This document shows positions 1-64,000 of a stretch of DNA of 64,000 bases, in pieces. Source of the stretch: Armatimonadota bacterium (lineage in GTDB: Bacteria > Armatimonadota > Fimbriimonadia > Fimbriimonadales > Fimbriimonadaceae); NCBI GenBank assembly GCA_018268395.1, contig JAFDWQ010000003.1, forward strand, positions 703,353 through 767,352, given 5' to 3'. The notes under the pieces are model-generated. The model had not been told where the DNA came from and did no database searches. It worked only from the letters and a program-made list of their open reading frames with translations. Every line of letters starts with the position of its first letter. The stretch's first letter is position 1. Position numbers and translations under genes: made by a program.

Positions 1-1146
1 CCCGAAGTCGTACGACACGGCGGTCCCTAAGACGTCGAGGTTGAACCGCCCTTGCGACACCGCCCTCCAGCGGCCCCGGATTTCGAACAGGCCCGTCGAC
101 GACCGGAAAACTTGGGAGTCACCGTCCTGTTCAGGTGGCAGCCGTCGCGTCCGCAGGCTCTGGAGCGAACTGACGGGCTCGAAGGCGAGGCGGGCGCCGA
201 GCGGCGTCGACTTCAGACGGACCGTCCTAGGAAACGACATCTGTTGGTTCCAATCGCAGTCCTTGAAGTCGCTGCCACGCATCCAACCGATCTGGACCCG
301 CCGGCCCTTCGGCTCGTCGGAATACGTTTGGGCGGCATAGAAGTTCGGACCGGCGTCGGTGCTGAGGACCGCCGTCCCGGCCCGGAAACTCTGTCCGTCG
401 AAGCTCCCTAGCCTGTAGTTGCCGTTCGCCCCCCAGAAGACCCATAGTCGGTTCCTCCGGTTTCCGTCCACGGGCAGTTCGAAGAAGTCCGGACACTCGC
501 TCGTCCCCGGCAGGACGACCTCGCTCAACTTCTTCCACGACTTGAGGTCGGAAGAGCCGAAGAGGCCGTATCGGTCGTCGGCCAGGTACAGGGCCATGAC
601 CCAAGTCCGGGACGGCGCGTGCCACACGACCTTCGGGTCACGGTTCTCGCCTTCTTGATGGGCGAGGACGGGGTTGCCGGGCGACTTGACGAACGTCGTG
701 CCGTCGACCGAGGTGGCCAGGCACTGCGTAAACGGTTTGCCTTGGCTCTCCGGGTTCGTGCCGCCCGCAGCCGTATAGAAAAGGGCCATGACCCCCCTGC
801 CTTCTCCGAGGATTCCGGACTTGTCGATCACGGCGCTCCCCGAGAACTCCGTCCCCATCGCGTCCGGAGTCAGCGCGCTGTCCAGCTCGGTCCAGTGGAC
901 CAGGTCCGGACTAACGGCGTGGCCCCACGTCATGTTCCCCCACTGGACCCCGAACGGGTTGTGCTGGAAGAACAGGTGGTAGCGGCCCTTGTGGAAGACC
1001 AGTCCGTTCGGGTCGTTCAACCATCCCTTCTTCGCGGTGAAGTGGAACTGGGGCCGAAGCGGCTCGTCATAAAGGGTCGCGTCCTGGAGGGCGGCCGTCG
1101 GAAAGAGAGGCGTCACGCGGCGATTCTGACACCGCGCGACGCTCAT
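1..1146 (-). CDS. Glycoside hydrolase family 32 (fructan/levan/sucrose hydrolase), 3' end outside window
   Basis: This frame is open from the start codon at 1146 to the left edge (382 codons). GH32 enzymes hydrolyse beta-fructosides such as levan, inulin or sucrose. All three signature motifs are visible: WLNDPNG near residues 42-48 (nucleophile Asp45), RDPK near 169-172, and ECPDFF near 217-222 (acid/base Glu217), with HLFFQHNP and WGNMTWGHAVS in between. The visible part is the five-bladed propeller and the start of the beta-sandwich; roughly 100 residues should lie outside. No signal peptide is seen, so it is probably cytoplasmic. Its ATG overlaps the TGA of the upstream DUF5916 gene (ATGA), so the two are translationally coupled; an in-frame GTG at 1116 is an alternative start. 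Substrate cannot be told from sequence alone. Confidence 0.9.
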   Translation of the reverse strand, partial: MSVARCQNRRVTPLFPTAALQDATLYDEPLRPQFHFTAKKGWLNDPNGLVFHKGRYHLFFQHNPFGVQWGNMTWGHAVSPDLVHWTELDSALTPDAMGTEFSGSAVIDKSGILGEGRGVMALFYTAAGGTNPESQGKPFTQCLATSVDGTTFVKSPGNPVLAHQEGENRDPKVVWHAPSRTWVMALYLADDRYGLFGSSDLKSWKKLSEVVLPGTSECPDFFELPVDGNRRNRLWVFWGANGNYRLGSFDGQSFRAGTAVLSTDAGPNFYAAQTYSDEPKGRRVQIGWMRGSDFKDCDWNQQMSFPRTVRLKSTPLGARLAFEPVSSLQSLRTRRLPPEQDGDSQVFRSSTGLFEIRGRWRAVSQGRFNLDVLGTAVSYDFG

Positions 1147-3161
1147 AGGGCGAAGACGAGCTTGATCTGGAACTTGCGCGAGAACGTCCGCGTGTTCGGG
1201 TCTCCATAGATCAAGTACAGGTCCGTTCCCCGTCCGCCCGCGCTCCTATAGAAGAGGTACCAGTTCGTGTCGGCATCGACGGCGACCATTCTTCCGCCTA
1301 TCGACCGAGTCGGAGAGAACTCGTAACCCGCCGTGAGGACGTGCTGACGAGTGGTGCCTTGGAAATTCAGCAAGGCGCCGCTGTACGCGAGGTCCAAGCG
1401 GCGGAAGAGCCTGACGCTCGCGTTCGGAGTCAAATAGGTCGAAGGTTCGCTCGCCAACGTGCCGACCGTGACGCCCAGGCCGATCTTCCGGAAACGGTTC
1501 GTGGCGCCCATCGTCGCCGAGACCATGTACGTGCTGTCCACGGTTCCGTCGATGACCGCGTAGTCCTGACTGACGCTGAACCTCCAGTCCGAGCGGGACG
1601 TCAGGGTCCCGAAAGCGCCGAAGCCGCGTTGATACCGGCTGCCGTCTTGGTGGTCCCATGCAATGCCGTAGATCCCGTAATCGTAGGAGCTCCACGGGCC
1701 CTTCCGCCACGGGCCGAAGAAGTCCGTGAACCCGAACCAGCCGCGATAGCCGGTGTACGGGATGAACCCGTCGGCGATGTTGAAGTCCTCCGAAATCGTG
1801 TGGTACTGGAAGACGCTGATGTTCCGAAGGTCTTGGTAGTTCGCGCTGAGGACGACGGCACCACCCCCAGCATCGTCGCCATAGGTCTTGGCGAACTGAC
1901 TCTCGAAACCGACCTTACCGAACCGTGCGTGTTGGTCGACCATCACGACCGAATTGTTGTCGCTTCCGAACTGCCGTTGGCCGAAGAACGCGCCGACGTC
2001 GCTCGTCGGAGAGAGGTCGCGTTTGTACCGGAACGCCGTGTCCGTCCGGTCGCCGAAGGTGACCGTGTTCAAAAAACCGACCGAATCGACGGGCGTGACT
2101 TTGCCGTAGACCTTTGTACCGAGGTCGAACGTCGGGATCCTTCGCGAATAGAAGTACGCCCCGATGTCGTTGAACCGGGTGCCTGGCGACAGGTAGTTCT
2201 GACCCTCCAGGAAAAACGGCCTCTTTTCCTGGATGAAACGCTCCGCCCGCGAAAACTGGATGCTCTCGACCGCTCCCTCGATCGTGTTGAAGTCCGGGTT
2301 GAGCGAACCGACCGCGGTCAGGTCAGGGGTCAATGTGACGCGTGCGTCGAGGCCCGAGCGGAAGGTGAACTCGCCGTCCTTGATGCCAGGGAGGACGTAG
2401 GGAAGGAGCGAGACCTTCGGTCGGAAGCCCGTGCTCGGAGGTTGGACGCCGGTCCACACGCCTTCAAGGTCGGTGAATCCACGGTCGGTGACGTTGCTCC
2501 AAACCGTTTCCGTCCGCGTCCGGTACTGGTAGCGGAAGAAGTTGACGCCCATGGTCGTCGGCTTCGAACTGCTCGGATAGTTCAGGATCGCCCACGGGAT
2601 CCGCATCTCGATGCAATAGCCTTTGGACGTCCGCTTGGCCGCCGAGTCCCATTGGCCTTTCCACTCCAACTTTCCTCCCCGTCCTCCCGCGATCTGCGCG
2701 GAAGGCGTGCCGAGCGCGTTCACCGAGAAGACGCTGACGTCTTCGGACCGTTTAGAAAAGTAGGGATCGATGGCGAACGTGACGTTGTCTTCCTGGTTCG
2801 GGTTGTCCGAACGGGTCGCGTACTTGCTGTCACGGATCGTCTCTCGGGCTTCGACTTTGTCCGGTTCGGCGTCGAAGCATTCGTACGCGACATAGATGAA
2901 CTGCTTGTCATACGCGATATAGGCGACCGATTGCTCGGTCGCGACCGTGCCGTTGGTGCGGTCGAGGAATTCCTCGGCTTTGCCCGCTGTCGCCCACGCT
3001 TCGTCGGAGAGGTCGCCGTCGATCTTTGGCGGCACCGTGCACACCGCCGCAGGCATCGGCCGGCGGACGTACCGTCCCGGTGCCGGTTGTGCCTGAACAT
3101 GCCCTGACAGGGCGAAAGAGACCCATCCCACGAGGCTCCAAAACCGGAGTCCCGAACTCAT
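1143..3161 (-). CDS. DUF5916-type outer-membrane protein with N-terminal CBM9-like domain
   Basis: A 672-residue exported protein. The N-terminus has a signal peptide ending near GHVQAQ, then a carbohydrate-binding-like domain (PPKIDGDLSDEAWATA, typical of CBM9-like modules) and a long C-terminal region of alternating strands ending in FQIKLVFAL, the terminal aromatic/hydrophobic strand expected of an outer-membrane beta-barrel. This arrangement matches the DUF5916 family. The ATG at 3161 is chosen over an upstream GTG at 3185 because it gives a clean signal peptide and has TACTGT exactly six bases upstream. It overlaps the GH32 gene by an ATGA junction, which suggests a role in binding or taking up an oligosaccharide, though the family has no established transport function. 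Confidence 0.85.
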   Translation of the reverse strand: MSSGLRFWSLVGWVSFALSGHVQAQPAPGRYVRRPMPAAVCTVPPKIDGDLSDEAWATAGKAEEFLDRTNGTVATEQSVAYIAYDKQFIYVAYECFDAEPDKVEARETIRDSKYATRSDNPNQEDNVTFAIDPYFSKRSEDVSVFSVNALGTPSAQIAGGRGGKLEWKGQWDSAAKRTSKGYCIEMRIPWAILNYPSSSKPTTMGVNFFRYQYRTRTETVWSNVTDRGFTDLEGVWTGVQPPSTGFRPKVSLLPYVLPGIKDGEFTFRSGLDARVTLTPDLTAVGSLNPDFNTIEGAVESIQFSRAERFIQEKRPFFLEGQNYLSPGTRFNDIGAYFYSRRIPTFDLGTKVYGKVTPVDSVGFLNTVTFGDRTDTAFRYKRDLSPTSDVGAFFGQRQFGSDNNSVVMVDQHARFGKVGFESQFAKTYGDDAGGGAVVLSANYQDLRNISVFQYHTISEDFNIADGFIPYTGYRGWFGFTDFFGPWRKGPWSSYDYGIYGIAWDHQDGSRYQRGFGAFGTLTSRSDWRFSVSQDYAVIDGTVDSTYMVSATMGATNRFRKIGLGVTVGTLASEPSTYLTPNASVRLFRRLDLAYSGALLNFQGTTRQHVLTAGYEFSPTRSIGGRMVAVDADTNWYLFYRSAGGRGTDLYLIYGDPNTRTFSRKFQIKLVFAL

Positions 3162-3167
3162 TGGGAC

Positions 3168-3173
3168 ACAGTA
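3168..3173 (-). promoter_or_regulatory. Candidate -10 element (TACTGT) of the DUF5916-GH32 operon
   Basis: TACTGT lies six bases before the ATG at 3161, with no Shine-Dalgarno sequence between them. This fits a leaderless transcript starting at the A of the ATG. Confidence 0.45.
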
Positions 3174-3238
3174 CGGGACGTCCACCCGTAAGGTTCCACC
3201 AATGTTGGGCCCATGGTGCGGATTGGGACCGGCGTCTG

Positions 3239-3244
3239 TAGACT
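3239..3244 (+). promoter_or_regulatory. Candidate -10 element (TAGACT) of ndh
   Basis: TAGACT is followed by six bases (GGGCGG) and the ATG at 3251. No clear -35 box or separate ribosome site is seen, consistent with a leaderless transcript. Confidence 0.45.
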
Positions 3245-3250
3245 GGGCGG

Positions 3251-4483
3251 ATGGCGAAACGGATCGTCGTGATCGGAGCAGGGTTTGGCGGGCTGTCGTG
3301 TGTCCGTGGGCTGTCGAAATCCGACGTCCACGTGACCCTGATCGACAAGGAAAACCACCACCTCTTTCAACCGCTGCTCTATCAGGTCGCGACCGCCGGC
3401 CTGTCTCCGGCCGACATCGCGTGGCCCGCTCGGTCCGTCCTACGGTCGCAAAGGAACGTGTCCGTACTCATGGCGAGCGTCGAAAGCGTGGATACGGGAT
3501 CGAAGACGGTCGTCCACAGTGCGGGATCGACCCCATATGACGTCCTCGTCCTGGCCACGGGCGCGACCCACAGTTTCTTCGCCCACCCTGAGTGGGAACG
3601 GCACTGTCTCGGTCTCAAGACCCTGAACGACGCGACCACAGCCCGAAGCCGGATCTTGAGCGCCTTCGAACAAGCCGAGGCCGCTCCGTCCGAGGCCGAG
3701 CGCGACGCTTGGCTGACCCTTGTGATCGTCGGCGGCGGCCCGACCGGGGTCGAAATGGCGGGGAGCCTGGCGGAGCTGTCACGACGCACGCTGGAAGACG
3801 ACTTCCGGTCGATCGATCCCCGCAAGGCGAAGATCGTGTTGCTCGAACTCGGCCCTCGGCTACTGACCGCCTTTCCGGAAAAGCTGTCGCAAGACGCCCT
3901 CGACTCGCTCCAGAGACTCGGTGTCGACGTCCGGCTGAACGAAGGCGTCACGGAGATCTCAGAAGTCGGGGTCACGGTACCTTCCGGGTCGATCCCCTGT
4001 CGGACCGTCGTCTGGGCGGCCGGCGTCAAGGCCTCTCCCGCGGCCGTGTGGCTGAACGCTGAGCCAGGGCCGGCCGGACGCGTCGTCGTGGACGACCACT
4101 GCCGCGTCGTCGGGCATGAGGACGTCTTCGCCATTGGCGACACCGCGTTCTTTCCGACCGAGGACGGCAAGGGACTTCCAGGAGTCGCCCAGACCGCGAT
4201 GCAGCAGGGTCGCTACGTCGCCGGACAAGCGACGCGCGGAGGCGACGCGCCGTTCCGGTACCGCGACCTCGGCATCCTCGCGACGATCGGTCGAAGTTCG
4301 GCCGTCGCGAAGATCGGAAGGAGCGAGTTCAGCGGGTTCTTCGCATGGGCGGTCTGGATCTTCATCCATCTCCGTTCCCTTCTGACGGTGCAGTCCAAGA
4401 TCCTCGTGTTCGTGCAGTGGGCCTGGGCTTACCTCTCGTACTCTCGCGGGGCGCGGCTGATCACGCGCCTCGACCGCGACTGA
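3251..4483 (+). CDS. ndh: Type II NADH:quinone oxidoreductase (NDH-2)
   Basis: A 410-residue single-subunit, non-proton-pumping NADH dehydrogenase that passes electrons from NADH through FAD to membrane quinone. The first Rossmann motif VIGAGFGGL (residues 7-15) binds FAD, the second VIVGGGPTGVEMAG (158-171) binds NADH, and VFAIGD near residue 290 is the C-terminal FAD contact. The C-terminal stretch (FFAWAVWIFIHLRSL, then ILVFVQWAWAYLSY) is the hydrophobic/amphipathic membrane anchor usual for the family. Length is normal. The deacetylase fusion gene starts 28 bases downstream and may be cotranscribed. Confidence 0.93.
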   Translation: MAKRIVVIGAGFGGLSCVRGLSKSDVHVTLIDKENHHLFQPLLYQVATAGLSPADIAWPARSVLRSQRNVSVLMASVESVDTGSKTVVHSAGSTPYDVLVLATGATHSFFAHPEWERHCLGLKTLNDATTARSRILSAFEQAEAAPSEAERDAWLTLVIVGGGPTGVEMAGSLAELSRRTLEDDFRSIDPRKAKIVLLELGPRLLTAFPEKLSQDALDSLQRLGVDVRLNEGVTEISEVGVTVPSGSIPCRTVVWAAGVKASPAAVWLNAEPGPAGRVVVDDHCRVVGHEDVFAIGDTAFFPTEDGKGLPGVAQTAMQQGRYVAGQATRGGDAPFRYRDLGILATIGRSSAVAKIGRSEFSGFFAWAVWIFIHLRSLLTVQSKILVFVQWAWAYLSYSRGARLITRLDRD

Positions 4484-4511
4484 GTCCGCCGAAGGTCGCG
4501 GAAGGGCCGCG

Positions 4512-6239
4512 GTGCGGTCGTCCATCAGGTATCAGGTTCCCAAAGTGAGAAGGCTGGAGCGGTTCGAATGGATCCTTGGAGCGGCGATCGTCGCGGTCAT
4601 GGGCGGCGCCGTCGTCTGGCAACGGAACATGGAGTCTTCCGGGACTCCGACCGCCGTCGCGAGGGTCGTTCCGAAGGACGGCCAGGCACCGAACGAAGCC
4701 CCTGCCTTTCCGGACATTCGTCCGAGCCGTCCCGGAGACCGCGCCGTCATCGTCATGTACCACGATGTCGTCAAGCGCCGCGGATCCGGATCCGTCTATT
4801 TTGATACGACCGTCAGAGAGCTGGAGCAGGACATCGAGACGATCGAGAAGGAAGGTGGTACGGTCGTTCCTTTGTCCGATGTCTACGATGCGCTGACGGG
4901 AGACAAGACCCTACCTCCGAACGCCGTCGCTTTGACCTTCGACGACGGCTACCTCGGTTTTTATGAAAACGCCTTCCCGATCCTTAAGGCTAAAGGCTAT
5001 CCGTCGACCGTGTTCATGCACACCGCCTTCATCGGAAAGACCGAAGGCAGCCATCCTAAAATGACCCTCGAGCAGTTGCGCGAGCTCGAAGCTTCGGGCC
5101 TCGTCGACGTGGAATCGCACACCGTCACGCATCCCGAGGACATCACGACCCTGACCACGGAAAAGATCCGGACGGAACTGACGGAGTCCAAGAAGGTCCT
5201 CGAAGAAGCCCTCGGCAAAGAGGTCAAGTTCTTGAGCTGGCCGATCGGGAAGAACGACGCGCTGACCCAGTCCGAAGCCAAGGACGCCGGTTACAAGCTG
5301 GCCGTGACCATGGAGCCAGGCCTGGCCGCCGAATCGCCCAATGTCTTGGCCGTCAACCGGATCACGCGGAAACGCCTGGAAGAGTCCTTGAAACGAATGG
5401 CGGCGGCACCGCCCGTAGGATACGCCGAGGTCGCTTGGCAGGACGCGCCGGTGTCGCTCCAAGACGACAAGCAAGGCCGGGTCGAACTCCTGACTTTGAC
5501 GGGCGGACGTCCGTCGTCGGTGTTGATCGACGGCCGCGCTTCGGTCGCCGAGATCGTCTCGCAGTTCCAAGGCGTGGCTGGGATCAACGGCGGCTTCTTC
5601 TCGATGGCCGCCATCGCCGCCACCGACAACACGATGATCGGCCCGTGCATGGCGTCGAACCGGAGCTATCTCGTCCCCGACGACGACGCAGCGAGAGCCG
5701 AAAAGCTGGCAGGTCGGCCTCTCGTCGTCTGGGGGCCGACCAAAGCCGTGATCACGCCGTTCAGCCCGAAGTCACTGAACACGGATACCGCGATCAAGGC
5801 CCTTGTCCCCGACATGACGGACGCCTTCGTGGCCGGCGCATGGCTCGTCTTCCAAGGCAAGCCCTTGACCAAGGAAGAGATCATGGGCGCGGCGACCAGC
5901 GACGCTCAAGACCCTCGCAAACGGAGCTTTTTCGGCTTGACCCAAGACGGCAGGCTGATCGTCGGAGCGACGAAGAACGGCGCGACGTCCTCGATGCTGG
6001 CCGAAGCCGCGGCTCAAGCCGGAGCGTGGACGGCCGTCCTCCTCGATTCAGGCTTCTCCACGTCTCTCTTCGTGGACGGGAAGACGCTGGCCTGGGGCCA
6101 CCGTGGAGCCGAAGGCGGCTCGCGGCCCGTGCCTCACGCGATCGTCATCAAAGGCGGACTCGATCCGGCCCTGAATACCGAAGGGATGGAAACCGTCGAG
6201 CAGGCGAAACCCGAGACGCGCCGCCGTCGGCGTCGCTGA
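4512..6239 (+). CDS. Polysaccharide deacetylase - phosphodiester glycosidase (NAGPA-like) fusion
   Basis: A 575-residue membrane-anchored, probably periplasmic protein with two catalytic modules. Residues 17-36 form a single N-terminal membrane segment. Residues 75-300 are a NodB-type polysaccharide deacetylase: TFDDGY (142-147) carries the catalytic and metal Asp pair and SHTVTHP (202-208) the metal histidines. Residues 310-560 match the phosphodiester glycosidase (NAGPA/DUF2233) fold, with GINGGFFS and VLLDSGFSTSLFVDG motifs. A GTG start is chosen because GGAAGGG lies a few bases upstream. It likely edits cell-wall or surface glycans by removing acetyl groups and phosphodiester-linked sugars. 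The C-terminus ends in a basic run. The gene is convergent with, and abuts, the DUF2314 gene. Confidence 0.85.
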   Translation: MRSSIRYQVPKVRRLERFEWILGAAIVAVMGGAVVWQRNMESSGTPTAVARVVPKDGQAPNEAPAFPDIRPSRPGDRAVIVMYHDVVKRRGSGSVYFDTTVRELEQDIETIEKEGGTVVPLSDVYDALTGDKTLPPNAVALTFDDGYLGFYENAFPILKAKGYPSTVFMHTAFIGKTEGSHPKMTLEQLRELEASGLVDVESHTVTHPEDITTLTTEKIRTELTESKKVLEEALGKEVKFLSWPIGKNDALTQSEAKDAGYKLAVTMEPGLAAESPNVLAVNRITRKRLEESLKRMAAAPPVGYAEVAWQDAPVSLQDDKQGRVELLTLTGGRPSSVLIDGRASVAEIVSQFQGVAGINGGFFSMAAIAATDNTMIGPCMASNRSYLVPDDDAARAEKLAGRPLVVWGPTKAVITPFSPKSLNTDTAIKALVPDMTDAFVAGAWLVFQGKPLTKEEIMGAATSDAQDPRKRSFFGLTQDGRLIVGATKNGATSSMLAEAAAQAGAWTAVLLDSGFSTSLFVDGKTLAWGHRGAEGGSRPVPHAIVIKGGLDPALNTEGMETVEQAKPETRRRRRR

Positions 6240-6704
6240 TCACTTCAGGTGCTTGCGGACAGCTTCCACGGAAAACCCGCCTTCCATGTTGTCCTTCATG
6301 TCCATCAGCATCCAGTCCTCGACATCGTTCCGGTGGACCGAAACCGGTGCGCCGACCTTGAGCTGGGGATCATAGAACGAGTCGTTCGCAAGAGTCCCGA
6401 TGAACGTTCCGTCCTTGAGTTCGGAGACGTCCATCCAAATGTGCTCGGTCTTGCCCTTCACGGGCATCGGGAACTTGACCATCTTGGCCTTGTACAAGTC
6501 TTCTTTGTTGCACTTCGCAATAAACGAATCGAGCGACTCCTGAGCTTTCTTCTTCGCGGCCGCGACTTCGGGATCGTCGGCGTTGACCGGTGCATAGTTG
6601 CCTTGCTCACTTTCGGGGACACGGGCTCCGGTGTCGCCCGTCGAAGGACCGGAGGCACACCCCCAGCAGACGGCGAGGACGCTGATCCAACAGAAGCGGC
6701 GCAT
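6240..6704 (-). CDS. DUF2314 domain lipoprotein or secreted protein
   Basis: A 154-residue protein with an N-terminal export signal (residues 1-16) containing a CWGC stretch that could be a non-canonical lipobox, a linker to about residue 45, then a DUF2314 domain: EHIWMDVSELKDGTFIGTLAN followed by GAPVSVHRNDVEDWMLMD matches the family's pattern of an aromatic-rich strand pair and a DVEDW turn. The family's function is unknown. TACAAT lies five bases before the ATG, suggesting its own near-leaderless promoter. The carboxyltransferase gene ends 20 bases upstream on the same strand. Confidence 0.8.
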   Translation of the reverse strand: MRRFCWISVLAVCWGCASGPSTGDTGARVPESEQGNYAPVNADDPEVAAAKKKAQESLDSFIAKCNKEDLYKAKMVKFPMPVKGKTEHIWMDVSELKDGTFIGTLANDSFYDPQLKVGAPVSVHRNDVEDWMLMDMKDNMEGGFSVEAVRKHLK

Positions 6705-6709
6705 GGCCG

Positions 6710-6715
6710 ATTGTA
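6710..6715 (-). promoter_or_regulatory. Candidate -10 element (TACAAT) of the DUF2314 gene
   Basis: TACAAT is five bases upstream of the ATG at 6704 in a short gap of 19 bases after the carboxyltransferase stop codon. Confidence 0.35.
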
Positions 6716-6723
6716 AACCTGGT

Positions 6724-8334
6724 CTACATCCGGAACAAGCTGAATCCCGCTTCGGGCACGGGCGCGTTCAACGATGCTTCCAGTCCAAGGGACAAGACTC
6801 GCCGAGTATCGACCGGATCGATCACGCCGTCGTCCCACAGCCGGGCACTCGAGTAGTAGCACGACGATTCCTCGGCATACTTCGCCACGGTTGGTGCTCG
6901 GAAAGCGTCCTGCTCTTCCGGCGACATGTCTTTGCCTTGGGCGCGGATCTGGTCGAGTTTGACCGTTAGGAGAACGTTGGCCGCCTGCTCGCCGCCCATG
7001 ACCGAAATCCGCGCGTTCGGCCACATCCAAAGTTGGCGCGGTTGATAGGCCCGTCCGCACATGCCGTAGTTGCCCGCACCGTACGATCCGCCGACGATGA
7101 CGGTGAACTTCGGAACTTGGGCCGTCGCGACGGCGGTCACGAGCTTCGCCCCGTGCTTCGCGATGCCCTCGTTCTCGTACTTCTGTCCGACCATGAAGCC
7201 GGTGATGTCTTGGAAAAAGACGAGCGGGATCCGGCGTTGGCAACAGATCTCGATGAAGTGCGCACCCTTCAACGCCGACTCGCTGAAGAGGATGCCGTTG
7301 TTCGCGATGACCCCCACCAGTCGGCCGTGGATCCTGGCGAAGCCGCAGATCAGGGTCGTTCCGAACTTGGCCTTGAACTCGTGCATCCGCGAGCCGTCCA
7401 GCAAGCGGGCCAAGACTTCCCGCATCTTCATCGGTGTTTTCGAACCGGACGGCACCAGCCCGTAAAGGTCGGACGCAGGGAACAGGGGCTCTTCGCTCTC
7501 CCGGACGTCGAGCATCGGGTCGCGGTACGGCGCGCCCAGCCCTTCGACGATGTTCCGGACGATCCTGAGCGCATGGTCGTCGTCTTCGGCGAAATGGTCG
7601 GCCACACCGCTGACCCGCGTGTGGACGTCCGCTCCGCCGAGGGCTTCGGCCGTGACCTCTTCACCCGTCGCCGCTTTCACCAAAGGGGGCCCGCCGAGGA
7701 AGATCGTGCCCTGTCCGCGGACGATGACCGTTTCGTCGCTCATCGCCGGCACGTAGGCTCCGCCGGCGGTGCACGACCCCATGACGGCCGCGATCTGCGG
7801 GATCATCTTCGCCGACATTTGCGCCTGGTTGTAGAAGATGCGCCCGAAGTGGTCGCGGTCAGGAAAGACCTCGGCCTGCATGGGCAAGTTCGCGCCACCC
7901 GAATCGACCAGATAGACGCAAGGAAGGTCGTTCTCAAGCGCGACCTCCTGGGCCCGAAGGTGTTTTTTGACGGTGATAGGGAAGTACGTCCCGCCTTTGA
8001 CCGTAGCGTCGTTCGCGACGATCATGCATTCACGACTGCAGATCCGTCCGATGCCGGTGACGATCCCGGCCGAAGGAGAACTTCCGTCATAGAGGCCCCA
8101 CGCCGCAAAGGTCGAGAACTCCAAGAAAGCCGAGCCTGGGTCGATCAGGGCGTCGATCCTTTCCCGAGCGGGCAGCTTGCCCCTGGCCTTATGTTTGGCA
8201 AGGGCTTCCGGGCCGCCGCCTTTCATCGCTTCCTGAAGGTTGGCCCGGTATTCGTCCATCAGGACGGACATCGCCTGCCTGTTGGCCGAGTGCTCGGCGT
8301 CGTTCAGGTTGACCAGCGACTCGATGACGTCCAT
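6724..8334 (-). CDS. mccB: Acyl-CoA carboxylase carboxyltransferase subunit (methylcrotonyl-CoA carboxylase beta type)
   Basis: A 536-residue biotin-dependent carboxyltransferase that moves CO2 from carboxybiotin to an acyl-CoA. The two crotonase-like halves are clear: [12 protein letters not shown] and [15 protein letters not shown] in the N-half, [15 protein letters not shown] and [15 protein letters not shown] around the first oxyanion hole, and [18 protein letters not shown] with [11 protein letters not shown] in the C-half. The GGANLPMQ and [10 protein letters not shown] motifs favour the methylcrotonyl/geranyl-CoA type over propionyl-CoA carboxylase. The biotin-carrying alpha subunit is not in the window. 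TATCCT lies 11 bases before the ATG, so the leader is very short. Leucine degradation is the likely role, by family. Confidence 0.88.
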
Positions 8335-8371
8335 AGACGCCTGGCAGGATACTTCAGTGCCGGCGACGAAA

Positions 8372-8398
8372 AGGTCGGCGGACCGAGGCCGCCGACCT
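8372..8398 (-). terminator. Hairpin terminator of the secreted protein gene
   Basis: A perfect 10-bp stem (8372-8381 with 8389-8398) lies 20 bases after the stop codon at 8418, read on the minus strand, followed by only about four U residues. Confidence 0.5.
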
Positions 8399-8417
8399 GG
8401 CTAAACCCTGGACGTGC

Positions 8418-9476
8418 TTACTGGGTCACGTCCCAAGCCGCGTAATCGAAGTTGACGCACGGCTTCGTCGAGGCCGACGGGCCGACCTGACGGATCTGGA
8501 CTTGAGACTGCAAGGCGCCTGCTGTTCCGACGTAGCGCGAGACGTCGCCCGTCGCGACCAGATCGGTGTACTGGTATCCGGTATTGATCGTGTCGGTCCG
8601 CGACTCCTCGTAAGCGTTCGTCACGAAATTGAACAGTCTCAGGGTCTGGGTGAACGAGCCGTTCGTCGCCATGGCGGACTTGATCCGGAAGCGCAAGGCT
8701 TTCTGAGACGTCAACGTGGTGTTGCCGGTGACCGCGAACTGGACGAAGGGTGACGTCTGGTTGGGCACGATGAACTTACAGACGACAAGGGGGGTGTTGT
8801 CGGCCGTCTCGAGGCTGGCCACGCTCCCGGTCGAGATCTTGCCGAAACTCAGGCTGAGGTTGGAAGGCGGTACCGTCTCCGAATCCGCACTGAAGATCTT
8901 CACGTCGTCGATGTTGATCTGCGACCCCGAGGTTTTTACGAACTGCACCGTGATGAACTGCCCGAGGTTCGGATCGTTGACGTCGGCCGTGTACGTCGCG
9001 GACACCAGGACGAACGAGTCCGGCGGGATCGAAGTGTGGTCGAAGTGGACCGTCGTCAACAACGTGCCACCTGTGACGACGCCGTTCGTTTGGCTTCCTC
9101 CAGCCCAGACTTTCATGTCGAAAGAGCCTGCGAAGCCGTCGTGTCGACGTCCGGCCTGGACCGTCACTGTATTCGCCCCGAGACTGACCACGTTCGTGGA
9201 CTGTTGCGCCAGGTTGGTCGTATTGGAGTAGCCGATCTGTAGGCCGTCCGGTGCGGTCGTCTCGAAAAACGAGGTCGAGGGAATGTGCCAGACACCCGTC
9301 CCTCCTCCCCACCCGATGATCCCGGACGACGAAAACGTACCGAGAGCGAGGGGCGGGTCTTCGAACGAAGCATTGATGAGGGACGCGGAGGCCGATCCTG
9401 CCATGAAACAAGCGAGCGACGAAAGCGCACCGACCTTGAGAAGTGACCGGTTCCGGGACGAGAAGTGCCTAAACAT
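8418..9476 (-). CDS. Secreted protein with C-terminal Armatimonadota-type repeat domain
   Basis: A 352-residue exported protein of unknown function. The start at 9476 gives a typical signal peptide (basic start, hydrophobic core, cleavage near SASA); the reading frame stays open upstream but that part looks non-coding. Residues 35-200 resemble the galactose-binding-like beta-sandwich of secreted PEP-CTERM proteins (LINASFEDPP, then a GW-rich strand). The last ~140 residues form a second domain with SLSFGKISTGS, LRFRIKS, LRLFNFVTNAYEES and DYAAWDVTQ, whose pattern also occurs at the C-terminus of the subtilase at 14512-16245. No PEP-CTERM anchor follows. It may bind glycans at the cell surface, but that is inference from fold only. 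Confidence 0.8.
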   Translation of the reverse strand: MFRHFSSRNRSLLKVGALSSLACFMAGSASASLINASFEDPPLALGTFSSSGIIGWGGGTGVWHIPSTSFFETTAPDGLQIGYSNTTNLAQQSTNVVSLGANTVTVQAGRRHDGFAGSFDMKVWAGGSQTNGVVTGGTLLTTVHFDHTSIPPDSFVLVSATYTADVNDPNLGQFITVQFVKTSGSQINIDDVKIFSADSETVPPSNLSLSFGKISTGSVASLETADNTPLVVCKFIVPNQTSPFVQFAVTGNTTLTSQKALRFRIKSAMATNGSFTQTLRLFNFVTNAYEESRTDTINTGYQYTDLVATGDVSRYVGTAGALQSQVQIRQVGPSASTKPCVNFDYAAWDVTQ

Positions 9477-9577
9477 GATCGACAGTATGCGGCAAAGACC
9501 GGCCGGTTTCGAAACGGCCCGGACCTGAAGCGCAGACGTCTCAGCGCGGTTTGCGGACACTTTGCGGTGGAAGTCGC

Positions 9578-10396
9578 TCAGGCGCCTTCACTGTCGTCCG
9601 GGTCGCCCACCGGCGCGGATTGCGAGGGGCGCATCCTCGTTTGGACCTCCTCCATGAACCCGACCGTGAAGACACCGATCGGCAGGCCGAGGACGATCGC
9701 CGCAACGCATAACATGTACAGGCAGGTGAAAAGTTTGCCCCCGACCGTGACCGGGGACATGTCGCCGTATCCCGTGCTTGTGAACGTGACGACGCTCCAA
9801 TAGAAAGCCTGGAAGACGTCCGCGTACTTGTCCGGCTGGGCGTCTTTCTCGAACCAGTAGATGAAGATCGTCGCAAAGATGATGGTGATCGACCAGATCG
9901 TCAAAGCCGACTTGAAGAACGGCCAAGCCCGACGAAGGGCCGCGATGATCAAATCGTCCGCCTGGCTGAACGCGAAGATGCGCAACAACCGGACGCTCAG
10001 ACCGAGAAGCATCACTTGCCTGTTGTTGAACACGATGCCGAACACGCCGCAAACGACGGCGACGACATCGATGAAGTTGAGCGGCTTGAACGCGAACCTC
10101 AAGCGCTCCAAGCCTTGGGGATAGCGGTCGTCGGGATCGAATCCGGAGGACCAGACGCGCAACCCGTACTCCAGCGCGATCGTGGCGAGGATCACGCCCG
10201 CCGTCCACTCCAGCAGGCGGTAGTAAGGGGCCAGGTCCTTGACCGTCAACAGGGCGCCGACGAAGAGGCCGATCAGGACGATCGCCACGGAAGCCCTGTC
10301 TAGGAAGACTTCGGCTTTCGTGTCCCTCGGCTGGGCCTCCAACAACGTGTAGAGCTTGCGTCCAAAGCTGTCGTCGGTCGTCTTGTGTCCGTCCAT
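9578..10396 (-). CDS. Voltage-gated-like potassium channel, six transmembrane segments
   Basis: A 272-residue cation channel of the Kv superfamily. Four hydrophobic segments form a sensor-like domain (ASVAIVLIGLFVGALL, LLEWTAGVILATIALEYGLRVW, FIDVVAVVCGVFGIVF, and an S4-like MLLGLSVRLLRIF with only two arginines in register), followed by pore helices S5 and S6 around a selectivity filter TSTGYGD, a variant of TTVGYGD. Few S4 charges suggest weak or no voltage gating. The ATG at 10396 is preferred to a GTG at 10456, as the extra residues look non-coding. The C-terminal tail is short, without an RCK domain. Confidence 0.87.
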   Translation of the reverse strand: MDGHKTTDDSFGRKLYTLLEAQPRDTKAEVFLDRASVAIVLIGLFVGALLTVKDLAPYYRLLEWTAGVILATIALEYGLRVWSSGFDPDDRYPQGLERLRFAFKPLNFIDVVAVVCGVFGIVFNNRQVMLLGLSVRLLRIFAFSQADDLIIAALRRAWPFFKSALTIWSITIIFATIFIYWFEKDAQPDKYADVFQAFYWSVVTFTSTGYGDMSPVTVGGKLFTCLYMLCVAAIVLGLPIGVFTVGFMEEVQTRMRPSQSAPVGDPDDSEGA

Positions 10397-10487
10397 GTCG
10401 CTTTCGCCGCCAACGTATACCAGCAGAGGACGCGTCGCAGGCACATGAAGAGGCACGCGAGGAGCGGGACGCCGCGCCTGGACCCGC

Positions 10488-10493
10488 TAAACT
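10488..10493 (+). promoter_or_regulatory. Candidate -10 element (TAAACT) of the aminotransferase gene
   Basis: TAAACT, six bases (CCGCCG), then the ATG at 10500. No Shine-Dalgarno sequence is present. Confidence 0.45.
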
Positions 10494-10499
10494 CCGCCG

Positions 10500-11696
10500 A
10501 TGCCTTCCGCCCTCGTCCACTTTCCGCCCATGGGCGTCTACGAAACGCTCTTCAAGTTCCTCGATGCGACGGGGAAGTACATGGGGACGGATGGGACGCA
10601 CCCGTGGGCCCAGGGGTTTCCTCTGACCAGCCCCTTACCCGGCGGCCCGGACATCCCGACCAAGATCGAGTTCGGCTACTCCGAATTGAAGTACCCGCCC
10701 GCGACCGGGGGAATGGAACTGTTGACCGCGGTCCGGGACTACTACAACCATTTCTACGGGTCGGACATCACGACCGACAACGTCGCCGTCTTCGCGGGCG
10801 GACGACCTGGGATCTACGCGGTACTGGCCTTCTTACTGCCCGAATACCGAGTGCTGATCGAAGAGACCGAATACACGCCGTATTGGGACGCGCTGCACCT
10901 TCTCAAGCGGGACCACGCGATCATTCCGAGCAACCCGGGCAACGGCTTCAGGCCGAGCCTGCACGACTACCAGGTCTTCGCCCCGTTCTCGTTCGTCGTC
11001 AAGAGCAATCCGTGCAACCCGACGGGCGTGACGTGGAAGGGCGAAGCGCTCAAGTCGATGGTCGAATGGTGCAGCGAGCCGGGAAGGGGCGGATTGTTCG
11101 ACGAAGCCTATGAGTTCTTCCAAACGGGCGAGCCCGAAAGTGCGATGCGTCATGTCGGCGATATCGATAAGACCAACGTGTTCGTCGTCAGCGCCGCGAC
11201 CAAGGGCCTGCAAGCCCCTGGTCTACGAGTGGGATGGGTCGTCGCGTCCAAGGAGAACATCGAGCTGTTCCGGAACTTCTCCAGCATCGCCGTGGGCGGT
11301 GTCGCCCGCCCGTCCCAGATCGCCACGGCCCAGCTCTTGGCGACCGACCGGGTCGCCCACGCCCGACAGGCGGTCAGCGGGTTCTACGGCTCCCAACGCG
11401 ACCGATATCGAAGCGCCCTCGAGGACCTGGGCCTCGAACTCCATACCGGGGACGGCGGCTTTTATCATTGGGGCCGCTTGCCGGGCGGACTGTCCGCCGA
11501 GGAGTTCAACCGGCGGCTCTTCCGGCGCGACGCGGGCGTCTTGCCGGGGACCCTCTGCGACATGTTCCGGCGCGGGGCCGCATCGCCACTTGCGGACTAC
11601 GTCCGGTTTTCTTTCGGGCCGCTCCCTGCGGACAGTTTCGAAGAGGACGTCGAGATCTTAAAGAGTGCTCTTTCGTCCGAGACCGTGACCGTCTAA
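10500..11696 (+). CDS. PLP-dependent class I/II aminotransferase
   Basis: A 398-residue fold-type I aminotransferase. Family landmarks are KSNPCNPTG (substrate/PLP contact Asn), GLFDEAYEFF (Asp and Tyr contacting the pyridine ring and phenol), the Schiff-base lysine in VSAATKGLQAPGLRVGW, and a C-terminal VRFSFGPLP with the carboxylate-binding Arg. The N-terminal FKFLDATGKYMGTDGTHPWAQG replaces the usual substrate-gating segment, so donor and acceptor cannot be named; it is similar in layout to aspartate or LL-diaminopimelate aminotransferases. Its last bases overlap the convergent gene by four bases. Confidence 0.85.
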   Translation: MPSALVHFPPMGVYETLFKFLDATGKYMGTDGTHPWAQGFPLTSPLPGGPDIPTKIEFGYSELKYPPATGGMELLTAVRDYYNHFYGSDITTDNVAVFAGGRPGIYAVLAFLLPEYRVLIEETEYTPYWDALHLLKRDHAIIPSNPGNGFRPSLHDYQVFAPFSFVVKSNPCNPTGVTWKGEALKSMVEWCSEPGRGGLFDEAYEFFQTGEPESAMRHVGDIDKTNVFVVSAATKGLQAPGLRVGWVVASKENIELFRNFSSIAVGGVARPSQIATAQLLATDRVAHARQAVSGFYGSQRDRYRSALEDLGLELHTGDGGFYHWGRLPGGLSAEEFNRRLFRRDAGVLPGTLCDMFRRGAASPLADYVRFSFGPLPADSFEEDVEILKSALSSETVTV

Positions 11697-13366
11697 TCCG
11701 GGAAGAAACCCGCGTCTTTCGCGAACTGCTCCAGGCCGGAGAAGTCGCCGCGCCATGTCGTGTACATGACGCCGTAGGGCCGTCCGGCCTCCGACATCCA
11801 CTGGGCGATGGGAGTCCCACCCCCATCGTAGTAGCCCGCCAGGATCTGTCGCGTTTTGAGCCCGACGAAGAAGCCGATCGCCTTTTTGCGGTCCTGACCC
11901 ATGTTCCAGTTGACGACAGTGACGTCCTTGTCCAGCCCCTTCCAAGAGTCCTTCCATGGACCGTCTCCGTTTACGAGGTAGTACTTGCCCGCCGTGGCGG
12001 CGTTGTGGAACGGGTCGAACATGTCCGACCACACGTAAACCGGCTTTCCAGGATCGGCCTTTCGGACGGCGGTGGTGCAGTCTCTGACGTTCCGGGCGAG
12101 CAACGCGCCCGGGGACAGGCCGTCGCGGGTGCAACCCAGGTCCCAACCGCCGACCCGGATCTCGTCATGGCTGAGCATATAGCCGTCCGGAGCAAGATTG
12201 TCCTTCACCTTGCCGATCTGCCACGTCACGGCTTCCATGACTTTGGGTTCTCCCAGGCAGCACGTCACCTGCCCGTCATAGATCAAGGCGGTGTGGCAAT
12301 AGTCGACAAGGACGGTCTGTCCGGCCTTGATACGACTGCCCGAAGGCACGGTCATCGTAGGGCCGTCGTGCCACACGTCGTAATCGCCTGGCCAGGCGAC
12401 GCGACCGGTTTTCGGATCCTTGGCCCCTTCGAAGTCCCGCCCTTCTTGGTAGCGGGTCGTCCCGTCTTCGCTCGTCACGGTGAACGGGGCGCCGGACCGT
12501 CGGACAAGATTGACGAGGCCGCCCCGTTCGATGCTGACGTCGTCCCACCAGATCTGGCCTCCAGAGTGGCCCCAGACGCCGACGTACAACGAGACCTGGC
12601 CGTCGCTCAGCGAGTTGAACGTCACGTCCATCGGGGTCCAGTCCATGTCCGCTTTGATGGGCAAGCTCCGGTGCTGGAGCGACCGGCCCGACTTTCCGAG
12701 CACGGTGACGTTCACGTTTCCCGGTTCTTTGAGCCCCTTCGTCTTGACGGAGAGCCGCAAGTGGTAGTACGAGAACGGCTTCACGTCGAGGACTTGCACG
12801 GCCCGCGCGTTCCCACCGTCGGCCGGATCCATGCGGAGGGACGCACGTCCTCCGGACTTTACGTCCGTATCCAGGACGCAGACCTTTCCCGGCGAGTCCA
12901 CCCAGTTCCAACCTGACGGGGCAGGACCGCCTTCGGCGTCGAAGCCTCCGTTCTTGAGCCCGGCGTCGTCCGGTCGGGGCGACAGACGGCCATCCTCGCC
13001 CGCGACGAACGGGGCGTCGACGACGGGAAGACCCTCGGCAAGGTCGGGATCGCGGCACAGGAGATCGTTGGAGTAGCCGATGGGTGCGACGGCGGCGACC
13101 AGTTCCATGTGCGATTCCTTGACCGCCCTACGGAATCTCCGCACGTTGGTCGCGTATCTTTCAGGTAGGTCGTCCCACCTCATGAACTTACTGTCGCTTA
13201 CGAGGACTCCGTTGTAGCCGGCTTTGGCCGCACGCCGGACCGTCTCGAGGCCCTTGTCCACGTTCGCGTCGACGAGAAGGTTCGTCGAAAGATAGAGCCA
13301 CCGCTTTTCGGGCGCGCTGAAGGGCACGGGAACGATGGCGAGGGCGGCGAGGAGCGCCACGGTCAT
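11693..13366 (-). CDS. Secreted glycoside-hydrolase-like TIM barrel with inserted carbohydrate-binding module
   Basis: A 557-residue exported protein of unassigned family. After a signal peptide (residues 1-17), residues 20-120 begin an alpha/beta barrel (LETVRRAAKAGYNGVLVSDSKF). Residues 140-270 form a CBM4/9-like beta-sandwich insert (LKNGGFDAEGG, then GGRASLRMDP, then IWWDDVSIERGG), after which the barrel continues with YMLSHDEIRVGGWD, holding a plausible acidic pair, and VYVWSDMFDPFHN. Barrel-plus-insert order resembles GH20-like hexosaminidase relatives, but no family catalytic motif is certain. TATCAT lies six bases before the ATG. The upstream tRNA-Pro is on the same strand. Confidence 0.72.
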   Translation of the reverse strand: MTVALLAALAIVPVPFSAPEKRWLYLSTNLLVDANVDKGLETVRRAAKAGYNGVLVSDSKFMRWDDLPERYATNVRRFRRAVKESHMELVAAVAPIGYSNDLLCRDPDLAEGLPVVDAPFVAGEDGRLSPRPDDAGLKNGGFDAEGGPAPSGWNWVDSPGKVCVLDTDVKSGGRASLRMDPADGGNARAVQVLDVKPFSYYHLRLSVKTKGLKEPGNVNVTVLGKSGRSLQHRSLPIKADMDWTPMDVTFNSLSDGQVSLYVGVWGHSGGQIWWDDVSIERGGLVNLVRRSGAPFTVTSEDGTTRYQEGRDFEGAKDPKTGRVAWPGDYDVWHDGPTMTVPSGSRIKAGQTVLVDYCHTALIYDGQVTCCLGEPKVMEAVTWQIGKVKDNLAPDGYMLSHDEIRVGGWDLGCTRDGLSPGALLARNVRDCTTAVRKADPGKPVYVWSDMFDPFHNAATAGKYYLVNGDGPWKDSWKGLDKDVTVVNWNMGQDRKKAIGFFVGLKTRQILAGYYDGGGTPIAQWMSEAGRPYGVMYTTWRGDFSGLEQFAKDAGFFPD

Positions 13367-13372
13367 ATCCGG

Positions 13373-13378
13373 ATGATA
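13373..13378 (-). promoter_or_regulatory. Candidate -10 element (TATCAT) of the secreted glycosidase-like gene
   Basis: TATCAT is separated by six bases from the ATG at 13366; it lies between this gene and the tRNA-Pro. Confidence 0.45.
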
Positions 13379-13414
13379 CTGGGCGATCGGCACCGCTTCA
13401 ACAAGAATGTCTGG

Positions 13415-13488
13415 TCGAGGCGACAGGATTCGAACCTGCGACTTCTTGCTCCCAAAGCAAGCGCTCTACCAAGCTGAGCTACGCCTCG
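13415..13488 (-). tRNA. tRNA-Pro (anticodon UGG)
   Basis: On the minus strand the sequence folds into a complete cloverleaf: 7-bp acceptor CGAGGCG/CGCCTCG, D-arm with GCTC...GAGC, anticodon stem CTTGC/GCAAG around loop TTTGGGA, T-arm GCAGG/CCTGT around TTCGAAT, and discriminator A. The anticodon UGG is at 13454-13452. The CCA end is not encoded. Confidence 0.96.
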
Positions 13489-13521
13489 TCGGGCCCGATT
13501 CTACCGGTTCGCGCGGATGCC

Positions 13522-14103
13522 CTAAGGGCGGTCTTTTCCGGTCGGGGCGACGGCGTACACCATGACGGCGACAGGTTGGCCCCGTTTCATCCCTTTGTGG
13601 CAGTCTACGCATTCTTTCTTAGACAAAAGAACCGGACGAGCCTCGAAGGCGACGTCGCCTCTGACGGCCTTGAGAGGGCTTCGGCCCCCTTTCGACCATT
13701 CCTTGACGGCTTTCAAGGCGAGCTCGTATTCGGCCCGGCCCTCACCTTTGTCCCGCCGGTGCGTGACCCCGTTCATGTCCTTCGTGTAGCGTCGCTCGAG
13801 TCCCTGTGCGGACAGGGGTTTCCCTTTGTTCCCGAAGATGGCGACGTTCGTCAAGAATCCTGGCGTCGTCGGCCGAGAAGGCTTCCGGCCATGGGTTTTG
13901 ATGTTGTCGACTTCCACCCGGCCGATCCCGAACGTGCCGTCCTTCGTCAGGGCAAGGTCTGCGAACAACGCCTGGTACTTGGCGTCGAGCTCGGCGACGA
14001 TCTTGTCGACCTGTTTGTCACCGGATAAGCCCGCCGTCGAGGCGGCCGCGGCCAAAGCCAGACCGCAACCGAGGACGGCCCATCGCCTTGTCAGTTTGCC
14101 CAT
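13522..14103 (-). CDS. Exported mono-heme protein with a single CxxCH site
   Basis: A 193-residue protein with an N-terminal export signal (residues 1-25, alanine-rich core; a VLGC stretch could be a lipobox). The only heme c attachment site, ECVDCHKGMKRG, lies near the C-terminus and is followed by a hydrophobic strand. Residues 30-150 are helical and charged. The layout (sensor-like N-part, C-terminal CxxCH) recalls DUF3365/Tll0287-type heme sensors, but the match is weak. It probably sits in the periplasm and carries electrons or senses redox state or gas. The BON-like gene lies 42 bases upstream on the same strand, so the two may share a transcript. Confidence 0.75.
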   Translation of the reverse strand: MGKLTRRWAVLGCGLALAAAASTAGLSGDKQVDKIVAELDAKYQALFADLALTKDGTFGIGRVEVDNIKTHGRKPSRPTTPGFLTNVAIFGNKGKPLSAQGLERRYTKDMNGVTHRRDKGEGRAEYELALKAVKEWSKGGRSPLKAVRGDVAFEARPVLLSKKECVDCHKGMKRGQPVAVMVYAVAPTGKDRP

Positions 14104-14145
14104 GTAGCACGGACGTCCGGAGTTCGGACCGGTTTTGCATCAAGG

Positions 14146-14385
14146 TCAACGATAGGCGCAATCGATGACGACGTCCTTGATCATGCCCTTCTGCCGCAGG
14201 CCGTTCGCGGCGTTCTGAAGGGCGACGCGGACGTCCGGCGGGCCGCCGGCGACGGCCTTGACGACGCCCCGGATGTAGGCGACGCCGTGCATGACCCGGA
14301 CGTCGGCTTGCGTGACGTCGATCATCTTCTTGCCCAGTTCGCTTCGAAGGTACTTGCCGGCTTGCACGTCTTTCGGGTCGGCCAT
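14146..14385 (-). CDS. Small cytoplasmic BON-like protein
   Basis: A 79-residue protein without signal peptide. The pattern VRVMHGVAYIRGVVKAVAG followed by an amphipathic helix (LQNAANGLRQ) and a closing strand KDVVIDCAY resembles a single BON-type alpha/beta unit, which normally binds membranes or ligands. TAAACT lies exactly six bases upstream of the ATG. The assignment rests on pattern only; it could be an unrelated small alpha/beta protein. Confidence 0.6.
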   Translation of the reverse strand: MADPKDVQAGKYLRSELGKKMIDVTQADVRVMHGVAYIRGVVKAVAGGPPDVRVALQNAANGLRQKGMIKDVVIDCAYR

Positions 14386-14391
14386 GGCCGC

Positions 14392-14397
14392 AGTTTA
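14392..14397 (-). promoter_or_regulatory. Candidate -10 element (TAAACT) of the BON-like gene
   Basis: TAAACT, six bases (GCGGCC), then the ATG at 14385; no ribosome site is seen. Confidence 0.45.
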
Positions 14398-14465
14398 GCA
14401 GACAGAATGTGCCGAAACGAATCCGTACGACGATCAAATCGAGCCCGAAACGCGTCAGAAGAGCG

Positions 14466-14471
14466 TATACT
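14466..14471 (+). promoter_or_regulatory. Candidate -10 element (TATACT) of the subtilase gene
   Basis: TATACT lies 40 bases upstream of the ATG at 14512, giving a conventional leader of about 34 nt. No good -35 box is seen. Confidence 0.35.
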
Positions 14472-14511
14472 GACGGTGACGGTGGCAGCCGACGCCGTCG
14501 GGTGGAACATC

Positions 14512-16245
14512 ATGTATAAACGATTGATCTTTTCGGGCCTCGCCGCCCTTCTGTCCGCGGCGCCAGCGCTGGCGGCTGGGGCTGGCGGAGTGAACGGTCC
14601 TTTCATCGAGCAAAAGGGCGTCCTCGAGTTCACACGGACGTTGATCGTCCGACCGTTGCAGGCCGTGGCCCTGGCTCAGCGAGGCTACGACAGCCAGACG
14701 ATCGCCGCCGTCCAGAGGCGCGCCGCCGACAGGCTCCGGCCCTATCGGCTCAAGTACTACGCGAAGACCGACTGGTCGATCGTACAGATCCCGTTCTATT
14801 CCGACGAGAACGACATGAGCAAGGCCTTGATGGCGACGGGCGACTATGAGTACGCCGTCCCGAACTGGAGGTGCTATGTCAATGCGGCGAAGAAGACGCC
14901 GAACGACCCCCGTTTCAGCTCGCAATGGCAGCACAAGGTGATGAGGTCCGAAGAGGCCTGGAACCTTCACACGGGCACGAACAACGTCACGGTCGCGATC
15001 GTCGACACGGGCGTCCTGATCACGCACGAAGACCTGAAAGCGGGCATGGTCAAGGGCTACAACTCGGTCGACCGTAAGGCCGAAGTGGACGGCGGCGACG
15101 TCGTCGACGTCCATGGCCACGGCACCCATTGTGCCGGTGACGCGGCTGCGCTCGGGAACAACGGGATCGGGCTCGTCGGCGAAGGATGGAACTTCAAGAT
15201 CATGCCGATCCGGGCTTCGCTCAACGGTAGCGCCTCGTTCGACGACCTGTTCAACGGTGCGATGTGGGCCGCCGACCACGGCGCCAAAGTCGTCAGCGTG
15301 AGCTTCTCCGGCGTGGACAGCCCCGCCGTCAATACGACCGGTACGTATGTCAAGGGCAAAGGCGGACTCCTCTTGTGGGCGGCCGGGAACGACGCACGCG
15401 ACCTGAGCGGCTTCAGCCATCCGGACACCATCGTCGTCGGCGCGACCAACTCGTCCGACACGAGGGCCGGCTTCTCGGCCTATGGCAAGGGCGTGGCCGT
15501 CTTCGCACCCGGCGAGGGCATCTGGTCCACGACCGTCGACGGCGGCTACGGCGCCGCGAGCGGCACGAGCATGGCGACCCCGATCGCGAACGGCGTCTGC
15601 GCCCTGATCTGGTCGATCAACCCGTCCTTGAAGCCCAAACAGGTCCAGACGATCCTTTACAACAACTGCGACCAGATCGGCTCCCCGTCGATCTACGGGC
15701 ACGGCCGGGTCAACATGCTGAAGGCGGCGCAAGCGGCGATGGCGACCAGGACGATCGCCATCGACTACAAGCCGGCGACGCTCAGCCTGTTGCAGGGAAC
15801 GTACGTTTCGGGCAATCTGGGCATGGTCCAGAACGGCACCGGTGCTGGCTATGTCGCCAAGAGCGTCAAGGTCAACGGAGTGGGCGAGTCGTCGATCGCC
15901 AAGATGGACTTCAAGCTGGGCTATAGCGCAGGCGCGACCGAGTCGGTCGTATCGAGCTTCAAGCTCTCGACCTCGAAGGGCAGCAACTCGACCGTCCAAG
16001 TGTTCTTCTGGAACTTCAGCACGGGCCGTTACGACATGATCAAGACGACTCCGATGCCGAACGACGGATCGGTGTTCACCTTCAGCCATTCGTACAACGC
16101 CAGTATCGCGAACTACCTGGCCACGGACAAGACGCTGAGGGTCGCCGTCCGCGCGTTCTCGCCGGTCGGTCGGCGCGGCGAGCCGGGCAGCCCGTTCCAG
16201 CTCACGCTGAAGCAAGGCAAACTCACCGCCAACGTCCTTCCGTAA
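14512..16245 (+). CDS. Secreted subtilisin-like serine protease (peptidase S8)
   Basis: A 577-residue exported protease. Signal peptide residues 1-22 (LAALLSAAPALAAG), then a propeptide-like region to about residue 135 containing a fervidolysin-like TDWSIVQIPF stretch, then the S8 domain with the catalytic triad: Asp in VAIVDTGVLITHED, His in HGHGTHCAGD, Ser in GTSMATPIANG. The oxyanion Asn is in LLLWAAGND. The last ~150 residues form a C-terminal domain (TLSLLQGTYVSGN, STVQVFFWNFSTGRYDM) that resembles the C-terminal part of the secreted protein at 8418-9476. It presumably degrades extracellular protein. The start at 14512 is used because the longer frame upstream has no signal sequence. Confidence 0.92.
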   Translation: MYKRLIFSGLAALLSAAPALAAGAGGVNGPFIEQKGVLEFTRTLIVRPLQAVALAQRGYDSQTIAAVQRRAADRLRPYRLKYYAKTDWSIVQIPFYSDENDMSKALMATGDYEYAVPNWRCYVNAAKKTPNDPRFSSQWQHKVMRSEEAWNLHTGTNNVTVAIVDTGVLITHEDLKAGMVKGYNSVDRKAEVDGGDVVDVHGHGTHCAGDAAALGNNGIGLVGEGWNFKIMPIRASLNGSASFDDLFNGAMWAADHGAKVVSVSFSGVDSPAVNTTGTYVKGKGGLLLWAAGNDARDLSGFSHPDTIVVGATNSSDTRAGFSAYGKGVAVFAPGEGIWSTTVDGGYGAASGTSMATPIANGVCALIWSINPSLKPKQVQTILYNNCDQIGSPSIYGHGRVNMLKAAQAAMATRTIAIDYKPATLSLLQGTYVSGNLGMVQNGTGAGYVAKSVKVNGVGESSIAKMDFKLGYSAGATESVVSSFKLSTSKGSNSTVQVFFWNFSTGRYDMIKTTPMPNDGSVFTFSHSYNASIANYLATDKTLRVAVRAFSPVGRRGEPGSPFQLTLKQGKLTANVLP

Positions 16246-16267
16246 GACGGACGCTGGACCGGACGAC

Positions 16268-16303
16268 AGCCCTCGAGGCCTCACGGCCTCGGGGGCTTTT
16301 TCT
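16268..16303 (+). terminator. Intrinsic terminator of the subtilase gene
   Basis: A 13-bp stem (16268-16280 with 16285-16297, one G-T wobble) with a four-base loop is followed by TTTTTCTT, 22 bases after the stop codon. Confidence 0.85.
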
Positions 16304-16691
16304 TGGACCGGGCTGAACGCGGCACTCGTGGGGTTCCATGGCCCAGCGGACAAACGGCACCGGGCTCGGCCCGCGCAGTACGGTCGCAAGACAGGCCTTC
16401 GCCGGGGGCAGGACGGCCTGCATCGATGCCCTTTGAAGGGCGAACAGGACAAAGGCGTGGAAACGGCCAGGCTGGCGACCGACGTTCGGGCGCTGCACGG
16501 AGCAGACACCGTCGAAAGGGTTGGCACGCACGGACACCGTCTCGTGCACGGGGACGGAAAGGCCCGGCAACGCGGACGGGCCAGAGAAGCCCCTTCGAAT
16601 CGGGCAGCCGCCGACTTGACAAGAATCGGATCCGGCAAGAGGACGTTGGTCGTCGAGGGCATGCGACAAGGGCGTCAGGTCCGGATCAAAG
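16304..16691. other. Intergenic stretch without a recognisable gene
   Basis: About 390 bases between two convergent terminators. Overlapping frames are open on both strands, but none shows a domain, a signal peptide, a ribosome site or sensible composition (Arg/Pro/Ala-rich shadow translation). The stretch was read for RNase P, tmRNA, SRP and 6S RNA features and no convincing motif was seen. Being bracketed by terminators, it could hold an unrecognised small RNA. Confidence 0.4.
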
Positions 16692-16722
16692 AAAAAGCCC
16701 CCGCCCGATCTGGGCGGGGGCT
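16692..16722 (-). terminator. Intrinsic terminator of hppA
   Basis: On the minus strand a perfect GC-rich stem (AGCCCCCGCCC / GGGCGGGGGCT) is followed by TTTTTC, about 24 bases after the hppA stop codon. Confidence 0.9.
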
Positions 16723-16745
16723 GTCGGATTCGAGCCGACCGGGCG

Positions 16746-19700
16746 TTACTCGCTCTTCGTCTCGTCCGATGCCGGCTTTTGGACCGGCTTGGGAGCGGCG
16801 CTCGACTGCTCGGGGATGGCGTCGGGGCCGGAAGCGGCCGCCATCTCGCTACCGAACGAGCCTCGCTTGGAGTACCACACCGCGTAGCCCAGCGCGATCA
16901 CCGCGACAGCCGTCACGCCGGCCGAAACGGCCACCGGAACCGGCATGATGATCACCGGAGCGAGCAGTAGTGCGATCAGGTTCATGACCTTGATCAGCGG
17001 GTTGAGGGCCGGACCCGCGGTGTCCTTGAACGGGTCACCGACCGTGTCGCAGACGACGCCGGCCTTATGGGCTTCCGTCCCCTTGCCACCGTGGAGGCCG
17101 TCCTCGATCAGCTTCTTCGCGTTGTCCCAGATCCCGCCCGAATTGGCGAGGAGGACGGCAAGGAGCTGGCCGGAGAGGATACAGCCGGCGAGGAACCCGC
17201 CGAGAGCTTGAGCGCCCGTCAGGTTGTAGGCCACGCCGTTGATCTCGACCGGTGTGTTCCCGATGCTGAAGCCGTAAGCGACGGCGATCGGGAGCGCGAT
17301 GGCGAGGATGCCGGGGCCGGCCAACTCGCGCTGGGCGGCCGTCGTCACGATCTCGACGCACTTGCCGTAGTTCGGCTTGGACGTGCCCGCCATGATCCCC
17401 GGGTCGTTCCGGAACTGGGAACGCACTTCGTTGATCAACTGGAAGGCCGCACGGCCGACCGCATTGATCGAGAAGGCGGAGAACAGGTAGGGCGCGGCGC
17501 CGCCGACGATAAACCCGAGGAAGATCTGCGGGACGTCGATGCGCATGCCGACCGACTCGAGCTTGGCCGCTTCCACAAAGGAGTGGAAGAGGGCCGTCGC
17601 CGCCACGACGGCAGTGGCGATCGCGAAGCCCTTGGTGAGGGCTTTCGTCGTGTTGCCTGCCGCGTCGAGGCGCTGGATGCCCTTGCTGGCGACCGGGTTG
17701 TCGTGTCCCGCACCGGACATCTCGAAGACGCCCTGGGCGTTGTCGCTGATCGGGCCGAAGGTGTCCATCGCGAGGATGTAGCCCGTGGTCGTCAGCAGGC
17801 CGAGGCCGACCAGTGCGATGCCGTAGAACGACAAGATGAAGTTGCCGTACAACGCGACCGGGAAGATCATCATCGGAGCCATCAGACACAACACGATCGC
17901 GATCGCGTTGAAGAAGGACGATTCCGAGGCCAAAGCGAAGCCTTGGATGATCATCGGGGCCGGGCCGGCCGTAGCCACCTGGGCGACTTCCTTGACGGGC
18001 TTGCGGTCAAGGCTGACATAGTAGTCGGTCAACCTCTCGAACAAGTACGCCATAGCGATGCCGAAGAGGATACAGGCGACGAACGTCCACCAGGGAACCA
18101 GCTTCTTGACCAACCGGACGGTCGTCACGGAGTCGCTCGCGGGCATGGCCGCCATCTGGTTGGGGTTCGCCTTTTGCTTCGCCAGCGCCTCGTTGACGCG
18201 CTTGACGTCCGCCTTGAAGAACGTCAACGGCTGGATGGGCTGGACGCGCTCGATCTTGACCTCGTTCTTAGGGTCGTCGACGGCCGCGATCAGCTTGCCT
18301 TCGTCGTTCGTGAAGAACTCGACCTTCCTGCCTTCACCCTCGACCTGGATCTTCGGGCTGCCCGGGTTCTTGGTCGCGTTCTTGATGACGGCGTCGAGGT
18401 CCGTTCGCGAGACAGGGCCGATGTAGACCTTGTTCGTACGCTCTTCGGGCTTCGGCTGACCGGGCTGGGCGGTCGGGGTCATCGTCACGTTGACCGTGAA
18501 GACCCTCAAGTCGCCGCCGGAAGCGATGCGGTTCGCGATCGTGTCGACGATGGGCTCCGGAGCCTTGCTCGGATCAGCGTTGACCGCCTTGTCCATCGGA
18601 ACGAACTGCGTGGCGTACTGGCCGACCTTGCTGTTCTTGTCCTTCGCGTCGAACGGGACGTAACCGTGCATCGGTTCCGGCTTCTTCACCATGCTTTCCG
18701 GCATCGTGAGGGCCGATGAGACGGCTCCGGTCCGTTCCTGTTCGTCCGCGATCAGTTTCGTGATCTCCGGATCCTTGGCCACGTCGTCGGACGTGACCTG
18801 GTCTTTTTCGACCTTCTTGGTTTTCGCGAGGCGGTCACGGACGTCCAAGATCGCCTTGCGCTGCTGGAACTCGGCCTCCTCACGGGACACGAATTCGTGC
18901 GAGTAGATCTTGGACTGCTCGGACATTCCGCCCATCATGAACCAGGCGAGCCCGATCGTCAGAACCGCGGCGATGGCCGCCGAAGCCTTGAAGCCCTTGC
19001 TGATCGGCTTGAGCGCGCTGTCGTCGACATTGTCGCTCCCCTTGACCATGAAGATGCCGGCGATCGAGGCGATGATGCCGACGCCGCGGGCCATCAGGGC
19101 GAAGAGGACGAGCCTCATCCAGGTCGCTTGGTCGAACATCGTCGCCGTCGCGGCGCCCAGGACGATCGCTGCGACGAGGGTGACTTCGTAAGACTCGAAG
19201 ACGTCGGCCGCCATGCCCGCGCAGTCGCCGACGTTGTCGCCGACGTTGTCCGCGATGACGGCGGGGTTGCGGGGATCGTCTTCGGGGATGCCCGCTTCGA
19301 CCTTACCGACAAGGTCGGCGCCGACGTCCGCGGCCTTCGTATAGATGCCGCCGCCGACCCTCATGAAGAGGGCCGCGAGAGAGCCGCCGAATCCGAAGCC
19401 GATCAACAGCTTCATGGAGTTCGGGCCGCCGAACCAGAAAATGAGGGTGGCGCCGACGAGGCCCATGCCGACCGTCATCAGGCCTGCGACCGCGCCGCTG
19501 CGGAACGCGATCTCGAGTGCTTGACTGAACTTACCGAGGGCCGCGTGGGCCGACCTCATGTTGGCCTGGACCGCCATGCGCATGCCCGTGAAGCCGGCAA
19601 AGTAGGACGCTGCGACGCCGAGCACGAAAGCGACGGCGATCAGGACGCCCGTCATCATGTCGTACTTCGACGTGTACAAGGCTCCGAGCGCGATGCCGAG

Positions 19701-20018
19701 CACGATGACCGCGACCGCGATCGACCGGCCCTGTTTGGCCAAGTACGCGTTCGCGCCGTCCATGATCGCCTTGCCGACCTCTTGCATCTTCTCGTCGCCG
19801 GGCGACAGGGAGAGGATCTTCGATCGAAGGGCGAATGCGACGACGATCGCGAGGAGCCCGATCGCTGCCGAGATTCCTAAGTAGACGAAGTCGCTCTGAC
19901 CGAACTTCAGGACGACGTTCTCTTCACTTGCCAGGGCCATGACCGGCATGAGAAGGAGCGCGACCGTCAGTCCGATCAGACTGAGCGCCCGTCGGTGAAA
20001 TGGGGATGAAAACCGCAT
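16746..20018 (-). CDS. hppA: K+-independent H+-translocating membrane pyrophosphatase with large inserted loop
   Basis: A 1090-residue membrane pyrophosphatase, which pumps protons using PPi hydrolysis; family members are usually 660-800 residues. Active-site motifs are intact: DVGADLVGKVE, then DDPRNPAVIADNVGDNVGDCAGMAADVFESYE, and the C-terminal acidic motif KAGVVCDTVGDPFKDTAGP. GNTTKALTKG has the lysine typical of K+-independent enzymes. Between transmembrane helices ending near residue 364 and beginning near residue 641 there is a roughly 275-residue hydrophilic insertion (about 18100-18926). By the family topology that loop faces the periplasm. An extra N-terminal hydrophobic segment could be a signal sequence. 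The ATG at 20018 is preceded by AAGGACG, a good ribosome site. Confidence 0.93.
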   Translation of the reverse strand: MRFSSPFHRRALSLIGLTVALLLMPVMALASEENVVLKFGQSDFVYLGISAAIGLLAIVVAFALRSKILSLSPGDEKMQEVGKAIMDGANAYLAKQGRSIAVAVIVLGIALGALYTSKYDMMTGVLIAVAFVLGVAASYFAGFTGMRMAVQANMRSAHAALGKFSQALEIAFRSGAVAGLMTVGMGLVGATLIFWFGGPNSMKLLIGFGFGGSLAALFMRVGGGIYTKAADVGADLVGKVEAGIPEDDPRNPAVIADNVGDNVGDCAGMAADVFESYEVTLVAAIVLGAATATMFDQATWMRLVLFALMARGVGIIASIAGIFMVKGSDNVDDSALKPISKGFKASAAIAAVLTIGLAWFMMGGMSEQSKIYSHEFVSREEAEFQQRKAILDVRDRLAKTKKVEKDQVTSDDVAKDPEITKLIADEQERTGAVSSALTMPESMVKKPEPMHGYVPFDAKDKNSKVGQYATQFVPMDKAVNADPSKAPEPIVDTIANRIASGGDLRVFTVNVTMTPTAQPGQPKPEERTNKVYIGPVSRTDLDAVIKNATKNPGSPKIQVEGEGRKVEFFTNDEGKLIAAVDDPKNEVKIERVQPIQPLTFFKADVKRVNEALAKQKANPNQMAAMPASDSVTTVRLVKKLVPWWTFVACILFGIAMAYLFERLTDYYVSLDRKPVKEVAQVATAGPAPMIIQGFALASESSFFNAIAIVLCLMAPMMIFPVALYGNFILSFYGIALVGLGLLTTTGYILAMDTFGPISDNAQGVFEMSGAGHDNPVASKGIQRLDAAGNTTKALTKGFAIATAVVAATALFHSFVEAAKLESVGMRIDVPQIFLGFIVGGAAPYLFSAFSINAVGRAAFQLINEVRSQFRNDPGIMAGTSKPNYGKCVEIVTTAAQRELAGPGILAIALPIAVAYGFSIGNTPVEINGVAYNLTGAQALGGFLAGCILSGQLLAVLLANSGGIWDNAKKLIEDGLHGGKGTEAHKAGVVCDTVGDPFKDTAGPALNPLIKVMNLIALLLAPVIIMPVPVAVSAGVTAVAVIALGYAVWYSKRGSFGSEMAAASGPDAIPEQSSAAPKPVQKPASDETKSE

Positions 20019-20057
20019 GTTTGACGTCCTTATCTCTGACATCTCCAATAGTCTTGA

Positions 20058-20108
20058 GCCCGGTGAGTGTCCGCGACCGCCCAAACGGCCTCGGGCCCTT
20101 CACCGGGC
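20058..20108. repeat. Inverted repeat in the hppA leader
   Basis: GCCCGGTGA at 20058-20066 is repeated in perfect inverted form at 20100-20108, about 40 bases upstream of hppA and within the gap before it. It could be a leader hairpin with a structured 33-base loop or the end of the upstream transcript; there is no U-run. Confidence 0.35.
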
Positions 20109-20180
20109 GTTGCGCGACGATGGTACCCCAGGTTCAAACCGGAAGTCAGGCCCGGTGTATTGCCGGCATTTCTGCCAGGT

Positions 20181-20903
20181 CTATCCGGAAGACGGTCGAA
20201 AGTCGGCGGAACCGCCGTGCATATCGATCTGCGCCTTGAGCAGTTCGGCTTTTTTCTTCGGGATCCCCGAGAGAAGGGTCGACGGGAGCTCGTCCAAAAT
20301 CTGCTTCACTTGGTTCCTGTTCAGGGCCAACATTTGCTGCAGCGTCGAGACGAGCTCTTCGTTGTGCGCGTGCCCTGCTCCGGTCAACACGAGGTCGTAC
20401 GGACTGTTGTCGTCGTGGACCGTATAGTGCTCGAACGTGGCCTTAGACTGAAGCCCACGGTCGTTCGAGATCGGGACCACTCGGTTGCAGTTCTCACAGA
20501 TCAACCCTGTGCTCTTCTCGCTGTAATAGTTGAGGTGGTTGCAGTATCCGCAGCGGACCTGCCAGACCTGAAGGATCCGACCGCCCTCGATCGGGATCAT
20601 CCGCTGGCACCCTTCGCAGCGCACGTCTTCGGTCGCGGCCTCGTTGAAGTCGTTCTTGTGGTCGCAGAACGGACATTTGACCGCGTGACCGACGACCCGC
20701 TTGACTTGGACGAACTCGTAGACGGCATAGCCGACGAGGCCGACGCCGATCAAGGCCAGGACGTATCCAAGGGTCGTTAAGACCGATTGGTAGACGATGA
20801 ACGTGACGCCGAGCACGATGAGGACGATCCCCGGCACGATCGCCATCAGCCCGCGCTGGCTGAACTCTTCCCGAACGTTGGAGCTTCTTTCTAAATGGGG
20901 CAC
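20181..20903 (-). CDS. Membrane protein with zinc-ribbon motifs and ribosomal L7/L12-like C-terminal domain
   Basis: A 240-residue protein not belonging to a family I can name. Residues 20-66 hold two hydrophobic segments (IVPGIVLIVLGVTFIVY, VLALIGVGLVGYAVYEFV). Residues 75-140 contain four CxxC pairs (CPFC, CEGC, CGYC, CENC), i.e. two zinc ribbons. Residues 168-235 (YDLVLTGAG, then a helix LVSTLQQMLALNRNQVKQIL, then LPSTLLSGIPKKKAELLKAQI) follow the strand-helix-helix pattern of the ribosomal L7/L12 C-terminal domain. A GTG start is preferred because AGAGGTGG lies just upstream. Function unknown; possibly a membrane-bound protein-interaction module. Confidence 0.72.
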   Translation of the reverse strand: MPHLERSSNVREEFSQRGLMAIVPGIVLIVLGVTFIVYQSVLTTLGYVLALIGVGLVGYAVYEFVQVKRVVGHAVKCPFCDHKNDFNEAATEDVRCEGCQRMIPIEGGRILQVWQVRCGYCNHLNYYSEKSTGLICENCNRVVPISNDRGLQSKATFEHYTVHDDNSPYDLVLTGAGHAHNEELVSTLQQMLALNRNQVKQILDELPSTLLSGIPKKKAELLKAQIDMHGGSADFRPSSG

Positions 20904-20983
20904 GGCCTGCCACCTCTTGTCGCTATCAGTATAAGCGACGGGGCGACAGGCCGTGACGATTCAACGTCCGTTCGGACAGGTTC

Positions 20984-21796
20984 TCAGCGGAAACGCCAGA
21001 CGACCTTGCCGGCTCGGATGGAAGCGGCCGAGAACGTCTTCGCGTGCATGTCGCCGAGGACGACGGGGGTCTGGCCCGCGTCCTTGCCGTCGGCAAGGTA
21101 CCGCGCGTAGATCGGCTTCATCTGGCCGGGGGCGAGGGAACCGCCGAGCTCGGCGACGAGGTCGCGGTCGCTGACGAGCGGTACGGCCTGCTCGAGCTTC
21201 GTGAAGGGCAGGTTCCAGTACGCGGTGCCGTTGTCCGGGCTGATGACGTAGCCGCGGTACTTCGTGCCGACAGGGCCGTCTGGTGTGATCGCGAAAAGCC
21301 CGACCTCGGCCGGGCGGTCCATCGCGTTCATCGTCGCGGCCGTGGCCCAACCTTCGCAACCCACCTTCAGTTCGCCGTTCGAGCACACTTGTGCGGCGGT
21401 CAGGCGGCCGCCGGCGACCGTACCGATGGCCGTCGTGCCGTTGTATCCGACGCTCTGTTCCTGGCGGTTGCCCCAGCCTTCGGCGTACTTGCTCGTCGAA
21501 CTACCGGGAGCCACGAAAATCTGCTTGTTTTTCACGTACGGCTGCAAGCCGGGCGTCCAGATGTCCGGATCGGTGTTCGTCGAGTCATAGTTCGTACTCG
21601 GGATCAGGTAGTCGTCGTTGTCCGTAGCGTACATCTCGACGGACAGTCCCATTTGGCGCATTTGAGCCAGAGCTTGAGTCTTCTTAGCCGACTCCTTGGC
21701 ACGGGCGAACACCGGGAACAAGATGGCCGCAAGAATCGCGATAATGGCGATCACCACGAGCAACTCGATCAGGGTGAAGGCGGATTTTTTCAACAT
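20984..21796 (-). CDS. Type II secretion/type IV pseudopilin-like protein
   Basis: A 270-residue protein with a type III signal: short basic leader, then FTLIELLVVIAIIAILAAILFPVFARAKESAKKTQ-type N-helix (residues 6-40), the prepilin cleavage/methylation motif with Glu at position 5 of the mature protein. The remainder is a globular DUF1559-like head (MYATDNDDYLIPSTNYDS) found in secreted pseudopilins of planctomycetes, verrucomicrobia and armatimonads. No secretion operon is nearby. A TATAAT box lies ten bases before the ATG. Confidence 0.88.
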   Translation of the reverse strand: MLKKSAFTLIELLVVIAIIAILAAILFPVFARAKESAKKTQALAQMRQMGLSVEMYATDNDDYLIPSTNYDSTNTDPDIWTPGLQPYVKNKQIFVAPGSSTSKYAEGWGNRQEQSVGYNGTTAIGTVAGGRLTAAQVCSNGELKVGCEGWATAATMNAMDRPAEVGLFAITPDGPVGTKYRGYVISPDNGTAYWNLPFTKLEQAVPLVSDRDLVAELGGSLAPGQMKPIYARYLADGKDAGQTPVVLGDMHAKTFSAASIRAGKVVWRFR

Positions 21797-21806
21797 AAGG
21801 ACTTAC

Positions 21807-21812
21807 ATTATA
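21807..21812 (-). promoter_or_regulatory. Candidate -10 element (TATAAT) of the pseudopilin gene
   Basis: A consensus TATAAT lies ten bases before the ATG in an AT-rich patch (21781-21850), so the leader would be only a few bases long. Confidence 0.45.
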
Positions 21813-21861
21813 GAGCACAAACGGTGCCTTACTTGGAATTTATTAAATCGGACAGTTTCCG

Positions 21862-22662
21862 TCAGCGGCCCTTGCCGTCGTGGGGCATGAGCTTGATCGT
21901 CGGGCCGGAACCCTGTCCAGAGGGAACCGAGCCTCCGTTCTGCCGGGACCGTTCGTCAAGGGCAGGGATGACCAGTGCGTGTGCGCCTTCCTGGACCATC
22001 ACGGTGAACCCGAAATTGTCCCCGAGGTCGCGCAAGACGTCTTTGGCGGGCATCGAAGCGTAACGGGCTTCGACTTCGACGTCCTCTAGGCCTGGTGCGA
22101 CTTCGAGCTTCAGCTTCGCCTGTCCTGCGATCTCCTTGAGGAGCGACGTCAAACGGACTTTCTCATGGTCGAGCGTCACCGTGCGCTCGAACGGATCTTC
22201 GGCCATGGGCGGCTGGACAGGCTCACGGTCGGCTAGGTCCGGCGCCTGTTCGACCTTTTTGTCTCCCGGTGCCAAAGACAGGGGCGTCGAACGCCCGTCT
22301 TTCGTCGGCCCGTTCGAAGGAAGGCCGGTCGCCGCCGCGGTCGACTCGACCGACGGACCGTGGGCCGGAGCCGAGAGCTTTGCGACCGTGCCCCATGCCA
22401 GGGTCGCGAACATCAGGCCGCCGACCGCGAACACGGGCCAGCGCTTCGACGTCCGGGCCGGGATCGGTCGGAACCTCATCGGAGGGACCTCTCCCGCCGG
22501 TCGCGACGACCGGAGCCGGCGCACCAGTCGGACCCTTTCCACGAGCGCGGCCTTGTACGCGGGATATCGGTTGCCGAACTCCTCGATGGCCCGAGGGTCG
22601 CTCGATTCCGCGACCGACCACAGGGCGTCGTCGATTTCCGGCGGGATGCGCACAGCGCTCAC
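21862..22662 (-). CDS. Probable anti-sigma factor with C-terminal secretin/TonB short (STN) domain
   Basis: A 266-residue single-pass membrane protein. Residues 1-60 are helical and cytoplasmic, like an anti-sigma N-domain (PPEIDDALWSVAESSDPRAI, YKAALVERVRLVRRL). Residues 74-92 form a membrane segment (WPVFAVGGLMFATLAWGT). After a proline-rich linker, residues 160-235 fit the STN fold (FERTVTLDHEKVRLTSLLKE, then LEVAPGLEDVEVEARYASMP). Its GTG overlaps the sigma factor's stop codon by four bases, so the pair is coupled. The periplasmic STN domain probably receives a signal and releases the sigma factor; there is no zinc-binding HxxxCxxC motif. Confidence 0.75.
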   Translation of the reverse strand: MSAVRIPPEIDDALWSVAESSDPRAIEEFGNRYPAYKAALVERVRLVRRLRSSRPAGEVPPMRFRPIPARTSKRWPVFAVGGLMFATLAWGTVAKLSAPAHGPSVESTAAATGLPSNGPTKDGRSTPLSLAPGDKKVEQAPDLADREPVQPPMAEDPFERTVTLDHEKVRLTSLLKEIAGQAKLKLEVAPGLEDVEVEARYASMPAKDVLRDLGDNFGFTVMVQEGAHALVIPALDERSRQNGGSVPSGQGSGPTIKLMPHDGKGR

Positions 22663-23222
22663 GACACGGCCTCCTCGTAGGCTTCACGGAACCGCTCGCG
22701 GGCCCGGAACAGCCGCGTCTTGGCGGCGTTCGCCGAACACCCCAGGCTCTCGCCGATCTCAATCAGGCTGAGTTCGTCCCAATAGAACAGCGTGATGACG
22801 GCCCGGTCCAGAGGTTGGAGCCGGCCCATAGCGGCCTCGATGTCCGGATCGTTCGCGGCCGCTTCGGGCTTGGCGGGTACGGCCTCGGCGTTGTCGTCGA
22901 GCGGAACGAGCCGTTTGCGCCCCTTCGTGTTGCGGGCCTGTTGGATGCTGCGGTTGACCGCGATCCGAAAGAGCCACGTGCTGAACTTCGACCGTCGGTC
23001 GAACCGCTTGAGGTTCCTAAAAGCGAGTGTGAAGGCCTCCTGGGCCATGTCTTCGGCCTCTTCAGCGTCGAGGACGACGCCTTTGGCGATCGCGAAGACC
23101 CGGGCGTAATAGCGGGAATAGAGGATGCGGAAAGCGTCCTCGTCACCGTCCGTCGCCCGGTCGACGAGCCGAAGCTCGTCGTCCCAGGCTGCGCCCGTAC
23201 TATCGATCAGGGGCCACACCAC
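22659..23222 (-). CDS. ECF-type RNA polymerase sigma factor
   Basis: A 187-residue extracytoplasmic-function sigma factor. Region 2 (residues 25-100) includes FRILYSRYYARVFAIAKG, DMAQEAFTLAFRNLKRFD and the promoter-melting segment FSTWLFRIAVNRSIQQAR; region 4 (125-180) contains LQPLDRAVITLFYWDELS and the helix-turn-helix IGESLGCSANAAKTRLFRARERF. The two GTG codons at 23222 and 23219 are both possible starts. It is coupled to the STN-domain anti-sigma gene, and a candidate ECF-type promoter lies just upstream, so autoregulation is likely. Confidence 0.93.
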   Translation of the reverse strand: MVWPLIDSTGAAWDDELRLVDRATDGDEDAFRILYSRYYARVFAIAKGVVLDAEEAEDMAQEAFTLAFRNLKRFDRRSKFSTWLFRIAVNRSIQQARNTKGRKRLVPLDDNAEAVPAKPEAAANDPDIEAAMGRLQPLDRAVITLFYWDELSLIEIGESLGCSANAAKTRLFRARERFREAYEEAVS

Positions 23223-23233
23223 CGTAACCGTCT

Positions 23234-23257
23234 GACGCGGACCGCCGGACCCAGGTT
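23234..23257 (-). promoter_or_regulatory. Candidate ECF-type promoter of the sigma/anti-sigma operon
   Basis: On the minus strand AACC (23257-23254) and CGTC (23237-23234) are 16 bases apart, the arrangement of ECF promoters (GGAAC/CGTC type), and the start codon follows 11 bases later. Confidence 0.4.
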
Positions 23258-23282
23258 ACGCCTCTGTCGAGGGACCCAGGTT
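23247..23282. repeat. Two 11-bp direct repeats upstream of the ECF sigma gene
   Basis: GGACCCAGGTT occurs at 23247-23257 and again at 23272-23282, 25 bases apart start to start. The inner copy overlaps the candidate -35 of the ECF promoter, so the repeats may be tandem regulator or sigma-binding sites. Confidence 0.5.
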
Positions 23283-23349
23283 TCGGTTCCGTCCGGAGAG
23301 AAACACGTCATGTCCGCGCCTTACCAGTCTTGACGTTCGAACCGGGTGC

Positions 23350-24660
23350 TTAGACCGAGGTCCTCAGGGCGAAAGCGGGCCCGAGTTGCGACCAAGCCAC
23401 CAGATCAAGGCCCAGAAGAAGCAAGGCGCCCACCGCCCATGCCCACTCGCGGCGCTCCCGCATCAAGGCGCACAGACCCGCGCCCGTGCACCAGGCGGCG
23501 GGGCCAAGAGCAGGGTACAGATAGCGCGCCTGACCCTGGAAGTACCTCGCGTTGAACCCGACGAACAAGACTGCGACCAGGCCTGCGAACACGGCGGCAA
23601 GGACGACCACGCCGCCCTTACCCGTCCGGACGGACCGGAACGATCGGACAAGTCCCGCACTGACCGGGACAGCCGCCACGACCATCAGAGCGACGTAGAT
23701 GCTCGATGATTTGTCCATGTTCAAATTTTCAAAAAGGAATATATCCATGTAACCGAACACGCCGATCGCGCTTCGGGCCGTCCACCACGCCACCATGTTC
23801 GACCAGTACGTGGCGGCTCCGAGGCCTCCGATGAACGTCGCGGCTTGAGGGGAGCCGAGGAACGCCTCGTTGAACGCCTTCATGGCGAACGGGTCGCCGT
23901 AGAGCCCGACGTTCCGCCACCACCACGGCGCGGCCAGGACGACCGGTCCAAGGAGGAGCGCGACAAAGGCGGCGGGTCTCAAGGGCGAAGTCGCATGACT
24001 CCGCGCAAAGACTGCGCCCAGGAGAAGACAAGGCAGCAGCGCCAACGCCGTCGTCTTCGTCAACAGTGCGGCCCCCGTCAGAAGGACCGTCGCCACGAGA
24101 GACTTGGTGTCGAAACCGTCTCGCAGGCCCTTGAACAAGAGCGCGAGCACCCACGTGCACAGACCGATCAAGAGAGGGTCGTTGCTGGCGGCAGAGTGAA
24201 GTGCGACCGACATCGGCATAAGGGCGGCCGCGGTCGACGCCCATGCGACGGCGTTCGAGCCGCCCGCCCACTTGGCTCCCAAGAACAATCCTACGACCGT
24301 CGCCACGCCGATCAACGTGCTCAAGAACCTCAGACCCTGACCGTTCGGTGAGGTCGGATCGGTGCCGGTGAGCTTGCACCACCCCGCGGCCAAAACGTAG
24401 TACGCCGGAGGTTGGTGGGCCTGGTAGTTCTCATAGGCGTCCGGGGAGCCTGCGACAAGGACAGGAAAGCCGTCGCCCTTCATCAGTCGGCCGACGTAGT
24501 TCGCGTGCTGGCGTTCGTCAGGAGCGCCGATATCGGGGACGACGGCCCGGACGCCGTGGACGATCGCTCCGCCCGTGCGGTAAGGGGTCGCCGATGAAAA
24601 AAAGAGGCAGACCGTCACGAACAACGCCGCTACGACCGCGACCGGCCACCATTCCCGCAC
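23350..24660 (-). CDS. Polytopic membrane protein, GT39/ArnT or DUF2142-like glycosyltransferase
   Basis: A 436-residue membrane protein with about ten hydrophobic segments. After the first segment comes a loop with APDERQHANYVGRL and YQAHQPPAYYVLAAGW, the acidic DE and H-QPP pattern of GT-C fold lipid-carrier glycosyltransferases, and later LHSAASNDPLLIGLCTW and the PWWWRNVGLYGDPF loop. Members move a sugar from a polyprenyl phosphate to a glycan, lipid or protein on the outer face of the membrane. It starts with a GTG at 24660. Donor and acceptor are unknown. Divergent from the LolA-thioredoxin fusion. Confidence 0.75.
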   Translation of the reverse strand: MREWWPVAVVAALFVTVCLFFSSATPYRTGGAIVHGVRAVVPDIGAPDERQHANYVGRLMKGDGFPVLVAGSPDAYENYQAHQPPAYYVLAAGWCKLTGTDPTSPNGQGLRFLSTLIGVATVVGLFLGAKWAGGSNAVAWASTAAALMPMSVALHSAASNDPLLIGLCTWVLALLFKGLRDGFDTKSLVATVLLTGAALLTKTTALALLPCLLLGAVFARSHATSPLRPAAFVALLLGPVVLAAPWWWRNVGLYGDPFAMKAFNEAFLGSPQAATFIGGLGAATYWSNMVAWWTARSAIGVFGYMDIFLFENLNMDKSSSIYVALMVVAAVPVSAGLVRSFRSVRTGKGGVVVLAAVFAGLVAVLFVGFNARYFQGQARYLYPALGPAAWCTGAGLCALMRERREWAWAVGALLLLGLDLVAWSQLGPAFALRTSV

Positions 24661-24668
24661 GGCCTTGT

Positions 24669-24697
24669 TTTACCTTTCCGCTAAGTTAGGATAGAAT
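24669..24697 (+). promoter_or_regulatory. Sigma-70-like promoter of the LolA-thioredoxin fusion gene
   Basis: TTTACC (24669-24674), 17 bases, then TAGAAT (24692-24697). Transcription would start near 24705, leaving a 30-nt leader with an AGAGG ribosome site. Confidence 0.6.
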
Positions 24698-24734
24698 GGA
24701 CGCGTTCTACCGCGGAACAGAGAGGCCTAACATA

Positions 24735-25730
24735 ATGAACATGAAAGTTTGCGTGGCGGCGCTCCTCGTCGCCGGATCGGCGGTCAGCATCGCCGCCTTG
24801 AAGAGCGAGGCGTCGCCGAAGCTCAAGGCGTTCGCCGACGCGTTGGGGGCGGCGCAGTCGTTCAGCGCGACGTATTCTGTCCAGCCGATCGGCGGGTCGC
24901 CCGTCGAGTTCAAGGTCGCGTTCGCGAAGCCGGACAAGGCCAGGATCGAGACCGCCGACTCTATCGTCGTCGCCGACGGCAAGACGATCACGACCTATAA
25001 CAAGCAGGACAACACCTATTTCGACAAGCCGCAGACCGAGCTGGACCTTCTGAGCACGTTCAACGGCGTCGAGACGTCCGTTTGGAAGCCGTTCTTCAAG
25101 CCGGAGTCGGTCAAGAACTACGCCACGAGCAAAGACTCTGGAACCAAGTCGCGCGGCGGTAAGACGCTCAACGTCGTCGAAGTCTCGGCCGACGCGAAAG
25201 GCCAAACGACCATGCGCCTGTACACGGACTCGACCGACATGCTCTGCCAAGGCGAGGTCACCGTCCAGTCCAGTAAGGGTGCGCAGACCAGCGTCATGAT
25301 CGTGACCGAGGCCGCGTTCAACGCGGGATCCGACCTCTTCGCCTTCAAAGCCCCGAACGGCGCGAAGAAAGTCGAGTTCGACGCCCTCACTGCGGGCGTC
25401 TGGCTGAGCGACTTCGACAAGGCCCTTCAGATCGCCAAGGCTTCGAACAAGCTCGTTATGGTCGATTTCATGGCGTCTTGGTGCGGCCCGTGCAAGATGA
25501 TGGACGCCGAGGTCTTCCACAGCGAGAAGTTCAAGGACGTCGCGAAGGACTTCGTCCTCGTCAAGGTCGACGTCGACCTTCAGAAGGACATCGCCTCGCG
25601 CTACAACATCACCGCGATGCCGACGGTCAAGTTCCTGCGAGGGGACGGAAGCGTCGTCCACGAGTTCGTGGGCTACGGCGGGCCTGACCAGGTCTACGGA
25701 GAGATCTCGACGGCCAAGGGCAAGAAGTAA
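24735..25730 (+). CDS. Exported LolA-like (DUF2092) - thioredoxin fusion
   Basis: A 331-residue exported protein. A signal peptide (residues 1-22) is followed by a lipoprotein-carrier-like antiparallel sheet (residues 25-210: SFSATYSVQP, EFKVAFAKPDKARIET, VVADGKTITTYNKQDNTYF, the LolA/DUF2092 sequence pattern), then a thioredoxin domain with WCGPC at residues 248-252 and cis-Pro in ITAMPTVKFLRGDG. Such a redox domain in the periplasm could reduce or isomerise disulfides of a client held by the LolA-like half. The ATG at 24735 is used (SD AGAGG upstream); an ATG six bases later is also possible. A short imperfect hairpin follows the stop codon (about 25751-25775). Confidence 0.82.
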   Translation: MNMKVCVAALLVAGSAVSIAALKSEASPKLKAFADALGAAQSFSATYSVQPIGGSPVEFKVAFAKPDKARIETADSIVVADGKTITTYNKQDNTYFDKPQTELDLLSTFNGVETSVWKPFFKPESVKNYATSKDSGTKSRGGKTLNVVEVSADAKGQTTMRLYTDSTDMLCQGEVTVQSSKGAQTSVMIVTEAAFNAGSDLFAFKAPNGAKKVEFDALTAGVWLSDFDKALQIAKASNKLVMVDFMASWCGPCKMMDAEVFHSEKFKDVAKDFVLVKVDVDLQKDIASRYNITAMPTVKFLRGDGSVVHEFVGYGGPDQVYGEISTAKGKK

Positions 25731-25788
25731 GACCGTCACTTCGTCCCCATTGCGGCGCCCTCGTCCGAAAGGTCGGGGGCGTCGTTCG

Positions 25789-26283
25789 TTACGACCGGAA
25801 CAGGAGATAGAGGACGGCCAGGGTCAGTGCGATCGCGCCGACGACCGTCAACAAGATCGTCCAAGAGCGGGGGTCCTCTCCGACGACGACGCCGTAGTCC
25901 GCGACGGGACCGGCCGCGTGCGCGACGCCTTCATAGCGCTCGAACTCGGCTTGACGTTGTCGGACGACTTGGACGAGTTCGACGGTCGGAAAGTCGATCG
26001 CCCCAGGCTCATAGCCTTCGCTGCTCCTCGCGTGCAGGGCGACGACGAATTCCGCTTCGCGGTCCGTGAGCACGTCCTCTTGGACCGTCAACCGCGAAGG
26101 GAGGACGCTTCGGACGTGCCGCACCAACTTCGAAAGCTCGTCGGGCAAGATTCCGAGGACTTGGCGCATGTCCTCATAGCCGACAAATCCGCCCTGGACG
26201 TCCTTCAACCTTTCCCGCAGGTGGTGAAGGTCGAGGACCGCCCGCGCCTCTTCAGGCGTCAATTCGTCGTCGTGTTCGTTCAA
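25789..26283 (-). CDS. Small C-tail-anchored protein of unknown function
   Basis: About 164 residues if started at the TTG at 26283, which has AGGGACGG just upstream; the frame is open as far as an ATG at 26397, but that would overlap the dapA start codon on the other strand and the extra residues are low-complexity and basic. The body is helical (LTPEEARAVLDLHHLRERLKD, then GYEDMRQVLGILPDELSKLVRHV). The last 20 residues form one membrane segment (WTILLTVVGAIALTLAVLYLLF) close to the C-terminus. The body should lie in the cytoplasm. I do not recognise the family. Confidence 0.6.
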   Translation of the reverse strand: MNEHDDELTPEEARAVLDLHHLRERLKDVQGGFVGYEDMRQVLGILPDELSKLVRHVRSVLPSRLTVQEDVLTDREAEFVVALHARSSEGYEPGAIDFPTVELVQVVRQRQAEFERYEGVAHAAGPVADYGVVVGEDPRSWTILLTVVGAIALTLAVLYLLFRS

Positions 26284-26383
26284 GGCCGTCCCTGAAAGAC
26301 GTTCGCGGTTCAGCTGAAGTTGCGTGTCGGTCCCCTTGCGGCGCGACGACCGGCTCGGACTCGCAGTACGGAACGCGTCACGG

Positions 26384-26389
26384 TATCCT
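26384..26389 (+). promoter_or_regulatory. Candidate -10 element (TATCCT) of dapA
   Basis: TATCCT, six bases (TTTCCC), then the ATG at 26396. Confidence 0.45.
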
Positions 26390-26395
26390 TTTCCC

Positions 26396-27310
26396 ATGGG
26401 TTCGTTCCAAGGGCCTCGCGACTGGGGCCGTCTGTTGACGGCCATGCTCACCCCCTTCCGGGCCGATGGCTCGGTCAACGACTCCGAAGTGGCCCGCATC
26501 GCGACCTACCTTGTCGACGTGCAGAAGAACGACGGTATCGTCGTCAGCGGTACGACAGGCGAATCGCCGACACTATCGGAAGAGGAAAAGCTCAGGATCC
26601 TGGACATCACGATGGAGACGGTCGGTGACCGGGCTGCCGTCGTGTTCGGTGCCGGGACGTACGATACGGCGGAATCGGTCCATCTTGCGAAGCGAGCGGA
26701 AAAGGCCGGCGCGCACGGTGTGATGTTCGTGAACCCCTACTATAACCGACCGGGCCAAGAAGGCCTCTTCGCACACTTCCAGACGTGTGCCAGGGCGACC
26801 GGGCTCCCCGTGATGCTCTACAACATTCAGCCGCGGTCGGCGATCAATCTGGAAACACCGACGTTGCTCAAACTGGTCGAGACGACTCCGAACATCGTCG
26901 CCGTGAAAGAAGCGAGCGGGATGATGGGTCAGATCGCCGAAGTGTGCTCGTCGGCGCCCGAAGGGTTCCGCGTCTACAGCGGAGACGACGGGATCACGCT
27001 GCCCGTCATGAGCGTCGGCGGACACGGACTCGTCAGCGTGGCCGCACACGTGATCGGGGCGGAACTGGCGGACATGATCGCGACGTTTCCGATCGACTCC
27101 GGTCGGGCGGCCAAGATCTCGAAGTCGCTCGTGCCCGCGATCAAAGGGCTCTTTTCGGCACCGAGCCCGGTGCCTGTCAAGTACGCGCTGTCGCTCAAAG
27201 GTTTCGACTGCGAGTCCGTCCGTCTGCCGCTCGTGACCTTGAACGAATCTCAAAAGGCGGCCCTCCGCCCTTTGTTCGAGACTAAGCCGATGGCCGTCGT
27301 CTCCGTCTGA
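26396..27310 (+). CDS. dapA: 4-hydroxy-tetrahydrodipicolinate synthase
   Basis: A 304-residue class I aldolase-type enzyme that condenses pyruvate with aspartate semialdehyde in lysine/diaminopimelate synthesis. The (beta/alpha)8 landmarks are present: GTTGESPTLSEEEK (Thr pair), the Schiff-base lysine in NIVAVKEASG (about residue 171), the tyrosine in MLYNIQPRSAIN (about 142; the usual YNVPxRT is changed to YNIQPRS), and the C-terminal SGDDG/GGHGLVSVAAHV region. Related N-acetylneuraminate lyase or KDG aldolase functions cannot be excluded because the YNVPxRT loop is altered. No other lysine-pathway gene is adjacent. Confidence 0.85.
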   Translation: MGSFQGPRDWGRLLTAMLTPFRADGSVNDSEVARIATYLVDVQKNDGIVVSGTTGESPTLSEEEKLRILDITMETVGDRAAVVFGAGTYDTAESVHLAKRAEKAGAHGVMFVNPYYNRPGQEGLFAHFQTCARATGLPVMLYNIQPRSAINLETPTLLKLVETTPNIVAVKEASGMMGQIAEVCSSAPEGFRVYSGDDGITLPVMSVGGHGLVSVAAHVIGAELADMIATFPIDSGRAAKISKSLVPAIKGLFSAPSPVPVKYALSLKGFDCESVRLPLVTLNESQKAALRPLFETKPMAVVSV

Positions 27311-27313
27311 CGG

Positions 27314-27778
27314 TCACGCCCGTACGTAGTCACCCTGAACGGCCCAAGTCTCTTCGCCGTCCGGGGTGATGACGAACATCTTCATCTGGAACGCGTCCGG
27401 CCCGTCCGACCAGAACTCGATCCTCCATCCCCAGTCCGGCCCCTCACCGGCGCTGAAGGCACCGGTGACCTTTGTCGGCCCCGTCATGCCGTTGCCGACG
27501 AGCGACATGACGCCGCCGCTCTGGTGCCAGGAATCGCTCCAACCCGCACTGACGTTGCCGTCTTCGCCACCCGCGACCAAAATCCGTCCGGTTTGGTCGT
27601 CGCCTTTCGTCGACCAGGTGATGTCCACCGTCGCGTACGTTTGTTTCTGGTCGGTCGTGACGGTCAAGGTCGAGGCCGACTCTTCCACTTGCTCGCCCTC
27701 GGGCAAGTAGGGAAGGTTCAGTCGGCTCGATCCTGTCCATCGGCCGACAGCCTTGAGGAGCGGTTCAGGGACGGGCAT
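27314..27778 (-). CDS. DUF1579 family protein
   Basis: A 154-residue protein matching the DUF1579 lipocalin-like family: AVGRWTGSSRLNLPYLPEG near the start, then eight or so strands with TVDITWSTKGDDQTGRILVAGGEDG and WGWRIEFWSDGPDAFQMKMF. It has no signal peptide, so it is probably cytoplasmic. Function is unknown for the family. TATGAT lies six bases before the ATG at 27778; a longer frame upstream is not used because it lacks support. Divergent from the cytochrome P460 gene. Confidence 0.78.
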   Translation of the reverse strand: MPVPEPLLKAVGRWTGSSRLNLPYLPEGEQVEESASTLTVTTDQKQTYATVDITWSTKGDDQTGRILVAGGEDGNVSAGWSDSWHQSGGVMSLVGNGMTGPTKVTGAFSAGEGPDWGWRIEFWSDGPDAFQMKMFVITPDGEETWAVQGDYVRA

Positions 27779-27784
27779 CCGTCG

Positions 27785-27790
27785 ATCATA
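27785..27790 (-). promoter_or_regulatory. Candidate -10 element (TATGAT) of the DUF1579 gene
   Basis: TATGAT, six bases (CGACGG), then the ATG at 27778. Confidence 0.45.
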
Positions 27791-27860
27791 CCGAGCAGAC
27801 CCTCTTCGTCTTTTGAGCGAGCGATGAAACGACCGTGCGGTCGGACCCGTCAAATCGTCG

Positions 27861-28433
27861 ATGAAGGCCATCGTTTGTGCGGGCGCCGTGGCGGCTGCGT
27901 TCGTCGCATGGACCGAGACGTCCGGATCCGAAGCCCGTCTCGACGCGATCAAGGGTTACCGATCGTGGAAGCAAGCGACGACAGGGCCCCAGGACATGAC
28001 CCCGGCCATGGCCCTCTCCTGCGTCGGCCCGCGTCCTCAAGACCAATCTCCGAACCCCCACAACCGCAAGGTCTTCATGGTCTACGTGAACGCTGCCGGG
28101 GCCAAAGTGATGATGGATCGGGGGAAGAAGACGTTCCCGGACGGAACGGTCATCGTGAAGGAGAAGTACGACCGCAAGGCCTTGGAGCGGAAGGACGCTG
28201 CGATGTGGGACCCCGTCGACACGAGTAAGGTCAAGGGCCTCAAGCCGGAACTCCTGACCGTCATGGCGAAGAAGAACGGAAGGTGGACGTACTATGCGGT
28301 CGACGCCGCCGGGAAGGTCATGAACGGGGACGTTTCCGCCTGTATCAAGTGTCATGACACGGTCAAGGGCGAGGACTATGTGTTCCGGCCTTACGTGGCC
28401 GACACCCGATACGTCAGGACGAAGCGCGGCTGA
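27861..28433 (+). CDS. Cytochrome P460-like mono-heme protein
   Basis: A 190-residue exported protein with a short signal peptide (residues 1-22). The pattern KVFMVYVNAAGAK, FPDGTVIVKEKYD, LTVMAKKNGRWTYYAVDAAGKV and the C-terminal heme site ACIKCHDTVKGEDYVFR is that of the cytochrome P460 family (heme c through CxxCH; family members oxidise hydroxylamine or act as related heme enzymes). One lysine just before CxxCH (IKCH) does not by itself show the Lys-heme cross-link of P460. It should be periplasmic. The two-component system is convergent and starts at the next base. Confidence 0.82.
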   Translation: MKAIVCAGAVAAAFVAWTETSGSEARLDAIKGYRSWKQATTGPQDMTPAMALSCVGPRPQDQSPNPHNRKVFMVYVNAAGAKVMMDRGKKTFPDGTVIVKEKYDRKALERKDAAMWDPVDTSKVKGLKPELLTVMAKKNGRWTYYAVDAAGKVMNGDVSACIKCHDTVKGEDYVFRPYVADTRYVRTKRG

Positions 28434-29060
28434 TCAGACGAGTCCGAGCTTCGTCGCAAGCAGAGCGGCCTGTGTCCGGTCGGCCGTCCCTGTCTTCAGG
28501 AGGACCGCACTGACGTAACCTTTGACCGTGCCTTCGGTCAAGCCGAGTTCGCGCCCGATTTCTTTGTTGGACCGGCCCCGGCCTAAGAGGACGAAGACGT
28601 CCCGTTCCCGTTGCGTCAGGTTTTCTATGGGGTCGGTCGCGGTCAGTGCCGCGGCGAGCTGGAATTGGGCTTCCTCGTGAAGGACCGTCTTCCCGTCCAT
28701 GGTCTCTTGAATGGCCCGTTCGAGGTCGTCCTTCGAGACGTCTTTGAGCAGGTAGCCCGAAGCGCCGGCCTTGATCGCCTGCTTGACCGATTCCGCGTCC
28801 AAACGGTTCGTCAACATCAGGACCTTGACGTGGGGCCATGACTTCTTGAGCTCCGTCGTCGTCGCGAGCCCGTCCATCGTGGGAAGCTGCCAGTCCATGA
28901 GGACGAGTTCGACGTCCACGGCCCGAAGTTTATCGATCGCCTCCCGACCGTCTCCGGCTTCGGCGACGACGCGGGCCACGTCGGTCTTGGCGAGGAGCGC
29001 CCTGAGACCTTCCCTGACGACCGGATGGTCGTCGACGATCATGACCTTGACGGTGTTCAT
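28434..29060 (-). CDS. NarL/LuxR-type response regulator
   Basis: A 208-residue two-domain regulator. The receiver (residues 4-120) has the acidic pair DD (10-11), the phosphoacceptor Asp56 in VELVLMDWQLP, Thr/Ser switch region LMLTNR and Lys in GYLLKD. The C-terminal LuxR-type helix-turn-helix is LTQRERDVFVLLGRGRSNKE with EGTVKGYVSAVLLKTG as the recognition segment. Its ATG overlaps the kinase stop by four bases, so both proteins are made from one message. It presumably controls genes in response to the GAF-domain kinase signal. Confidence 0.93.
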   Translation of the reverse strand: MNTVKVMIVDDHPVVREGLRALLAKTDVARVVAEAGDGREAIDKLRAVDVELVLMDWQLPTMDGLATTTELKKSWPHVKVLMLTNRLDAESVKQAIKAGASGYLLKDVSKDDLERAIQETMDGKTVLHEEAQFQLAAALTATDPIENLTQRERDVFVLLGRGRSNKEIGRELGLTEGTVKGYVSAVLLKTGTADRTQAALLATKLGLV

Positions 29061-30715
29061 GTCCCCGTGCTCGGCAACTTGACCGTGATTTTGACCCCAT
29101 GGCCAGGTCTCGAAGCAACGTTCAGGGAGCCTCCGAGGCCGATGGCGCGCTCCCGCATTCCGGCAAGGCCCATCCCAGCCGACGGTCCATCAGGCCGGAA
29201 CCCGATGCCGTCGTCCGTCACCGTCAACACGGTCGACGTTGCCGTCATCGTCAGTGTCACCTTGAGGGATTCGGCACGAGCGTGCTTATGGGCGTTCGAA
29301 AGGGCTTCTTGGGCGATCCGGAACAGGACGTGGTCGGTTTCACGGTCGCCGGTCCTCGTGCGGAGGTCGGAGACCGAAAGCCGTGCCGTCAGACCGATCG
29401 AAGCGGCATGCCGCTGGAGCCTGTCCGACAGCGAATCGTCCGCAGCCGGTCGGACCGTCCCTCCCTCGACCGGGCGGAGCTCGGACAGCAACGCCCTCAT
29501 CTCCTTCAGACCGTTTCTGGCAAGGTCCGTGACCTTCGAGAACTTCACCGCCCGCTCGTCCTCCAGTTCGTCGACGAGCGACTGACTGAAGAGCTGGATC
29601 GCGAACAACGTCTGGGTCACCGAGTCATGAAGGTCGCGGGCGAGCCGCTTCCGTTCTTCGACGAGGGCGAGCGTCGATTGCTCTTCGGCGACGCGGGCCT
29701 GTTCTTGTCGGGCGTCGATCGCAGCCGCGAGTTGGGCCGTGCTCACTAAAAAAGGGCGCAGTTCCTCGGGAGTCCATTCGTGCGACCGGTCGAGCGACAA
29801 TGTGACGAGGCCCAACCGTTGGTTCCGGCTCACGAGGGGAAGAAGGGCGAGAGCGGGCCGTCCTTCTTGCTCTTGGATCCGCCGCAACCCTTGGGGCACG
29901 CGTCCGTCCGTCCGGACGTCTGAGAAGACAAGAGCGTCTCCTGACTCGAGCACGGGGTCGAGCTCGTCCCTCTCGTGCCGGATCCGGCTCCGATGGGTGC
30001 GGACGCGTTGGCCCGGCCTGTACTCACCGACCTGACAGTTGAACGCGATTTCACCTTGCCCGTCGCGCTCGTAGAGCACGATCGAGCAGTTGTAGGTCCG
30101 CCCTTTGGCGAGCTGGTCCAAATAGGCCCGTACGATATCTTCGAGCGTAAGGGCTTGACTCAGGGCGGTCGTCGTTTGGGCGAGCAGGCGCGCTTGCTGA
30201 AGGCTGCGCTGGGTCTCTTCGAACAGTCTCGCGTTTTCGATCGCGGTCGCGCAGGCTCGCGCGAACTGGCTGAGGATCCGGACGTCGCCGGCGTTGAAGA
30301 CTCTGGGAGACTGCGCTCCGATTCCGAAAAAGCCGATCATCCGTCGGCGGCGCGTGATGGGTACGCCGAGGACAGCGTTGTCTTCGAGCTCCGGTCGTTG
30401 TTGGGGATCGATGTCCCCGTACCGGTTGACCACGACCGGTCGGCCCGACTCTAGGACCCGGCCGGCTATTCCGTCGCCTGGAAGCCACGCCGAGCCGATC
30501 TCGTCAGAAGGGAGGTTGTGGACAGCCTCCATCACGATCCTCCGGGGGTGTTCGGCGACGAGTCCGATCCCGCCGTCCTCGGCCCCGAGCAGCAAGCACG
30601 CCGACCGGACTACTTTGGACAAGAGGGGCCGAAGGGCGGTTTCCTCGAACGCGCTCTCCACGCCCTGTCGGAGGATGCGCTCGCGCTGGGCCCGGGACAG
30701 ACGCTTCGCGTGCAC
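29057..30715 (-). CDS. GAF-domain sensor histidine kinase of the NarX/DesK type
   Basis: A 552-residue soluble kinase (no membrane segment). Two GAF domains (residues 25-165 and 190-335) are followed by a HisKA_3 dimerisation domain with the phosphorylated His363 in ERKRLARDLHDSVTQ and an HATPase domain with N-box FRIAQEALSNAHKHARAE and G-box DDGIGF then GMGLAGMRERA. GAF domains in this position bind small ligands, heme or flavin; no heme or Fe-S motif is apparent. It starts at a GTG with CACAAT six bases upstream, and pairs with the LuxR-type regulator by a four-base overlap. Confidence 0.92.
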   Translation of the reverse strand: MHAKRLSRAQRERILRQGVESAFEETALRPLLSKVVRSACLLLGAEDGGIGLVAEHPRRIVMEAVHNLPSDEIGSAWLPGDGIAGRVLESGRPVVVNRYGDIDPQQRPELEDNAVLGVPITRRRRMIGFFGIGAQSPRVFNAGDVRILSQFARACATAIENARLFEETQRSLQQARLLAQTTTALSQALTLEDIVRAYLDQLAKGRTYNCSIVLYERDGQGEIAFNCQVGEYRPGQRVRTHRSRIRHERDELDPVLESGDALVFSDVRTDGRVPQGLRRIQEQEGRPALALLPLVSRNQRLGLVTLSLDRSHEWTPEELRPFLVSTAQLAAAIDARQEQARVAEEQSTLALVEERKRLARDLHDSVTQTLFAIQLFSQSLVDELEDERAVKFSKVTDLARNGLKEMRALLSELRPVEGGTVRPAADDSLSDRLQRHAASIGLTARLSVSDLRTRTGDRETDHVLFRIAQEALSNAHKHARAESLKVTLTMTATSTVLTVTDDGIGFRPDGPSAGMGLAGMRERAIGLGGSLNVASRPGHGVKITVKLPSTGT

Positions 30716-30721
30716 CGCTCC

Positions 30722-30727
30722 ATTGTG
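30722..30727 (-). promoter_or_regulatory. Candidate -10 element (CACAAT) of the two-component operon
   Basis: CACAAT, six bases (GGAGCG), then the GTG at 30715. Confidence 0.35.
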
Positions 30728-30744
30728 CCCGGAACGGGGCGTCG

Positions 30745-31458
30745 TCAGCGCTTTTTGAGTTTGGCCGCGTACTTTTCGCGGAACTTCCGGACCTTAGGTT
30801 CGATCACCGCGCGACAGTAGCCCGCGTTCATTTCGGACTGGCCCACGGGATCGGCCTTTTCGAATTTGTCGAAGTAGTCCTGGTGATAGGTTTCGGCGGG
30901 ATAGAACGCGTCGAGTTTCTCGACCGTCGTCACGATCGGGGATGGCCAGATCTTGGCGTCCTCGACGTCCTTGACGACCTTCTGGACAAGGGCCTTTTCT
31001 TCGTCGGTCCGGTAGAAAACGACGGAACGGTACTGCGTCCCCGAGTCGGGGCCCTGCCTGTTCAACGTGGTCGGGTCGTGGGTCGTGAAGAAGATGTGGA
31101 GGAGGTCGTCTTCCGAGACGACCTTCGGGTCGAACATGACTTTGACGACTTCGGCATGGCCGGTTGTCCCGGTGCACACTTGGGCGTAGGTCGGGTTCCT
31201 CACGGATCCGCCGGCGTATCCGCTCTCCACAGCCGTCACGCCGTTCAGAGCTTCGAAAATGGCCTCGACGCACCAGAAGCACCCGCCGCCGAAAACGACG
31301 GTCTGGGCCCCTGCGGGCGCCTCGACGGAGACGGGGGCCGGATCTTGTCCGGGTTGAAGGCTGCTCATGGTCTTACAAGAAGCGACCGACAAGGCCAGGG
31401 CCACGATACCGAGTTTCAAGATCGCCACGAACATCCTCAAGTCGTACAGAGCCGTCAT
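30745..31458 (-). CDS. msrA: Lipoprotein peptide-methionine (S)-S-oxide reductase MsrA
   Basis: A 237-residue methionine sulfoxide reductase with a lipoprotein signal: lipobox VASC at residues 25-28. The catalytic Cys60 is in VFGGGCFWCVE; further landmarks are VESGYAGGSVRNPTY and HAEVVKVMFDP, ETYHQDYF and the C-terminal resolving region EMNAGYCRAVIEPKVRKFREKY. Lipid anchoring places it in the periplasm, repairing oxidised methionines of exported proteins. An in-frame ATG at 31434 is an alternative start giving the same lipobox. Confidence 0.92.
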   Translation of the reverse strand: MTALYDLRMFVAILKLGIVALALSVASCKTMSSLQPGQDPAPVSVEAPAGAQTVVFGGGCFWCVEAIFEALNGVTAVESGYAGGSVRNPTYAQVCTGTTGHAEVVKVMFDPKVVSEDDLLHIFFTTHDPTTLNRQGPDSGTQYRSVVFYRTDEEKALVQKVVKDVEDAKIWPSPIVTTVEKLDAFYPAETYHQDYFDKFEKADPVGQSEMNAGYCRAVIEPKVRKFREKYAAKLKKR

Positions 31459-31479
31459 GGTTCGCGGGCCTAGGCCTTT

Positions 31480-32385
31480 TTAGCGGCCGGTCGGGCGATC
31501 CTGGGCGGCCAGATACGCGTTGATCTTAGCGCAGTGCGCTTCGAGTCGGGCCTTGCCCGCGTTCTGCCCTACCGACAGTTCGCGGCCCTTTTCGTCGGTC
31601 AAGACGATCGTCGCCTTGGGCTTGGAATCGGACGACCCCTGGCGCTCCGGTGCCCCGACACGGGCGGGCACGGTCGGATCGAGCCTGCGACGGTACGAGT
31701 ACTTCAGGAAGCCCAGCTTGTACGTCGCAGTGAAGTCGCATCCGTCGATATGGACGGACTCTTGCGACGCTGCCGCGAGGCTGCCGACCGCCATGAGGGC
31801 CCCGACACCGAAGAAAATGGCGTAGAACCCGAGCAGGCCGAGCGCCCCCCATCCGATCGCCTTGGACATTCCGCCGATCATCATCACGCAGTGGACCAGC
31901 GTGAAGGAGTTCCATCCGAAGGCGAAGACGCCGAGCCCGACGGCGGCGGCCCAGTTCCCGTCCGCGATCTTGAGGTCGAGGACCGACGGTCCTTCCTCCT
32001 CGGTCGGGACGCCTAGCTCCTGACGCGCCTCCCGTTCTTGCAGACGGTCTTGGATCGCCCGGTAATCGGCGATCCCGGCCGGATCTCCGGGTGCCAGCCG
32101 CGCCAACCGTTTGCGCAGGTCGTCTTCCAGCGACGGAAGCTGGGACATGGCCTTCTTGACGGTCTCGGCAAGCTCCGGCTCAGAGGTCTCGAAGGGGGAT
32201 AGAAGGGTCAGCAGCGAGGCGGACTCGTCTTGGAGCCTGGTTGCGCTCGCGATCCGTTCCTTAAGCTCGGGCACGGTCGCCGTCGGCTCGTCGAGGACGA
32301 GCGGCGCGAACCGCGCGACCCAGGCGTTCGCCACATCGACGACTTCGTCCCTTGTCGCGACCCCCTCCCATTGCGGATTGACCAC
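31480..32385 (-). CDS. Membrane protein of unknown function
   Basis: About 300 residues from a GTG at 32385; the frame remains open to 32514, but that would run into the start region of ridA on the other strand. Residues 1-110 are acidic and helical (LLSPFETSEPELAETVKKAMSQLPSL), then a Leu-rich, coiled region, two to three hydrophobic segments (WAAAVGLGVFAFGWNSF, VMMIGGMSKAIGWGALG, LLGFYAIFFGVGALMAVGSL), and a C-terminal beta-rich tail (GCDFTATYKLGFLKYSYRR). Topology is unclear and the family is not recognised. Confidence 0.6.
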   Translation of the reverse strand: MVNPQWEGVATRDEVVDVANAWVARFAPLVLDEPTATVPELKERIASATRLQDESASLLTLLSPFETSEPELAETVKKAMSQLPSLEDDLRKRLARLAPGDPAGIADYRAIQDRLQEREARQELGVPTEEEGPSVLDLKIADGNWAAAVGLGVFAFGWNSFTLVHCVMMIGGMSKAIGWGALGLLGFYAIFFGVGALMAVGSLAAASQESVHIDGCDFTATYKLGFLKYSYRRRLDPTVPARVGAPERQGSSDSKPKATIVLTDEKGRELSVGQNAGKARLEAHCAKINAYLAAQDRPTGR

Positions 32386-32444
32386 ACTCGGATTTTCGGT
32401 CGTCGGACGTCGACTCCCGACCGGGACAATTACCGACCCGATGG

Positions 32445-32450
32445 TAACCT
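32445..32450 (+). promoter_or_regulatory. Candidate -10 element (TAACCT) of the ridA operon
   Basis: TAACCT, six bases (CCGACC), then the ATG at 32457. Confidence 0.45.
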
Positions 32451-32456
32451 CCGACC

Positions 32457-32837
32457 ATGCTTCGTCAGGCCCACTCCACCGACCGGGCCCCTGCCGCGAT
32501 CGGGCCGTATTCACAGGCCGTCCGCGCTCAAGGGTCGTTCCTGTTCTGTAGCGGTCAGATCTGTCTCCGACCGGACGGCACCCTCGTCGAAGGCTCCGTC
32601 GACGTCCAGACGCGGCAGGTGATGGACAACATCCGCGGCGTCCTCGAGTCGGCCGGTCTGTCGATGGAGAACGTCGTCAAAACGACCATTTTTTTGAGTT
32701 CGATGGAGCACTTTGCGACCGTCAACGAAATCTACGGCGCCGCGTTCACGGGCGAACCGCCGGCGCGGTCCACCGTCGCCGTGGCGGGTCTGCCGAAAGG
32801 CGTCGACGTCGAAATCGAGGTGACCGCTGTCTTCTGA
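32457..32837 (+). CDS. ridA: RidA family reactive intermediate deaminase
   Basis: A 126-residue Rid-type trimeric protein that hydrolyses reactive enamine/imine intermediates formed by PLP enzymes. Motifs: AIGPYSQAV at the start, GQICLRPDGTLVEG, VVKTTIFLSSMEHFATVNEIY, and PPARSTVAVAGLPKGVDVEIEVTAVF with the conserved Arg and Glu of the active site. Full length. The quinate dehydrogenase-like gene starts 40 bases downstream and is probably cotranscribed. Confidence 0.92.
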   Translation: MLRQAHSTDRAPAAIGPYSQAVRAQGSFLFCSGQICLRPDGTLVEGSVDVQTRQVMDNIRGVLESAGLSMENVVKTTIFLSSMEHFATVNEIYGAAFTGEPPARSTVAVAGLPKGVDVEIEVTAVF

Positions 32838-32877
32838 CAGTGCGACAAGGCCGGAGCGGCACCGCCTCGTCGTCTCC

Positions 32878-33774
32878 GTGTCCTTAGGGACTTCGAAAAG
32901 GGACAAGGCGCACGAGTGCGACATTCTCGGCGTCCCCTTCCGGATCGAGCGTCGGGGAACGGACGGGGATCGCGAAAAGTTCAAGTCTGTAATGGAAAGC
33001 TTGGACGGAGTGGCAGACGCCCTTGGTGTGGGCGGCGCCGACATCTGGCTTGTGACGGAGACGAAGCGTTACGCTTTCCGCGAGATCCTGGGTCTGATCC
33101 GGGGCGTCAAGAAGACGCCTGTGGTCGACGGGAGCGGCCTCAAGCACACGCTCGAGCGTCGGACCATCGAGCGGCTCCAGGAAGAAGGCACCGTCGATTT
33201 TTCTAAGGAGCGGGTGCTTCTGGTCAGTGCGGTCGACCGGTTCGGCATGGCCCAAGCGATCGATAAGGTCTGTCCACAGACGGTCTATGGCGACGTCTTG
33301 TTCGGGTTGGGCCTGCCTCTGAAACTTAAGAAGTACAAGACCGTGTCCCGCTTGGCGTCCGTCCTCTTGCCCGTCGTCACCAGGCTGCCGTTCCAGTGGT
33401 TCTATCCGACGGGAGAGAAGCAGGAAGAGCGAAAACCCAAGTTCCCCGACGTCTTCGCCTGGGCCACGTTCGTCTGCGGCGACTGGCACTACATCCGTCG
33501 CTATGCCCCGGACGATCTCAAAGGCAAGACCGTCATGACCCAGACCCTCCGGTCGGCAGATCTGGAGTGGCTCCGCACGACGGGAGCCCGGCGGGCGATC
33601 GCGACCACACCAGAGATGGGGGGCGAAACCTTTGCGACGAACGTCATGGAAGGGGTGCTGGTCACGCTCATCGGTAAGCCCCTGGAGTCTATTACGGACG
33701 AGGACTACCTGTCGAAACTGGCCGAACTCGGTTGGAGACCGACCGTTTTCGAGCTTCAGGGCGGGTCAGTCTAG
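32878..33774 (+). CDS. Quinate 5-dehydrogenase-like protein
   Basis: A 298-residue cytoplasmic protein resembling proteins annotated as quinate 5-dehydrogenase in Thermus and related bacteria: VSLGTSKRD at the start, EILGVPFRIERRGTDGD, GVGGADIWLVTETKRYAFRE, TPVVDGSGLKHTLERRTIERL, and the C-terminal TPEMGGETFATNVMEG. It lacks the classic dehydrogenase glycine fingerprint at the N-terminus, so the annotation is by family only. A GTG start follows a weak ribosome site; in-frame sequence upstream is open but has no start codon before the ridA stop. Shares its transcript with ridA; a link to aromatic acid metabolism is plausible (aroA lies 2.5 kb on). Confidence 0.72.
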   Translation: MSLGTSKRDKAHECDILGVPFRIERRGTDGDREKFKSVMESLDGVADALGVGGADIWLVTETKRYAFREILGLIRGVKKTPVVDGSGLKHTLERRTIERLQEEGTVDFSKERVLLVSAVDRFGMAQAIDKVCPQTVYGDVLFGLGLPLKLKKYKTVSRLASVLLPVVTRLPFQWFYPTGEKQEERKPKFPDVFAWATFVCGDWHYIRRYAPDDLKGKTVMTQTLRSADLEWLRTTGARRAIATTPEMGGETFATNVMEGVLVTLIGKPLESITDEDYLSKLAELGWRPTVFELQGGSV

Positions 33775-34176
33775 TTCGAGCGATTTGAACCGGAGCTCGG
33801 ACGACGGGATGTCGGCCGTGAGCGTCCGGTAAGCCCAATTGACCCTTGCCTGGAGTTTCAGCGCCATCGAGGCCTCCTCGCTCCCCTCCGGAAAGTTGGC
33901 GGGGTTGCTGCGCTTGTTGAGGCGGTCGAACGCCTTGCGGACGTCGTCCAGTCCGGCTTCCTCGGTCACCCCAAGGATGCCGCGCGCCACGGCTTTCGGG
34001 TCCGCGGGCCTGGACACGGGCTCGGACGCCTCGACGGACTCGCCGGCATCGGATCCTGTCCGGGCGTCGTTCGTTTTGGGCTGCCAATACTGGTCGAGGT
34101 CGGACGAGCGGATCCGGTCCCACTCGTGGTTGATGTAGCCTCGGAGCAGGTCGTACGCGCGGCGGATCTCACTCAT
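33766..34176 (-). CDS. Small J-domain-like protein
   Basis: A 136-residue protein. Residues 1-60 are helical (YDLLRGYINHEWDRI); residues 75-125 (LGVTEEAGLDDVRKAFDRLN, then SEEASMALKLQARVNWAYRTL) follow the J-domain pattern of helix II and III, but the HPD loop is absent (NKRSNPANFPEGS replaces it), so it should not stimulate an Hsp70 ATPase. It is the last gene of a five-gene operon; its ATG overlaps the coiled-coil gene stop (ATGA). Role unknown. Confidence 0.65.
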   Translation of the reverse strand: MSEIRRAYDLLRGYINHEWDRIRSSDLDQYWQPKTNDARTGSDAGESVEASEPVSRPADPKAVARGILGVTEEAGLDDVRKAFDRLNKRSNPANFPEGSEEASMALKLQARVNWAYRTLTADIPSSELRFKSLELD

Positions 34177-34826
34177 GACGTCACTTCCAATTCTGCCTGG
34201 ACCTCGTCGAACGAACGGCCAAGTCCCTTCAGCCGCGAAACGACGTCGCCGAATTCGGCTTCTTCCCACTGGGTGCCGCTGTGGACGGCGCCTGCGGAGA
34301 GCCTGGCTTTGAGTTCGGAGAGCGTCGCTTCGGCCTCCCGCAGTTTGCCGTCGATCTCCTTGACCTTAGCCTGGGCCGCGTCGTACGACTGCAGTTCCCG
34401 GCTCCGGGCTTCCATGGCCGACTCGAGGGCCGACCGTTCGGAGTCGGAAGCGGCCTCGACGTATTGGCGCTGTAGCCGGTTGTAGTTCGTTTCGGCCTCG
34501 CCACGGCCCTTGAGTCCCCGCTTCAAGGATTCGCGGGCTTCCACGAGCCGCATCGCGTGCTCCAGGACGGCGTCGGCCTCTGAGACCGCTTCCGCCGCGA
34601 TGATCTTCACCTCCGGTGCTTTCGCCCTCCGCGAAAGGTCGTCCAGCCCGTCCCGCAGTTGGCGGATCGGTCGGAGCAGCCACCGGGCTTCCTCGCCGAG
34701 GCCGGTCTGGCCCGACGACTTCGATCCTGCGGACCGCAAGGCCGCCACCAGTGCGATGACGAGGAACAGGAGGACTCCCAGCGCGACGATCGCGAAGAGT
34801 CCGAAGGACGCCAAGCCGAAACTCAC
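34173..34826 (-). CDS. Membrane-anchored coiled-coil protein
   Basis: A 217-residue protein with one N-terminal hydrophobic stretch (residues 8-33: FGLFAIVALGVLLFLVIALVAAL), then long charged coiled coils (IIAAEAVSEADAVLEHAMRL, QYVEAASDSERSALESAMEARSR, KVKEIDGKLREAEATLSELK). Overall it looks like a tail-out anchored spacer, or a PspA-like protein lacking that family's signature. The GTG start overlaps the barrel gene's stop by one base (TAGTG). It may link the outer-membrane barrel and the J-like protein of this operon, but that is inference from position. Confidence 0.65.
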   Translation of the reverse strand: MSFGLASFGLFAIVALGVLLFLVIALVAALRSAGSKSSGQTGLGEEARWLLRPIRQLRDGLDDLSRRAKAPEVKIIAAEAVSEADAVLEHAMRLVEARESLKRGLKGRGEAETNYNRLQRQYVEAASDSERSALESAMEARSRELQSYDAAQAKVKEIDGKLREAEATLSELKARLSAGAVHSGTQWEEAEFGDVVSRLKGLGRSFDEVQAELEVTS

Positions 34827-35698
34827 TAGAACCTCACCACCGCTGAAATCGAAAAGTCTCGGAATCCGAAACCGTCGAACCGGACCGTCGGAAGATAGCT
34901 GATCTTGCCGTTCCCGAAGAGCTCTATCTCGAACGACGTCAGGTCGGTCCGGGAGCTCCAGTCCCGCGACCATCCGACGGTCAGTTTGTCGCCCCGCTCG
35001 TTCGGAGGCAGTTTGAGCCGGACGTCCGAAAGGTCTTTGTCCTCGTCCAACGGTGTCTCCCCACGTCTGAGCGAACCCCATTCGACGGCCACCAGGGCCG
35101 AACCGAGCCGGACCTGAGTGTCCGCGCCAAGGGCGAGCCGATATCCACGGCCGATTCCTGGCGCCGTCTCGACGTCCCGAAACCGGGACATGTCGGTCGG
35201 TTGGATGCCGATATGGTTACCGATCGCGAAACTCAAGCCGATCTCCCCGCCGATGCGGCCGTAGACCGCCCGGGTCCGACCTGATCCGCCGTCGCACGCA
35301 GCCAGCGAGATCGGGGCGTCGTCGAGCAGTAGGTTGGTGTCGAACCGGGCCGCGGCCACGGTCGAACGCAGGATCTCCCGCCGCCCGAAGGGAAGGTACT
35401 GTTTGCCAAGCCTCCACGAGCCGCGCTGTTCGACATAGTATTCGTCCAAAGTGTCCGGATCTCCCGTGTTGTCCACGCGTTGGAAGCGTTGGGCCACGTA
35501 GACTCTGTGGCCCGACTCCAAGACCATGCGCAGGCCGACGAGGGAGTATCGACCGTTCGCATCGTAATACTCGAACAACGACTTCTTGGTGGCACGGACC
35601 TGCCAGGTCGGTCGAAGCTCAAGGAACGGCGCGACGTCAGGCACTTGCGCCGAGACCGTTATGGGGAGCAGCATCAGACCAAGGAGGCGGCCTCTCAA
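34826..35698 (-). CDS. Probable outer-membrane beta-barrel protein
   Basis: A 290-residue exported protein. The start is a TTG at 35698, overlapping the aldolase stop (TTGA); it gives a signal peptide MRGRLLGLMLLPITVSAQ. The mature protein alternates short strands, each ending in an aromatic (FEYYDANGRYSLVGLRMVLE, YLPFGRREILRSTVAAARFD, IGRGYRLALGADTQVRLG) and closes with the strand FGFRDFSISAVVRF, ending in Phe as outer-membrane barrels do. An ATG at 35674 is a less likely start. Its substrate is unknown. Confidence 0.7.
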   Translation of the reverse strand: MRGRLLGLMLLPITVSAQVPDVAPFLELRPTWQVRATKKSLFEYYDANGRYSLVGLRMVLESGHRVYVAQRFQRVDNTGDPDTLDEYYVEQRGSWRLGKQYLPFGRREILRSTVAAARFDTNLLLDDAPISLAACDGGSGRTRAVYGRIGGEIGLSFAIGNHIGIQPTDMSRFRDVETAPGIGRGYRLALGADTQVRLGSALVAVEWGSLRRGETPLDEDKDLSDVRLKLPPNERGDKLTVGWSRDWSSRTDLTSFEIELFGNGKISYLPTVRFDGFGFRDFSISAVVRF

Positions 35699-36345
35699 GC
35701 CAGTCTCCCGTGCAGCGCCGTTCCTTTGAGCTCGGCATAGGCGGACGGAGGCATGGGGACGACACGCCCCAACGTGTTGGCGTAAAGGAGCATCGTCGCC
35801 ACCCGTTCGAGCGTCTCCATGCGGTCGCAAGCGTCCCAAACGTCGCGGCCCAGGGTCGCGGCTCCGTGATGGCTGAGCAGGAACGTCTTGTGGCCGTCCA
35901 AAAACGGGTCTAACCGGTCCGGTAGTTCGTCGGTCCCCGGAAAACCGAACGGGACGGACGCCACGGGGCCGAGGACAAAGGCGGATTCGGGAAGCACATC
36001 GTCGGGCAAGCCTTGTCCGGCGAGACTGAACGCGGTCGCGACGGGCGGATGGGCGTGGACGACGGCTTGGCAGTCGAGTCTCCGGCGATAAGCTCTCAAA
36101 TGCAGCTTGACCTCGCTGCTGGGCCGGCCTTCGCCGAGAGGGCGACCTTCGTCGTCGACCAGGACCAGGTCTTCGGGCCGCATGTCGCCTTTGCAGACGC
36201 CGCCAGGGGTGCAGACGAGCACGCCAGGGGCCAACCGGGCGGACACGTTGCCTTCGCGGGCACCGACGAGGCCTCGTTCCCAGAGCCGGCGGCCGACGTC
36301 GCAAACTTGCGACCTGACCTGAGCCTCGCGATCCACAGAAGGCAT
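35695..36345 (-). CDS. Class II aldolase/adducin family protein (L-fuculose-phosphate aldolase-like)
   Basis: A 216-residue zinc-dependent aldolase-type protein. Landmarks: EGNVSARLAPGVLVCTPGGVCKGD (substrate phosphate-binding and Ser loop), VVHAHPPVATAFSLAG with the zinc histidines (HAHPP), and LLSHHGAATLGRDVWDACDRMETLERVA (third His and catalytic Glu region). Its reaction could be L-fuculose-1-phosphate, ribulose-phosphate or related ketose cleavage; the pocket is not diagnostic. Its ATG is joined to the aroA stop (TAATG) and its stop to the next TTG (TTGA). A second family member, MtnB, lies at 62666-63271. Confidence 0.85.
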   Translation of the reverse strand: MPSVDREAQVRSQVCDVGRRLWERGLVGAREGNVSARLAPGVLVCTPGGVCKGDMRPEDLVLVDDEGRPLGEGRPSSEVKLHLRAYRRRLDCQAVVHAHPPVATAFSLAGQGLPDDVLPESAFVLGPVASVPFGFPGTDELPDRLDPFLDGHKTFLLSHHGAATLGRDVWDACDRMETLERVATMLLYANTLGRVVPMPPSAYAELKGTALHGRLA

Positions 36346-37670
36346 TATGGCAGGCCCGCCCCGTCGTGCCGAAGCCGCCGAAGGTCGCTTTCGAACGCCG
36401 GGTAACTCGTGTCGACCGATTGGGCGTTCAGCACGGTCGTCTCGCCTGTGGCAACGAGGCCTGCGACCGCGAACGCCATCGCGATCCGATGGTCGCCCTC
36501 GGCGTCGATGGTCGTGCCCCGAAGCGGAGTGGGGCCGCTGACGTCGAGCCCGTCTTCGTGTTCGATGACGGCGGCACCCATTTCCCTCAGTCCTTCGGCC
36601 ATCGTCTTCAGCCGGTCCGATTCCTTGACGCGCAGTTCGGCGGCGTCACGGATCCGGGTCGTCCCTTCGCATTGGGTCGCGAGGACGGCGAGGACCGGGA
36701 TTTCGTCGACGAGTCGGGGTACGTCGTCGCCGCCGACTTCGAAGGCACGGAGACACCCGCTCCCCGTGACGCGAAGGTCGGCGACGGGTTCGCCCGTGGA
36801 CTCTCGTTCGACGTCCCGTTCGACCGTCGCCCCGGCCCGATGCAAAGCGTCCAAGACGCCCGTGCGCGTCGGGTTCACGCCGACGCTGACGAGCCGGACG
36901 TCGGAGCCAGGGGTCATGGCCGCCGCGACCAGGAAGAACGCGGCGCTCGAAACGTCGCCGGGAACGTCGAAATCCACCGCAGGGATCCGCTGGCCGCCCC
37001 GGACGCCGACGCACAGGTTCCCGTCCCTCATCACTTCGATCCCCAGTCCCTCGAGCATGCGTTCGGTGTGGTCACGGCTCACGGACGGTTCCGACACCCA
37101 CGTTTCGCCTTGGGCTTTGAGCCCGGCCAGCAACAGGCACGTCTTGACCTGGGCGCTCGCGACGGGCGACAGATACCTGATCCCGTTCAGGGTGCGGCCC
37201 CGGATCGAAATCGGCGCGGTGTCCCCTTCGATGGACGCGCCCATGTCACGGAGCGGTCCGACGACCCTCCTCATCGGCCTGCGGGAGAGCGAGGCGTCGC
37301 CCGTCAACCGGCAGTCCAGACCGGGGACCGAAGCCAGGACTCCGGCGAGCAGGCGCATCGACGTCCCGCTGTTGCCGCAATAGAGGTCGACGTCTGGAGA
37401 CGACCAGGGCCTTTCGCGGCCGACGATCGCAAAGCGGGCGGACCCGAACTCGCCCGGTTCGAAGAACTCGATGTCGGCGCCGCACTCGCCGAGACACTCG
37501 GCGGTGGCCATACAGTCCTCCCCGATCAGCGGGTCGCCGATGCGGCTGGGCGACTCGTCCGCCATCGCCGCCAGGATCAAGGCCCGGTGGGTCATCGACT
37601 TGTCGCCAGGCGGCCGGACGGTCCCCATGAGGCGTTGAACCGGACGGACGCGGAGGGTACGGGCTTCCAC
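36345..37670 (-). CDS. aroA: 3-phosphoshikimate 1-carboxyvinyltransferase (EPSP synthase)
   Basis: A 441-residue enzyme that adds phosphoenolpyruvate to shikimate 3-phosphate, step six of the shikimate pathway. Motifs: LMGTVRPPGDKSMTHRALILAA (residues 14-35) with the catalytic Lys, LYCGNSGTSMRLL, RPMRRVVGPLRDMGA, DVPGDVSSAAFFLVAAA, and KESDRLKTMAEGLREMG. Residues at glyphosate contact are not decisive here. It starts at a GTG; CAAACT lies seven bases upstream. It heads an operon of five overlapping genes, and is divergent from the Bax-inhibitor-like gene. Confidence 0.93.
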   Translation of the reverse strand: MEARTLRVRPVQRLMGTVRPPGDKSMTHRALILAAMADESPSRIGDPLIGEDCMATAECLGECGADIEFFEPGEFGSARFAIVGRERPWSSPDVDLYCGNSGTSMRLLAGVLASVPGLDCRLTGDASLSRRPMRRVVGPLRDMGASIEGDTAPISIRGRTLNGIRYLSPVASAQVKTCLLLAGLKAQGETWVSEPSVSRDHTERMLEGLGIEVMRDGNLCVGVRGGQRIPAVDFDVPGDVSSAAFFLVAAAMTPGSDVRLVSVGVNPTRTGVLDALHRAGATVERDVERESTGEPVADLRVTGSGCLRAFEVGGDDVPRLVDEIPVLAVLATQCEGTTRIRDAAELRVKESDRLKTMAEGLREMGAAVIEHEDGLDVSGPTPLRGTTIDAEGDHRIAMAFAVAGLVATGETTVLNAQSVDTSYPAFESDLRRLRHDGAGLP

Positions 37671-37729
37671 GGGGAGCAGTTTGACGGGACCGTCTTGGCC
37701 CCAACGGACGATGGGACCTGAAGCCGGGG

Positions 37730-37735
37730 CATACT
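37730..37735 (+). promoter_or_regulatory. Candidate -10 element (CATACT) of the Bax-inhibitor-like gene
   Basis: CATACT lies 29 bases upstream of the ATG, giving a leader with an AAGGA ribosome site; no clear -35 box. Confidence 0.3.
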
Positions 37736-37764
37736 TTCAGGAGTCTGCAAGACGAAGGACGAGC

Positions 37765-38502
37765 ATGTTCCGTACACAGAACCCTACACTCAAGTCGCGG
37801 ATCTTCGAAGAAGCGTCCGGTTCCGGCGTCATGACGCTCGGAGGCACGATGGTCAAGACCGGCCTGCTGTTGCTCCTCCTGATCGTCGGTGCGGTCGTCG
37901 GCTGGATGTCGCAGAGCATCGTCCTCCTGATCGCAGGCGTCGTCGGAGGGCTCATCCTCGCGGTCATGACGAGCTTCAAACGCGAGTGGTCGCCTGTCAC
38001 GGCCCCCCTCTACGCCGTCGTGGAAGGATTGGCGGTCGGGACGATCTCGGTGGTCTACAACGCCAACATGGCGAAGACCCAATATGCCGGCGCCGTTCCG
38101 CTTGCGATCTTGGGAACGTTCGTCGTTCTCGGGGTCATGCTGGCGCTCTACGCGACCCGGATCATCAAGGTCACCCAGACCTTCATGGCCGTTGTCGCCG
38201 GAGCGACGCTCGCGATCGGGATCACCTACCTGTTCACTTGGATCGGCGGGATGTTCTTCAAGGGTCTTTTCAGTCTGCCGATCTATCAGAGCGGGCCGAT
38301 CGGGATCGGATTCAGCGCGTTCGTCATCGTGTTGGCCGCCCTCAACCTCGCGATGGACTTTCAGGTCGTAGAGAGCGGGGTCCAGAGCCGGGCGCCGAAG
38401 TACATGGAATGGTACGCAGGCTTCGGCCTGCTGGTCACCCTCGTCTGGCTGTACCTGGAAATCCTGCGGCTCATGTCCAAGTTGGCGGGATCCCGACGCT
38501 GA
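37765..38502 (+). CDS. Bax inhibitor-1/YccA family membrane protein
   Basis: A 245-residue protein with seven hydrophobic segments (VKTGLLLLLLIVGAVVGWM, IVLLIAGVVGGLILAVM, TAPLYAVVEGLAVGTIS and so on) and the family's loop FKREWSPVTAPLYAVVEG. The conserved C-terminal APKYMEWYAGFGLLVTLVWLYLEILRLMSKL is typical of YccA/BI-1 proteins. In bacteria these are Ca2+ leak channels or FtsH-protease regulators. The ATG at 37765 has AAGGA five bases upstream; the longer frame back to 37681 is not used. Confidence 0.88.
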   Translation: MFRTQNPTLKSRIFEEASGSGVMTLGGTMVKTGLLLLLLIVGAVVGWMSQSIVLLIAGVVGGLILAVMTSFKREWSPVTAPLYAVVEGLAVGTISVVYNANMAKTQYAGAVPLAILGTFVVLGVMLALYATRIIKVTQTFMAVVAGATLAIGITYLFTWIGGMFFKGLFSLPIYQSGPIGIGFSAFVIVLAALNLAMDFQVVESGVQSRAPKYMEWYAGFGLLVTLVWLYLEILRLMSKLAGSRR

Positions 38503-38562
38503 CGTCCGGTATCGGCAGGCCATCGGTACGCCTTTCGTATTGATCCGGAAGGCGTCTTCGTT

Positions 38563-38568
38563 CATACT
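38563..38568 (+). promoter_or_regulatory. Candidate -10 element (CATACT) of the VPS10/BNR gene
   Basis: CATACT lies eight bases before the ATG at 38577; TTGATC, 18 bases upstream of it, is a possible -35. Confidence 0.35.
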
Positions 38569-38576
38569 GCCCGACA

Positions 38577-41459
38577 ATGTTCGTGATCCCGGTCGCGTTG
38601 GCGCTCATCGCCCAAGACCAGTCCCAGCTCACGCGCCCGGTCTCCAAGGGCGAGGTCAAAGCCAAGCTTCACACCCCTGACGTCGTCGGGATGTCCGCCG
38701 CAGACCGCGAAGCCGGATACAGACGGCGGCTCCAAATGGAGTCGGACTCGGTGTTCCAGCGCGTCATGTGGAGATCGATCGGCCCCGAGGTCCAAGGCGG
38801 GCGAGTCATCGATATCGAAGTCCCGAGGGGCGTTCCCAATCGGCTCCTCGTCGCTTATGCGACGGGCGGGCTTTGGTCGACCGAAGACGACGGGGTGACG
38901 TGGACGCCGCTCTTCGACGGACAAAGTTCGTTCGGTATCGGCGACTTCGCGGTCTCGAAGAACGGGGACACGATCTGGCTGGGGTCCGGAGAGAACAACA
39001 GCCAACGGACGAGCTATGCCGGGACGGGCGTCTTCAAGAGCACCGACGCGGGCAAGTCTTGGACCAACGTCGGATTGCCCGAGAGCCACCATATCGGTCG
39101 CGTCGTCATCGACCCTCGGGACGAGAACACGGTCTGGGTCGCCGCGCTCGGCCATCTGTACTCGCAGAACGAAGAGCGCGGCGTCTACAAAACGACCGAC
39201 GGCGGCAAGACGTGGAAGCAGGTCTTAAAGGTCGACCGTTACACGGGCGCCGTCGACCTTGCCATGGACCCGCGCCGCTCGGACGTCATGTACGCCTCGA
39301 CGTGGGACAGGGACCGTCGGGCCTGGAACTTCCGCGAAGGCGGGTCGGGATCCGCAGTCTGGAAGACGACCGACGGCGGCAAGACCTGGAAAAAGGTCAC
39401 CGCTTTGCCCCACGACGGCGATGCCGGACGCATCGGCCTGGCGGTCGCCGCCTCGAAGCCGGACACGGTCTATGCCTTCTACGACAACCAGAACGCCGAC
39501 GAGGAGTCCATCGGGCGCGACGAAAGGACGGCGGCGGGCCGTCTGACCTTGATGCGCTACGTGCGCACGCCGCTCGACGTGTTGCTCAAGGTCGAAGAGT
39601 CGAAGCTGAAGACCTTCCTCACGAGCTATCTTCCGCGCGAGGAAAAGGCTGAAGACGTCTTAGCGCGGCTGAAGGACGGGAAGCTGGACAAGAAGGGCTT
39701 GGACGAGCTGTTCAAGAAGCGGAGCCCGAACGTGTTCCAGATGCGGTTACGCGAAGCCGAAGTCTTCCGTAGCGACGATGCGGGCAAGACTTGGAAGAGC
39801 GTGAGCGGCCCGCTCGGCGAGCACGGCGGCTACTATGGCGGCCAAATCTCGGTCGATCCGACCAATCCGGACGTCGTGTACATCACGGGCGTCCTGTTGC
39901 TGCGCAGCAAGGACGGCGGCAAGACCTGGGCCTCTACGGCCAGAGAGAGTCACGTCGACTTCCACGTCGTGCGCTTCCACCCAGACGATCCCCGCCGGAT
40001 TTGGGAGGGGTGCGACGGCGGGCTGTACTACAGCGGCGACGGCGGCGACCACTGGCGCATCATCAACAATCTGTCCGTCGGCCAGTTCACGACCATCGCC
40101 GTCGACGACAAGACGCCGTACAACGTCTATGGCGGGCTCCAGGACAACGGGACGATGAAGGGGCCGAGCACGTACGTGTCCGGCCGGTCCGATCCGAACT
40201 CATGGAAGGACATCGGCGGAGGCGACGGAAGTGCGATCGCGATCGACCCGAGGGGCGGTGGGGACACGGTCTACATCGCCAGCCAGTTCGGCGACCACTC
40301 TGCGATCGACCAGAAGACCAACGAGCGGTGGAACGCCCGGCCGACGGGCGAAGGGCTTCGGTTCAACTGGATCTCTCCGATCCTGATCTCGCCGCACCAT
40401 CCGGACATCGTCTACGTCGGAAGCCAGAAGCTCCACCGTTCGTTCAACCAAGGACGGCGGTTCGAAGCGATCAGCGGCGACCTGACCAAGAACCGTCCTC
40501 CCGGCAACGTCCCTCATTCGACGTTGACGACGGTCAGCGAGAGCCCGTTCAAATTCGGCGTGGTCTACGTCGGAGCGGACGACGGTTCGGTGAAGATGAC
40601 GCCGGACGGCGGCAACTCCTGGGTCGACATCGCGACCCCTCGGCCGGACAACTGGGTAACTAGGATCGTCGCCAGCAAGTACGACGCCGGGACGGTCTAC
40701 TGTTCGCAGAACGGTTATCGCCAAGACGACTTCGCTCCTTACGTGTGGCGGTCGAAGGACTACGGGAAGACCTGGGAATCGATCTCGGGAGACCTACCCG
40801 CGGAATGCGTCAACACGGTCCGTGAAGACCCGAACAAATCCGGGTTCCTCTATGTGGGGACCGATATGGGCGTCTATGTGTCGACGGACGGCGGTTCGCA
40901 CTGGACGCCGTACGGTGGCGGAATGCCGCATACGCCCGTCCACGACTTGGCGATCGCGGCCAAGGCGAAGGAAATGGTCGTCGCGAGCCATGCACGGTCG
41001 GTCTGGGCCGTATCGCTCGAGCCGCTATACGACTTGACCGACGAGATCCGGAAGAAGGACTTCCACGCGTGGTCGGTCGACGAGGTCACGGCCAGCGAAC
41101 GCTGGGGCATGCCCGCGTCCGAATGGGAGAAAGCGCCGCGGACCGAGCCGCGGGTCCAACTCAAGTTCTTCACTCATTGGCGCGGCAAAGGCAAGCTGGT
41201 GCTGAAAGGTGCGGACGGCAAAGAGTTGAAGTCAGAGGACTACGTCGTGGCTCCGGGATACAACTTTGCCACGATGACCCTCCTGATCAAACCGGGAAAT
41301 CCGGACGCCAAGCCGGACTTCAGCGTGCCGAAAACGGCCGAAGACGTGCTGAAAGACCCCTACGCGGCCCGCAGGGCGACGTACGTCTCGAAAGGCGACT
41401 ATACGGTCGAAGTGCAGGTCGAAGGTAAGGTCGGCGTCATCAAATTCAAGGTGTCGTGA
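38577..41459 (+). CDS. VPS10/sortilin-like BNR-repeat beta-propeller protein
   Basis: A 960-residue protein, probably exported (hydrophobic start MFVIPVALALIAQ). It is a large beta-propeller with repeated Asp-box motifs: STEDDGVTWTPL, KSTDAGKSWTNV, KTTDGGKTWKQV, KTTDGGKTWKKV, RSKDGGKTWAST, SGDGGDHWRII, STDGGSHWTPY. One segment (residues 325-385) is helical and interrupts the propeller. Such proteins are called 'VPS10 domain-containing' or 'glycosyl hydrolase', but no catalytic residues are apparent, so glycosidase function is not shown. The C-terminal 130 residues form a separate beta-rich domain. A small basic secreted protein follows. Confidence 0.82.
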   Translation: MFVIPVALALIAQDQSQLTRPVSKGEVKAKLHTPDVVGMSAADREAGYRRRLQMESDSVFQRVMWRSIGPEVQGGRVIDIEVPRGVPNRLLVAYATGGLWSTEDDGVTWTPLFDGQSSFGIGDFAVSKNGDTIWLGSGENNSQRTSYAGTGVFKSTDAGKSWTNVGLPESHHIGRVVIDPRDENTVWVAALGHLYSQNEERGVYKTTDGGKTWKQVLKVDRYTGAVDLAMDPRRSDVMYASTWDRDRRAWNFREGGSGSAVWKTTDGGKTWKKVTALPHDGDAGRIGLAVAASKPDTVYAFYDNQNADEESIGRDERTAAGRLTLMRYVRTPLDVLLKVEESKLKTFLTSYLPREEKAEDVLARLKDGKLDKKGLDELFKKRSPNVFQMRLREAEVFRSDDAGKTWKSVSGPLGEHGGYYGGQISVDPTNPDVVYITGVLLLRSKDGGKTWASTARESHVDFHVVRFHPDDPRRIWEGCDGGLYYSGDGGDHWRIINNLSVGQFTTIAVDDKTPYNVYGGLQDNGTMKGPSTYVSGRSDPNSWKDIGGGDGSAIAIDPRGGGDTVYIASQFGDHSAIDQKTNERWNARPTGEGLRFNWISPILISPHHPDIVYVGSQKLHRSFNQGRRFEAISGDLTKNRPPGNVPHSTLTTVSESPFKFGVVYVGADDGSVKMTPDGGNSWVDIATPRPDNWVTRIVASKYDAGTVYCSQNGYRQDDFAPYVWRSKDYGKTWESISGDLPAECVNTVREDPNKSGFLYVGTDMGVYVSTDGGSHWTPYGGGMPHTPVHDLAIAAKAKEMVVASHARSVWAVSLEPLYDLTDEIRKKDFHAWSVDEVTASERWGMPASEWEKAPRTEPRVQLKFFTHWRGKGKLVLKGADGKELKSEDYVVAPGYNFATMTLLIKPGNPDAKPDFSVPKTAEDVLKDPYAARRATYVSKGDYTVEVQVEGKVGVIKFKVS

Positions 41460-41530
41460 GTTCACGACACCTAGATTTTGCTAACATAACGGAATTCGGG
41501 CACCGGCAACCTCACGGGTCCGTTAATCTC

Positions 41531-41552
41531 TACTCGGAGACATCTCCGAGTA
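41531..41552. repeat. Perfect 22-base inverted repeat in the leader of the small secreted protein
   Basis: TACTCGGAG (41531-41539), loop ACAT, CTCCGAGTA (41544-41552): a perfect 9-bp hairpin ending 20 bases before the ATG at 41573. It could be an operator or a leader hairpin that blocks or stabilises the start region. Confidence 0.5.
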
Positions 41553-41572
41553 CGTTGGAGCAGAACCGAAGC

Positions 41573-41998
41573 ATGAAAAACTCGATCCGCATCTTCGCAG
41601 TCACGGCCCTTGCCCTTGCGGCGATGGCCCCGGCCATGGCCCAGGTCGGAAAGACGAAGACCCTCGCCCCCCGGGTCGCCGCCCAAAAGTCGGGCACGAT
41701 GAAGAAGCCGGTCGCCGCGACGAACCAAGTCAGCGGAGCCGTAAAGGGCGAACCGAAGGGCAAGACGTTCGTCGTCGCCTCGAAAAAGGGCACGTACACC
41801 GTCGACGCGTCCAAGGCCCGTTGTACGTACAAGGGCAAGTTCTTCAGCATCGGATCCCTAAAGGGCGGAACGCTCGTCATGGTGACGGGACCGGCCAAGG
41901 GTTCCACCATCACCGCGACCGAAGTCAAAGTGACCTACATGAAGGGTGCCGCCAAGTCGAAGCCGACCAAGGCCAAGATGACGTCGTCCGGTCACTAA
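41573..41998 (+). CDS. Small secreted OB-fold-like basic protein
   Basis: A 141-residue exported protein with a signal peptide (residues 1-24, FAVTALALAAMAPAMAQ). The mature part is Lys-rich and has four or five strands (VSGAVKGEPKGKTFVVASKKG, YTVDASKARCTYKGKFFSIGSLKGG, TLVMVTGPAKGSTITATEVKVTYMK) with the layout of DUF5666-like OB-fold proteins. Function unknown. The ATG at 41573 is used rather than the frame's first start at 41456. A strong terminator follows. Confidence 0.75.
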   Translation: MKNSIRIFAVTALALAAMAPAMAQVGKTKTLAPRVAAQKSGTMKKPVAATNQVSGAVKGEPKGKTFVVASKKGTYTVDASKARCTYKGKFFSIGSLKGGTLVMVTGPAKGSTITATEVKVTYMKGAAKSKPTKAKMTSSGH

Positions 41999-42022
41999 AG
42001 AGCCCCAGGCTTAGCCCTTTCG

Positions 42023-42059
42023 GGAGGCGCACCACGTTCGGTGCGCCTCCTGTTTTTTT
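42023..42059 (+). terminator. Intrinsic terminator of the small secreted protein gene
   Basis: An 11-bp perfect stem (GGAGGCGCACC 42023-42033 with 42040-42050), six-base loop, then a T-run (42053-42059), 25 bases after the stop codon. Confidence 0.93.
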
Positions 42060-42169
42060 GCGGGATTGACGTTCGATCGGCAGGTTCTGATCCCGTTTGC
42101 GGAACAAGGATATAGGCCGTAACCTGACGAAAAGGGGAAAAGGCGACGACAATCTTCCAGGTAGGCGCT

Positions 42170-42535
42170 GTGAAACGGATTCAAAGCATGATCAAAAGAC
42201 CTCGAGGACGACGGGCGTTCACGCTCGTCGAAATCATGATCGTCATTCTGATCATCGGGATCCTGTTGACGATCGCCGTCCCTTACTACGCTCAAGTGCG
42301 GCTTCGGACCTGGACGCACGCCTGTCTCGAGAACCAAGTCAAGATCGACCAGGCCAAGCAACTGTGGCAAATGGAAGAAGGCATGGGCCCGACCGACACG
42401 CCCGTGATGACCGACCTTGTCCCGAAGTACCTGAAAAGGGAACCGAAGTGCCCGACCCACGGGACGTACACGATCGGCAACTGCAGCGAACCGGCCACGT
42501 GCGACCAACACGCACGGGGCAGCAACAGCGGCTAG
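42170..42535 (+). CDS. Type IV pilin-like protein
   Basis: A 121-residue prepilin with the type III signal: leader to about residue 15, then FTLVEIMIVILIIGILLTIAVPYYAQVRL (Glu at mature position 5). The head is short and carries three cysteines beyond residue 50 (LENQVKIDQAK, EPKCPTHGTYTIGNCSEPATC), which may form disulfides. A competence or attachment pilus subunit is likely. The GTG at 42170 is chosen over an ATG at 42188 because AGGTAGG lies a few bases upstream. The next gene is convergent. Confidence 0.82.
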   Translation: MKRIQSMIKRPRGRRAFTLVEIMIVILIIGILLTIAVPYYAQVRLRTWTHACLENQVKIDQAKQLWQMEEGMGPTDTPVMTDLVPKYLKREPKCPTHGTYTIGNCSEPATCDQHARGSNSG

Positions 42536-42536
42536 C

Positions 42537-43028
42537 CTAGAAGCGGATCCGGACCCGGAGAGCGCCGATCTTCTCGCCACCGTCGGTCGTCACCGATGTC
42601 CACACCTCGACGGTGCCCTCGACGTCCTTCGCCGTGCCAGGCGATTTGGCCATACCGCCTTCCGGCAGTTTCTGGCCCTGTAGGGACGTGTCGGTGGTCG
42701 CGACGACCGTACCTTCCGGATCGGTCACGACGACCGAAACGAACCGCCCCTCCCGGTTGATCGCGTCCAGGACGCCTTGGAGGCGGGACTTTCGGTTTTC
42801 GAACCGGACCGAGCGTGTTTCAAGGAGCGGGAGCGAAAGGGAAGCGGCGAGGCCGTCCACGCCTCGGGCGAACGCTTCGCGCCTCATCGCAGCGGCCTTG
42901 ATCCCTTCGATCCAGACGAGCAGTCCGATGGCGAGGACGCCGGCCAAGACGAAAGCCGCCAAGACCAGGGTCGGCCGCTGGACGGCCGCCGGCTTCGGCG
43001 GTTCGGGGGCCTGTTCAGGATCGGACAT
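42537..43028 (-). CDS. Membrane-anchored Cache/PDC-like sensor protein without kinase
   Basis: A 163-residue protein with a proline-rich N-tail, a membrane segment (residues 20-40: LVLAAFVLAGVLAIGLLVWI), and a periplasmic domain (SRLQGVLDAINREGRFVSVV, DPEGTVVATTDTSLQGQKLPEG) similar in pattern to a single-Cache sensor. It has no output domain. It probably interacts with a partner, perhaps FliL, which lies 31 bases upstream on the same strand. TAAACT six bases before the ATG gives it a possible own leaderless transcript. Confidence 0.65.
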   Translation of the reverse strand: MSDPEQAPEPPKPAAVQRPTLVLAAFVLAGVLAIGLLVWIEGIKAAAMRREAFARGVDGLAASLSLPLLETRSVRFENRKSRLQGVLDAINREGRFVSVVVTDPEGTVVATTDTSLQGQKLPEGGMAKSPGTAKDVEGTVEVWTSVTTDGGEKIGALRVRIRF

Positions 43029-43034
43029 GCGGCC

Positions 43035-43040
43035 AGTTTA
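43035..43040 (-). promoter_or_regulatory. Candidate -10 element (TAAACT) of the Cache-like sensor gene
   Basis: TAAACT, six bases (GGCCGC), then the ATG at 43028, in a 30-base gap downstream of fliL. Confidence 0.45.
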
Positions 43041-43058
43041 GACGACCGGCCGCACGGA

Positions 43059-43679
43059 TCACTGCTGGGTCGCGAAGGTCGTGAAGTACACCTTCAAGAC
43101 GGGGCCTGTCTGAGAGTCCCACGTTTCGTCGACGATCTCTTCCTCGTGCGAGGCGCCGTGTCCCTCGGCGCCCTTCTCGGCCCCGGCTTCGCCCTCGGAC
43201 TTGGCGGCATGGCCCTTGGCCTTCTTGCCTTTGCCCTTCTTGTCCTTTTCTTCGTCGTGATGAGGCACGACGGCATTGATCGCCTTTGCGATCTCCTTCT
43301 TCAGCTTCTCCTTGCCTTCCGGGGTCGCGATCTCGTTGAAGTCCTGTCGCGTCAGGACCGAGATCACAGCATCGCGGACCGGAGCGGGAGGCTCGGCTTT
43401 GCCTTCGTGGCCGCCTCCCGCCTCTTCCGTCAGGTGCATGTTCTTGGCGACGTGGACGGCGATGTCGGTCTTGAGGAACGTACGACCGTCGTTCAGGTTC
43501 ACGAGGAACTCACCGAGAGGGACGACCTCTCCGAGCTCGATCGGCGGCTCTTCCTTCTTGCCCCCCGAACCCATCTTCATTCCGAAGAACCCTCCGGCGA
43601 CCAGCATGACCACGAGGGCCAAGATCATGGGAAGTTTGCCTTTCTTCTTCGGCTTTTCGGGAGCTGCTGCTTCAGACAT
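43059..43679 (-). CDS. fliL: Flagellar basal body-associated protein FliL
   Basis: A 206-residue single-pass membrane protein. A Lys-rich cytoplasmic tip (KPKKKGKLP) precedes a membrane segment (residues 16-36: MILALVVMLVAGGFFGMKMG), then a periplasmic SPFH-like domain with VVPLGEFLVNLNDGRTFLKTDIAVHV, APVRDAVISVLTRQDFNEI, and the C-terminal LKVYFTTFATQ. FliL strengthens the flagellar stator-motor contact. A disordered His/Lys/Glu-rich insert (about residues 141-185) is unusual in the C-part. No other flagellar gene is in the window. AGAGGATGG upstream is a ribosome site. Confidence 0.85.
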   Translation of the reverse strand: MSEAAAPEKPKKKGKLPMILALVVMLVAGGFFGMKMGSGGKKEEPPIELGEVVPLGEFLVNLNDGRTFLKTDIAVHVAKNMHLTEEAGGGHEGKAEPPAPVRDAVISVLTRQDFNEIATPEGKEKLKKEIAKAINAVVPHHDEEKDKKGKGKKAKGHAAKSEGEAGAEKGAEGHGASHEEEIVDETWDSQTGPVLKVYFTTFATQQ

Positions 43680-43825
43680 GCGCGACCATCCTCTAAGGGT
43701 TTGTTCCGCATTTGGGCCGGGAAATCACATTTGCCGGCCGGTAAGGGTGCCGAAAGTCGGGACCTGACTGGTCAGAAGGTCGCACCGTCCACCTTCTGGG
43801 GTTCATTTCGGCCGTGTCCTTGCTT

Positions 43826-43831
43826 CACACT
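43826..43831 (+). promoter_or_regulatory. Candidate -10 element (CACACT) of rocD
   Basis: CACACT, six bases (GACCCT), then the ATG at 43838. Confidence 0.3.
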
Positions 43832-43837
43832 GACCCT

Positions 43838-45109
43838 ATGTCCACCTCCCGAACCCTTTCGATCTGGGACGACATCGCTTCCCGCGGGGTCGCGGAGGTC
43901 GTCCGAACCCTCGCCGACGAAGACGCCATCCGCATGACGGAGCAGTACGGGACGCACAACTACAAGCCCCTCCACGTGAACGTGGTGAAGGGTGACGGTG
44001 CCGAATGCTGGGACGGGGCGGGGAACCGCTTCATCGACTGCGTCGGGGCGTACTCGGCCGTCGCCCACGGCCACCTCAGCGAAAAGGTCGTCCAGGCCGT
44101 CCACGAGCAACTCGAGCGCCTTTCTTTGGCGAGCAGGGCCGTCTATACGGGGGAACTCGCGCTCTTCCTGAAGGGACTTGCCGACTATTGCGGTCTGGAC
44201 ATGGTCTGCCCCATGAACACCGGGGCCGAAGCGGTCGAGACCGCGATCAAGATCGCCAGAAAGTGGGCCTACACGGTCAAGGGCGTCCCTGACGATCAGG
44301 CCGAGATCATCGTGTGCGAAGGCAACTTCCACGGTCGGACGACCACGATCGTCGGCTTTTCGACGGAGAAGAACTACCGCGACCATTTCGGGCCGTTCAC
44401 GCCCGGGTTCAAGATCGTTCCGTTCGGCGACGTGGACGCGGTCAGGGCCGCCGTCGGGCCCAACACGGCCGCCGTCCTCGTCGAGCCTGTCCAGGCAGAA
44501 GGCGGCATTTTGATCCCGGAAGACGGCTACATGGTCGGGCTCCGGAAGGTCTGCGACGAATCCCGTTCCCTCTTGATCTGGGACGAGGTCCAGACGGGGT
44601 TCTGCCGCACCGGCCGTAAGTTCGCTTGGCAATGGGAAGACGCGGCACCGGACATGATGGCCGTCGGAAAGCCGCTCGGAGGTGGCGTCATGCCTGTCAG
44701 TGCGGCCGTCGGCACTCGTGAAGTCATGTCCGTGTTCCAACCTGGCGACCACGGTTCGACCTTCGGCGGCAACCCGCTCGGGTGCGTCGTCGCCCTCTCC
44801 GCGTTGGCCGAAATGGAGACCGAAGGGTTCGCCGAGATGTCCCTGACCAAGGGCGAGCGCCTCCTCGAGGGTTTCCGCTCGTTGAACTCGCCCCGCATCC
44901 ATGCCCTTCGGGGGCGCGGACTCCTGGTCGGCCTTGAGGTCAACGACGGGGTCGACTCGGCCAAACTCACGCAGCGGTTGCTCGAGAACGGCATCCTTTC
45001 GAAGGAGACCCGCCACCGGACGTTCCGGTTCACGCCTCCGATCGTCATCGAAGACGCCTTGATCGACGAGATCGTGGACAAGGTGGGACGGTCCCTGGCC
45101 GCGCTCTGA
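43838..45109 (+). CDS. rocD: Ornithine--oxo-acid transaminase
   Basis: A 423-residue class III aminotransferase that converts ornithine and 2-oxoglutarate to glutamate semialdehyde and glutamate. Family motifs: YGTHNYKPLHVNVVKGDGAE at the start, VGAYSAVAHGHLSEKV, MNTGAEAVETAIKIARKW, EGNFHGRTTTIVGFS, LLIWDEVQTGFCRTGR (PLP Asp), the Schiff-base lysine in MMAVGKPLGGGVMPVSA, and STFGGNPLGCVVA. It works in arginine/ornithine catabolism or proline formation. The ATG at 43838 is preferred to a GTG at 43814. pheS follows 29 bases later. Confidence 0.92.
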   Translation: MSTSRTLSIWDDIASRGVAEVVRTLADEDAIRMTEQYGTHNYKPLHVNVVKGDGAECWDGAGNRFIDCVGAYSAVAHGHLSEKVVQAVHEQLERLSLASRAVYTGELALFLKGLADYCGLDMVCPMNTGAEAVETAIKIARKWAYTVKGVPDDQAEIIVCEGNFHGRTTTIVGFSTEKNYRDHFGPFTPGFKIVPFGDVDAVRAAVGPNTAAVLVEPVQAEGGILIPEDGYMVGLRKVCDESRSLLIWDEVQTGFCRTGRKFAWQWEDAAPDMMAVGKPLGGGVMPVSAAVGTREVMSVFQPGDHGSTFGGNPLGCVVALSALAEMETEGFAEMSLTKGERLLEGFRSLNSPRIHALRGRGLLVGLEVNDGVDSAKLTQRLLENGILSKETRHRTFRFTPPIVIEDALIDEIVDKVGRSLAAL

Positions 45110-45138
45110 CGGCGCCCGTGTCAGAATAGGCGTTCCCG

Positions 45139-46239
45139 ATGGAGCAGGTCCAGACCTTGGAACAGACGGTCGCCGAGGCCATTCGAGCCGCGCCGACGAC
45201 CACGGCGTGTCGCGAGATCGAGCTGAAGTCGCTCGGCAAGAACGGCGAACTGACGGGTCTGATGCGCGGCATCGGTCAGTTGCCGGCGGAAGACAGGCCC
45301 CGATTCGGCGCAGCGGTCAACGAGGCTCGGGCTCGCCTCCAGTCCCTCCTCGACGCGCGCGTCGAGGAGTTGCTCCACAAGGAACTGGCCGTCCGGTTCG
45401 AGTCTGAGCGCTTGGACGTGACGATGCCTGGCAAGCGGCCGGACGTCGGTTACGAACACGTCCTCCAACTCACCGAAAACCGGATCAAGTCGGTTCTTGG
45501 GGGACTTGGATTCGTCTATTATGAAGGGCCTGAACTTGAAGATTTCAAGTACAACTTCGACGCCTTGAACTACCCGCCGGACCATCCGGCGATGGACGCT
45601 CAGGACACGTTCTACGTGTCCGACGACCTCGTCCTCAGAACGCAGTGCACGTCGTTCCAAGGCCGGCTGTTCGAAACCGTCGAGCCGCCGTTCCGCTTTT
45701 TCACGGTCGGCAGGACGTATCGGAACGAGGCCGTCGACCGCACCCATGGGCACACGTTCCACCAGGTCGACGCGTTCATGGTCGACGAGGGCATTTCGAT
45801 GGCGCACTTGAAGGGAACGCTCGACGCCTTTGCACGGACGATGTTCGGCGACGAGGCGAAGGTGCGGTTCCGCCCCGACTTCTTCCCGTTCGTCGAACCG
45901 GGCGTCGACTATGCCATTTCGACTCCGAAGCTGTTCAACGGTAAATGGGTCGAACTCGGCGGGGCCGGACTCGTCCACCCGAACATCTTGGAGCGATACG
46001 GTATCGATACCGAGCGCTATTCCGGGTTCGCCTTTGGCCTCGGGGTCGAACGGATTCCGATGATGATGCACGGGATCGACGACCTTCGGTACTTCCTGGA
46101 GAACGACCTCAGGTTCCTGGAACGGTACGGCCGTGAAGCGGAGATTTCGAGTTTCCGGACCACGGGCCTGAACCGGAAGACAGGCTCGTCTTACGGTACA
46201 GACCGTTACGACGACGGACTGGTCCGCACGTCGGACTGA
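45139..46239 (+). CDS. pheS: Phenylalanine--tRNA ligase alpha subunit
   Basis: A 366-residue class II aminoacyl-tRNA synthetase catalytic subunit. The N-terminal coiled coil (residues 1-85) is followed by motif 2 FFTVGRTYRNEAVDRTHGHTFHQVDAF, EPGVDYAISTPKLFNGKWVELGGAG, and motif 3 FAFGLGVERIPMMM. It ends with about 28 residues beyond the usual end (EISSFRTTGLNRKTGSSYG), a small extension. pheT follows after 43 bases. The ATG is 12 bases after a CAGAAT hexamer, so the leader is very short; no T-box was seen. Confidence 0.95.
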   Translation: MEQVQTLEQTVAEAIRAAPTTTACREIELKSLGKNGELTGLMRGIGQLPAEDRPRFGAAVNEARARLQSLLDARVEELLHKELAVRFESERLDVTMPGKRPDVGYEHVLQLTENRIKSVLGGLGFVYYEGPELEDFKYNFDALNYPPDHPAMDAQDTFYVSDDLVLRTQCTSFQGRLFETVEPPFRFFTVGRTYRNEAVDRTHGHTFHQVDAFMVDEGISMAHLKGTLDAFARTMFGDEAKVRFRPDFFPFVEPGVDYAISTPKLFNGKWVELGGAGLVHPNILERYGIDTERYSGFAFGLGVERIPMMMHGIDDLRYFLENDLRFLERYGREAEISSFRTTGLNRKTGSSYGTDRYDDGLVRTSD

Positions 46240-46266
46240 ACTCCCTTGGGTTCAAACCTCGGGCGG

Positions 46267-46272
46267 TAGAAT
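46267..46272 (+). promoter_or_regulatory. Candidate -10 element (TAGAAT) upstream of pheT
   Basis: TAGAAT lies ten bases before the pheT ATG at 46283, so pheT may also be transcribed separately from pheS with a leader of a few bases. Confidence 0.4.
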
Positions 46273-46282
46273 CGCACCTCCC

Positions 46283-48283
46283 ATGAAGTTCACCGAGTCC
46301 ATGCTTCGCGACCTCGTCGAGACGGCGATGAGCGCCGAGGAGGTCGGTGACCTGTTGACCATGACCGGCTTCGAACTGGAGGAGGTCTTGCTCGTCGAAG
46401 GCGAGAAGGTGCTCGACATCAACGTCATGGCGAACCGGGGAGACGGGGCATCGGTCTTGGGACTGGCCCGCGAGGTTTTGGCTAAGGACCCGAAGAGCCG
46501 GCCGACGCCGCTCTATCAGGCCCTGTCCACGCACGGTCCGCAGGAAGGAGCGGCGGATCCTGAAGCGACGGCCTCGGTCCGCATCGAGTCGCCCCTTTGC
46601 ACCCGGTTTTCGATCCGCGTCTTCGAGGGTCTCGCCAACGGCCCGTCCCCGGACTGGGTCCAAGAACGCCTGAGGAAGATCGGACAGCGTCCGATCTCTC
46701 TGCTCGTCGACCTGACGAACACCGTCATGTACGAGACCGGTCAGCCTCTTCACGCCTATGACTTAGACCTCGTCCCTAAAGGGTCGCTCGTCGTCCGGGA
46801 AGCCCGTGCGGGCGAGACGTTGACGACTCTGGACGGCACTGCCCACGAACTGAAAGCGGGAATGCTGATGATCTGCGACGAGACCCGTCCGATCGGGGTC
46901 GCCGGGGTCATGGGAGGCTTGGACACCGAAGTCTCTGAGACGACGACCCGCTGCCTTCTCGAATCGGCCCACTTCGACCACCAAGCGGTCCGAAGGACGC
47001 GCAAGGGCCTCGGGCTCCAGACGGACGCGAGCTATCGGTTCGAGCGCTACGTCGACCCGGAAGGAACCGTCAGAGCGCTCGACCGCTTTGCAGAGTTGTT
47101 GGAACAATGTGCAGGTTACAAGCCTTTACCTTTACTGATCGACGTCTATCCGGCACCGCCGGTCCGACCTGCGGTGGTTGTCCGCGGTGATCGGACGCGC
47201 CGCTTGCTGGGATTGGACGTCTCGTCTCAACAGATTGCAAAATACCTTCAAGACTTAGGGAGTAGAGTTGAACAAAACGGCGACGACTTTAGCGTCGCTC
47301 CCCCCAGTTGGCGCATCGACCTTGTCCGAGAGGACGACTTCGTCGAGGAGGTCGGTCGCGTGCACGGGTACGAGAAGATCCCGTCGCTGCTGCCCATCGG
47401 GAGCACGCCCGTGGGCGGTGTCCACGGCCGGTCCAAGTTTCTGGACGCCCTTCGCGGTTGGGCGGTGCGGTGCGGCTTCACCCAATGCATCAGCCATTCG
47501 CTGTGTGCCGGCAGCCCGCTAGACGCTCCCGGGGGACACGTCCACGTCCGGAACCCGCATTCACCTGAACTGGAGCTCCTCCGCAACAGTTGCCTTCCCA
47601 GTGTCGCCGATGCAGCCTTGAGGAACGGTGGAAAGGGATTGAAGCTGTTCGAAGTCGGCCGTGTCTTCCGTCCGGGTTCGGAGGGGCACCACATGGCTCT
47701 CATTTCGACGTCAGCGGCCGCATCTGGGCCGACCGTGACCGATGCGGGCTTCTTTGCCATGAAAGGGACGATAGAGACGATTCTGGAAGGAACCGGATTT
47801 AGACCGTCGTTCAGTCTTCCTGCCGTCCCCGACGATCGGTTCCACCCGACGCGGCAGGCCTCTTGGGAGGGGGCCGTGCTGTTCGGCCAGATCCATCCCT
47901 TGGTTGCCGAGACTCTGGGGCTGCCCACCGAAACGTGCCTCGCCGAGATCGATGTGACGGCTCTTTGGCGGCTCGTTCCGGCCGACGATCCGTTCAAGCC
48001 GTTCCATCGGCACCCGAGCGTCCGCCGGGACATGGCCGTGGTCGTGGCAAAGTCCGTCAAGTACCAGGACGTCGCCTTGGTGATCGAAGAGGCCTGTGGC
48101 GACGTGCTCGAGCGGCATTGGCTGTTCGACGTCTACGAAGGGGCGGGGATCGATCCGGGCCACCATAGCCTGGGCATCGCCCTCCTGCTCCGCAAGGCCG
48201 GAACCTTTACGGACGAGGAAGCGAACCGGGTGCGGGACGCGGCCGTATCGGGGCTGGAACGGCTGGGGGCGAAACTGCGCTGA
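46283..48283 (+). CDS. pheT: Phenylalanine--tRNA ligase beta subunit lacking the N-terminal tRNA-binding domain
   Basis: A 666-residue beta subunit, versus about 795 in E. coli. The first 33 residues (MKFTESMLRDLVETAMSAEE) match the normal N-terminus, but the text then passes straight to KVLDINVMANRGDGASVLGLARE, the start of the B1/B3 region, so the EMAP II-like tRNA-binding (B2) domain of about 110 residues is missing. The B3/B4 editing region, B5 (DVSSQQIAKYLQDLGS) and the C-terminal FDX-ACB domain (FHRHPSVRRDMAVVVAKSVKYQDV) are present. The subunit should still assemble as (alpha-beta)2. Its 3' end overlaps the convergent membrane-protein gene by 77 bases. Confidence 0.93.
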   Translation: MKFTESMLRDLVETAMSAEEVGDLLTMTGFELEEVLLVEGEKVLDINVMANRGDGASVLGLAREVLAKDPKSRPTPLYQALSTHGPQEGAADPEATASVRIESPLCTRFSIRVFEGLANGPSPDWVQERLRKIGQRPISLLVDLTNTVMYETGQPLHAYDLDLVPKGSLVVREARAGETLTTLDGTAHELKAGMLMICDETRPIGVAGVMGGLDTEVSETTTRCLLESAHFDHQAVRRTRKGLGLQTDASYRFERYVDPEGTVRALDRFAELLEQCAGYKPLPLLIDVYPAPPVRPAVVVRGDRTRRLLGLDVSSQQIAKYLQDLGSRVEQNGDDFSVAPPSWRIDLVREDDFVEEVGRVHGYEKIPSLLPIGSTPVGGVHGRSKFLDALRGWAVRCGFTQCISHSLCAGSPLDAPGGHVHVRNPHSPELELLRNSCLPSVADAALRNGGKGLKLFEVGRVFRPGSEGHHMALISTSAAASGPTVTDAGFFAMKGTIETILEGTGFRPSFSLPAVPDDRFHPTRQASWEGAVLFGQIHPLVAETLGLPTETCLAEIDVTALWRLVPADDPFKPFHRHPSVRRDMAVVVAKSVKYQDVALVIEEACGDVLERHWLFDVYEGAGIDPGHHSLGIALLLRKAGTFTDEEANRVRDAAVSGLERLGAKLR

Positions 48284-49580
48284 GGGCGGCCCGGACCGCG
48301 ACCGCCGCAAGGGAACAGGCCAAGACGGAACGGAACGCCGACGGCCAGTAGTGGTAGTGGCCGAAAGGTTGAAGCCACGCCATCGGTAGGAACGCGATCA
48401 AGGCCAAAGACATGGATCCGAGGACGATCGGCCAGCTCCGGTGACGGGCCACCGTCTTCCAGGCCGCCAAGTTCGATCCGGCCAACGCCGCGAACCTCCA
48501 TGGGACGTCCGTCAGAAGGACCTCGAAGCCGACGGACAGCGTCACGCCGCACGTCGCGAGCCAGTTCCAAGCTGGGAGGGCGTAGTCCATGAGTACGAGC
48601 AGGACGCCCGGTCCGTCACGGAACTGTTGTTGCTGGTAGCCCGAGACGCCGTGCGGAACGACGGCCCAACGGACGGCCAGGTAGGCGACGAGCAGCGCCC
48701 AGTACAAGCCGTGGGGCCATTTGACGGGACGTCGTCCTTCTAAAGCCGTGATGACGGAGAGTCCCAGGAGGGCGGCGGGCACCATGACGGCCTGTTCGTA
48801 TGACAGTAAGGCTCCGACCGTGCCGAGTGCGGCGAACGTAGTCCAGACCCAAGCCGACCTTTTTTGACGCGCCGTAACCGTTTCCGTCCCCCGGGTCGCG
48901 GGGACGTCGGTCGACGTCGCGGGCTTAGGGTCCGAAGTCGCGGTCAATCGGTCGAACCGGGCATGGGCCGCCATCGCAGCGAGAGCGAAGAGCGCCATCG
49001 TCGAAGCCGTTCGACCGGGAATCCACGCGAGGACGCGGTCATCGATGGGCGAGACGGGTGCCGTCAGGGTCGAAAGGAACACGAGCGTCCCCGCCGCCCC
49101 AAGGCAGACCGGGATCTTTGTGCGTCCGCCTCGGAAAACCCCCAGCAGGCAAACGCCGGCAGCGGCCCAAGCGACCGGAGTCAAGGGAGAGAGCGCAGCG
49201 GAGTCCAAGGTCCAAAGACCGAAGAGCGCCGAAGAGACACCTGCGATCCAGGGCGACCGCACGGCTTCCCGCACGAGCCAGAACAGCAGTAGCGTGCACC
49301 CGCATGCGAGCAAGGCGTTCGTGAGGCCGAACCCCGCCGCCGAGTCTCTATGGACGGCCCGGTCGAATTCGAAGACCAGGGTCGAGACGGGTCGGTAAAA
49401 GTGGTTTTGTAGCGGCCAGTCCGTTCGGAACCAGGAAAGAAGATCGTGACGGGCGTCCAACGCGCGCAAGAGGACGGCCGTGTCGGTGTCCTTCAAGAGG
49501 GCCGGTCCGGACGCGCGTTTCAGGAAAAGGGCCAGGCACGCGAGGAGGGGCAACGCGAACCAAGGAAGCCACCTCTTCAC
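48207..49580 (-). CDS. Polytopic membrane protein, possibly a GT-C type glycosyltransferase
   Basis: About 457 residues from a GTG at 49580, with ten or more hydrophobic segments (WLPWFALPLLACLALFL, LTNALLACGCTLLLFWLV, VSSALFGLWTLDSAALSPLTP and so on). The first periplasmic loop contains LLKDTDTAVLLRALDARHDLLSWF and NHFYRPVSTLVFEFDRAVH, the acidic-Asp and RP pattern of O-mannosyltransferase-like proteins. No cytoplasmic enzyme domain is visible. Its C-terminal tail (APIRPRPAPG) lies in the 77-base overlap with pheT. An earlier in-frame start is not used because the upstream part reads like a shadow. Confidence 0.68.
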   Translation of the reverse strand: MKRWLPWFALPLLACLALFLKRASGPALLKDTDTAVLLRALDARHDLLSWFRTDWPLQNHFYRPVSTLVFEFDRAVHRDSAAGFGLTNALLACGCTLLLFWLVREAVRSPWIAGVSSALFGLWTLDSAALSPLTPVAWAAAGVCLLGVFRGGRTKIPVCLGAAGTLVFLSTLTAPVSPIDDRVLAWIPGRTASTMALFALAAMAAHARFDRLTATSDPKPATSTDVPATRGTETVTARQKRSAWVWTTFAALGTVGALLSYEQAVMVPAALLGLSVITALEGRRPVKWPHGLYWALLVAYLAVRWAVVPHGVSGYQQQQFRDGPGVLLVLMDYALPAWNWLATCGVTLSVGFEVLLTDVPWRFAALAGSNLAAWKTVARHRSWPIVLGSMSLALIAFLPMAWLQPFGHYHYWPSAFRSVLACSLAAVAVRAALSAVSPPAVPAPIRPRPAPGSLPRP

Positions 49581-49683
49581 AGTCGAAAGTCTGGCACTGC
49601 CGACGGCCGGTCCGCCCGGCTCGGGGTCCAGGACCAGGAACCAAACCGAAACCGAAGTGGGTTCTGTACGTCGGGAAAGGACA

Positions 49684-50214
49684 ATGAACGGACTCTTGAA
49701 CGCAGCGGCGGCATTCTTCGCGTCAGCATTCGCATTCCTGGCTCCGGCACCGAAGCCGGTCGCGGAACCGAACGTGAAGGACATGGAAGGTAAGCCGCTC
49801 CCCGCCTTCGCAATGCGGACGGTCGACAACAAGAAGGTCGACAACGCGACGATCAAGGGCAAACCGGTCCTGATCGATTTTTGGGCCACGTGGTGCGGCC
49901 CGTGCAAGAAGGCGTCTCCCCTCCTTCAGCAACTTCACACGAAGTACAAGTCCAAGGGCTTGGTCGTCATCGGTGCGAACGGGCTCGAGGACGAATCCGG
50001 TCCCTCGGCGGCATCGGGCTACGCCCGCGAGCACAAGTACACGTACGTGTTCACTCACTCGAACGACGGCCTTATGAGCAAGTGGGCCGTTCAAGCCTTG
50101 CCGACCATGTTGCTCGTCGACCGCACGGGCAAGGTCGTGAAGGTCCAGATCGGCTACAGCGACAAGGTGGGCACTCAGTTGTCCACATTGGTCGAGCAAC
50201 TGGTCAAAGGCTAA
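49684..50214 (+). CDS. Exported thioredoxin-like (TlpA/ResA type) protein
   Basis: A 176-residue exported thiol-disulfide oxidoreductase. A hydrophobic N-terminus (residues 1-22, AAAAFFASAFAFLAPAPK) acts as signal or anchor; then the TlpA-like domain with LPAFAMRTVDNKKV, FWATWCGPCKKASPLLQ (active-site CGPC) and cis-Pro in VQALPTMLLVDRTGKVV. It should reduce disulfides in the periplasm, perhaps for cytochrome c maturation (the window has two heme c proteins). AAAGGA lies just upstream of the ATG. A strong hairpin follows the gene. Confidence 0.9.
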   Translation: MNGLLNAAAAFFASAFAFLAPAPKPVAEPNVKDMEGKPLPAFAMRTVDNKKVDNATIKGKPVLIDFWATWCGPCKKASPLLQQLHTKYKSKGLVVIGANGLEDESGPSAASGYAREHKYTYVFTHSNDGLMSKWAVQALPTMLLVDRTGKVVKVQIGYSDKVGTQLSTLVEQLVKG

Positions 50215-50266
50215 GAGCGGCGCAGTCGCTCCACGCGTCTGCCGGCCCGCGCCGGTCCAAGTGAGA

Positions 50267-50296
50267 ACCTCCGTCGCGATGCGTCGCGACGGAGGT
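50267..50296 (+). terminator. Hairpin terminator after the thioredoxin gene
   Basis: A perfect 13-bp stem (50267-50279 with 50284-50296, loop TGCG) 52 bases after the stop codon, followed by a short pyrimidine tract but no long T-run. Confidence 0.55.
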
Positions 50297-50355
50297 CCTC
50301 TCTTGCCCTGACGTCCGGTCCGGTCGTCGGTCTCGACGATCGAAAGCCCGAATTT

Positions 50356-50384
50356 TTGCCGGCCCGTACTTTTGCTGATAAGAT
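50356..50384 (+). promoter_or_regulatory. Sigma-70-like promoter of the large Cys/Trp-motif protein gene
   Basis: TTGCCG (50356-50361), 17 bases, TAAGAT (50379-50384). The leader would be about 50 nt and contains GGAGAGGAAT near the ATG. Confidence 0.6.
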
Positions 50385-50441
50385 AAAGGGTGCGCGTTCT
50401 TGTGCGGCCGATTGGCTGTGAGCGCGCGGAGAGGAATCTGA

Positions 50442-52571
50442 ATGGCAAACGAAGCACGTAAGGGCGCCGGTGAGCGCCTCGTCATCTCTATCGACCTGAA
50501 AGCCGGATCCAACGGCGAACGACCGGAAGGCCTCACTGCCTATCTCTTTGACGCCGGAGGGAAGCTGATCGAGCAGCGTCCCATCGGAAAGGGAGGAAAA
50601 CTCGAGTTCAAGGCGACGGCACCGGCGGTCGACCAGGACTACCGGCTGATCGTGGGACCGGACACGGGCGACGAGAAGCCCACGCTGTCCGGTCTGCGGA
50701 GGGCGCAAGCGTTCGAATCACGGATCACGTCCCTCGGCTCCCAATGGAAAGGGACGCGCGACTTCGTCATCGACGGTCTGATATGGGACGAGTGGCTTCG
50801 GCCACGGTGTTGCGTCCGAGGCAAAGTCGTCAAGCGCGTCGGAACGGGGTCGCACGCGGTGGAACTGCCCGTCTGCAGTTCCACGGTCGAAGTCTACGAA
50901 GTGGACCCGCTCGAGATCCTCCTGCCGCGGATCCCTGACCTCGAACTTGATAAGTTCCGACGGTACATCGTCGACCGACCGATCCCCCGACCCGGTGACC
51001 CGCCGCCTTTCGAGCGCGGGCCGATCGGACCGCCGCCACTGCCTCCGCAAACGGGCCTCATGGCGAAGTTCCGAGGAGGGGGCCTGGATCTGTCGGCCTT
51101 GTCCGGAGACCGACAAAGGATGTTCGACACGTTACCGGACTCGTTTCGGGCGGCCGTCTCGTCCGGCGACATGCGGACTCTTCGGTCCGAGCTGCTGCTG
51201 AACCCTCACATCGCGTGGCCGATCTTCTGCTGGTTCTGGCCCCGGTTCGTCACCAAGACAAAGGTCGGGGAAGGCGCCGTCGATTCCCAAGGTCGATTCA
51301 AGGTCTGCTTCAGGCGCAGTTTCTGGAACCCGGACCAGCCCGACCTTTGGTTCAAGGTCGTCCAGGACAAGGGGACGCCCGAGGAGGCGGTCATTCACGC
51401 GCTCTATCCCGTGGGGTGCCATACCTGGTGGAACTTCGCCTGCGGATCGGAGGTCACGCTATACGCCGGGCCCCACGCGCGGACGTGTTACGACGATCCC
51501 GTTTACGGAATGGACGGTGAGTGGGTCGTTTTGGAAGCCATCGGAACGGTTTCGCCGGACGCGGTCTACGGGTTGAGCCAGACCCTTGCCGGATCGACGA
51601 CGTCCGGAGTTTCGGGGAACATCGGGACGATCGAGAACGGCGGGCCGGTCGACTCCCCGTTCGCGAACCTGATCCGAATCCGGCTTCAGTTTTCGGCGGG
51701 ACTTAGGGCGCTGGGGGCGATGTACCGCGTGTCGGCTTCGGTCGACGGTGGCGCGACCTGGACGTTGCTCGACCGGGAGGTTCGAAGGACGTACGTCAGG
51801 ACCGTCGGCGGCCATCCGGTCTACGACAGGCTCAAGCTGGGACCGACCACGGCCGCCCCGATCAACTTCTTCTCTTCGCAGCCACTGGCTGCTCCGTTGG
51901 GTGGCGCATGGACCATCCCGGCCGGCAGCGAACGCGACGATCTCACGAGCGCTTATCTGCCGACGATCGGTGCAGGGCCGACCGAACTCACGAACGGAAA
52001 AGTGCTGTTGCGGGTGGAAGTCTTCGACAATACGGGCGCGGCGATGCCGATGGGCGGGCCAGTGCCGTATGACTTTTACCTGTACGTCAGCCCGTCCGTC
52101 GATCCGGTCGACGCCGGGACGCTTCCTGCGACCGTCTCGGTCGGGGGTAACGCAATGGAATTCACGTTGCACGTGGACAACCGTCCGTGCTATGCCGAAA
52201 TCCAACAGCCGAGGATCGGGAGCGACCTGGCTAGCCTGAACTGTGGCGGACTGACCTACCATGACGCTAGTGCCGACCTCGAAGTCCCGTTCGTCGCGTC
52301 GCATCCCGAGATGCGGTGCTGGCACGAGTTCGGAATGGTCCGCGGTGCGAACAACGCGTTCCCGTTCGTCGAGTCCGCCGACGCGACCCCTGGATACTTC
52401 CGCGCGACCGCCTCGATCTCAGACATGCTCGGAGGCTGCTCCGGAGCAGCGTTCTCGGCCAATTTGTCCGTCTTCGCACTGGCGACGGACGGTTGGGACA
52501 GGCAGAGCCAGTTCGACCGGTACTGGGTGTACGCGTTCATGTTGACGCCAGGGCCGTTGCCGCATCCTTAA
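50442..52571 (+). CDS. Large uncharacterised protein with Cys/Trp motifs (CHTWWNFACGSEVT)
   Basis: A 709-residue protein without signal peptide or membrane segment. Residues 10-65 form a beta-sandwich-like domain (LVISIDLKAGSNG, LTAYLFDAGGKLIEQRPIGK). Residues 120-155 (RCCVRGKVVKR, ELPVCSSTVEVYEVDPLEILLPRIPDL) resemble a carboxypeptidase-regulatory-like fold. A proline-rich linker (190-205) is followed by IAWPIFCWFWPRF and then VGCHTWWNFACGSEVTLYAG; the CHTWWNxxCGSEVT motif recurs in large hypothetical proteins I have seen in other phyla, without a known role. The second half has several beta domains (ASVDGGATWTLLDREVRRTYV, YDFYLYVSPSVDP, MEFTLHVDNRP). GGAGAGGAAT is the ribosome site. I do not assign a function. 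Confidence 0.85.
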   Translation: MANEARKGAGERLVISIDLKAGSNGERPEGLTAYLFDAGGKLIEQRPIGKGGKLEFKATAPAVDQDYRLIVGPDTGDEKPTLSGLRRAQAFESRITSLGSQWKGTRDFVIDGLIWDEWLRPRCCVRGKVVKRVGTGSHAVELPVCSSTVEVYEVDPLEILLPRIPDLELDKFRRYIVDRPIPRPGDPPPFERGPIGPPPLPPQTGLMAKFRGGGLDLSALSGDRQRMFDTLPDSFRAAVSSGDMRTLRSELLLNPHIAWPIFCWFWPRFVTKTKVGEGAVDSQGRFKVCFRRSFWNPDQPDLWFKVVQDKGTPEEAVIHALYPVGCHTWWNFACGSEVTLYAGPHARTCYDDPVYGMDGEWVVLEAIGTVSPDAVYGLSQTLAGSTTSGVSGNIGTIENGGPVDSPFANLIRIRLQFSAGLRALGAMYRVSASVDGGATWTLLDREVRRTYVRTVGGHPVYDRLKLGPTTAAPINFFSSQPLAAPLGGAWTIPAGSERDDLTSAYLPTIGAGPTELTNGKVLLRVEVFDNTGAAMPMGGPVPYDFYLYVSPSVDPVDAGTLPATVSVGGNAMEFTLHVDNRPCYAEIQQPRIGSDLASLNCGGLTYHDASADLEVPFVASHPEMRCWHEFGMVRGANNAFPFVESADATPGYFRATASISDMLGGCSGAAFSANLSVFALATDGWDRQSQFDRYWVYAFMLTPGPLPHP

Positions 52572-52596
52572 GTCGCGGATTGGTCCACGAGCAAAA

Positions 52597-52624
52597 CCGT
52601 CGGTCCAGGCCTCCGGGCCGACGG
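52597..52624. terminator. Bidirectional hairpin terminator, copy 1 of a repeated element
   Basis: A 28-base hairpin (CCGTCGG / CCGACGG ends) lies 26 bases after the stop of the large protein gene. On the minus strand it is followed by TTTTG, so it can end transcripts of the convergent small membrane gene. A near-identical copy is at 53123-53150. Confidence 0.6.
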
Positions 52625-52717
52625 GTCTCCAATCTTTCTCACGACCCGGACATCAAGGACAAGATCTGACTTGGCGACAAGTTCGGACCGTAGGCGGAAC
52701 GGCGACCGAAAAGGTCG

Positions 52718-53056
52718 CTAGGAGTTGTGCTGTCGCGATTGCAGCCCTTTTCGGGCTACATTCGCGCAGTACACGGCTATGTAAGCGACGGCGATGCAAA
52801 GGACGCTCGCCGAACCTTGCAGGGCGTGGACCCACCCTAACTCGCGGACGACGGACCAACCAAGTCGCAAGTCGTTGAGGTCGCCGAGGCGATTCAATTG
52901 GACAAAGAGAAGAATCCCGATCAGTGGCAGCCCGAACCGGGCCTTGAGGGCTCCGGCGAAGGCTGCGACTACGGCCAAAGGAACGGCCGAGATCCACATC
53001 GACCCGATGTCGGGTTGCTTGTCCCCGATTTCGCTGAGCAAGGACCAGACGGGCAC
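52718..53056 (-). CDS. Small membrane protein of unknown function
   Basis: A 112-residue protein, starting at a GTG, with three hydrophobic segments (ISAVPLAVVAAFAGALKARF, LPLIGILLFVQLNRL, ALQGSASVLCIAVAYIAVYCANVA). The family is not recognised. It is isolated between two copies of the same hairpin. A TAATAC hexamer lies a few bases before the start codon. Coding potential is supported by the membrane segments only. Confidence 0.55.
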   Translation of the reverse strand: MPVWSLLSEIGDKQPDIGSMWISAVPLAVVAAFAGALKARFGLPLIGILLFVQLNRLGDLNDLRLGWSVVRELGWVHALQGSASVLCIAVAYIAVYCANVARKGLQSRQHNS

Positions 53057-53122
53057 CGAAGTATTACTCTACCGGCGAGTGTCAAGTTCTGAACGTCGTC
53101 GTTCCAGACACAATGAGAAAAA

Positions 53123-53150
53123 CCGTCGGTCCGGGCCTCCAGGCCGACGG
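53123..53150. terminator. Hairpin terminator, copy 2 of the repeated element
   Basis: Same 28-base hairpin as at 52597-52624 with two substitutions (A/G at base 11 and G/A at base 19). On the minus strand it is followed by TTTTTC, a good terminator geometry. It is just upstream of the AraC-DinB gene. Confidence 0.6.
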
Positions 53151-53167
53151 GTTTCCTGTTATCGGAC

Positions 53168-54094
53168 ATGGACGCGGACTTCGAAAGACGGCTGGACAAC
53201 CTCGTGCGCGGTCTTGCTTCGACGCGGGGCCTGGACGCGACAAACGTCGCCAGAGCGTTCGACTACAGCGTCGCCCAGACTTACCGGTTGTTCGCCAAGA
53301 CGGTCGGTGAAAGCCCAGGGCGCTTCAGGCGCCGGTTGCTACTCGAACGCGCTGCTGCGAAGCTGAGCACCCCAAGGACCACGGTCGGCTCGGTCGCGGT
53401 CGAAGCCGGCTATGGCTCGACCGAAGGGTTCGCCCGCGCGTTCGAAAAGTCGTTCAAGACGAAGCCCACGGAGTGGCGCAAGCGGCCGGGGCCGTACCCG
53501 TGGCTTCCCGCTCCGAGCGGGATCCACTATTGGCAGGGCGCGTTCGTCCGCTCCATGTCCCAAGGAACGAAAACAATGAACCCGATAAGACACATGGTCG
53601 CACACGACCTTTGGACGACATCGCGCCTCCTGGACCGCGCGCAGACACTCGGTGACGACGCCCTCGACGCTTCGCTGATACCGCCGGTCACCGTCGTCGC
53701 GTTCGAAGGCGAAGACAAGACCCTCCGCGTCGTCCTCGACCGGCTCGTCATGGCGAAAGAAGTCTGGGTCGCCGCGATCAAGGGCCGAGAGTTCGACTTT
53801 GCCGCACGCGACTCGTCCGTCGCGGGCATGATCGCCCGCCATGCCGCATCCGGCGTAGAGTTCAGCGACCTCGTCGAAGACCTCGATCAAGAAGGGAAGT
53901 GGGACGACCTCTTCATCGACGCGATGTGCTGCCCGCCGGAAACGTTCACCTTTGGAGGAGTCGTGGCGCACGTCCTCAATTTCGCCGCAGTCCGACGTTC
54001 CCTCGTCCTGCGCGAGTTTGCGAGACTCGGCCATGACGACCTTGGATACGGCGACCCGATCGACTACGAACGAAAGGCGGAAGCGGGCGTCTAG
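53168..54094 (+). CDS. AraC-type HTH fused to a DinB-like domain
   Basis: A 308-residue fusion. Residues 1-105 are an AraC/XylS double helix-turn-helix (FDYSVAQTYRLFAKTVGESPG, then VAVEAGYGSTEGFARAFEKSFKTKPTEWRK, a normal second HTH). Residues 137-300 form a DinB-like four-helix domain (MVAHDLWTTSRLLDRAQTLGD, LVMAKEVWVAAIKGREFDF, THGGVVAHVLNFAAVRRSLVL-like pattern) with candidate metal-binding histidines at His140 (HMVAHD) and in VVAHVLNF. It may be a regulator whose activity depends on a thiol or metal ligand. The 3' end overlaps the convergent tricorn gene by four bases. Confidence 0.8.
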   Translation: MDADFERRLDNLVRGLASTRGLDATNVARAFDYSVAQTYRLFAKTVGESPGRFRRRLLLERAAAKLSTPRTTVGSVAVEAGYGSTEGFARAFEKSFKTKPTEWRKRPGPYPWLPAPSGIHYWQGAFVRSMSQGTKTMNPIRHMVAHDLWTTSRLLDRAQTLGDDALDASLIPPVTVVAFEGEDKTLRVVLDRLVMAKEVWVAAIKGREFDFAARDSSVAGMIARHAASGVEFSDLVEDLDQEGKWDDLFIDAMCCPPETFTFGGVVAHVLNFAAVRRSLVLREFARLGHDDLGYGDPIDYERKAEAGV

Positions 54095-57000
54095 CCGCCC
54101 GCTCCCTTCGTCCGCACCCTGTCCGGCGGCTGTTGCGGCCACTGGACAGGCTTCTTCTTCAGCGCCTCGAGCATCGATTTCACCGCCACGTCGAGTTGCG
54201 GGTCGGTGCCCTTGACCCAGGCGCCGGGATCGGAAGGCACGTCGATGTCCGGGGACACGCCCGCGCCTTCGATGACCCACGACTTGCCTGTGAACATGCC
54301 GTAGTTCGGAACGTTGATCACGCCCCCGTCGACGAGCGGCCATCCCGGTGACGAGCCGACTTCGCCGCCCATGGTGCGACGACCGATCAGGGGGCCGAGG
54401 CCAAGGTCTTTGAACCGGTGCGGGAACTCTTCACCGCAAGAGATCGCAAACTCGTTGATCAGGCAGCACATCGGTCCGATGAAGGCGTCGCTTTGTCTCG
54501 ACCAAGGCTCGCGGCTGTTCCGCATGTTGAAGTAACCGGAGACCTTTGCTCCGAGGACGTTGTTCACGAGCGTCTGGATGTAGCCCCCGTTGTTGAAGCG
54601 GTCGTCGACGATCAGGGCCTCCTTGTTGCGCTGCGAAAAGTATTGCTTGATGAAGTCGCTCATGTCGTCGTCGCCCATCGCGGCGAGATGAAGATAACCC
54701 ACCCGGCCGCCGCTCGCCTTCTCGACGTACTTGCGGTTGTTCGCGACCCACTCGACGTAGCGCATCCTCCCTTCGTCGGCGACGGGCTTGACGTAGACCG
54801 TAAAAGCACCGACACCGGTCGCGTCCTTGGCGAAGGTCAAGGAGACGACTTGTCCGGCCCGACCGACCAAGGCGTCCGACACGTCCATCACGGACGACAC
54901 GGGCTCGCCGCCGACCTTGAGCAGGAACATGCCGTCCTTGACGCCCAGCGAAGGATCGGCCAAGGGGGAACGTTCCGAGGCCCTGTAACCGTCGCCCCTG
55001 ACGATATGGGAGACCTTGATCTTCGTCCCCTCCGCGGCATAGTCGACGCCGAGGTACGACGCCGCGAGCCGAGGTTTGACGTTCCGCCCGTCACCACCGC
55101 CGAGGTACTGGTGCGACGACCCGATTTCGGCCTGCATCCAACGGATGAGTTCGTTCAGCTCCGGTCGGCTCCGCACGCTCGGCAACATGGCGCTGTACTT
55201 CGCCCCGATCGCGTCCCAGTCGTTGCCGTGCATGTTCTCGACATAGAAATAGTCGCGCGAGAGCCTCCAGGCGTCCCAGAAGATCTGCTTCCACTCGGTC
55301 AAGGGCTCGATCTGGAGCCGCAGTCCGCCGAAGGACAGGACGCCCGCCGTCGGAGGCAGGTCGCTGCCGGTCGAGTCGACGACGCGGAACGTCCGGCCCC
55401 GCCCGACGAGGAGCTTGCTCCCGTCCTTACTGAGCTCGAAGCCGCCGCCCGGTGTCACCGTACCGCCCTTCTTCGCCGCGATATCGTAGTACGTGACGTT
55501 GCCTTCGCCGGCGAAAAGGACGCGGTTCCCGACCATCGCGATCCGGGTGTACGTCCCGTTGACCGGAAGTTCGATACGGCGCTCATAGAGGCCGTCCCAA
55601 TCGATCCGGAAAGGCTCGTCTTTCTTGTCCTCCTTCTTCGGCTCGCTCTCCTCAGGGTCCATGACGGCGAAGGGGCTCTTCGTGTCCGCCTTCAGCGGCA
55701 CGATGTAAGCGATCCCGGTCTTCCCGAGGTTGAGCTGGTTGAGGATCGGATCGTTGTTGACGCCGAGCTCACGGTTGCTCAAAAACGCCAGCCACTTTCC
55801 GTCCTGGCTGAACGCGACGCCCGTATCGTCCGACGTGCCGTCGCCCACGACTTTCGACTGTCCGGTCTCGAGCTCGTACAACTCGATCTGACTGATCGAC
55901 GTATGGAGGACCGTCCGGTCGAACGCCACCCACTTCGAGTCGGGCGAGAAGCTCACGACCGGGCCCCGCCAAGAACCCGTGAAGCGGGCGATCTCCTTGT
56001 CCTCGCCGGTGGCGACGTTCAGGGCGCCGAGCCGCATCCGGCTATCGTAGGTGACGATCCACTTTCCGTCGGGCGACCAGACCAGGGACATGACCTGCCG
56101 CTTACCGTCCGAGAGCTTCTTCGCTCCCGTACCGTCGGCGTCCGAGACCCAGACCTGCTGCTCGCCCGATTCGTCGCTGACATAGGCGACTTTCTTCGCG
56201 TCCGGCGACATCCTCGCCTGTTGGAGCCTGGCACCCGGCTTCGCTTTCCACAACCTGGCCTCGCCTTCGCCGACGGGCAAGGAGACGATCTGGCCGCGCG
56301 TTTCGACCAGGGCCCGTTTGGCTCCCGGAGTCAGCGTCGCGTCGACCGAATAGTCCTGAGCGGCGACCGTGTACGGCCGCGTGTGGACGAGGTCGCTCTG
56401 AAGGTCGAACGTCACCGCCGACGTCTTGCCCGTCGCAGGATCGAAGACCTCGACGTCGCGGCCCTTCTCATAGACCACCTTCGTGCCGTCGGTCGAGAGT
56501 TCGCGCATCTCGACGTCGTAGGGTCCCGCTTCCTTCTTCGGTCTACCCCCCGACGCCTCGACCGACATCAGCGTGAACTTCGCGCCTTCCTGGTTGACGA
56601 AGTAGATCCTGCTCCCGCACCAGACCGGATACTCGTTCGTGCCTTCCAGGTCGGTCAGTTGCTTGAACTGTCCGTTGCGGTGCACCCAAATCTGGTTCGA
56701 CATCCCCCCGATGTAATGGAACCATGCCGTCGACCAACGCAGGAACCGCGTGAAGGTGAAGTCGTCTTGCGTCGGTCCGAACCAGACGTGGCTGGCGAAT
56801 TCCAGAGGCACCCGCTTCGGCGCGCCGCCCGCGACGGGGACGGACTCGTAGACGTAACTTTCGGGGATGCCGATCCGCCGGTAGACCACGCTCTTGCCGT
56901 CGGGCGTCCAACCGGTCACGGCGCGGAACTCCATCGCCGGGGTCACGCGCTTCGGCGCACCGCCTTCGACGGGCATGACATAGGCGCCGCGGAACCCGTC

Positions 57001-57231
57001 GTATTCGGCGTGAAAGGCGACCGTTTTCCCGTCAGGGCTGAAGACGGGATTGTCTTCGAGCCCAGGGTCGCTCGTCAGGCGCCTCGCGCCGCCCGTTTTG
57101 AGGTCGCCGATCCAGACGTCGCCTTCGCAACTGAAGGCCACCATATCGCCGTGGACGTCGGGATAGCGGAGGAACGGGGGCCCTTGGAGCGTCGGGGCCA
57201 TCAAAATGAAGGGTAACGCGATCGCGTTCAT
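54091..57231 (-). CDS. Tricorn-like protease (beta-propeller, PDZ and S41 domain)
   Basis: A 1046-residue exported or envelope protease related to the tricorn core. The start at 57231 gives a short hydrophobic N-terminus. A first propeller (residues 20-330: FSPDGKTVAFHAEYDGF, WTPDGKSVVYRR), a second WD40-like propeller (residues 360-620: MSPDAKKVAYVSDESGEQQVWVS, WSPDGKWIVTYD) and a PDZ-like domain (VKDGMFLLKVGGEPVSSVMDVSDALVGRAGQ) precede the S41 domain, with ALIVDDRFNNGG and the nucleophile region LINEFAISCGEEFPHRF and GPLIGRRTMGGEVG. It trims peptides to short fragments. Gene is convergent with the AraC-DinB gene. Confidence 0.9.
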   Translation of the reverse strand: MNAIALPFILMAPTLQGPPFLRYPDVHGDMVAFSCEGDVWIGDLKTGGARRLTSDPGLEDNPVFSPDGKTVAFHAEYDGFRGAYVMPVEGGAPKRVTPAMEFRAVTGWTPDGKSVVYRRIGIPESYVYESVPVAGGAPKRVPLEFASHVWFGPTQDDFTFTRFLRWSTAWFHYIGGMSNQIWVHRNGQFKQLTDLEGTNEYPVWCGSRIYFVNQEGAKFTLMSVEASGGRPKKEAGPYDVEMRELSTDGTKVVYEKGRDVEVFDPATGKTSAVTFDLQSDLVHTRPYTVAAQDYSVDATLTPGAKRALVETRGQIVSLPVGEGEARLWKAKPGARLQQARMSPDAKKVAYVSDESGEQQVWVSDADGTGAKKLSDGKRQVMSLVWSPDGKWIVTYDSRMRLGALNVATGEDKEIARFTGSWRGPVVSFSPDSKWVAFDRTVLHTSISQIELYELETGQSKVVGDGTSDDTGVAFSQDGKWLAFLSNRELGVNNDPILNQLNLGKTGIAYIVPLKADTKSPFAVMDPEESEPKKEDKKDEPFRIDWDGLYERRIELPVNGTYTRIAMVGNRVLFAGEGNVTYYDIAAKKGGTVTPGGGFELSKDGSKLLVGRGRTFRVVDSTGSDLPPTAGVLSFGGLRLQIEPLTEWKQIFWDAWRLSRDYFYVENMHGNDWDAIGAKYSAMLPSVRSRPELNELIRWMQAEIGSSHQYLGGGDGRNVKPRLAASYLGVDYAAEGTKIKVSHIVRGDGYRASERSPLADPSLGVKDGMFLLKVGGEPVSSVMDVSDALVGRAGQVVSLTFAKDATGVGAFTVYVKPVADEGRMRYVEWVANNRKYVEKASGGRVGYLHLAAMGDDDMSDFIKQYFSQRNKEALIVDDRFNNGGYIQTLVNNVLGAKVSGYFNMRNSREPWSRQSDAFIGPMCCLINEFAISCGEEFPHRFKDLGLGPLIGRRTMGGEVGSSPGWPLVDGGVINVPNYGMFTGKSWVIEGAGVSPDIDVPSDPGAWVKGTDPQLDVAVKSMLEALKKKPVQWPQQPPDRVRTKGAGG

Positions 57232-57313
57232 GCGTCGCGCCTGTTTACCCTGTCCGGGGGCCCTATGCCAGCTTTGAGCCGGACCCCTTGTCTTGGAGAT
57301 CCATGACCGCAAG

Positions 57314-58102
57314 CTAGGAGCGGCGTCGCCGTTTGCTCAGCGCGAGCCATACGGCTCCGCCGAACACCATGGCGGAAGCCGGTTCGGGAACGACGCCATA
57401 GATGTATTGGATTCCCATGATGTCGTCCTCGGACAACGTCCTTTTGCCGCCCGAATAGGTCGGATACATGACCGATCCGACGACGTCGGAATGTCCGAGC
57501 CCGAGGGCATGGCCGATCTCATGGAGGGCGACGGTCTGCAGGTCGTACTTGGCCCCGTCGTCGGCGTCGAAGGCATCGTCGACCCATTCTTTGGTGATGT
57601 TGAAGTGGAGGTCGCCTGTCAGGGTCCCGCCTGCGCCGTAGAGCGCCTCGGTGCCGGGCAGGTAGGCGTGGGCGAGCACGGAGCTCGAACTGAATCCGCC
57701 GATCACGCCGATGCGGATGTCTCCAAGGTGCCCTCCCATAGCCTCGGGCGCACCGCCGTCCACGTGTCCGTCCATCACAGGCCCCAAGGTTGTGATCGCG
57801 GCCACCGAGGACCAGGTCGCAAAGGCGGCACTGATCATGGCGACCTCTTCGGTCTCCATAGGCGTTCCCACGAGCATCCCCATTTCCCCGGTCTTCAGGC
57901 CGTCGTGGTCTTCGTAGGAACCGATGCCGAGTCCGCCGCCCATGAAAGACCAAGTGACCAGGCCGGGAGTTCCTTCGTGACCGTCGAGGTGCGTGGCTAC
58001 GTTCGGGCCAAACCCCCATTTCGTCCCCAGCGTATCGTAGGCGGACGCGGAAGTAGCGATCGCCAAGACGGCGAGGACCGGCAGTGTTCTGACGTGCTTC
58101 AT
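57314..58102 (-). CDS. Matrixin-like zinc metalloprotease with PEP-CTERM anchor
   Basis: A 262-residue secreted protein. A signal peptide (residues 1-21, [21 protein letters not shown]) precedes a matrixin domain with the zinc motif [13 protein letters not shown] and a Met-turn VMYPTYSGG. The C-terminus is [25 protein letters not shown], a PEP-CTERM sorting signal (VPEP, hydrophobic stretch, basic tail), which is cleaved by an exosortase and retains the protein in the envelope. The ATG at 58102 has GAGAGGAG upstream. The tricorn protease gene follows on the same strand (82 bases), so both proteases may be co-expressed. Confidence 0.9.
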
Positions 58103-58143
58103 GGCTCCTCTCAAATCGGGGCGACCCAACGCCCCACCAGAAC

Positions 58144-58149
58144 ATTATA
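58144..58149 (-). promoter_or_regulatory. Candidate -10 element (TATAAT) of the matrixin gene
   Basis: TATAAT on the minus strand lies 41 bases upstream of the ATG at 58102, leaving a leader of about 34 nt with a GAGAGGAG ribosome site. No convincing -35 box. Confidence 0.4.
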
Positions 58150-58263
58150 GGGATTTCAACGGGAAATCGGGACAAAAACGTTGTGGTTTTTTCCTGGAAC
58201 GCTGCGGAGGTCGACGAATTTGTGCCTTCGACTTGGACGGAAGCGGTCGTGCAGGGCCACCGG

Positions 58264-58269
58264 TACACT
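58264..58269 (+). promoter_or_regulatory. Candidate -10 element (TACACT) of gatB
   Basis: TACACT lies eight bases before the ATG at 58278. Confidence 0.35.
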
Positions 58270-58277
58270 CCGTTCCG

Positions 58278-59756
58278 ATGCCCGAGTACACCGCCAGCGT
58301 GGGGATGGAGGTCCATGCCGAGCTCCTGACGAAGAGCAAGATGTTCTGCAGGTGCGCCGTGGCCTTCGGCGGTGAACCGAACACAAGGGTTTGCCCCGTC
58401 TGCCTCGGCCTCCCCGGCGCTTTGCCCGTCCCCAACAAGGCCGCGATCGACATGGTGCTGAGGACGGCGCTCGCATTGAACTGCGAGATCGCGTATGAAA
58501 GCGTCTTCCACCGCAAGAACTATTTCTATCCCGACCTTCCTAAGGGCTTCCAGACCACGCAATACGGCGAGACGAACCCATTCGGCTATCACGGTTGGCT
58601 CGACGTCCCGACGAAGGGTGGCAGCAGCAAGCGCGTGCGCATCCGCCGCGTGCACCTGGAGGAGGACACGGGCAAGCTGACCCATCTGTCCGGCGTCGGG
58701 AGCGGGGTGGACTATAACCGTGCCGGAGTGCCCTTGATGGAGATCGTCACGGACTTTCCTCCGGACATCACCGACGCCGACCTCGCCCGCGAGTACCTCG
58801 TCCAGCTCCGCGCGGTGCTGGTGTGGCTCGGCGTCTGCGACGGCAAGATGGAAGAGGGGAGCCTACGGTGCGAGCCGAACGTGAGCGTGCGGCCGGACGG
58901 GAGCGAGGCCTATGGCACGAAGACGGAGATCAAGAACCTGAACAGCTTCCGCTCGGTGCAGCTCGGGGTGGAGTTCGAGGTCGCGCGGCAGGCGGCGTTG
59001 CTGGACGCGGGCGGGACGGTCGTACAGGAGACCCGTGGCTGGAACGAGTCGACGCTCTCGACGTTCGTCATGCGGACGAAGGAGAGCGAGCAGGACTACC
59101 GCTACTTCACGTGCCCCGACCTTGCACCGATGCACTTCGAACGCGAGGAGATCGAGGAGATGCGTGCCGCGCTGCCGGAGCTGCCGTCGGCCAAGCGGGA
59201 ACGGTACCGACGCGAATTGGGACTGAGCGACGAGCACGTCGAACAGCTCACGGGGGACAGGGAGTGGTCGGAGTTCTTCGACGCGTGCGTGGCGCTGGGC
59301 GGCGACGCGCAGACGGTCTGTAACGCGATGAACGGGGACTTCGCCAAGCTACTGAACGAGTCGGGACAGTGTGCCTTGGTCGACGGGGACCATGATCATG
59401 AAGGTCGTCCGGCGAGTCTGGTCCGTCCGCGGCACCTCGTCGATCTGGCCGGGCTGGTCAAGGGAGGCCAGGCGAACAGCAAAGTGGCCAAAACGTTACT
59501 GGACGAGGCCTTCGCATCGGGAGCCTTGCCGTCCACGACCCTAGAATCCCGAGGGCTCGCGCAGGTCTCCGACGCTCAAGCCATCGCGGCAGCGGTGGAT
59601 CAGGTCATCGCGGACAACCCTGGCCCGGTGGAGCAGTACCGGTCGGGGAAGGAGGGCGTGATCGGTTTTCTGGTAGGCGCGGTCATGAAAGCAACCCAAG
59701 GGCGGGCCAATCCGTCCATGGTTCAAGACGAGATGAGAAGGAGACTGTCGGAATGA
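58278..59756 (+). CDS. gatB: Aspartyl/glutamyl-tRNA amidotransferase subunit B
   Basis: A 492-residue subunit of the GatCAB amidotransferase that converts Glu-tRNA-Gln and Asp-tRNA-Asn to the amides. Motifs: [38 protein letters not shown] (zinc-site cysteines), [74 protein letters not shown], and the C-terminal helical/YqeY-like tail ([20 protein letters not shown]). The ATG at 58278 is used. Its stop overlaps the start of the next gene by four bases (ATGA). Confidence 0.95.
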
Positions 59757-60376
59757 AGTTTTGGACCGTCGTCGGGTTAGGTCTGGTCACGGTCGCGGCT
59801 CAAGCGCAACCGGCGCCGGCCCAAGAGCACCTTCCCGGTGCTGAGACCGACCGTCCCCACCGCCCTGCCACTGGGGCGTCAGGCGACCAGACCGCCGACA
59901 TCCTGGCCGCGGCCCGTGACCGTATGTACGCCGAGAACGATGCGGTCTTTCCCGACGGCCACTTCCTGATCAACATCATGAACTTGGCGGTGCTGGCTGA
60001 GATCGACCCTTCGGACGAGGAAACGTGGTCGAACCTCGAGTGGCTGTACATGAGCGTCCAGAAGTACGACCTCCAGTGGGCGACCGACCGTCGTTTTGCC
60101 ATCAACAACAAGGCCTATGCGGACGGGCCGTACTACGAAGCCCAGATGATGTTCAAGTTCAAGGCTTACGCGAAAGTCCCGGCGTTGCTCGAACCCGTCA
60201 TCGCGATGACGCCGCCGCCGGACGCCAACGCGTTCCGGACCCTCGCCCATAGCTATTCCCGGCTCGGCTATTTCGCCGATTGCGTCAGAGTGTGGGACGT
60301 CTACATCAAGATCCATCCGGAAGACGGACAGGCGAAGCTGAACCGTGAGAAAGCCGCAAAGAACTTGAAAGGTTGA
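59753..60376 (+). CDS. Exported TPR-like repeat protein
   Basis: A 207-residue protein with a signal peptide (residues 1-18: [17 protein letters not shown]). Residues 45-200 contain helix pairs with a tetratricopeptide-like pattern ([64 protein letters not shown]). It probably mediates periplasmic protein contacts. It is coupled to gatB by the ATGA overlap, an unexpected pairing of an envelope protein with a translation enzyme. Confidence 0.75.
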
Positions 60377-60409
60377 TCCTTTGGTCGCGCGTTTCCAATG
60401 ACAGCCAGA

Positions 60410-60415
60410 TATACT
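60410..60415 (+). promoter_or_regulatory. Candidate -10 element (TATACT) of the divIVA gene
   Basis: TATACT lies 28 bases before the TTG start at 60443, with GGAGGT downstream of it. Confidence 0.4.
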
Positions 60416-60427
60416 TCAGCGGTACAC

Positions 60428-60433
60428 GGAGGT
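60428..60433 (+). promoter_or_regulatory. Ribosome binding site GGAGGT deciding the divIVA start
   Basis: A consensus GGAGGT lies nine bases before the TTG at 60443. It supports that start over the in-frame ATG at 60398, which has no ribosome site. Confidence 0.6.
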
Positions 60434-60442
60434 ACGCACAAC

Positions 60443-60937
60443 TTGGAAAAGGTCACACCGATCGACCTGGAACGGGCCCAGATTCCCGTCACGTTCCGGG
60501 GTTACAGCAGGGAAGCCGTCGACCACATTCTTGCTTCCGCATCGAAGCAGCTCGAAGGTCAGCTCGTCGAAATCCGACGTCTTCAACAGGCTCATCGAGA
60601 CGCCGAGCGCGACCTGGAGACGTTCAGGCTCCAAGAGTCCACGCTGCGCGACGCCATCGTCTTGGCGCAGAAATCTGCCGACGAAGCGCGGGCCGTCGCC
60701 CGTCGCGAGGCGGAGGTCATCGTGGAAGAAGCCCGTCTCGAGGCCAAGGAGATCCGCCGCTCGGCGAACGAGGCGGTGCGCGCACTGAAGTGGGAGATCG
60801 AGAGGCTCGAATCGGACAGGGCCGGGTTCGCGGCACGGTTCCGCAGCCTGCTCCAGGACTACTTGTCGCACTTGGAGGAAGCGCCTCCGACCCATGCGGT
60901 CCTCGCCGTCGAGACCCCGGAGGCGGCGGCTGGCTGA
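60443..60937 (+). CDS. DivIVA domain protein
   Basis: A 164-residue coiled-coil protein. The N-terminus (LERAQIPVTFRGYSREAVDHIL) carries the DivIVA-type membrane-binding motif, then a heptad-rich region (SKQLEGQLVEIRRLQQAHRD, LETFRLQESTLRDAIVLAQK, LEAKEIRRSANEAVRALKWE). It would mark curved membrane at poles or septum and recruit division or cell-wall proteins. It starts at a TTG after GGAGGT. It overlaps the downstream DUF167 gene by 44 bases. Confidence 0.82.
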   Translation: MEKVTPIDLERAQIPVTFRGYSREAVDHILASASKQLEGQLVEIRRLQQAHRDAERDLETFRLQESTLRDAIVLAQKSADEARAVARREAEVIVEEARLEAKEIRRSANEAVRALKWEIERLESDRAGFAARFRSLLQDYLSHLEEAPPTHAVLAVETPEAAAG

Positions 60938-61196
60938 GCTGAAGGTCAGGGTCACGCCAAAGGCATCGCGCAACAAGGTCGAGCCCGACGAGCCGGTCAG
61001 AGTCTTCGTGACATCGCCTCCCGCCGACGGCGAAGCGAACAAGGCGGTGGTCGAGACGTTGTCCAAGGCGCTCGGAGTGCCCAAGTCACGGCTGACGATC
61101 GTCAAAGGCTTGACGTCGCGCGAGAAGACAGTCGAGTTTCAGGGCCTTTCGGACGAGGAACTGGCGACGAGGTTGGCCGCTCTGCGCCGCTCTTGA
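60894..61196 (+). CDS. DUF167/YggU family protein
   Basis: A 100-residue protein of the YggU family: LKVRVTPKASRNKVEPDEPV, VFVTSPPADGEANKAVVETLSKALGVPKSRLTIVKGLTSREKTVEF covers the whole conserved core. Function is unknown. The ATG at 60894 lies within the divIVA coding sequence (44-base overlap), so it is probably translated by reinitiation. Its 3' end overlaps the convergent DUF1289 gene by 58 bases. Confidence 0.88.
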   Translation: MRSSPSRPRRRRLAELKVRVTPKASRNKVEPDEPVRVFVTSPPADGEANKAVVETLSKALGVPKSRLTIVKGLTSREKTVEFQGLSDEELATRLAALRRS

Positions 61197-61417
61197 CGCG
61201 CCTTGAACCGGGCCCCCGCCCTTTCGAGCACCTCTGACTTCTGCGTCGGGTTCATGAAAGGCCAGTCGGCGATTTCAGCGATCGTGCGCCCGCACCCCTT
61301 GCAGACCAAGAACTCGTCGAGGACGCACACTTTGGCGCAAGGCGAGTCGACGTTCTTGGGCTCCACTGTCTGTTGTGACGGGTCTGAGGCGACCAAAACA
61401 CCGCGGTCCTTGGTCAA
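61139..61417 (-). CDS. DUF1289 small Cys-rich protein
   Basis: A 92-residue protein with the DUF1289 signature SPCAKVCVLDEFLVCKGCGRTI followed by IADWPFMNPTQKSEVLERAGAR; the four-plus cysteines likely bind a metal or Fe-S cluster. The TTG start forms a TTGA overlap with the mtnC stop, identical in style to the mtnD/mtnC junction. It is thus the last gene of the methionine-salvage operon. A function in the pathway is not known. Confidence 0.8.
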   Translation of the reverse strand: MTKDRGVLVASDPSQQTVEPKNVDSPCAKVCVLDEFLVCKGCGRTIAEIADWPFMNPTQKSEVLERAGARFKARQERRRAANLVASSSSERP

Positions 61418-62103
61418 TCCAGGCCTTCGAAGTCCGTGATCGCATCGCCCGGACGGCGTCCGTCCCGGTCGACCCTCGTGGCACCCATGCCAGCGGCGAG
61501 CGCCGCGTCGACTTCCTCTTGAACGTCGCTGAGAAAGCAGACGTCGCCGGGCTCGACCCGAAGTGCGGACGCGATCGTCCGGTAACTCTCGGCACTGCGT
61601 TTTGGGCCTGTGGCCGTGTCAAAGTAGGCGTCGATCCAAGGCGTCATGTCCCCTTCGGGAAGATGTCCGAAGATCAGCTTTTGCGCGAGGACGCTGCCTG
61701 ACGAGAAGACCGCGATCCGGGCGCCCCGCTCCTTCCACCTCCGGACAGCCGGCCACACGTCCGGGTACACGGTCCCTTGGAGGGAGCCGTCCTCATAGCC
61801 GGCCTTCCAGATCTTGCCCTGGAGCGACTTCAGGCCGGTCGATTTCCGGTCTTGGTCCATGAGCCATTCGATGTATCCGAGGGCACCCGTCGGAGACGGT
61901 TCTTCGGGCCATTCAGGGACGTCTCCGGTATCGGCCGCACGCTCCTGCGACAGGGCGGCCATGTCGTCCTGGAGACCGGGATCGGCCGACGCCAGAAAAG
62001 CCGCCATCGCGGCCCGGGCATAGGGGAAAAGCGTCTTGGTCACGAAGTCGACAGGCGTCGTCGTGCCTTCGATGTCCAACAGGTAGACGGCGGGACGGCT
62101 CAA
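61414..62103 (-). CDS. mtnC: Enolase-phosphatase E1 (methionine salvage)
   Basis: A 229-residue HAD-superfamily enzyme that enolises and dephosphorylates 2,3-diketo-5-methylthiopentyl-1-phosphate to the acireductone. HAD motif I is [16 protein letters not shown], motif [18 protein letters not shown], motif III near [10 protein letters not shown], and motif [19 protein letters not shown]. The TTG at 62103 forms a TTGA overlap with the mtnD stop and gives the usual length; the track start at 62145 would extend into mtnD by 46 bases. Confidence 0.92.
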
Positions 62104-62666
62104 AGCTGCGCGAGTTGGGGCGGGATGAACGACAGGCCCATGCACACGGGCAGGTAGCCCTTATCGACCCCGCTGTCGGTGTAGCGAGGCGTCCATCCGC
62201 TCGGGTCCTGGAACAAGCGGATCGCCCGGATGCGCTTCTCCTGGCACAGGTCGAACCAATGCCAGGTGCCCGCCGGAACGCGGGCCAAGTCGCCTTCTTC
62301 GACTTCCAGGGCGACGACGTCGCCTTCGCGCGGTCGGATGTGGAACACGCCCCGGCCCTCGACGATGAACCGGACTTCGTCTTCGTCGTGCCAATGCTCC
62401 TTACTGAACTTCGCGAGCATCGTGTCCAGGTTCGGGGTGTCAGGAAAGAGGTCGATGACGTCGGCCGCGACGTAGCCGCCTTGCGCTTTGAGCTTTTCGA
62501 TCTCCTCGGCGAACGCTTCCAACACGGTCTCGGAGGACGGCGCCCCTTCAAGATGGAATTTCGGCTTCCACACCTCGTAGCCGATCCCTAAGTCGGCCAG
62601 GCGCGACTTGATCTCTTCGGTGTCGCGGATCTCTTCGTTCCGGTCGGGGACGCGCAGGACGGCCAT
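62100..62666 (-). CDS. mtnD: Acireductone dioxygenase
   Basis: A 188-residue cupin-fold, metal-dependent dioxygenase that cleaves the acireductone to 2-keto-4-methylthiobutyrate and formate (Fe form). Metal ligands are in [22 protein letters not shown] and GTWHWFDL, followed by the substrate loop [18 protein letters not shown]. Its ATG overlaps the mtnB stop (TGATG); a GTG at 62669 is an alternative start. Confidence 0.94.
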
Positions 62667-63271
62667 CACATCTCCATACGCCGGCGCAACGTCACTTCGA
62701 ACAGGAATTCGACGATCTCGGCGTGTCGGCGGGCTTGGAATATATCATAACCCCAGGTGTAGACCCCGTGACCCCGTAGCAGTACGGCATGCACGTCCGG
62801 CTTGGCCCGAAGAGCCGCACGGAGCGTTTTCGACAGCGCCCCGATGTCCTGCGAGTTGTCGAGGATCGGCACCCTTTCCGTGTGTTCGTGCGAACGGACG
62901 CCGGACAGCCCCTTCAGCATTTCGAGCCCTGAGATCTCGAAGTCCTCGCCGGGGCTGAGGGAGGCCAGCGTGTTCCAGACCGAATGTGTATGGACGACGG
63001 CCTCGGCCCCTTGCTCTTCGACGATCGGCACATGGAGCAACGTTTCGGCCGAAGGCTGGCGGGCTCCTTCGATGACGCTCCCTTCGCGGTCGACGATCAG
63101 CAAGTCCTCGGGCGCGACCGAGCCCTTGTCCGCCCCGCTCGGGGTCACGAGCAGTCGGAACGGGTCCCTGGAAACGAGACGGCTGAAGTTCCCGCCCGTC
63201 CCCGGCGCCCAGCCCTTGCCGTGCGCCCATTTGACGAGTCCGGCTAGTTCGTCCCGCAGCTCCTGGTGCAT
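62666..63271 (-). CDS. mtnB: Methylthioribulose-1-phosphate dehydratase
   Basis: A 201-residue class II aldolase-fold dehydratase that converts methylthioribulose-1-phosphate to the diketone used by MtnC. Motifs: [30 protein letters not shown], the zinc histidines in [13 protein letters not shown], and [30 protein letters not shown]. It heads the coupled operon mtnB-mtnD-mtnC-DUF1289; TAGACT lies six bases before its ATG. MtnA, MtnK and the nucleosidase are not in the window. Confidence 0.93.
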
Positions 63272-63277
63272 CGCCAG

Positions 63278-63283
63278 AGTCTA
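63278..63283 (-). promoter_or_regulatory. Candidate -10 element (TAGACT) of the mtn operon
   Basis: TAGACT, six bases (CTGGCG), then the ATG at 63271, in the 59-base gap to the divergent aminotransferase. Confidence 0.45.
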
Positions 63284-63330
63284 CCGACGCGGCTCCGGAC
63301 CGACCCGCTCAAGTATCCTAACCCGGTTCG

Positions 63331-64000
63331 ATGGACACCGGACGTCTCTTTTCGCGCCAGACACAGGCGTTCGTTTCTCCCGCCCTTCGCCAGATCACGA
63401 TCGAGGTCCAACGCGTCGGCGGCGTCAACCTCGGCCAAGGCGTGTGCCAGCTTCCAGTGCCCGAACTCGTCATCGAAGCGGCTTCAAAGGCCGCAGCGGA
63501 CGGCGTCAACCGGTACACGAACCCTAGGGGCCTGTCGTCCCTGAGAGAGGCCCTCGTCCGCAAGTTGGAGCACTTCAACAGGATCCAAGGGCTCGATCCC
63601 GAAACGGACGTCCTCGTGACCTGTGGTGCGACGGGAGCGTTCGAAGGCGTCTGCGCCGTCCTCCTCGACCCGGGCGACGAAGTCGTCGTCTTCGAACCCT
63701 ACTACCCCTACCACCTGACGGCGTTGCGCCGCTATCAGGCCGATGTGAAGACGGTGCCCCTGACCGCGCCGGACTGGGCCGTGGACTTCGACCTTGTCCG
63801 TTCGATGATCGGCCCGAAGACGAAGTTCGTGCTCCTGAACACGCCCGGAAACCCGACGGGCAAAGTGTTCACGTCCGCGGAGTTGGAGGAGATGGCCGAG
63901 GTCTTGGAAGGAACGGACACCCTCCTCGTCACCGACGAGATTTACGAGTACATGACCTTTGACGGGCGCCGTCACGTGTCGCCGGCTTCGATCGAAGGCT
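63331..64000 (+). CDS. Class I/II aminotransferase, probable methionine-salvage transaminase, 3' end outside window
   Basis: About 223 residues are visible, from the ATG at 63331 to the right edge. Landmarks: VNLGQGVCQLPVPELVIEAA (substrate entrance), NRYTNPRGLSSLREALVRKL, DVLVTCGATGAFEGVC, LLNTPGNPTGKVFTSAEL (Asn/PLP contact) and the Asp of LLVTDEIYEYMTFDGRRH; the Schiff-base lysine falls outside. The layout is that of kynurenine/glutamine/methionine aminotransferases, which convert KMTB to methionine. Divergent and adjacent to the mtn operon, it is a natural last step, but specificity needs more than position. TATCCT lies 11 bases before the ATG. Confidence 0.85.
   Translation, partial: MDTGRLFSRQTQAFVSPALRQITIEVQRVGGVNLGQGVCQLPVPELVIEAASKAAADGVNRYTNPRGLSSLREALVRKLEHFNRIQGLDPETDVLVTCGATGAFEGVCAVLLDPGDEVVVFEPYYPYHLTALRRYQADVKTVPLTAPDWAVDFDLVRSMIGPKTKFVLLNTPGNPTGKVFTSAELEEMAEVLEGTDTLLVTDEIYEYMTFDGRRHVSPASIEG

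Follow-up and report, generated by a model that had tools for sequence, protein, structure and literature searches.

Two exported proteins encoded in the window, the whole stretch of 64,000 nucleotides of armatimonad DNA analysed here, raise the question of whether their tails are one and the same domain and, if so, what that domain does. One is an HpiC1-like protein on the minus strand (8418-9476), the strand being absent from the first-pass annotation, and the other is a subtilase (14512-16245). That annotation had proposed a shared C-terminal domain of possible sorting, anchoring or glycosylation function, and the coordinates and motifs that it quoted for both tails are present in the DNA. 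The two proteins have the following parts:

8421..8882, minus strand: C-terminal tail of the HpiC1-like protein, predicted jelly roll, first alignment row (AlphaFold2 pLDDT 97.3, pTM 0.90)
8895..9380, minus strand: HpiC1-like cargo domain (PF22825, E 1.1e-15)
9384..9476, minus strand: putative ATG start and probable signal peptide MFRHFSSRNRSLLKVGALSSLACFMAGSASA of the HpiC1-like protein, assigned by eye and narrowly missing our strict home-made signal-peptide rule
14512..14577, plus strand: signal peptide MYKRLIFSGLAALLSAAPALAA of the subtilase
14980..15705, plus strand: subtilase cargo domain, Peptidase_S8 (PF00082, E 3.8e-43)
15760..16242, plus strand: C-terminal tail of the subtilase, predicted jelly roll, divergent copy (AlphaFold2 pLDDT 83.9, pTM 0.81)

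A pairwise BLASTP comparison of the HpiC1-like protein with the subtilase gave no match; therefore, kinship cannot be proved from these two sequences alone and profiles are needed. Using hhalign, a profile of 40 copies around the HpiC1-like tail aligned with a profile of five copies around the subtilase tail over 147 columns (probability 99.0, E 9.5e-18), pairing LRLFNFVTNAYEES in the former group with VQVFFWNFSTGRYDM in the latter. When the whole source genome was searched with the 40-copy profile, which contained no subtilases, the window subtilase was recovered at E 0.003, and a 168-copy profile also lacking any subtilase recovered it at E 4.9e-6 (Z = 30000). Reversed sequences gave no match at E <= 10. 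Moreover, the order of strands and helices is identical in the AlphaFold2 models of both window tails. We conclude that the two tails are divergent copies of one domain of ~150 residues. Thus, the profile-profile comparison, which had been named as a possible refutation of a common domain, confirms it together with the leave-out searches and the predicted folds; the description of the two proteins as unrelated is correct for their cargo but not for their tails, which are homologous.

The predicted fold of the domain is a jelly roll resembling carbohydrate-binding modules (CBMs). For the AlphaFold2 models of both tails, the best match in the PDB was 9eui_D (Z 14.0 and 14.3), a phage baseplate protein and not a CBM; the Foldseek and VIA matches were mostly to CBM4, CBM61, CBM16, CBM22, CBM32 and CBM15, with VIA Z scores of about 9-12 and identities of 4-17%. 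A pair of cysteines co-varies across 173 copies, both being present in 77, neither in 94 and a single one in 2, and we infer that the pair forms a disulfide. Two aspartates are conserved as well, residues 28 and 146 of the HpiC1-like tail, and are a candidate metal site.

Among 173 intact and distinct copies from many genomes, the C-terminal end of the domain lies no more than 10 residues from the stop codon in 172, and exactly 4 residues before it in 112; copies from other genomes were drawn mostly from high-scoring matches and not randomly. Copies in L038, L040 and L050 were excluded from this count; apparent frameshifts at one site in these copies are actually runs of N in near-identical paralogues. 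In the single protein with an N-terminal copy, the domain immediately follows the signal peptide and precedes a beta-propeller. No tandem copies were found. As for export, 52 of the 65 domain proteins of the source genome satisfy the home-made signal-peptide rule, which is strict but crude. Secreted proteins consisting of the domain only also occur, with L053 and L034 in the source genome and four proteins of 178-182 amino acids in L124-L127. These counts support the original proposal of a C-terminal domain on exported proteins, and the search for copies away from C-termini left a single exception. The cargo is diverse: 61 cargo regions in the source genome fall into 44 clusters without detectable mutual similarity, and the Pfam families represented include subtilase, BNR, NHL, FG-GAP, PKD, laminin G and kelch, with carbohydrate-active cargo in the minority.

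A profile search of the source genome, as the first-pass annotation had advised, found 68 places in about 65 proteins, and 47-67 places per genome were found in 4/4 genomes of the genus; the earlier statement that many exported armatimonad proteins end in this way is true for this bacterial family. Expanded genera have 36-79 copies per genome and others 0-18. Across the phylum, at least 27 of 151 genomes have a match among the up to 25 candidates scored per genome. Outside the phylum our searches were narrow tests: when GTDB was scanned with two strict patterns, nine loci came up, all in armatimonad-labelled records, and plasmid and phage searches gave no copy. The suggested lineage specificity stands in the form that the domain appears to belong largely to one lineage. 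No model in Pfam (40 and 58 copies scanned) or NCBIfam (58 copies) claims the domain, and we found no description of it in Armatimonadota in open-access texts.

Does the domain stand where PEP-CTERM stands in other bacteria, as had been supposed? Exosortase (PF09721) is encoded in 39 of 41 genomes of the bacterial family, including the source genome, which does not imply that it acts on the tail domain. The source genome has 34 PEP-CTERM places at E <= 0.01, 28 of which exceed the Pfam cut-off. Over the 41 genomes, counts of the domain and of PEP-CTERM, the latter taken at E <= 10 with weak matches included, are uncorrelated (Spearman 0.16, p 0.31). Coexistence and uncorrelated counts rule out a genome-wide replacement of PEP-CTERM by the domain. 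Neither Pfam (40 and 58 copies) nor NCBIfam (58 copies) called PEP-CTERM in any domain copy, and both window tails terminate in predicted beta strands, without the C-terminal PEP motif, membrane helix and basic cluster. At the level of single proteins, however, the two tails are exchanged. In one genome, the proteins L135 1366-2286 and L134 10912-12237 have cargo that is homologous up to the junction (E 3e-29), after which the former continues into a PEP-CTERM tail that exceeds the Pfam and NCBIfam cut-offs and the latter into the jelly-roll domain. Likewise, L130 15739-16476 (PEP tail) and L042 (domain) in the source genome share cargo (E 8e-25), and this one of the two exchanges depends on a PEP tail identified by its motif only and recognised by no model. 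Comparing 24 PEP-CTERM cargos, for which 20 of the 34 source-genome places were retrieved, with 166 domain cargos gave 6 pairs at E <= 1e-4, contributed by 2 proteins; the control comparison with 178 control genes gave none at this threshold. Thus, homologous cargo bears either the domain or PEP-CTERM, even inside one genome, and the supposition holds for cargo families but not for the domain as a stand-in for the PEP-CTERM system.

Our working hypothesis, to which we assign a probability of roughly one half, is that the tail is a C-terminal surface- or matrix-retention domain, probably glycan-binding and non-covalent. A disulfide-stabilised jelly roll of ~150 residues, fused at the extreme C-terminus of many unrelated Sec-exported proteins, would hold these proteins on the cell surface or within the extracellular matrix through binding to a putative glycan of the cell's own envelope or exopolysaccharide, and would be a bulkier counterpart of the PEP-CTERM/exosortase tail on sister proteins of the same cells. 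Among sorting, anchoring and glycosylation we tentatively favour anchoring by glycan binding; nothing in the analysis points to glycosylation. Binding is preferred over mere export because of the domain-only secreted proteins and the N-terminal copy ahead of a beta-propeller. On the other side, a predicted jelly roll is by itself no proof of glycan binding, the strict terminal position exceeds the needs of a simple binding module, and the top structural match is the phage baseplate protein. Nor did any neighbouring gene recur in 16 loci of 14-20 kb, all with stand-alone or clustered copies, and we rejected a dedicated partner gene.

The main rival to retention is a translocation signal, in which an outer-membrane secretion machine would read the folded C-terminal domain, as in type IX secretion, and move the protein to the surface. 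We regard this as possible but doubtful: the terminal position of 172/173 copies at a near-constant distance from the stop codon, the highly diverse cargo, the exchange with another C-terminal sorting tag and the genus-level expansion (36-79 copies versus 0-18) all agree with it, but signal peptide-domain proteins have no cargo to sort, one copy is N-terminal and no neighbour gene recurs. In addition, type IX tail models, which the Pfam and NCBIfam libraries contain, matched none of the copies (40 and 58 against Pfam, 58 against NCBIfam), and SprA_N (PF14349) was found in 0/41 genomes, although the control was silent as well (0/14 control genomes). It is unlikely that the domain is an accessory CBM bringing exported enzymes to external substrates, with no role at the cell's own surface. 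The CBM-like predicted fold would suit this, as would PF14741 (GH114_assoc), which by sequence appears to be a weak, sub-threshold relative (8/40 copies at E <= 0.1, best 3.5e-4; 14/58 at E <= 0.01, best 3.9e-5; top source-genome place 20.9 bits against a curated gathering cut-off of 22), and a very weak kinship with CBM15 chains in a PDB sequence search (E 0.03-0.34); kelch chains in that search were discarded as short matches (23 profile positions). Yet the cargo is mostly not carbohydrate-active, the single position without tandem copies is unlike usual CBMs, and the domain replaces PEP-CTERM on homologous cargo. Finally, the compactness of the fold and its co-varying cysteines would fit a folding or stability cap that was dispersed through gene fusions and has no bearing on where the protein resides; this reading leaves the stand-alone secreted copies, the PEP-CTERM exchange and the expansion limited to some genera unexplained, and we consider it very improbable.

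More speculatively, the domain might be the cargo tag of a hitherto undescribed C-terminal sorting pathway in Fimbriimonadaceae, read by a putative envelope component and working beside exosortase with exchange of cargo; we hold this only tentatively. If so, some genera would have amplified this folded jelly-roll tag, read at the end of the protein, to 36-79 copies per genome. The armatimonad cell has an outer membrane, and its surface has been little studied; with some 65 exported proteins of one genome carrying it, the domain marks a large share of the probable surface proteome and provides a handle on it. To our knowledge, what the PEP-CTERM tag itself does is still largely an open question, and homologue pairs in one genome that differ solely in their tail are natural swap experiments on C-terminal sorting tags.

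Several known systems invite comparison. The WxL domain of Gram-positive bacteria is described as always C-terminal, beta-rich and secreted, occurring in small forms of signal peptide plus domain and in large forms with cargo (PMC10599100, PMC9772566). The tail domain is similarly C-terminal, predicted to be beta-rich, secreted, and present in domain-only and cargo-bearing proteins, but its hosts are diderm and no result ties it to peptidoglycan. Pfam contains a model of WxL, a domain with two WxL motifs, and it matched none of the 40 and 58 copies scanned; no DUF916-like partner lay near the domain in the 16 loci. The C-terminal domain of type IX secretion is reported to be a conserved beta-sandwich on exported cargo (PMC4804311), and the tail domain is likewise a conserved C-terminal beta domain on exported cargo but a predicted jelly roll of ~150 residues. 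With CBM4, 15, 16, 22, 32 and 61 it has the predicted jelly-roll fold in common, but it is nearly always terminal and only 4-17% identical to them; GH114_assoc is described as N-terminal to GH114, whereas the tail domain is C-terminal. PEP-CTERM/exosortase (EpsH) is described as a tag at the C-terminus of varied proteins with signal peptides, tens of which occur in each genome of its diderm hosts (PMC1569441), and the tail domain agrees with it in each of these respects, in cargo families and in the genomes where both coexist; in form they differ, PEP-CTERM being a motif of 24 positions that includes a membrane helix and a basic end, the tail domain a 150-residue beta domain. What is new about the tail domain is the family; the kind is familiar.

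The first-pass annotation had claimed that two proteins in the window share one C-terminal domain:

8418-9476, minus strand: HpiC1-like protein; signal-peptide-like start, then an HpiC1-like domain (PF22825, E 1.1e-15), then a tail of ~150 residues
14512-16245, plus strand: subtilase; signal peptide, Peptidase_S8 (E 3.8e-43), C-terminal tail

BLASTP found no similarity between the two proteins, and neither tail alone matched Pfam or NCBIfam. The claim was confirmed by hhalign, in which the alignment of 40 copies around the first tail (A1) matched five divergent tails, including that of the window subtilase, at E 9.5e-18, and by leave-out profiles, which recovered the window subtilase at E 4.5e-7 when it alone was omitted and at E 4.9e-6 when all subtilases and locus L008 were removed. 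By sequence comparison, the tail of the window subtilase thus belongs firmly to the domain family. With the latter profile, just one further frame fell between E 1e-4 and 10: an additional subtilase (L005 1288-3279, plus strand, G000:C2 in the same genome), whose borderline tail match (E about 0.004) may reflect a still more divergent copy. AlphaFold2 models of the first and subtilase tails (pLDDT 97.3 and 83.9, respectively) have an identical order of elements. In VIA-align, the best match of both was 9eui_D, a chain of a phage baseplate (Z 14.0, rmsd 2.8, 143 aligned for the first; Z 14.3, rmsd 2.7, 142 aligned for the subtilase), followed for both by many carbohydrate-binding modules at Z 9-12.

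With the first protein as query, 44 places in its own genome (3.72 Mb) matched, nearly all via the last ~150 residues; A1 matched 68 places at E <= 0.01, corresponding to about 65 proteins once pieces split by N runs are rejoined. Four copies (L038, L040, L041, and L050) are interrupted by N runs or a contig end; three of these, paralogues that are almost identical, may have misled the assembly. The broad profile A5 detected the domain in 36 of 41 family genomes, with nine genomes carrying 36-79 copies and 32 carrying 0-18 (32-67 and 0-12 with A1), and all four genomes of the genus have 47-67 copies each. Across a phylum sample, 27 of 151 genomes had matches, most of them from the same family; the taxon names, taken from one scan, are Fimbriimonadaceae and other armatimonad records. 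We conclude that this is a real, uncatalogued, lineage-expanded C-terminal domain.

Position was scored for 173 distinct intact copies from all loci fetched by then (61 from the own genome and 112, a non-random sample, from other genomes), excluding four copies with N runs and one open at a contig end. The stop codon lay -2 to +10 residues from the expected domain end in 172 of the 173, at exactly 4 residues in 112 of these. The sole exception, in genome G153, has a signal peptide, the domain (residues 23-166), and then a beta-propeller-like repeat. No protein with two significant copies was found. Two cysteine columns co-vary in A1 (both present in 30 copies, neither in 9, one in 1; Fisher p 3.7e-8) and over the 173 copies (77, 94, and 2), which, because copies share descent, are not independent events. 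The pattern is what a disulfide would give, so the cysteines form a putative disulfide and the domain would be extracytoplasmic. Two acidic positions are almost invariant (aspartate in 161/169 and 145/163); at a guess, they would hold a metal, a common feature of jelly-roll modules.

Of the 65 own-genome proteins, 52 satisfied a stringent home-made rule for signal peptides, and most of the other 13 have a signal-peptide-like start by eye; in L022, L024, and L036 the signal peptide is missing or the protein truncated. The regions preceding the domain (cargos) are diverse: 61 from the own genome formed 44 clusters (E < 1e-4; the biggest of 5) and matched 41 Pfam families, with subtilase the commonest (4/61). 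Among the 61 there is a peptidyl-arginine deiminase of the Porphyromonas type (PF04371, E 1e-32), a kind of enzyme that is type IX cargo in Porphyromonas itself. Near the two window proteins lies an envelope-type enzyme (4512-6239, plus strand) in which a polysaccharide deacetylase (PF01522) is fused to a phosphodiester glycosidase (PF09992, NAGPA). A bare signal peptide plus domain makes up L053 (172 aa) and L034 (182 aa) in the own genome and four additional frames (178-182 aa) within loci L124-L127. L053 (G000:C12:46883-47335; neighbours in L122) has a PEP-CTERM gene ~0.9 kb away and a second, weaker one ~4.3 kb away.

It had also been proposed that the domain may be a lineage-specific sorting, anchoring or glycosylation domain standing where PEP-CTERM stands in other lineages; this interpretation is partly supported, in that the domain stands in for PEP-CTERM among homologous proteins but not across genomes. 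Among the PEP-CTERM cargos of the loci that were fetched, 2 of 24 are strongly similar to domain cargos (six pairs, E 4e-33 to 5e-15), while none of the 24 matched 178 control genes, a lenient control because these look mostly non-secreted. In G158, L135 1366-2286, with a PEP-CTERM above both curated cut-offs (Pfam and NCBIfam), and L134 10912-12237, with the domain, are homologous as far as the junction; in the own genome, L130 15739-16476, with a PEP tail by motif only, is likewise homologous to the domain proteins L042 and L029. Tails thus appear exchanged on homologous exported proteins, L130 and L135 on one side and L042, L029, L134, and L131 on the other. At the protein level, as judged from these alignments, the domain does take the place of PEP-CTERM. 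However, exosortase is present in 39 of the 41 family genomes, PEP-CTERM and domain counts across them are uncorrelated (Spearman 0.16, p 0.31; median PEP-CTERM count 43 with at least 30 domain copies, 44.5 with fewer), and none of 20 fetched own PEP-CTERM proteins, all ending in the PEP tail, contains the domain, arguing against genome-level replacement. The PF09721 match of the own exosortase (G000:C3:106134-107012, outside the window) is split into two parts separated by 81 bases within one 355-aa open frame, suggesting an insertion in the last third of the enzyme.

A link between PEP-CTERM and exopolysaccharide is described in PMC1569441. A domain resembling carbohydrate-binding modules in the place of PEP-CTERM on a sister protein suggests that the same destination could be reached by another route, in which a surface or matrix glycan would be bound instead of exosortase processing taking place. 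Retention of proteins through glycan binding is our main reading, at a probability of about 0.5. The rigid C-terminal placement would be better explained if the domain were a secretion tag, yet the copies secreted on their own and the N-terminal one in G153 fit a binding module better. We consider a tag less likely, though the main rival; lesser readings take the rest. Although new as a family, the domain would be of an already known kind, that of C-terminal surface domains. Its copies differ from the WxL domain in matching no WxL model and in having no cluster partner near the loci examined. The WxL domain, described in excerpts of PMC10599100 and PMC9772566 as always C-terminal and as occurring in both small stand-alone and large cargo-bearing proteins, is nevertheless the closest working parallel.

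Follow-up and report, generated by a model that had tools for sequence, protein, structure and literature searches.

A rare Armatimonadota protein family with conserved cysteines, beta-sandwich-like N-terminal domains and a C-terminal module common to secreted proteins

One gene in the window (the whole 64,000-nucleotide stretch of Armatimonadota DNA analysed here) encodes a 709-aa protein whose probable role lies in binding or structure, not in catalysis or in a phage tail. Both the protein family and its C-terminal module, for which there is no Pfam model, are uncatalogued and occur in a poorly studied phylum. As a tentative candidate role, we propose an accessory, non-enzymatic protein built of several beta-sandwiches that serves in binding or as a scaffold, possibly at the cell surface. 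The gene and the signals preceding it are as follows.

50442..52571, + strand: whole gene; 709 aa, no signal peptide, single copy in the genome
50356..50384, + strand: TTGCCG-N17-TAAGAT, the promoter named in the original prediction; 8 of 12 consensus bases, below the scan threshold
50428..50435, + strand: strong Shine-Dalgarno-like GGAGAGGA, 6 nt 5' of the ATG, read from the sequence

The open frame can be taken as a real gene because a 702-aa relative in a congeneric genome (G001) aligns with its product from end to end at 41% identity; within the frame, G+C content is highest at codon position 3. An in-frame TGA lies directly 5' of the ATG, so there is no upstream extension and no room for a hidden signal peptide. 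Peak hydropathy over 12 residues reaches 0.81 within the first 60 residues, as against 2.5-3.4 in relatives that do carry signal peptides, and by this measure the protein has neither a signal peptide nor any hydrophobic N-terminal segment. The absence of a signal peptide, already read from the sequence in the original prediction, is thereby borne out, and it extends to all full-length members examined. The gene had also been credited with a good promoter and a terminator of its own. The TTGCCG-N17-TAAGAT element is present, but given its modest match to consensus and a consensus scan that returned 0 promoters and 0 terminators at the gene, that part of the description does not hold.

The description of a large multi-domain protein of unknown function does hold. 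Searches of Pfam, PHROGs, NCBIfam and PDB sequences gave no match to the 709-aa protein even at permissive thresholds, and no library searched yielded a match to an enzyme family. A PDB sequence search with a six-member profile returned chance matches only (HIV gp120, E 0.17). Searches of PADLOC and PHROGs with members of the family were likewise without a match, and no known anti-phage defence model fits. The gene directly upstream, at 49684-50214 on the + strand, encodes a TlpA-like thioredoxin whose N-terminus is hydrophobic and which has a CGPC motif; G001 lacks this neighbourhood. Elsewhere in the window, 54091-57312 on the - strand encodes a tricorn-like protease (Peptidase_S41, Tricorn_C1, PDZ_Tricorn, PD40).

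The N-terminal half can be divided into two domains, the second of them interrupted by an insert.

50475..50777, + strand: domain 1, residues 12-112; seven-stranded transthyretin/CnaB-like beta-sandwich, from the model and fold comparison
50799..50909, + strand: first half of domain 2, residues 120-156; strands CVRGKVVKR and STVEVYEVD, with Cys123, 124 and 145
50910..51251, + strand: insert in domain 2, residues 157-270; proline-rich linker flanked by short helices
51222-51248, + strand: IFCWFWPRF, residues 261-269; ends the domain 2 insert
51252..51476, + strand: second half of domain 2, residues 271-345; strands KTKVGEGAVD, GRFKVCF and PDLWFKVVQ plus the CHTWWNFACGSEVT stretch
51417-51458, + strand: CHTWWNFACGSEVT, the CHTWWN..CGSEVT motif, residues 326-339; before and into the last strand of domain 2

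Structure prediction had been proposed as a check in the original prediction, and a model of the N-terminal 357 aa was built from three sequences (mean pLDDT 59.6). A seven-stranded, two-sheet Greek-key sandwich of the transthyretin/CnaB-like kind is seen in domain 1 only, in a model of moderate confidence with pLDDT mostly 57-84 per 10-residue block. Foldseek searches with the model found matches in transthyretin-like and CnaB folds (best E 1.4e-4). In VIA-align comparisons domain 1 superposes on examples of this fold (2gpz, 8bdw and the TIE protein 6fwv, PMC6194298) at Z 8.0-8.5 over 87 residues, the transthyretin-like 2gpz giving Z 8.5 and an rmsd of 2.7, though a Z near 8 may reflect merely a common arrangement. 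Because domain 1 dominates the VIA-align results, they hardly probe the fold of domain 2 or the C-terminus.

These likenesses raise the question of a CnaB/TIE-type surface adhesin with candidate intramolecular cross-links, a reading encouraged by the presence of the Bacillus anthracis TIE protein, SdrD and CnaB2 among the best Foldseek matches. We regard it as unlikely. Domain 1 is only 8-13% identical to the transthyretin-like and CnaB structures in the superpositions and has no family match, Pfam finds neither a CnaB nor a thioester domain, and the 709-aa protein, unlike proteins of those folds, has no signal peptide or hydrophobic segment. Nor does any sequence search group it with HIU hydrolases or with pilins.

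Domain 2 shows a sequence pattern resembling that of carboxypeptidase-regulatory-like domains: C-V-x-G-x-V and TVEVYEVD in the first half, then VDSQGRFKVCF and PDLWFKVVQ in the second. The first half, with modelled strands at 122-133 and 147-154, is conserved in the family, and the second has modelled strands at 272-279, 285-291, 302-308 and 337-341. Between them the model places insert helices at 157-177 and 224-265, with low confidence over 179-223, and the length of the insert differs among homologues. When the insert was removed and domain 2 was compared by hhalign with 24 CarboxypepD_reg domains from relatives, the two aligned in full register over 76 columns (score 10.0, E 0.05, which is not significant; controls including the reversed sequence and other comparisons scored 6.5 or less). 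The strand order and register of CarboxypepD_reg (PF13620) are thus weakly matched, whereas the proline-rich helical insert of about 110 residues and the conserved cysteines set domain 2 apart, and a Pfam scan of the 709-aa protein gave no PF13620 match. The several beta-sandwich-like domains of the original prediction are accordingly supported, by model and fold search, for the N-terminal half; the C-terminal half has no reliable model (pLDDT 33).

The paired cysteine and tryptophan clusters that first drew attention to this protein are both there, and they prove to be the Cys/Trp positions of the second N-terminal beta domain, which the insert splits. Their counterparts in G001 are IFCWHWPWF and CNTFWNYACGSEVK. 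Further afield, the counterpart of CHTWWNFACGSEVT is NTRWN-AGNAHIDV in another Fimbriimonadales genome (G106), whose homologue is 27% identical to the 709-aa protein, and SHNWFAAGEPADI in the distant genus g92. These variants mark the motifs as lineage-specific elaborations rather than an invariant signature; outside the genus, other members of the phylum show degraded forms, NTRWN or SHNWF, in place of the exact motif, whose supposed conservation in distant phyla was not found.

Constraint, which had been supposed for the motif, is nevertheless evident for the protein. It is strongest on the cysteines: 11 of 12 are identical in G001, compared with 267 of 666 other aligned residues (40%; Fisher p 4e-4). 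In an alignment of six full-length sequences, Cys124, 289 and 601 occur in every one; several others vary between lineages. Pairwise dN/dS among four intact g92 copies is 0.07-0.09, which indicates strong purifying selection on the copies in that genus.

The remainder of the protein is a module with a distribution of its own.

51516..52553, + strand: C-terminal module, residues 359-704; common to secreted CARDB-containing proteins of other Armatimonadota families

Profile searches matched this module in ten genomes at E 5.8e-46 to 5.8e-34, and hhalign aligned it with the module of the exported relatives at 100% and E 6e-52. The same stretch of about 345 residues, including three cysteines, recurs in secreted CARDB-type proteins of the ten genomes (loci L024-L033), where a signal-peptide-like N-terminus and CARDB stand in place of the two N-terminal domains of the 709-aa protein. 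Among these relatives with the C-terminal module only, hydrophobic, signal-peptide-like N-termini were present in 9 of 9 inspected and CARDB (PF07705) in 5 of 5 scanned, whereas a Pfam scan of the 709-aa protein gave no CARDB match. Cys583, 601 and 666 align with cysteines that are invariant in the exported relatives sampled.

It is because the C-terminal module and its cysteines are common to exported proteins that a surface location suggests itself. The protein would be one of stacked beta-sandwiches that has the transthyretin/CnaB-like domain 1, then the insert-split domain 2, and carries the C-terminal module, with the conserved cysteines forming disulfides that brace the domains or serving as metal ligands. 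Through the faces of its sandwiches it might bind a partner or ligand; the likeliest place for this is the cell surface, which the protein would reach without a Sec signal. With no signal peptide or hydrophobic segment, however, the N-terminus is equally compatible with a cytoplasmic protein. A close rival, doubtful but a serious contender, is a cytoplasmic protein whose cysteines bind metal or sense redox and whose beta domains are partner-binding arms, the shared C-terminal module having passed to it from exported proteins or from it to them. No full-length member examined has a signal peptide, the cysteines are strongly conserved, and in one genus the gene is linked to that of a sigma factor (see below), all of which agrees with such a protein. 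Against it, several of the N-terminal cysteine positions differ from lineage to lineage, unlike a fixed metal site, and the C-terminal cysteines are found in exported relatives too. The surface binding or scaffold protein remains our tentative preference.

Profile searches located homologues in 20 of 291 Armatimonadota genomes. Full-length proteins are encoded in the window, G001, G106 and five genomes of g92; G003 and G184 hold remnants, and ten genomes of families f41-f45 have the C-terminal module only. Similar proteins had been expected in distant phyla, yet none came to light. Plasmid and phage searches with the 709-aa protein and the full-length G106 homologue gave no match, nor did a plasmid search with the C-terminal module or viral-contig scans with the 709-aa protein and the N- and C-terminal alignments. 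Pattern scans of 84,980 genomes recovered only two relatives already known, exact peptide patterns being insensitive and too strict for distant phyla. The whole genomes of other phyla were scanned by such patterns alone, which leaves absence outside Armatimonadota weakly supported. By the searches used, then, the family appears rare, patchy and easily lost, and is found only in Armatimonadota. A literature search on Armatimonadota (Armatimonadetes) in connection with transthyretin-like proteins, CARDB or contractile injection systems turned up nothing relevant.

A tail-fibre or contractile-injection role had been floated for this protein, and domain 1 does resemble beta domains of phage tails and baseplates in a viral structure library, although a sandwich of this sort is generic. 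A role of that kind, or a phage origin more broadly, now seems very improbable. A Phage_sheath_1 gene is present in 0 of the 20 homologue-bearing genomes and in 32 of 271 others, counts that show no association, without reaching a significant anti-correlation. No match was found in PHROGs, phages or viral contigs. Inspection of the homologues' neighbours, suggested at the outset as a check, revealed no tail families among those scanned; those that did match a family are housekeeping, enzyme or regulator genes. Nothing about the 709-aa protein points to a new injection or phage system.

The history of the locus illustrates the patchiness of the family. Among genomes of the window's genus, G001 carries a full copy between dxs and nadA, and at that site G003 has a 132-aa open frame with domain 1 only (L035 8726-9124, - strand), likely a remnant. 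The two flanking genes are about 12 bp apart in G002, leaving no space for the gene, and in G000 dxs has different neighbours and the gene instead follows that for a TlpA-like thioredoxin. Two features of g92 loci bear on how the gene may be controlled.

L036 11119-11739, equivalents in L037-L040, - strand: sigma-70/ECF-type gene directly upstream of the five g92 homologues
L114 7255-7602, - strand: G184 remnant of about 116 C-terminal residues, between conserved flanking genes

The sigma gene (sigma-70 regions 2 and 4) is co-directional with the homologue just downstream in 5 of 5 g92 genomes compared. In G184, a sixth genome of the genus, the flanking genes are kept and both the sigma gene and residues 1-647 are absent. 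No sigma gene of this kind lies near the gene in the window or G001. Joint presence and joint loss suggest that the sigma gene and the g92 homologue work together, and production of the protein may be on demand, at least in genomes that have the sigma gene beside it. The fullest version of this idea is a long shot: a cassette specific to the phylum, with a dedicated ECF-type sigma factor in control of a large cysteine-braced multi-beta-sandwich protein that gets to the surface without a signal peptide and ends in a module that is otherwise Sec-exported. The co-occurring sigma gene does offer a simple handle on the protein's role. Abundant ECF sigma factors have been reported in Chthonomonas and Fimbriimonas (PMC4959169, PMC4072686), so one beside the gene is not rare in itself, and the joint loss is the stronger point. 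One of the five g92 copies, that in G183 (L040 7877-10181, - strand), is read as two overlapping frames, reflecting a frameshift or a sequencing error.
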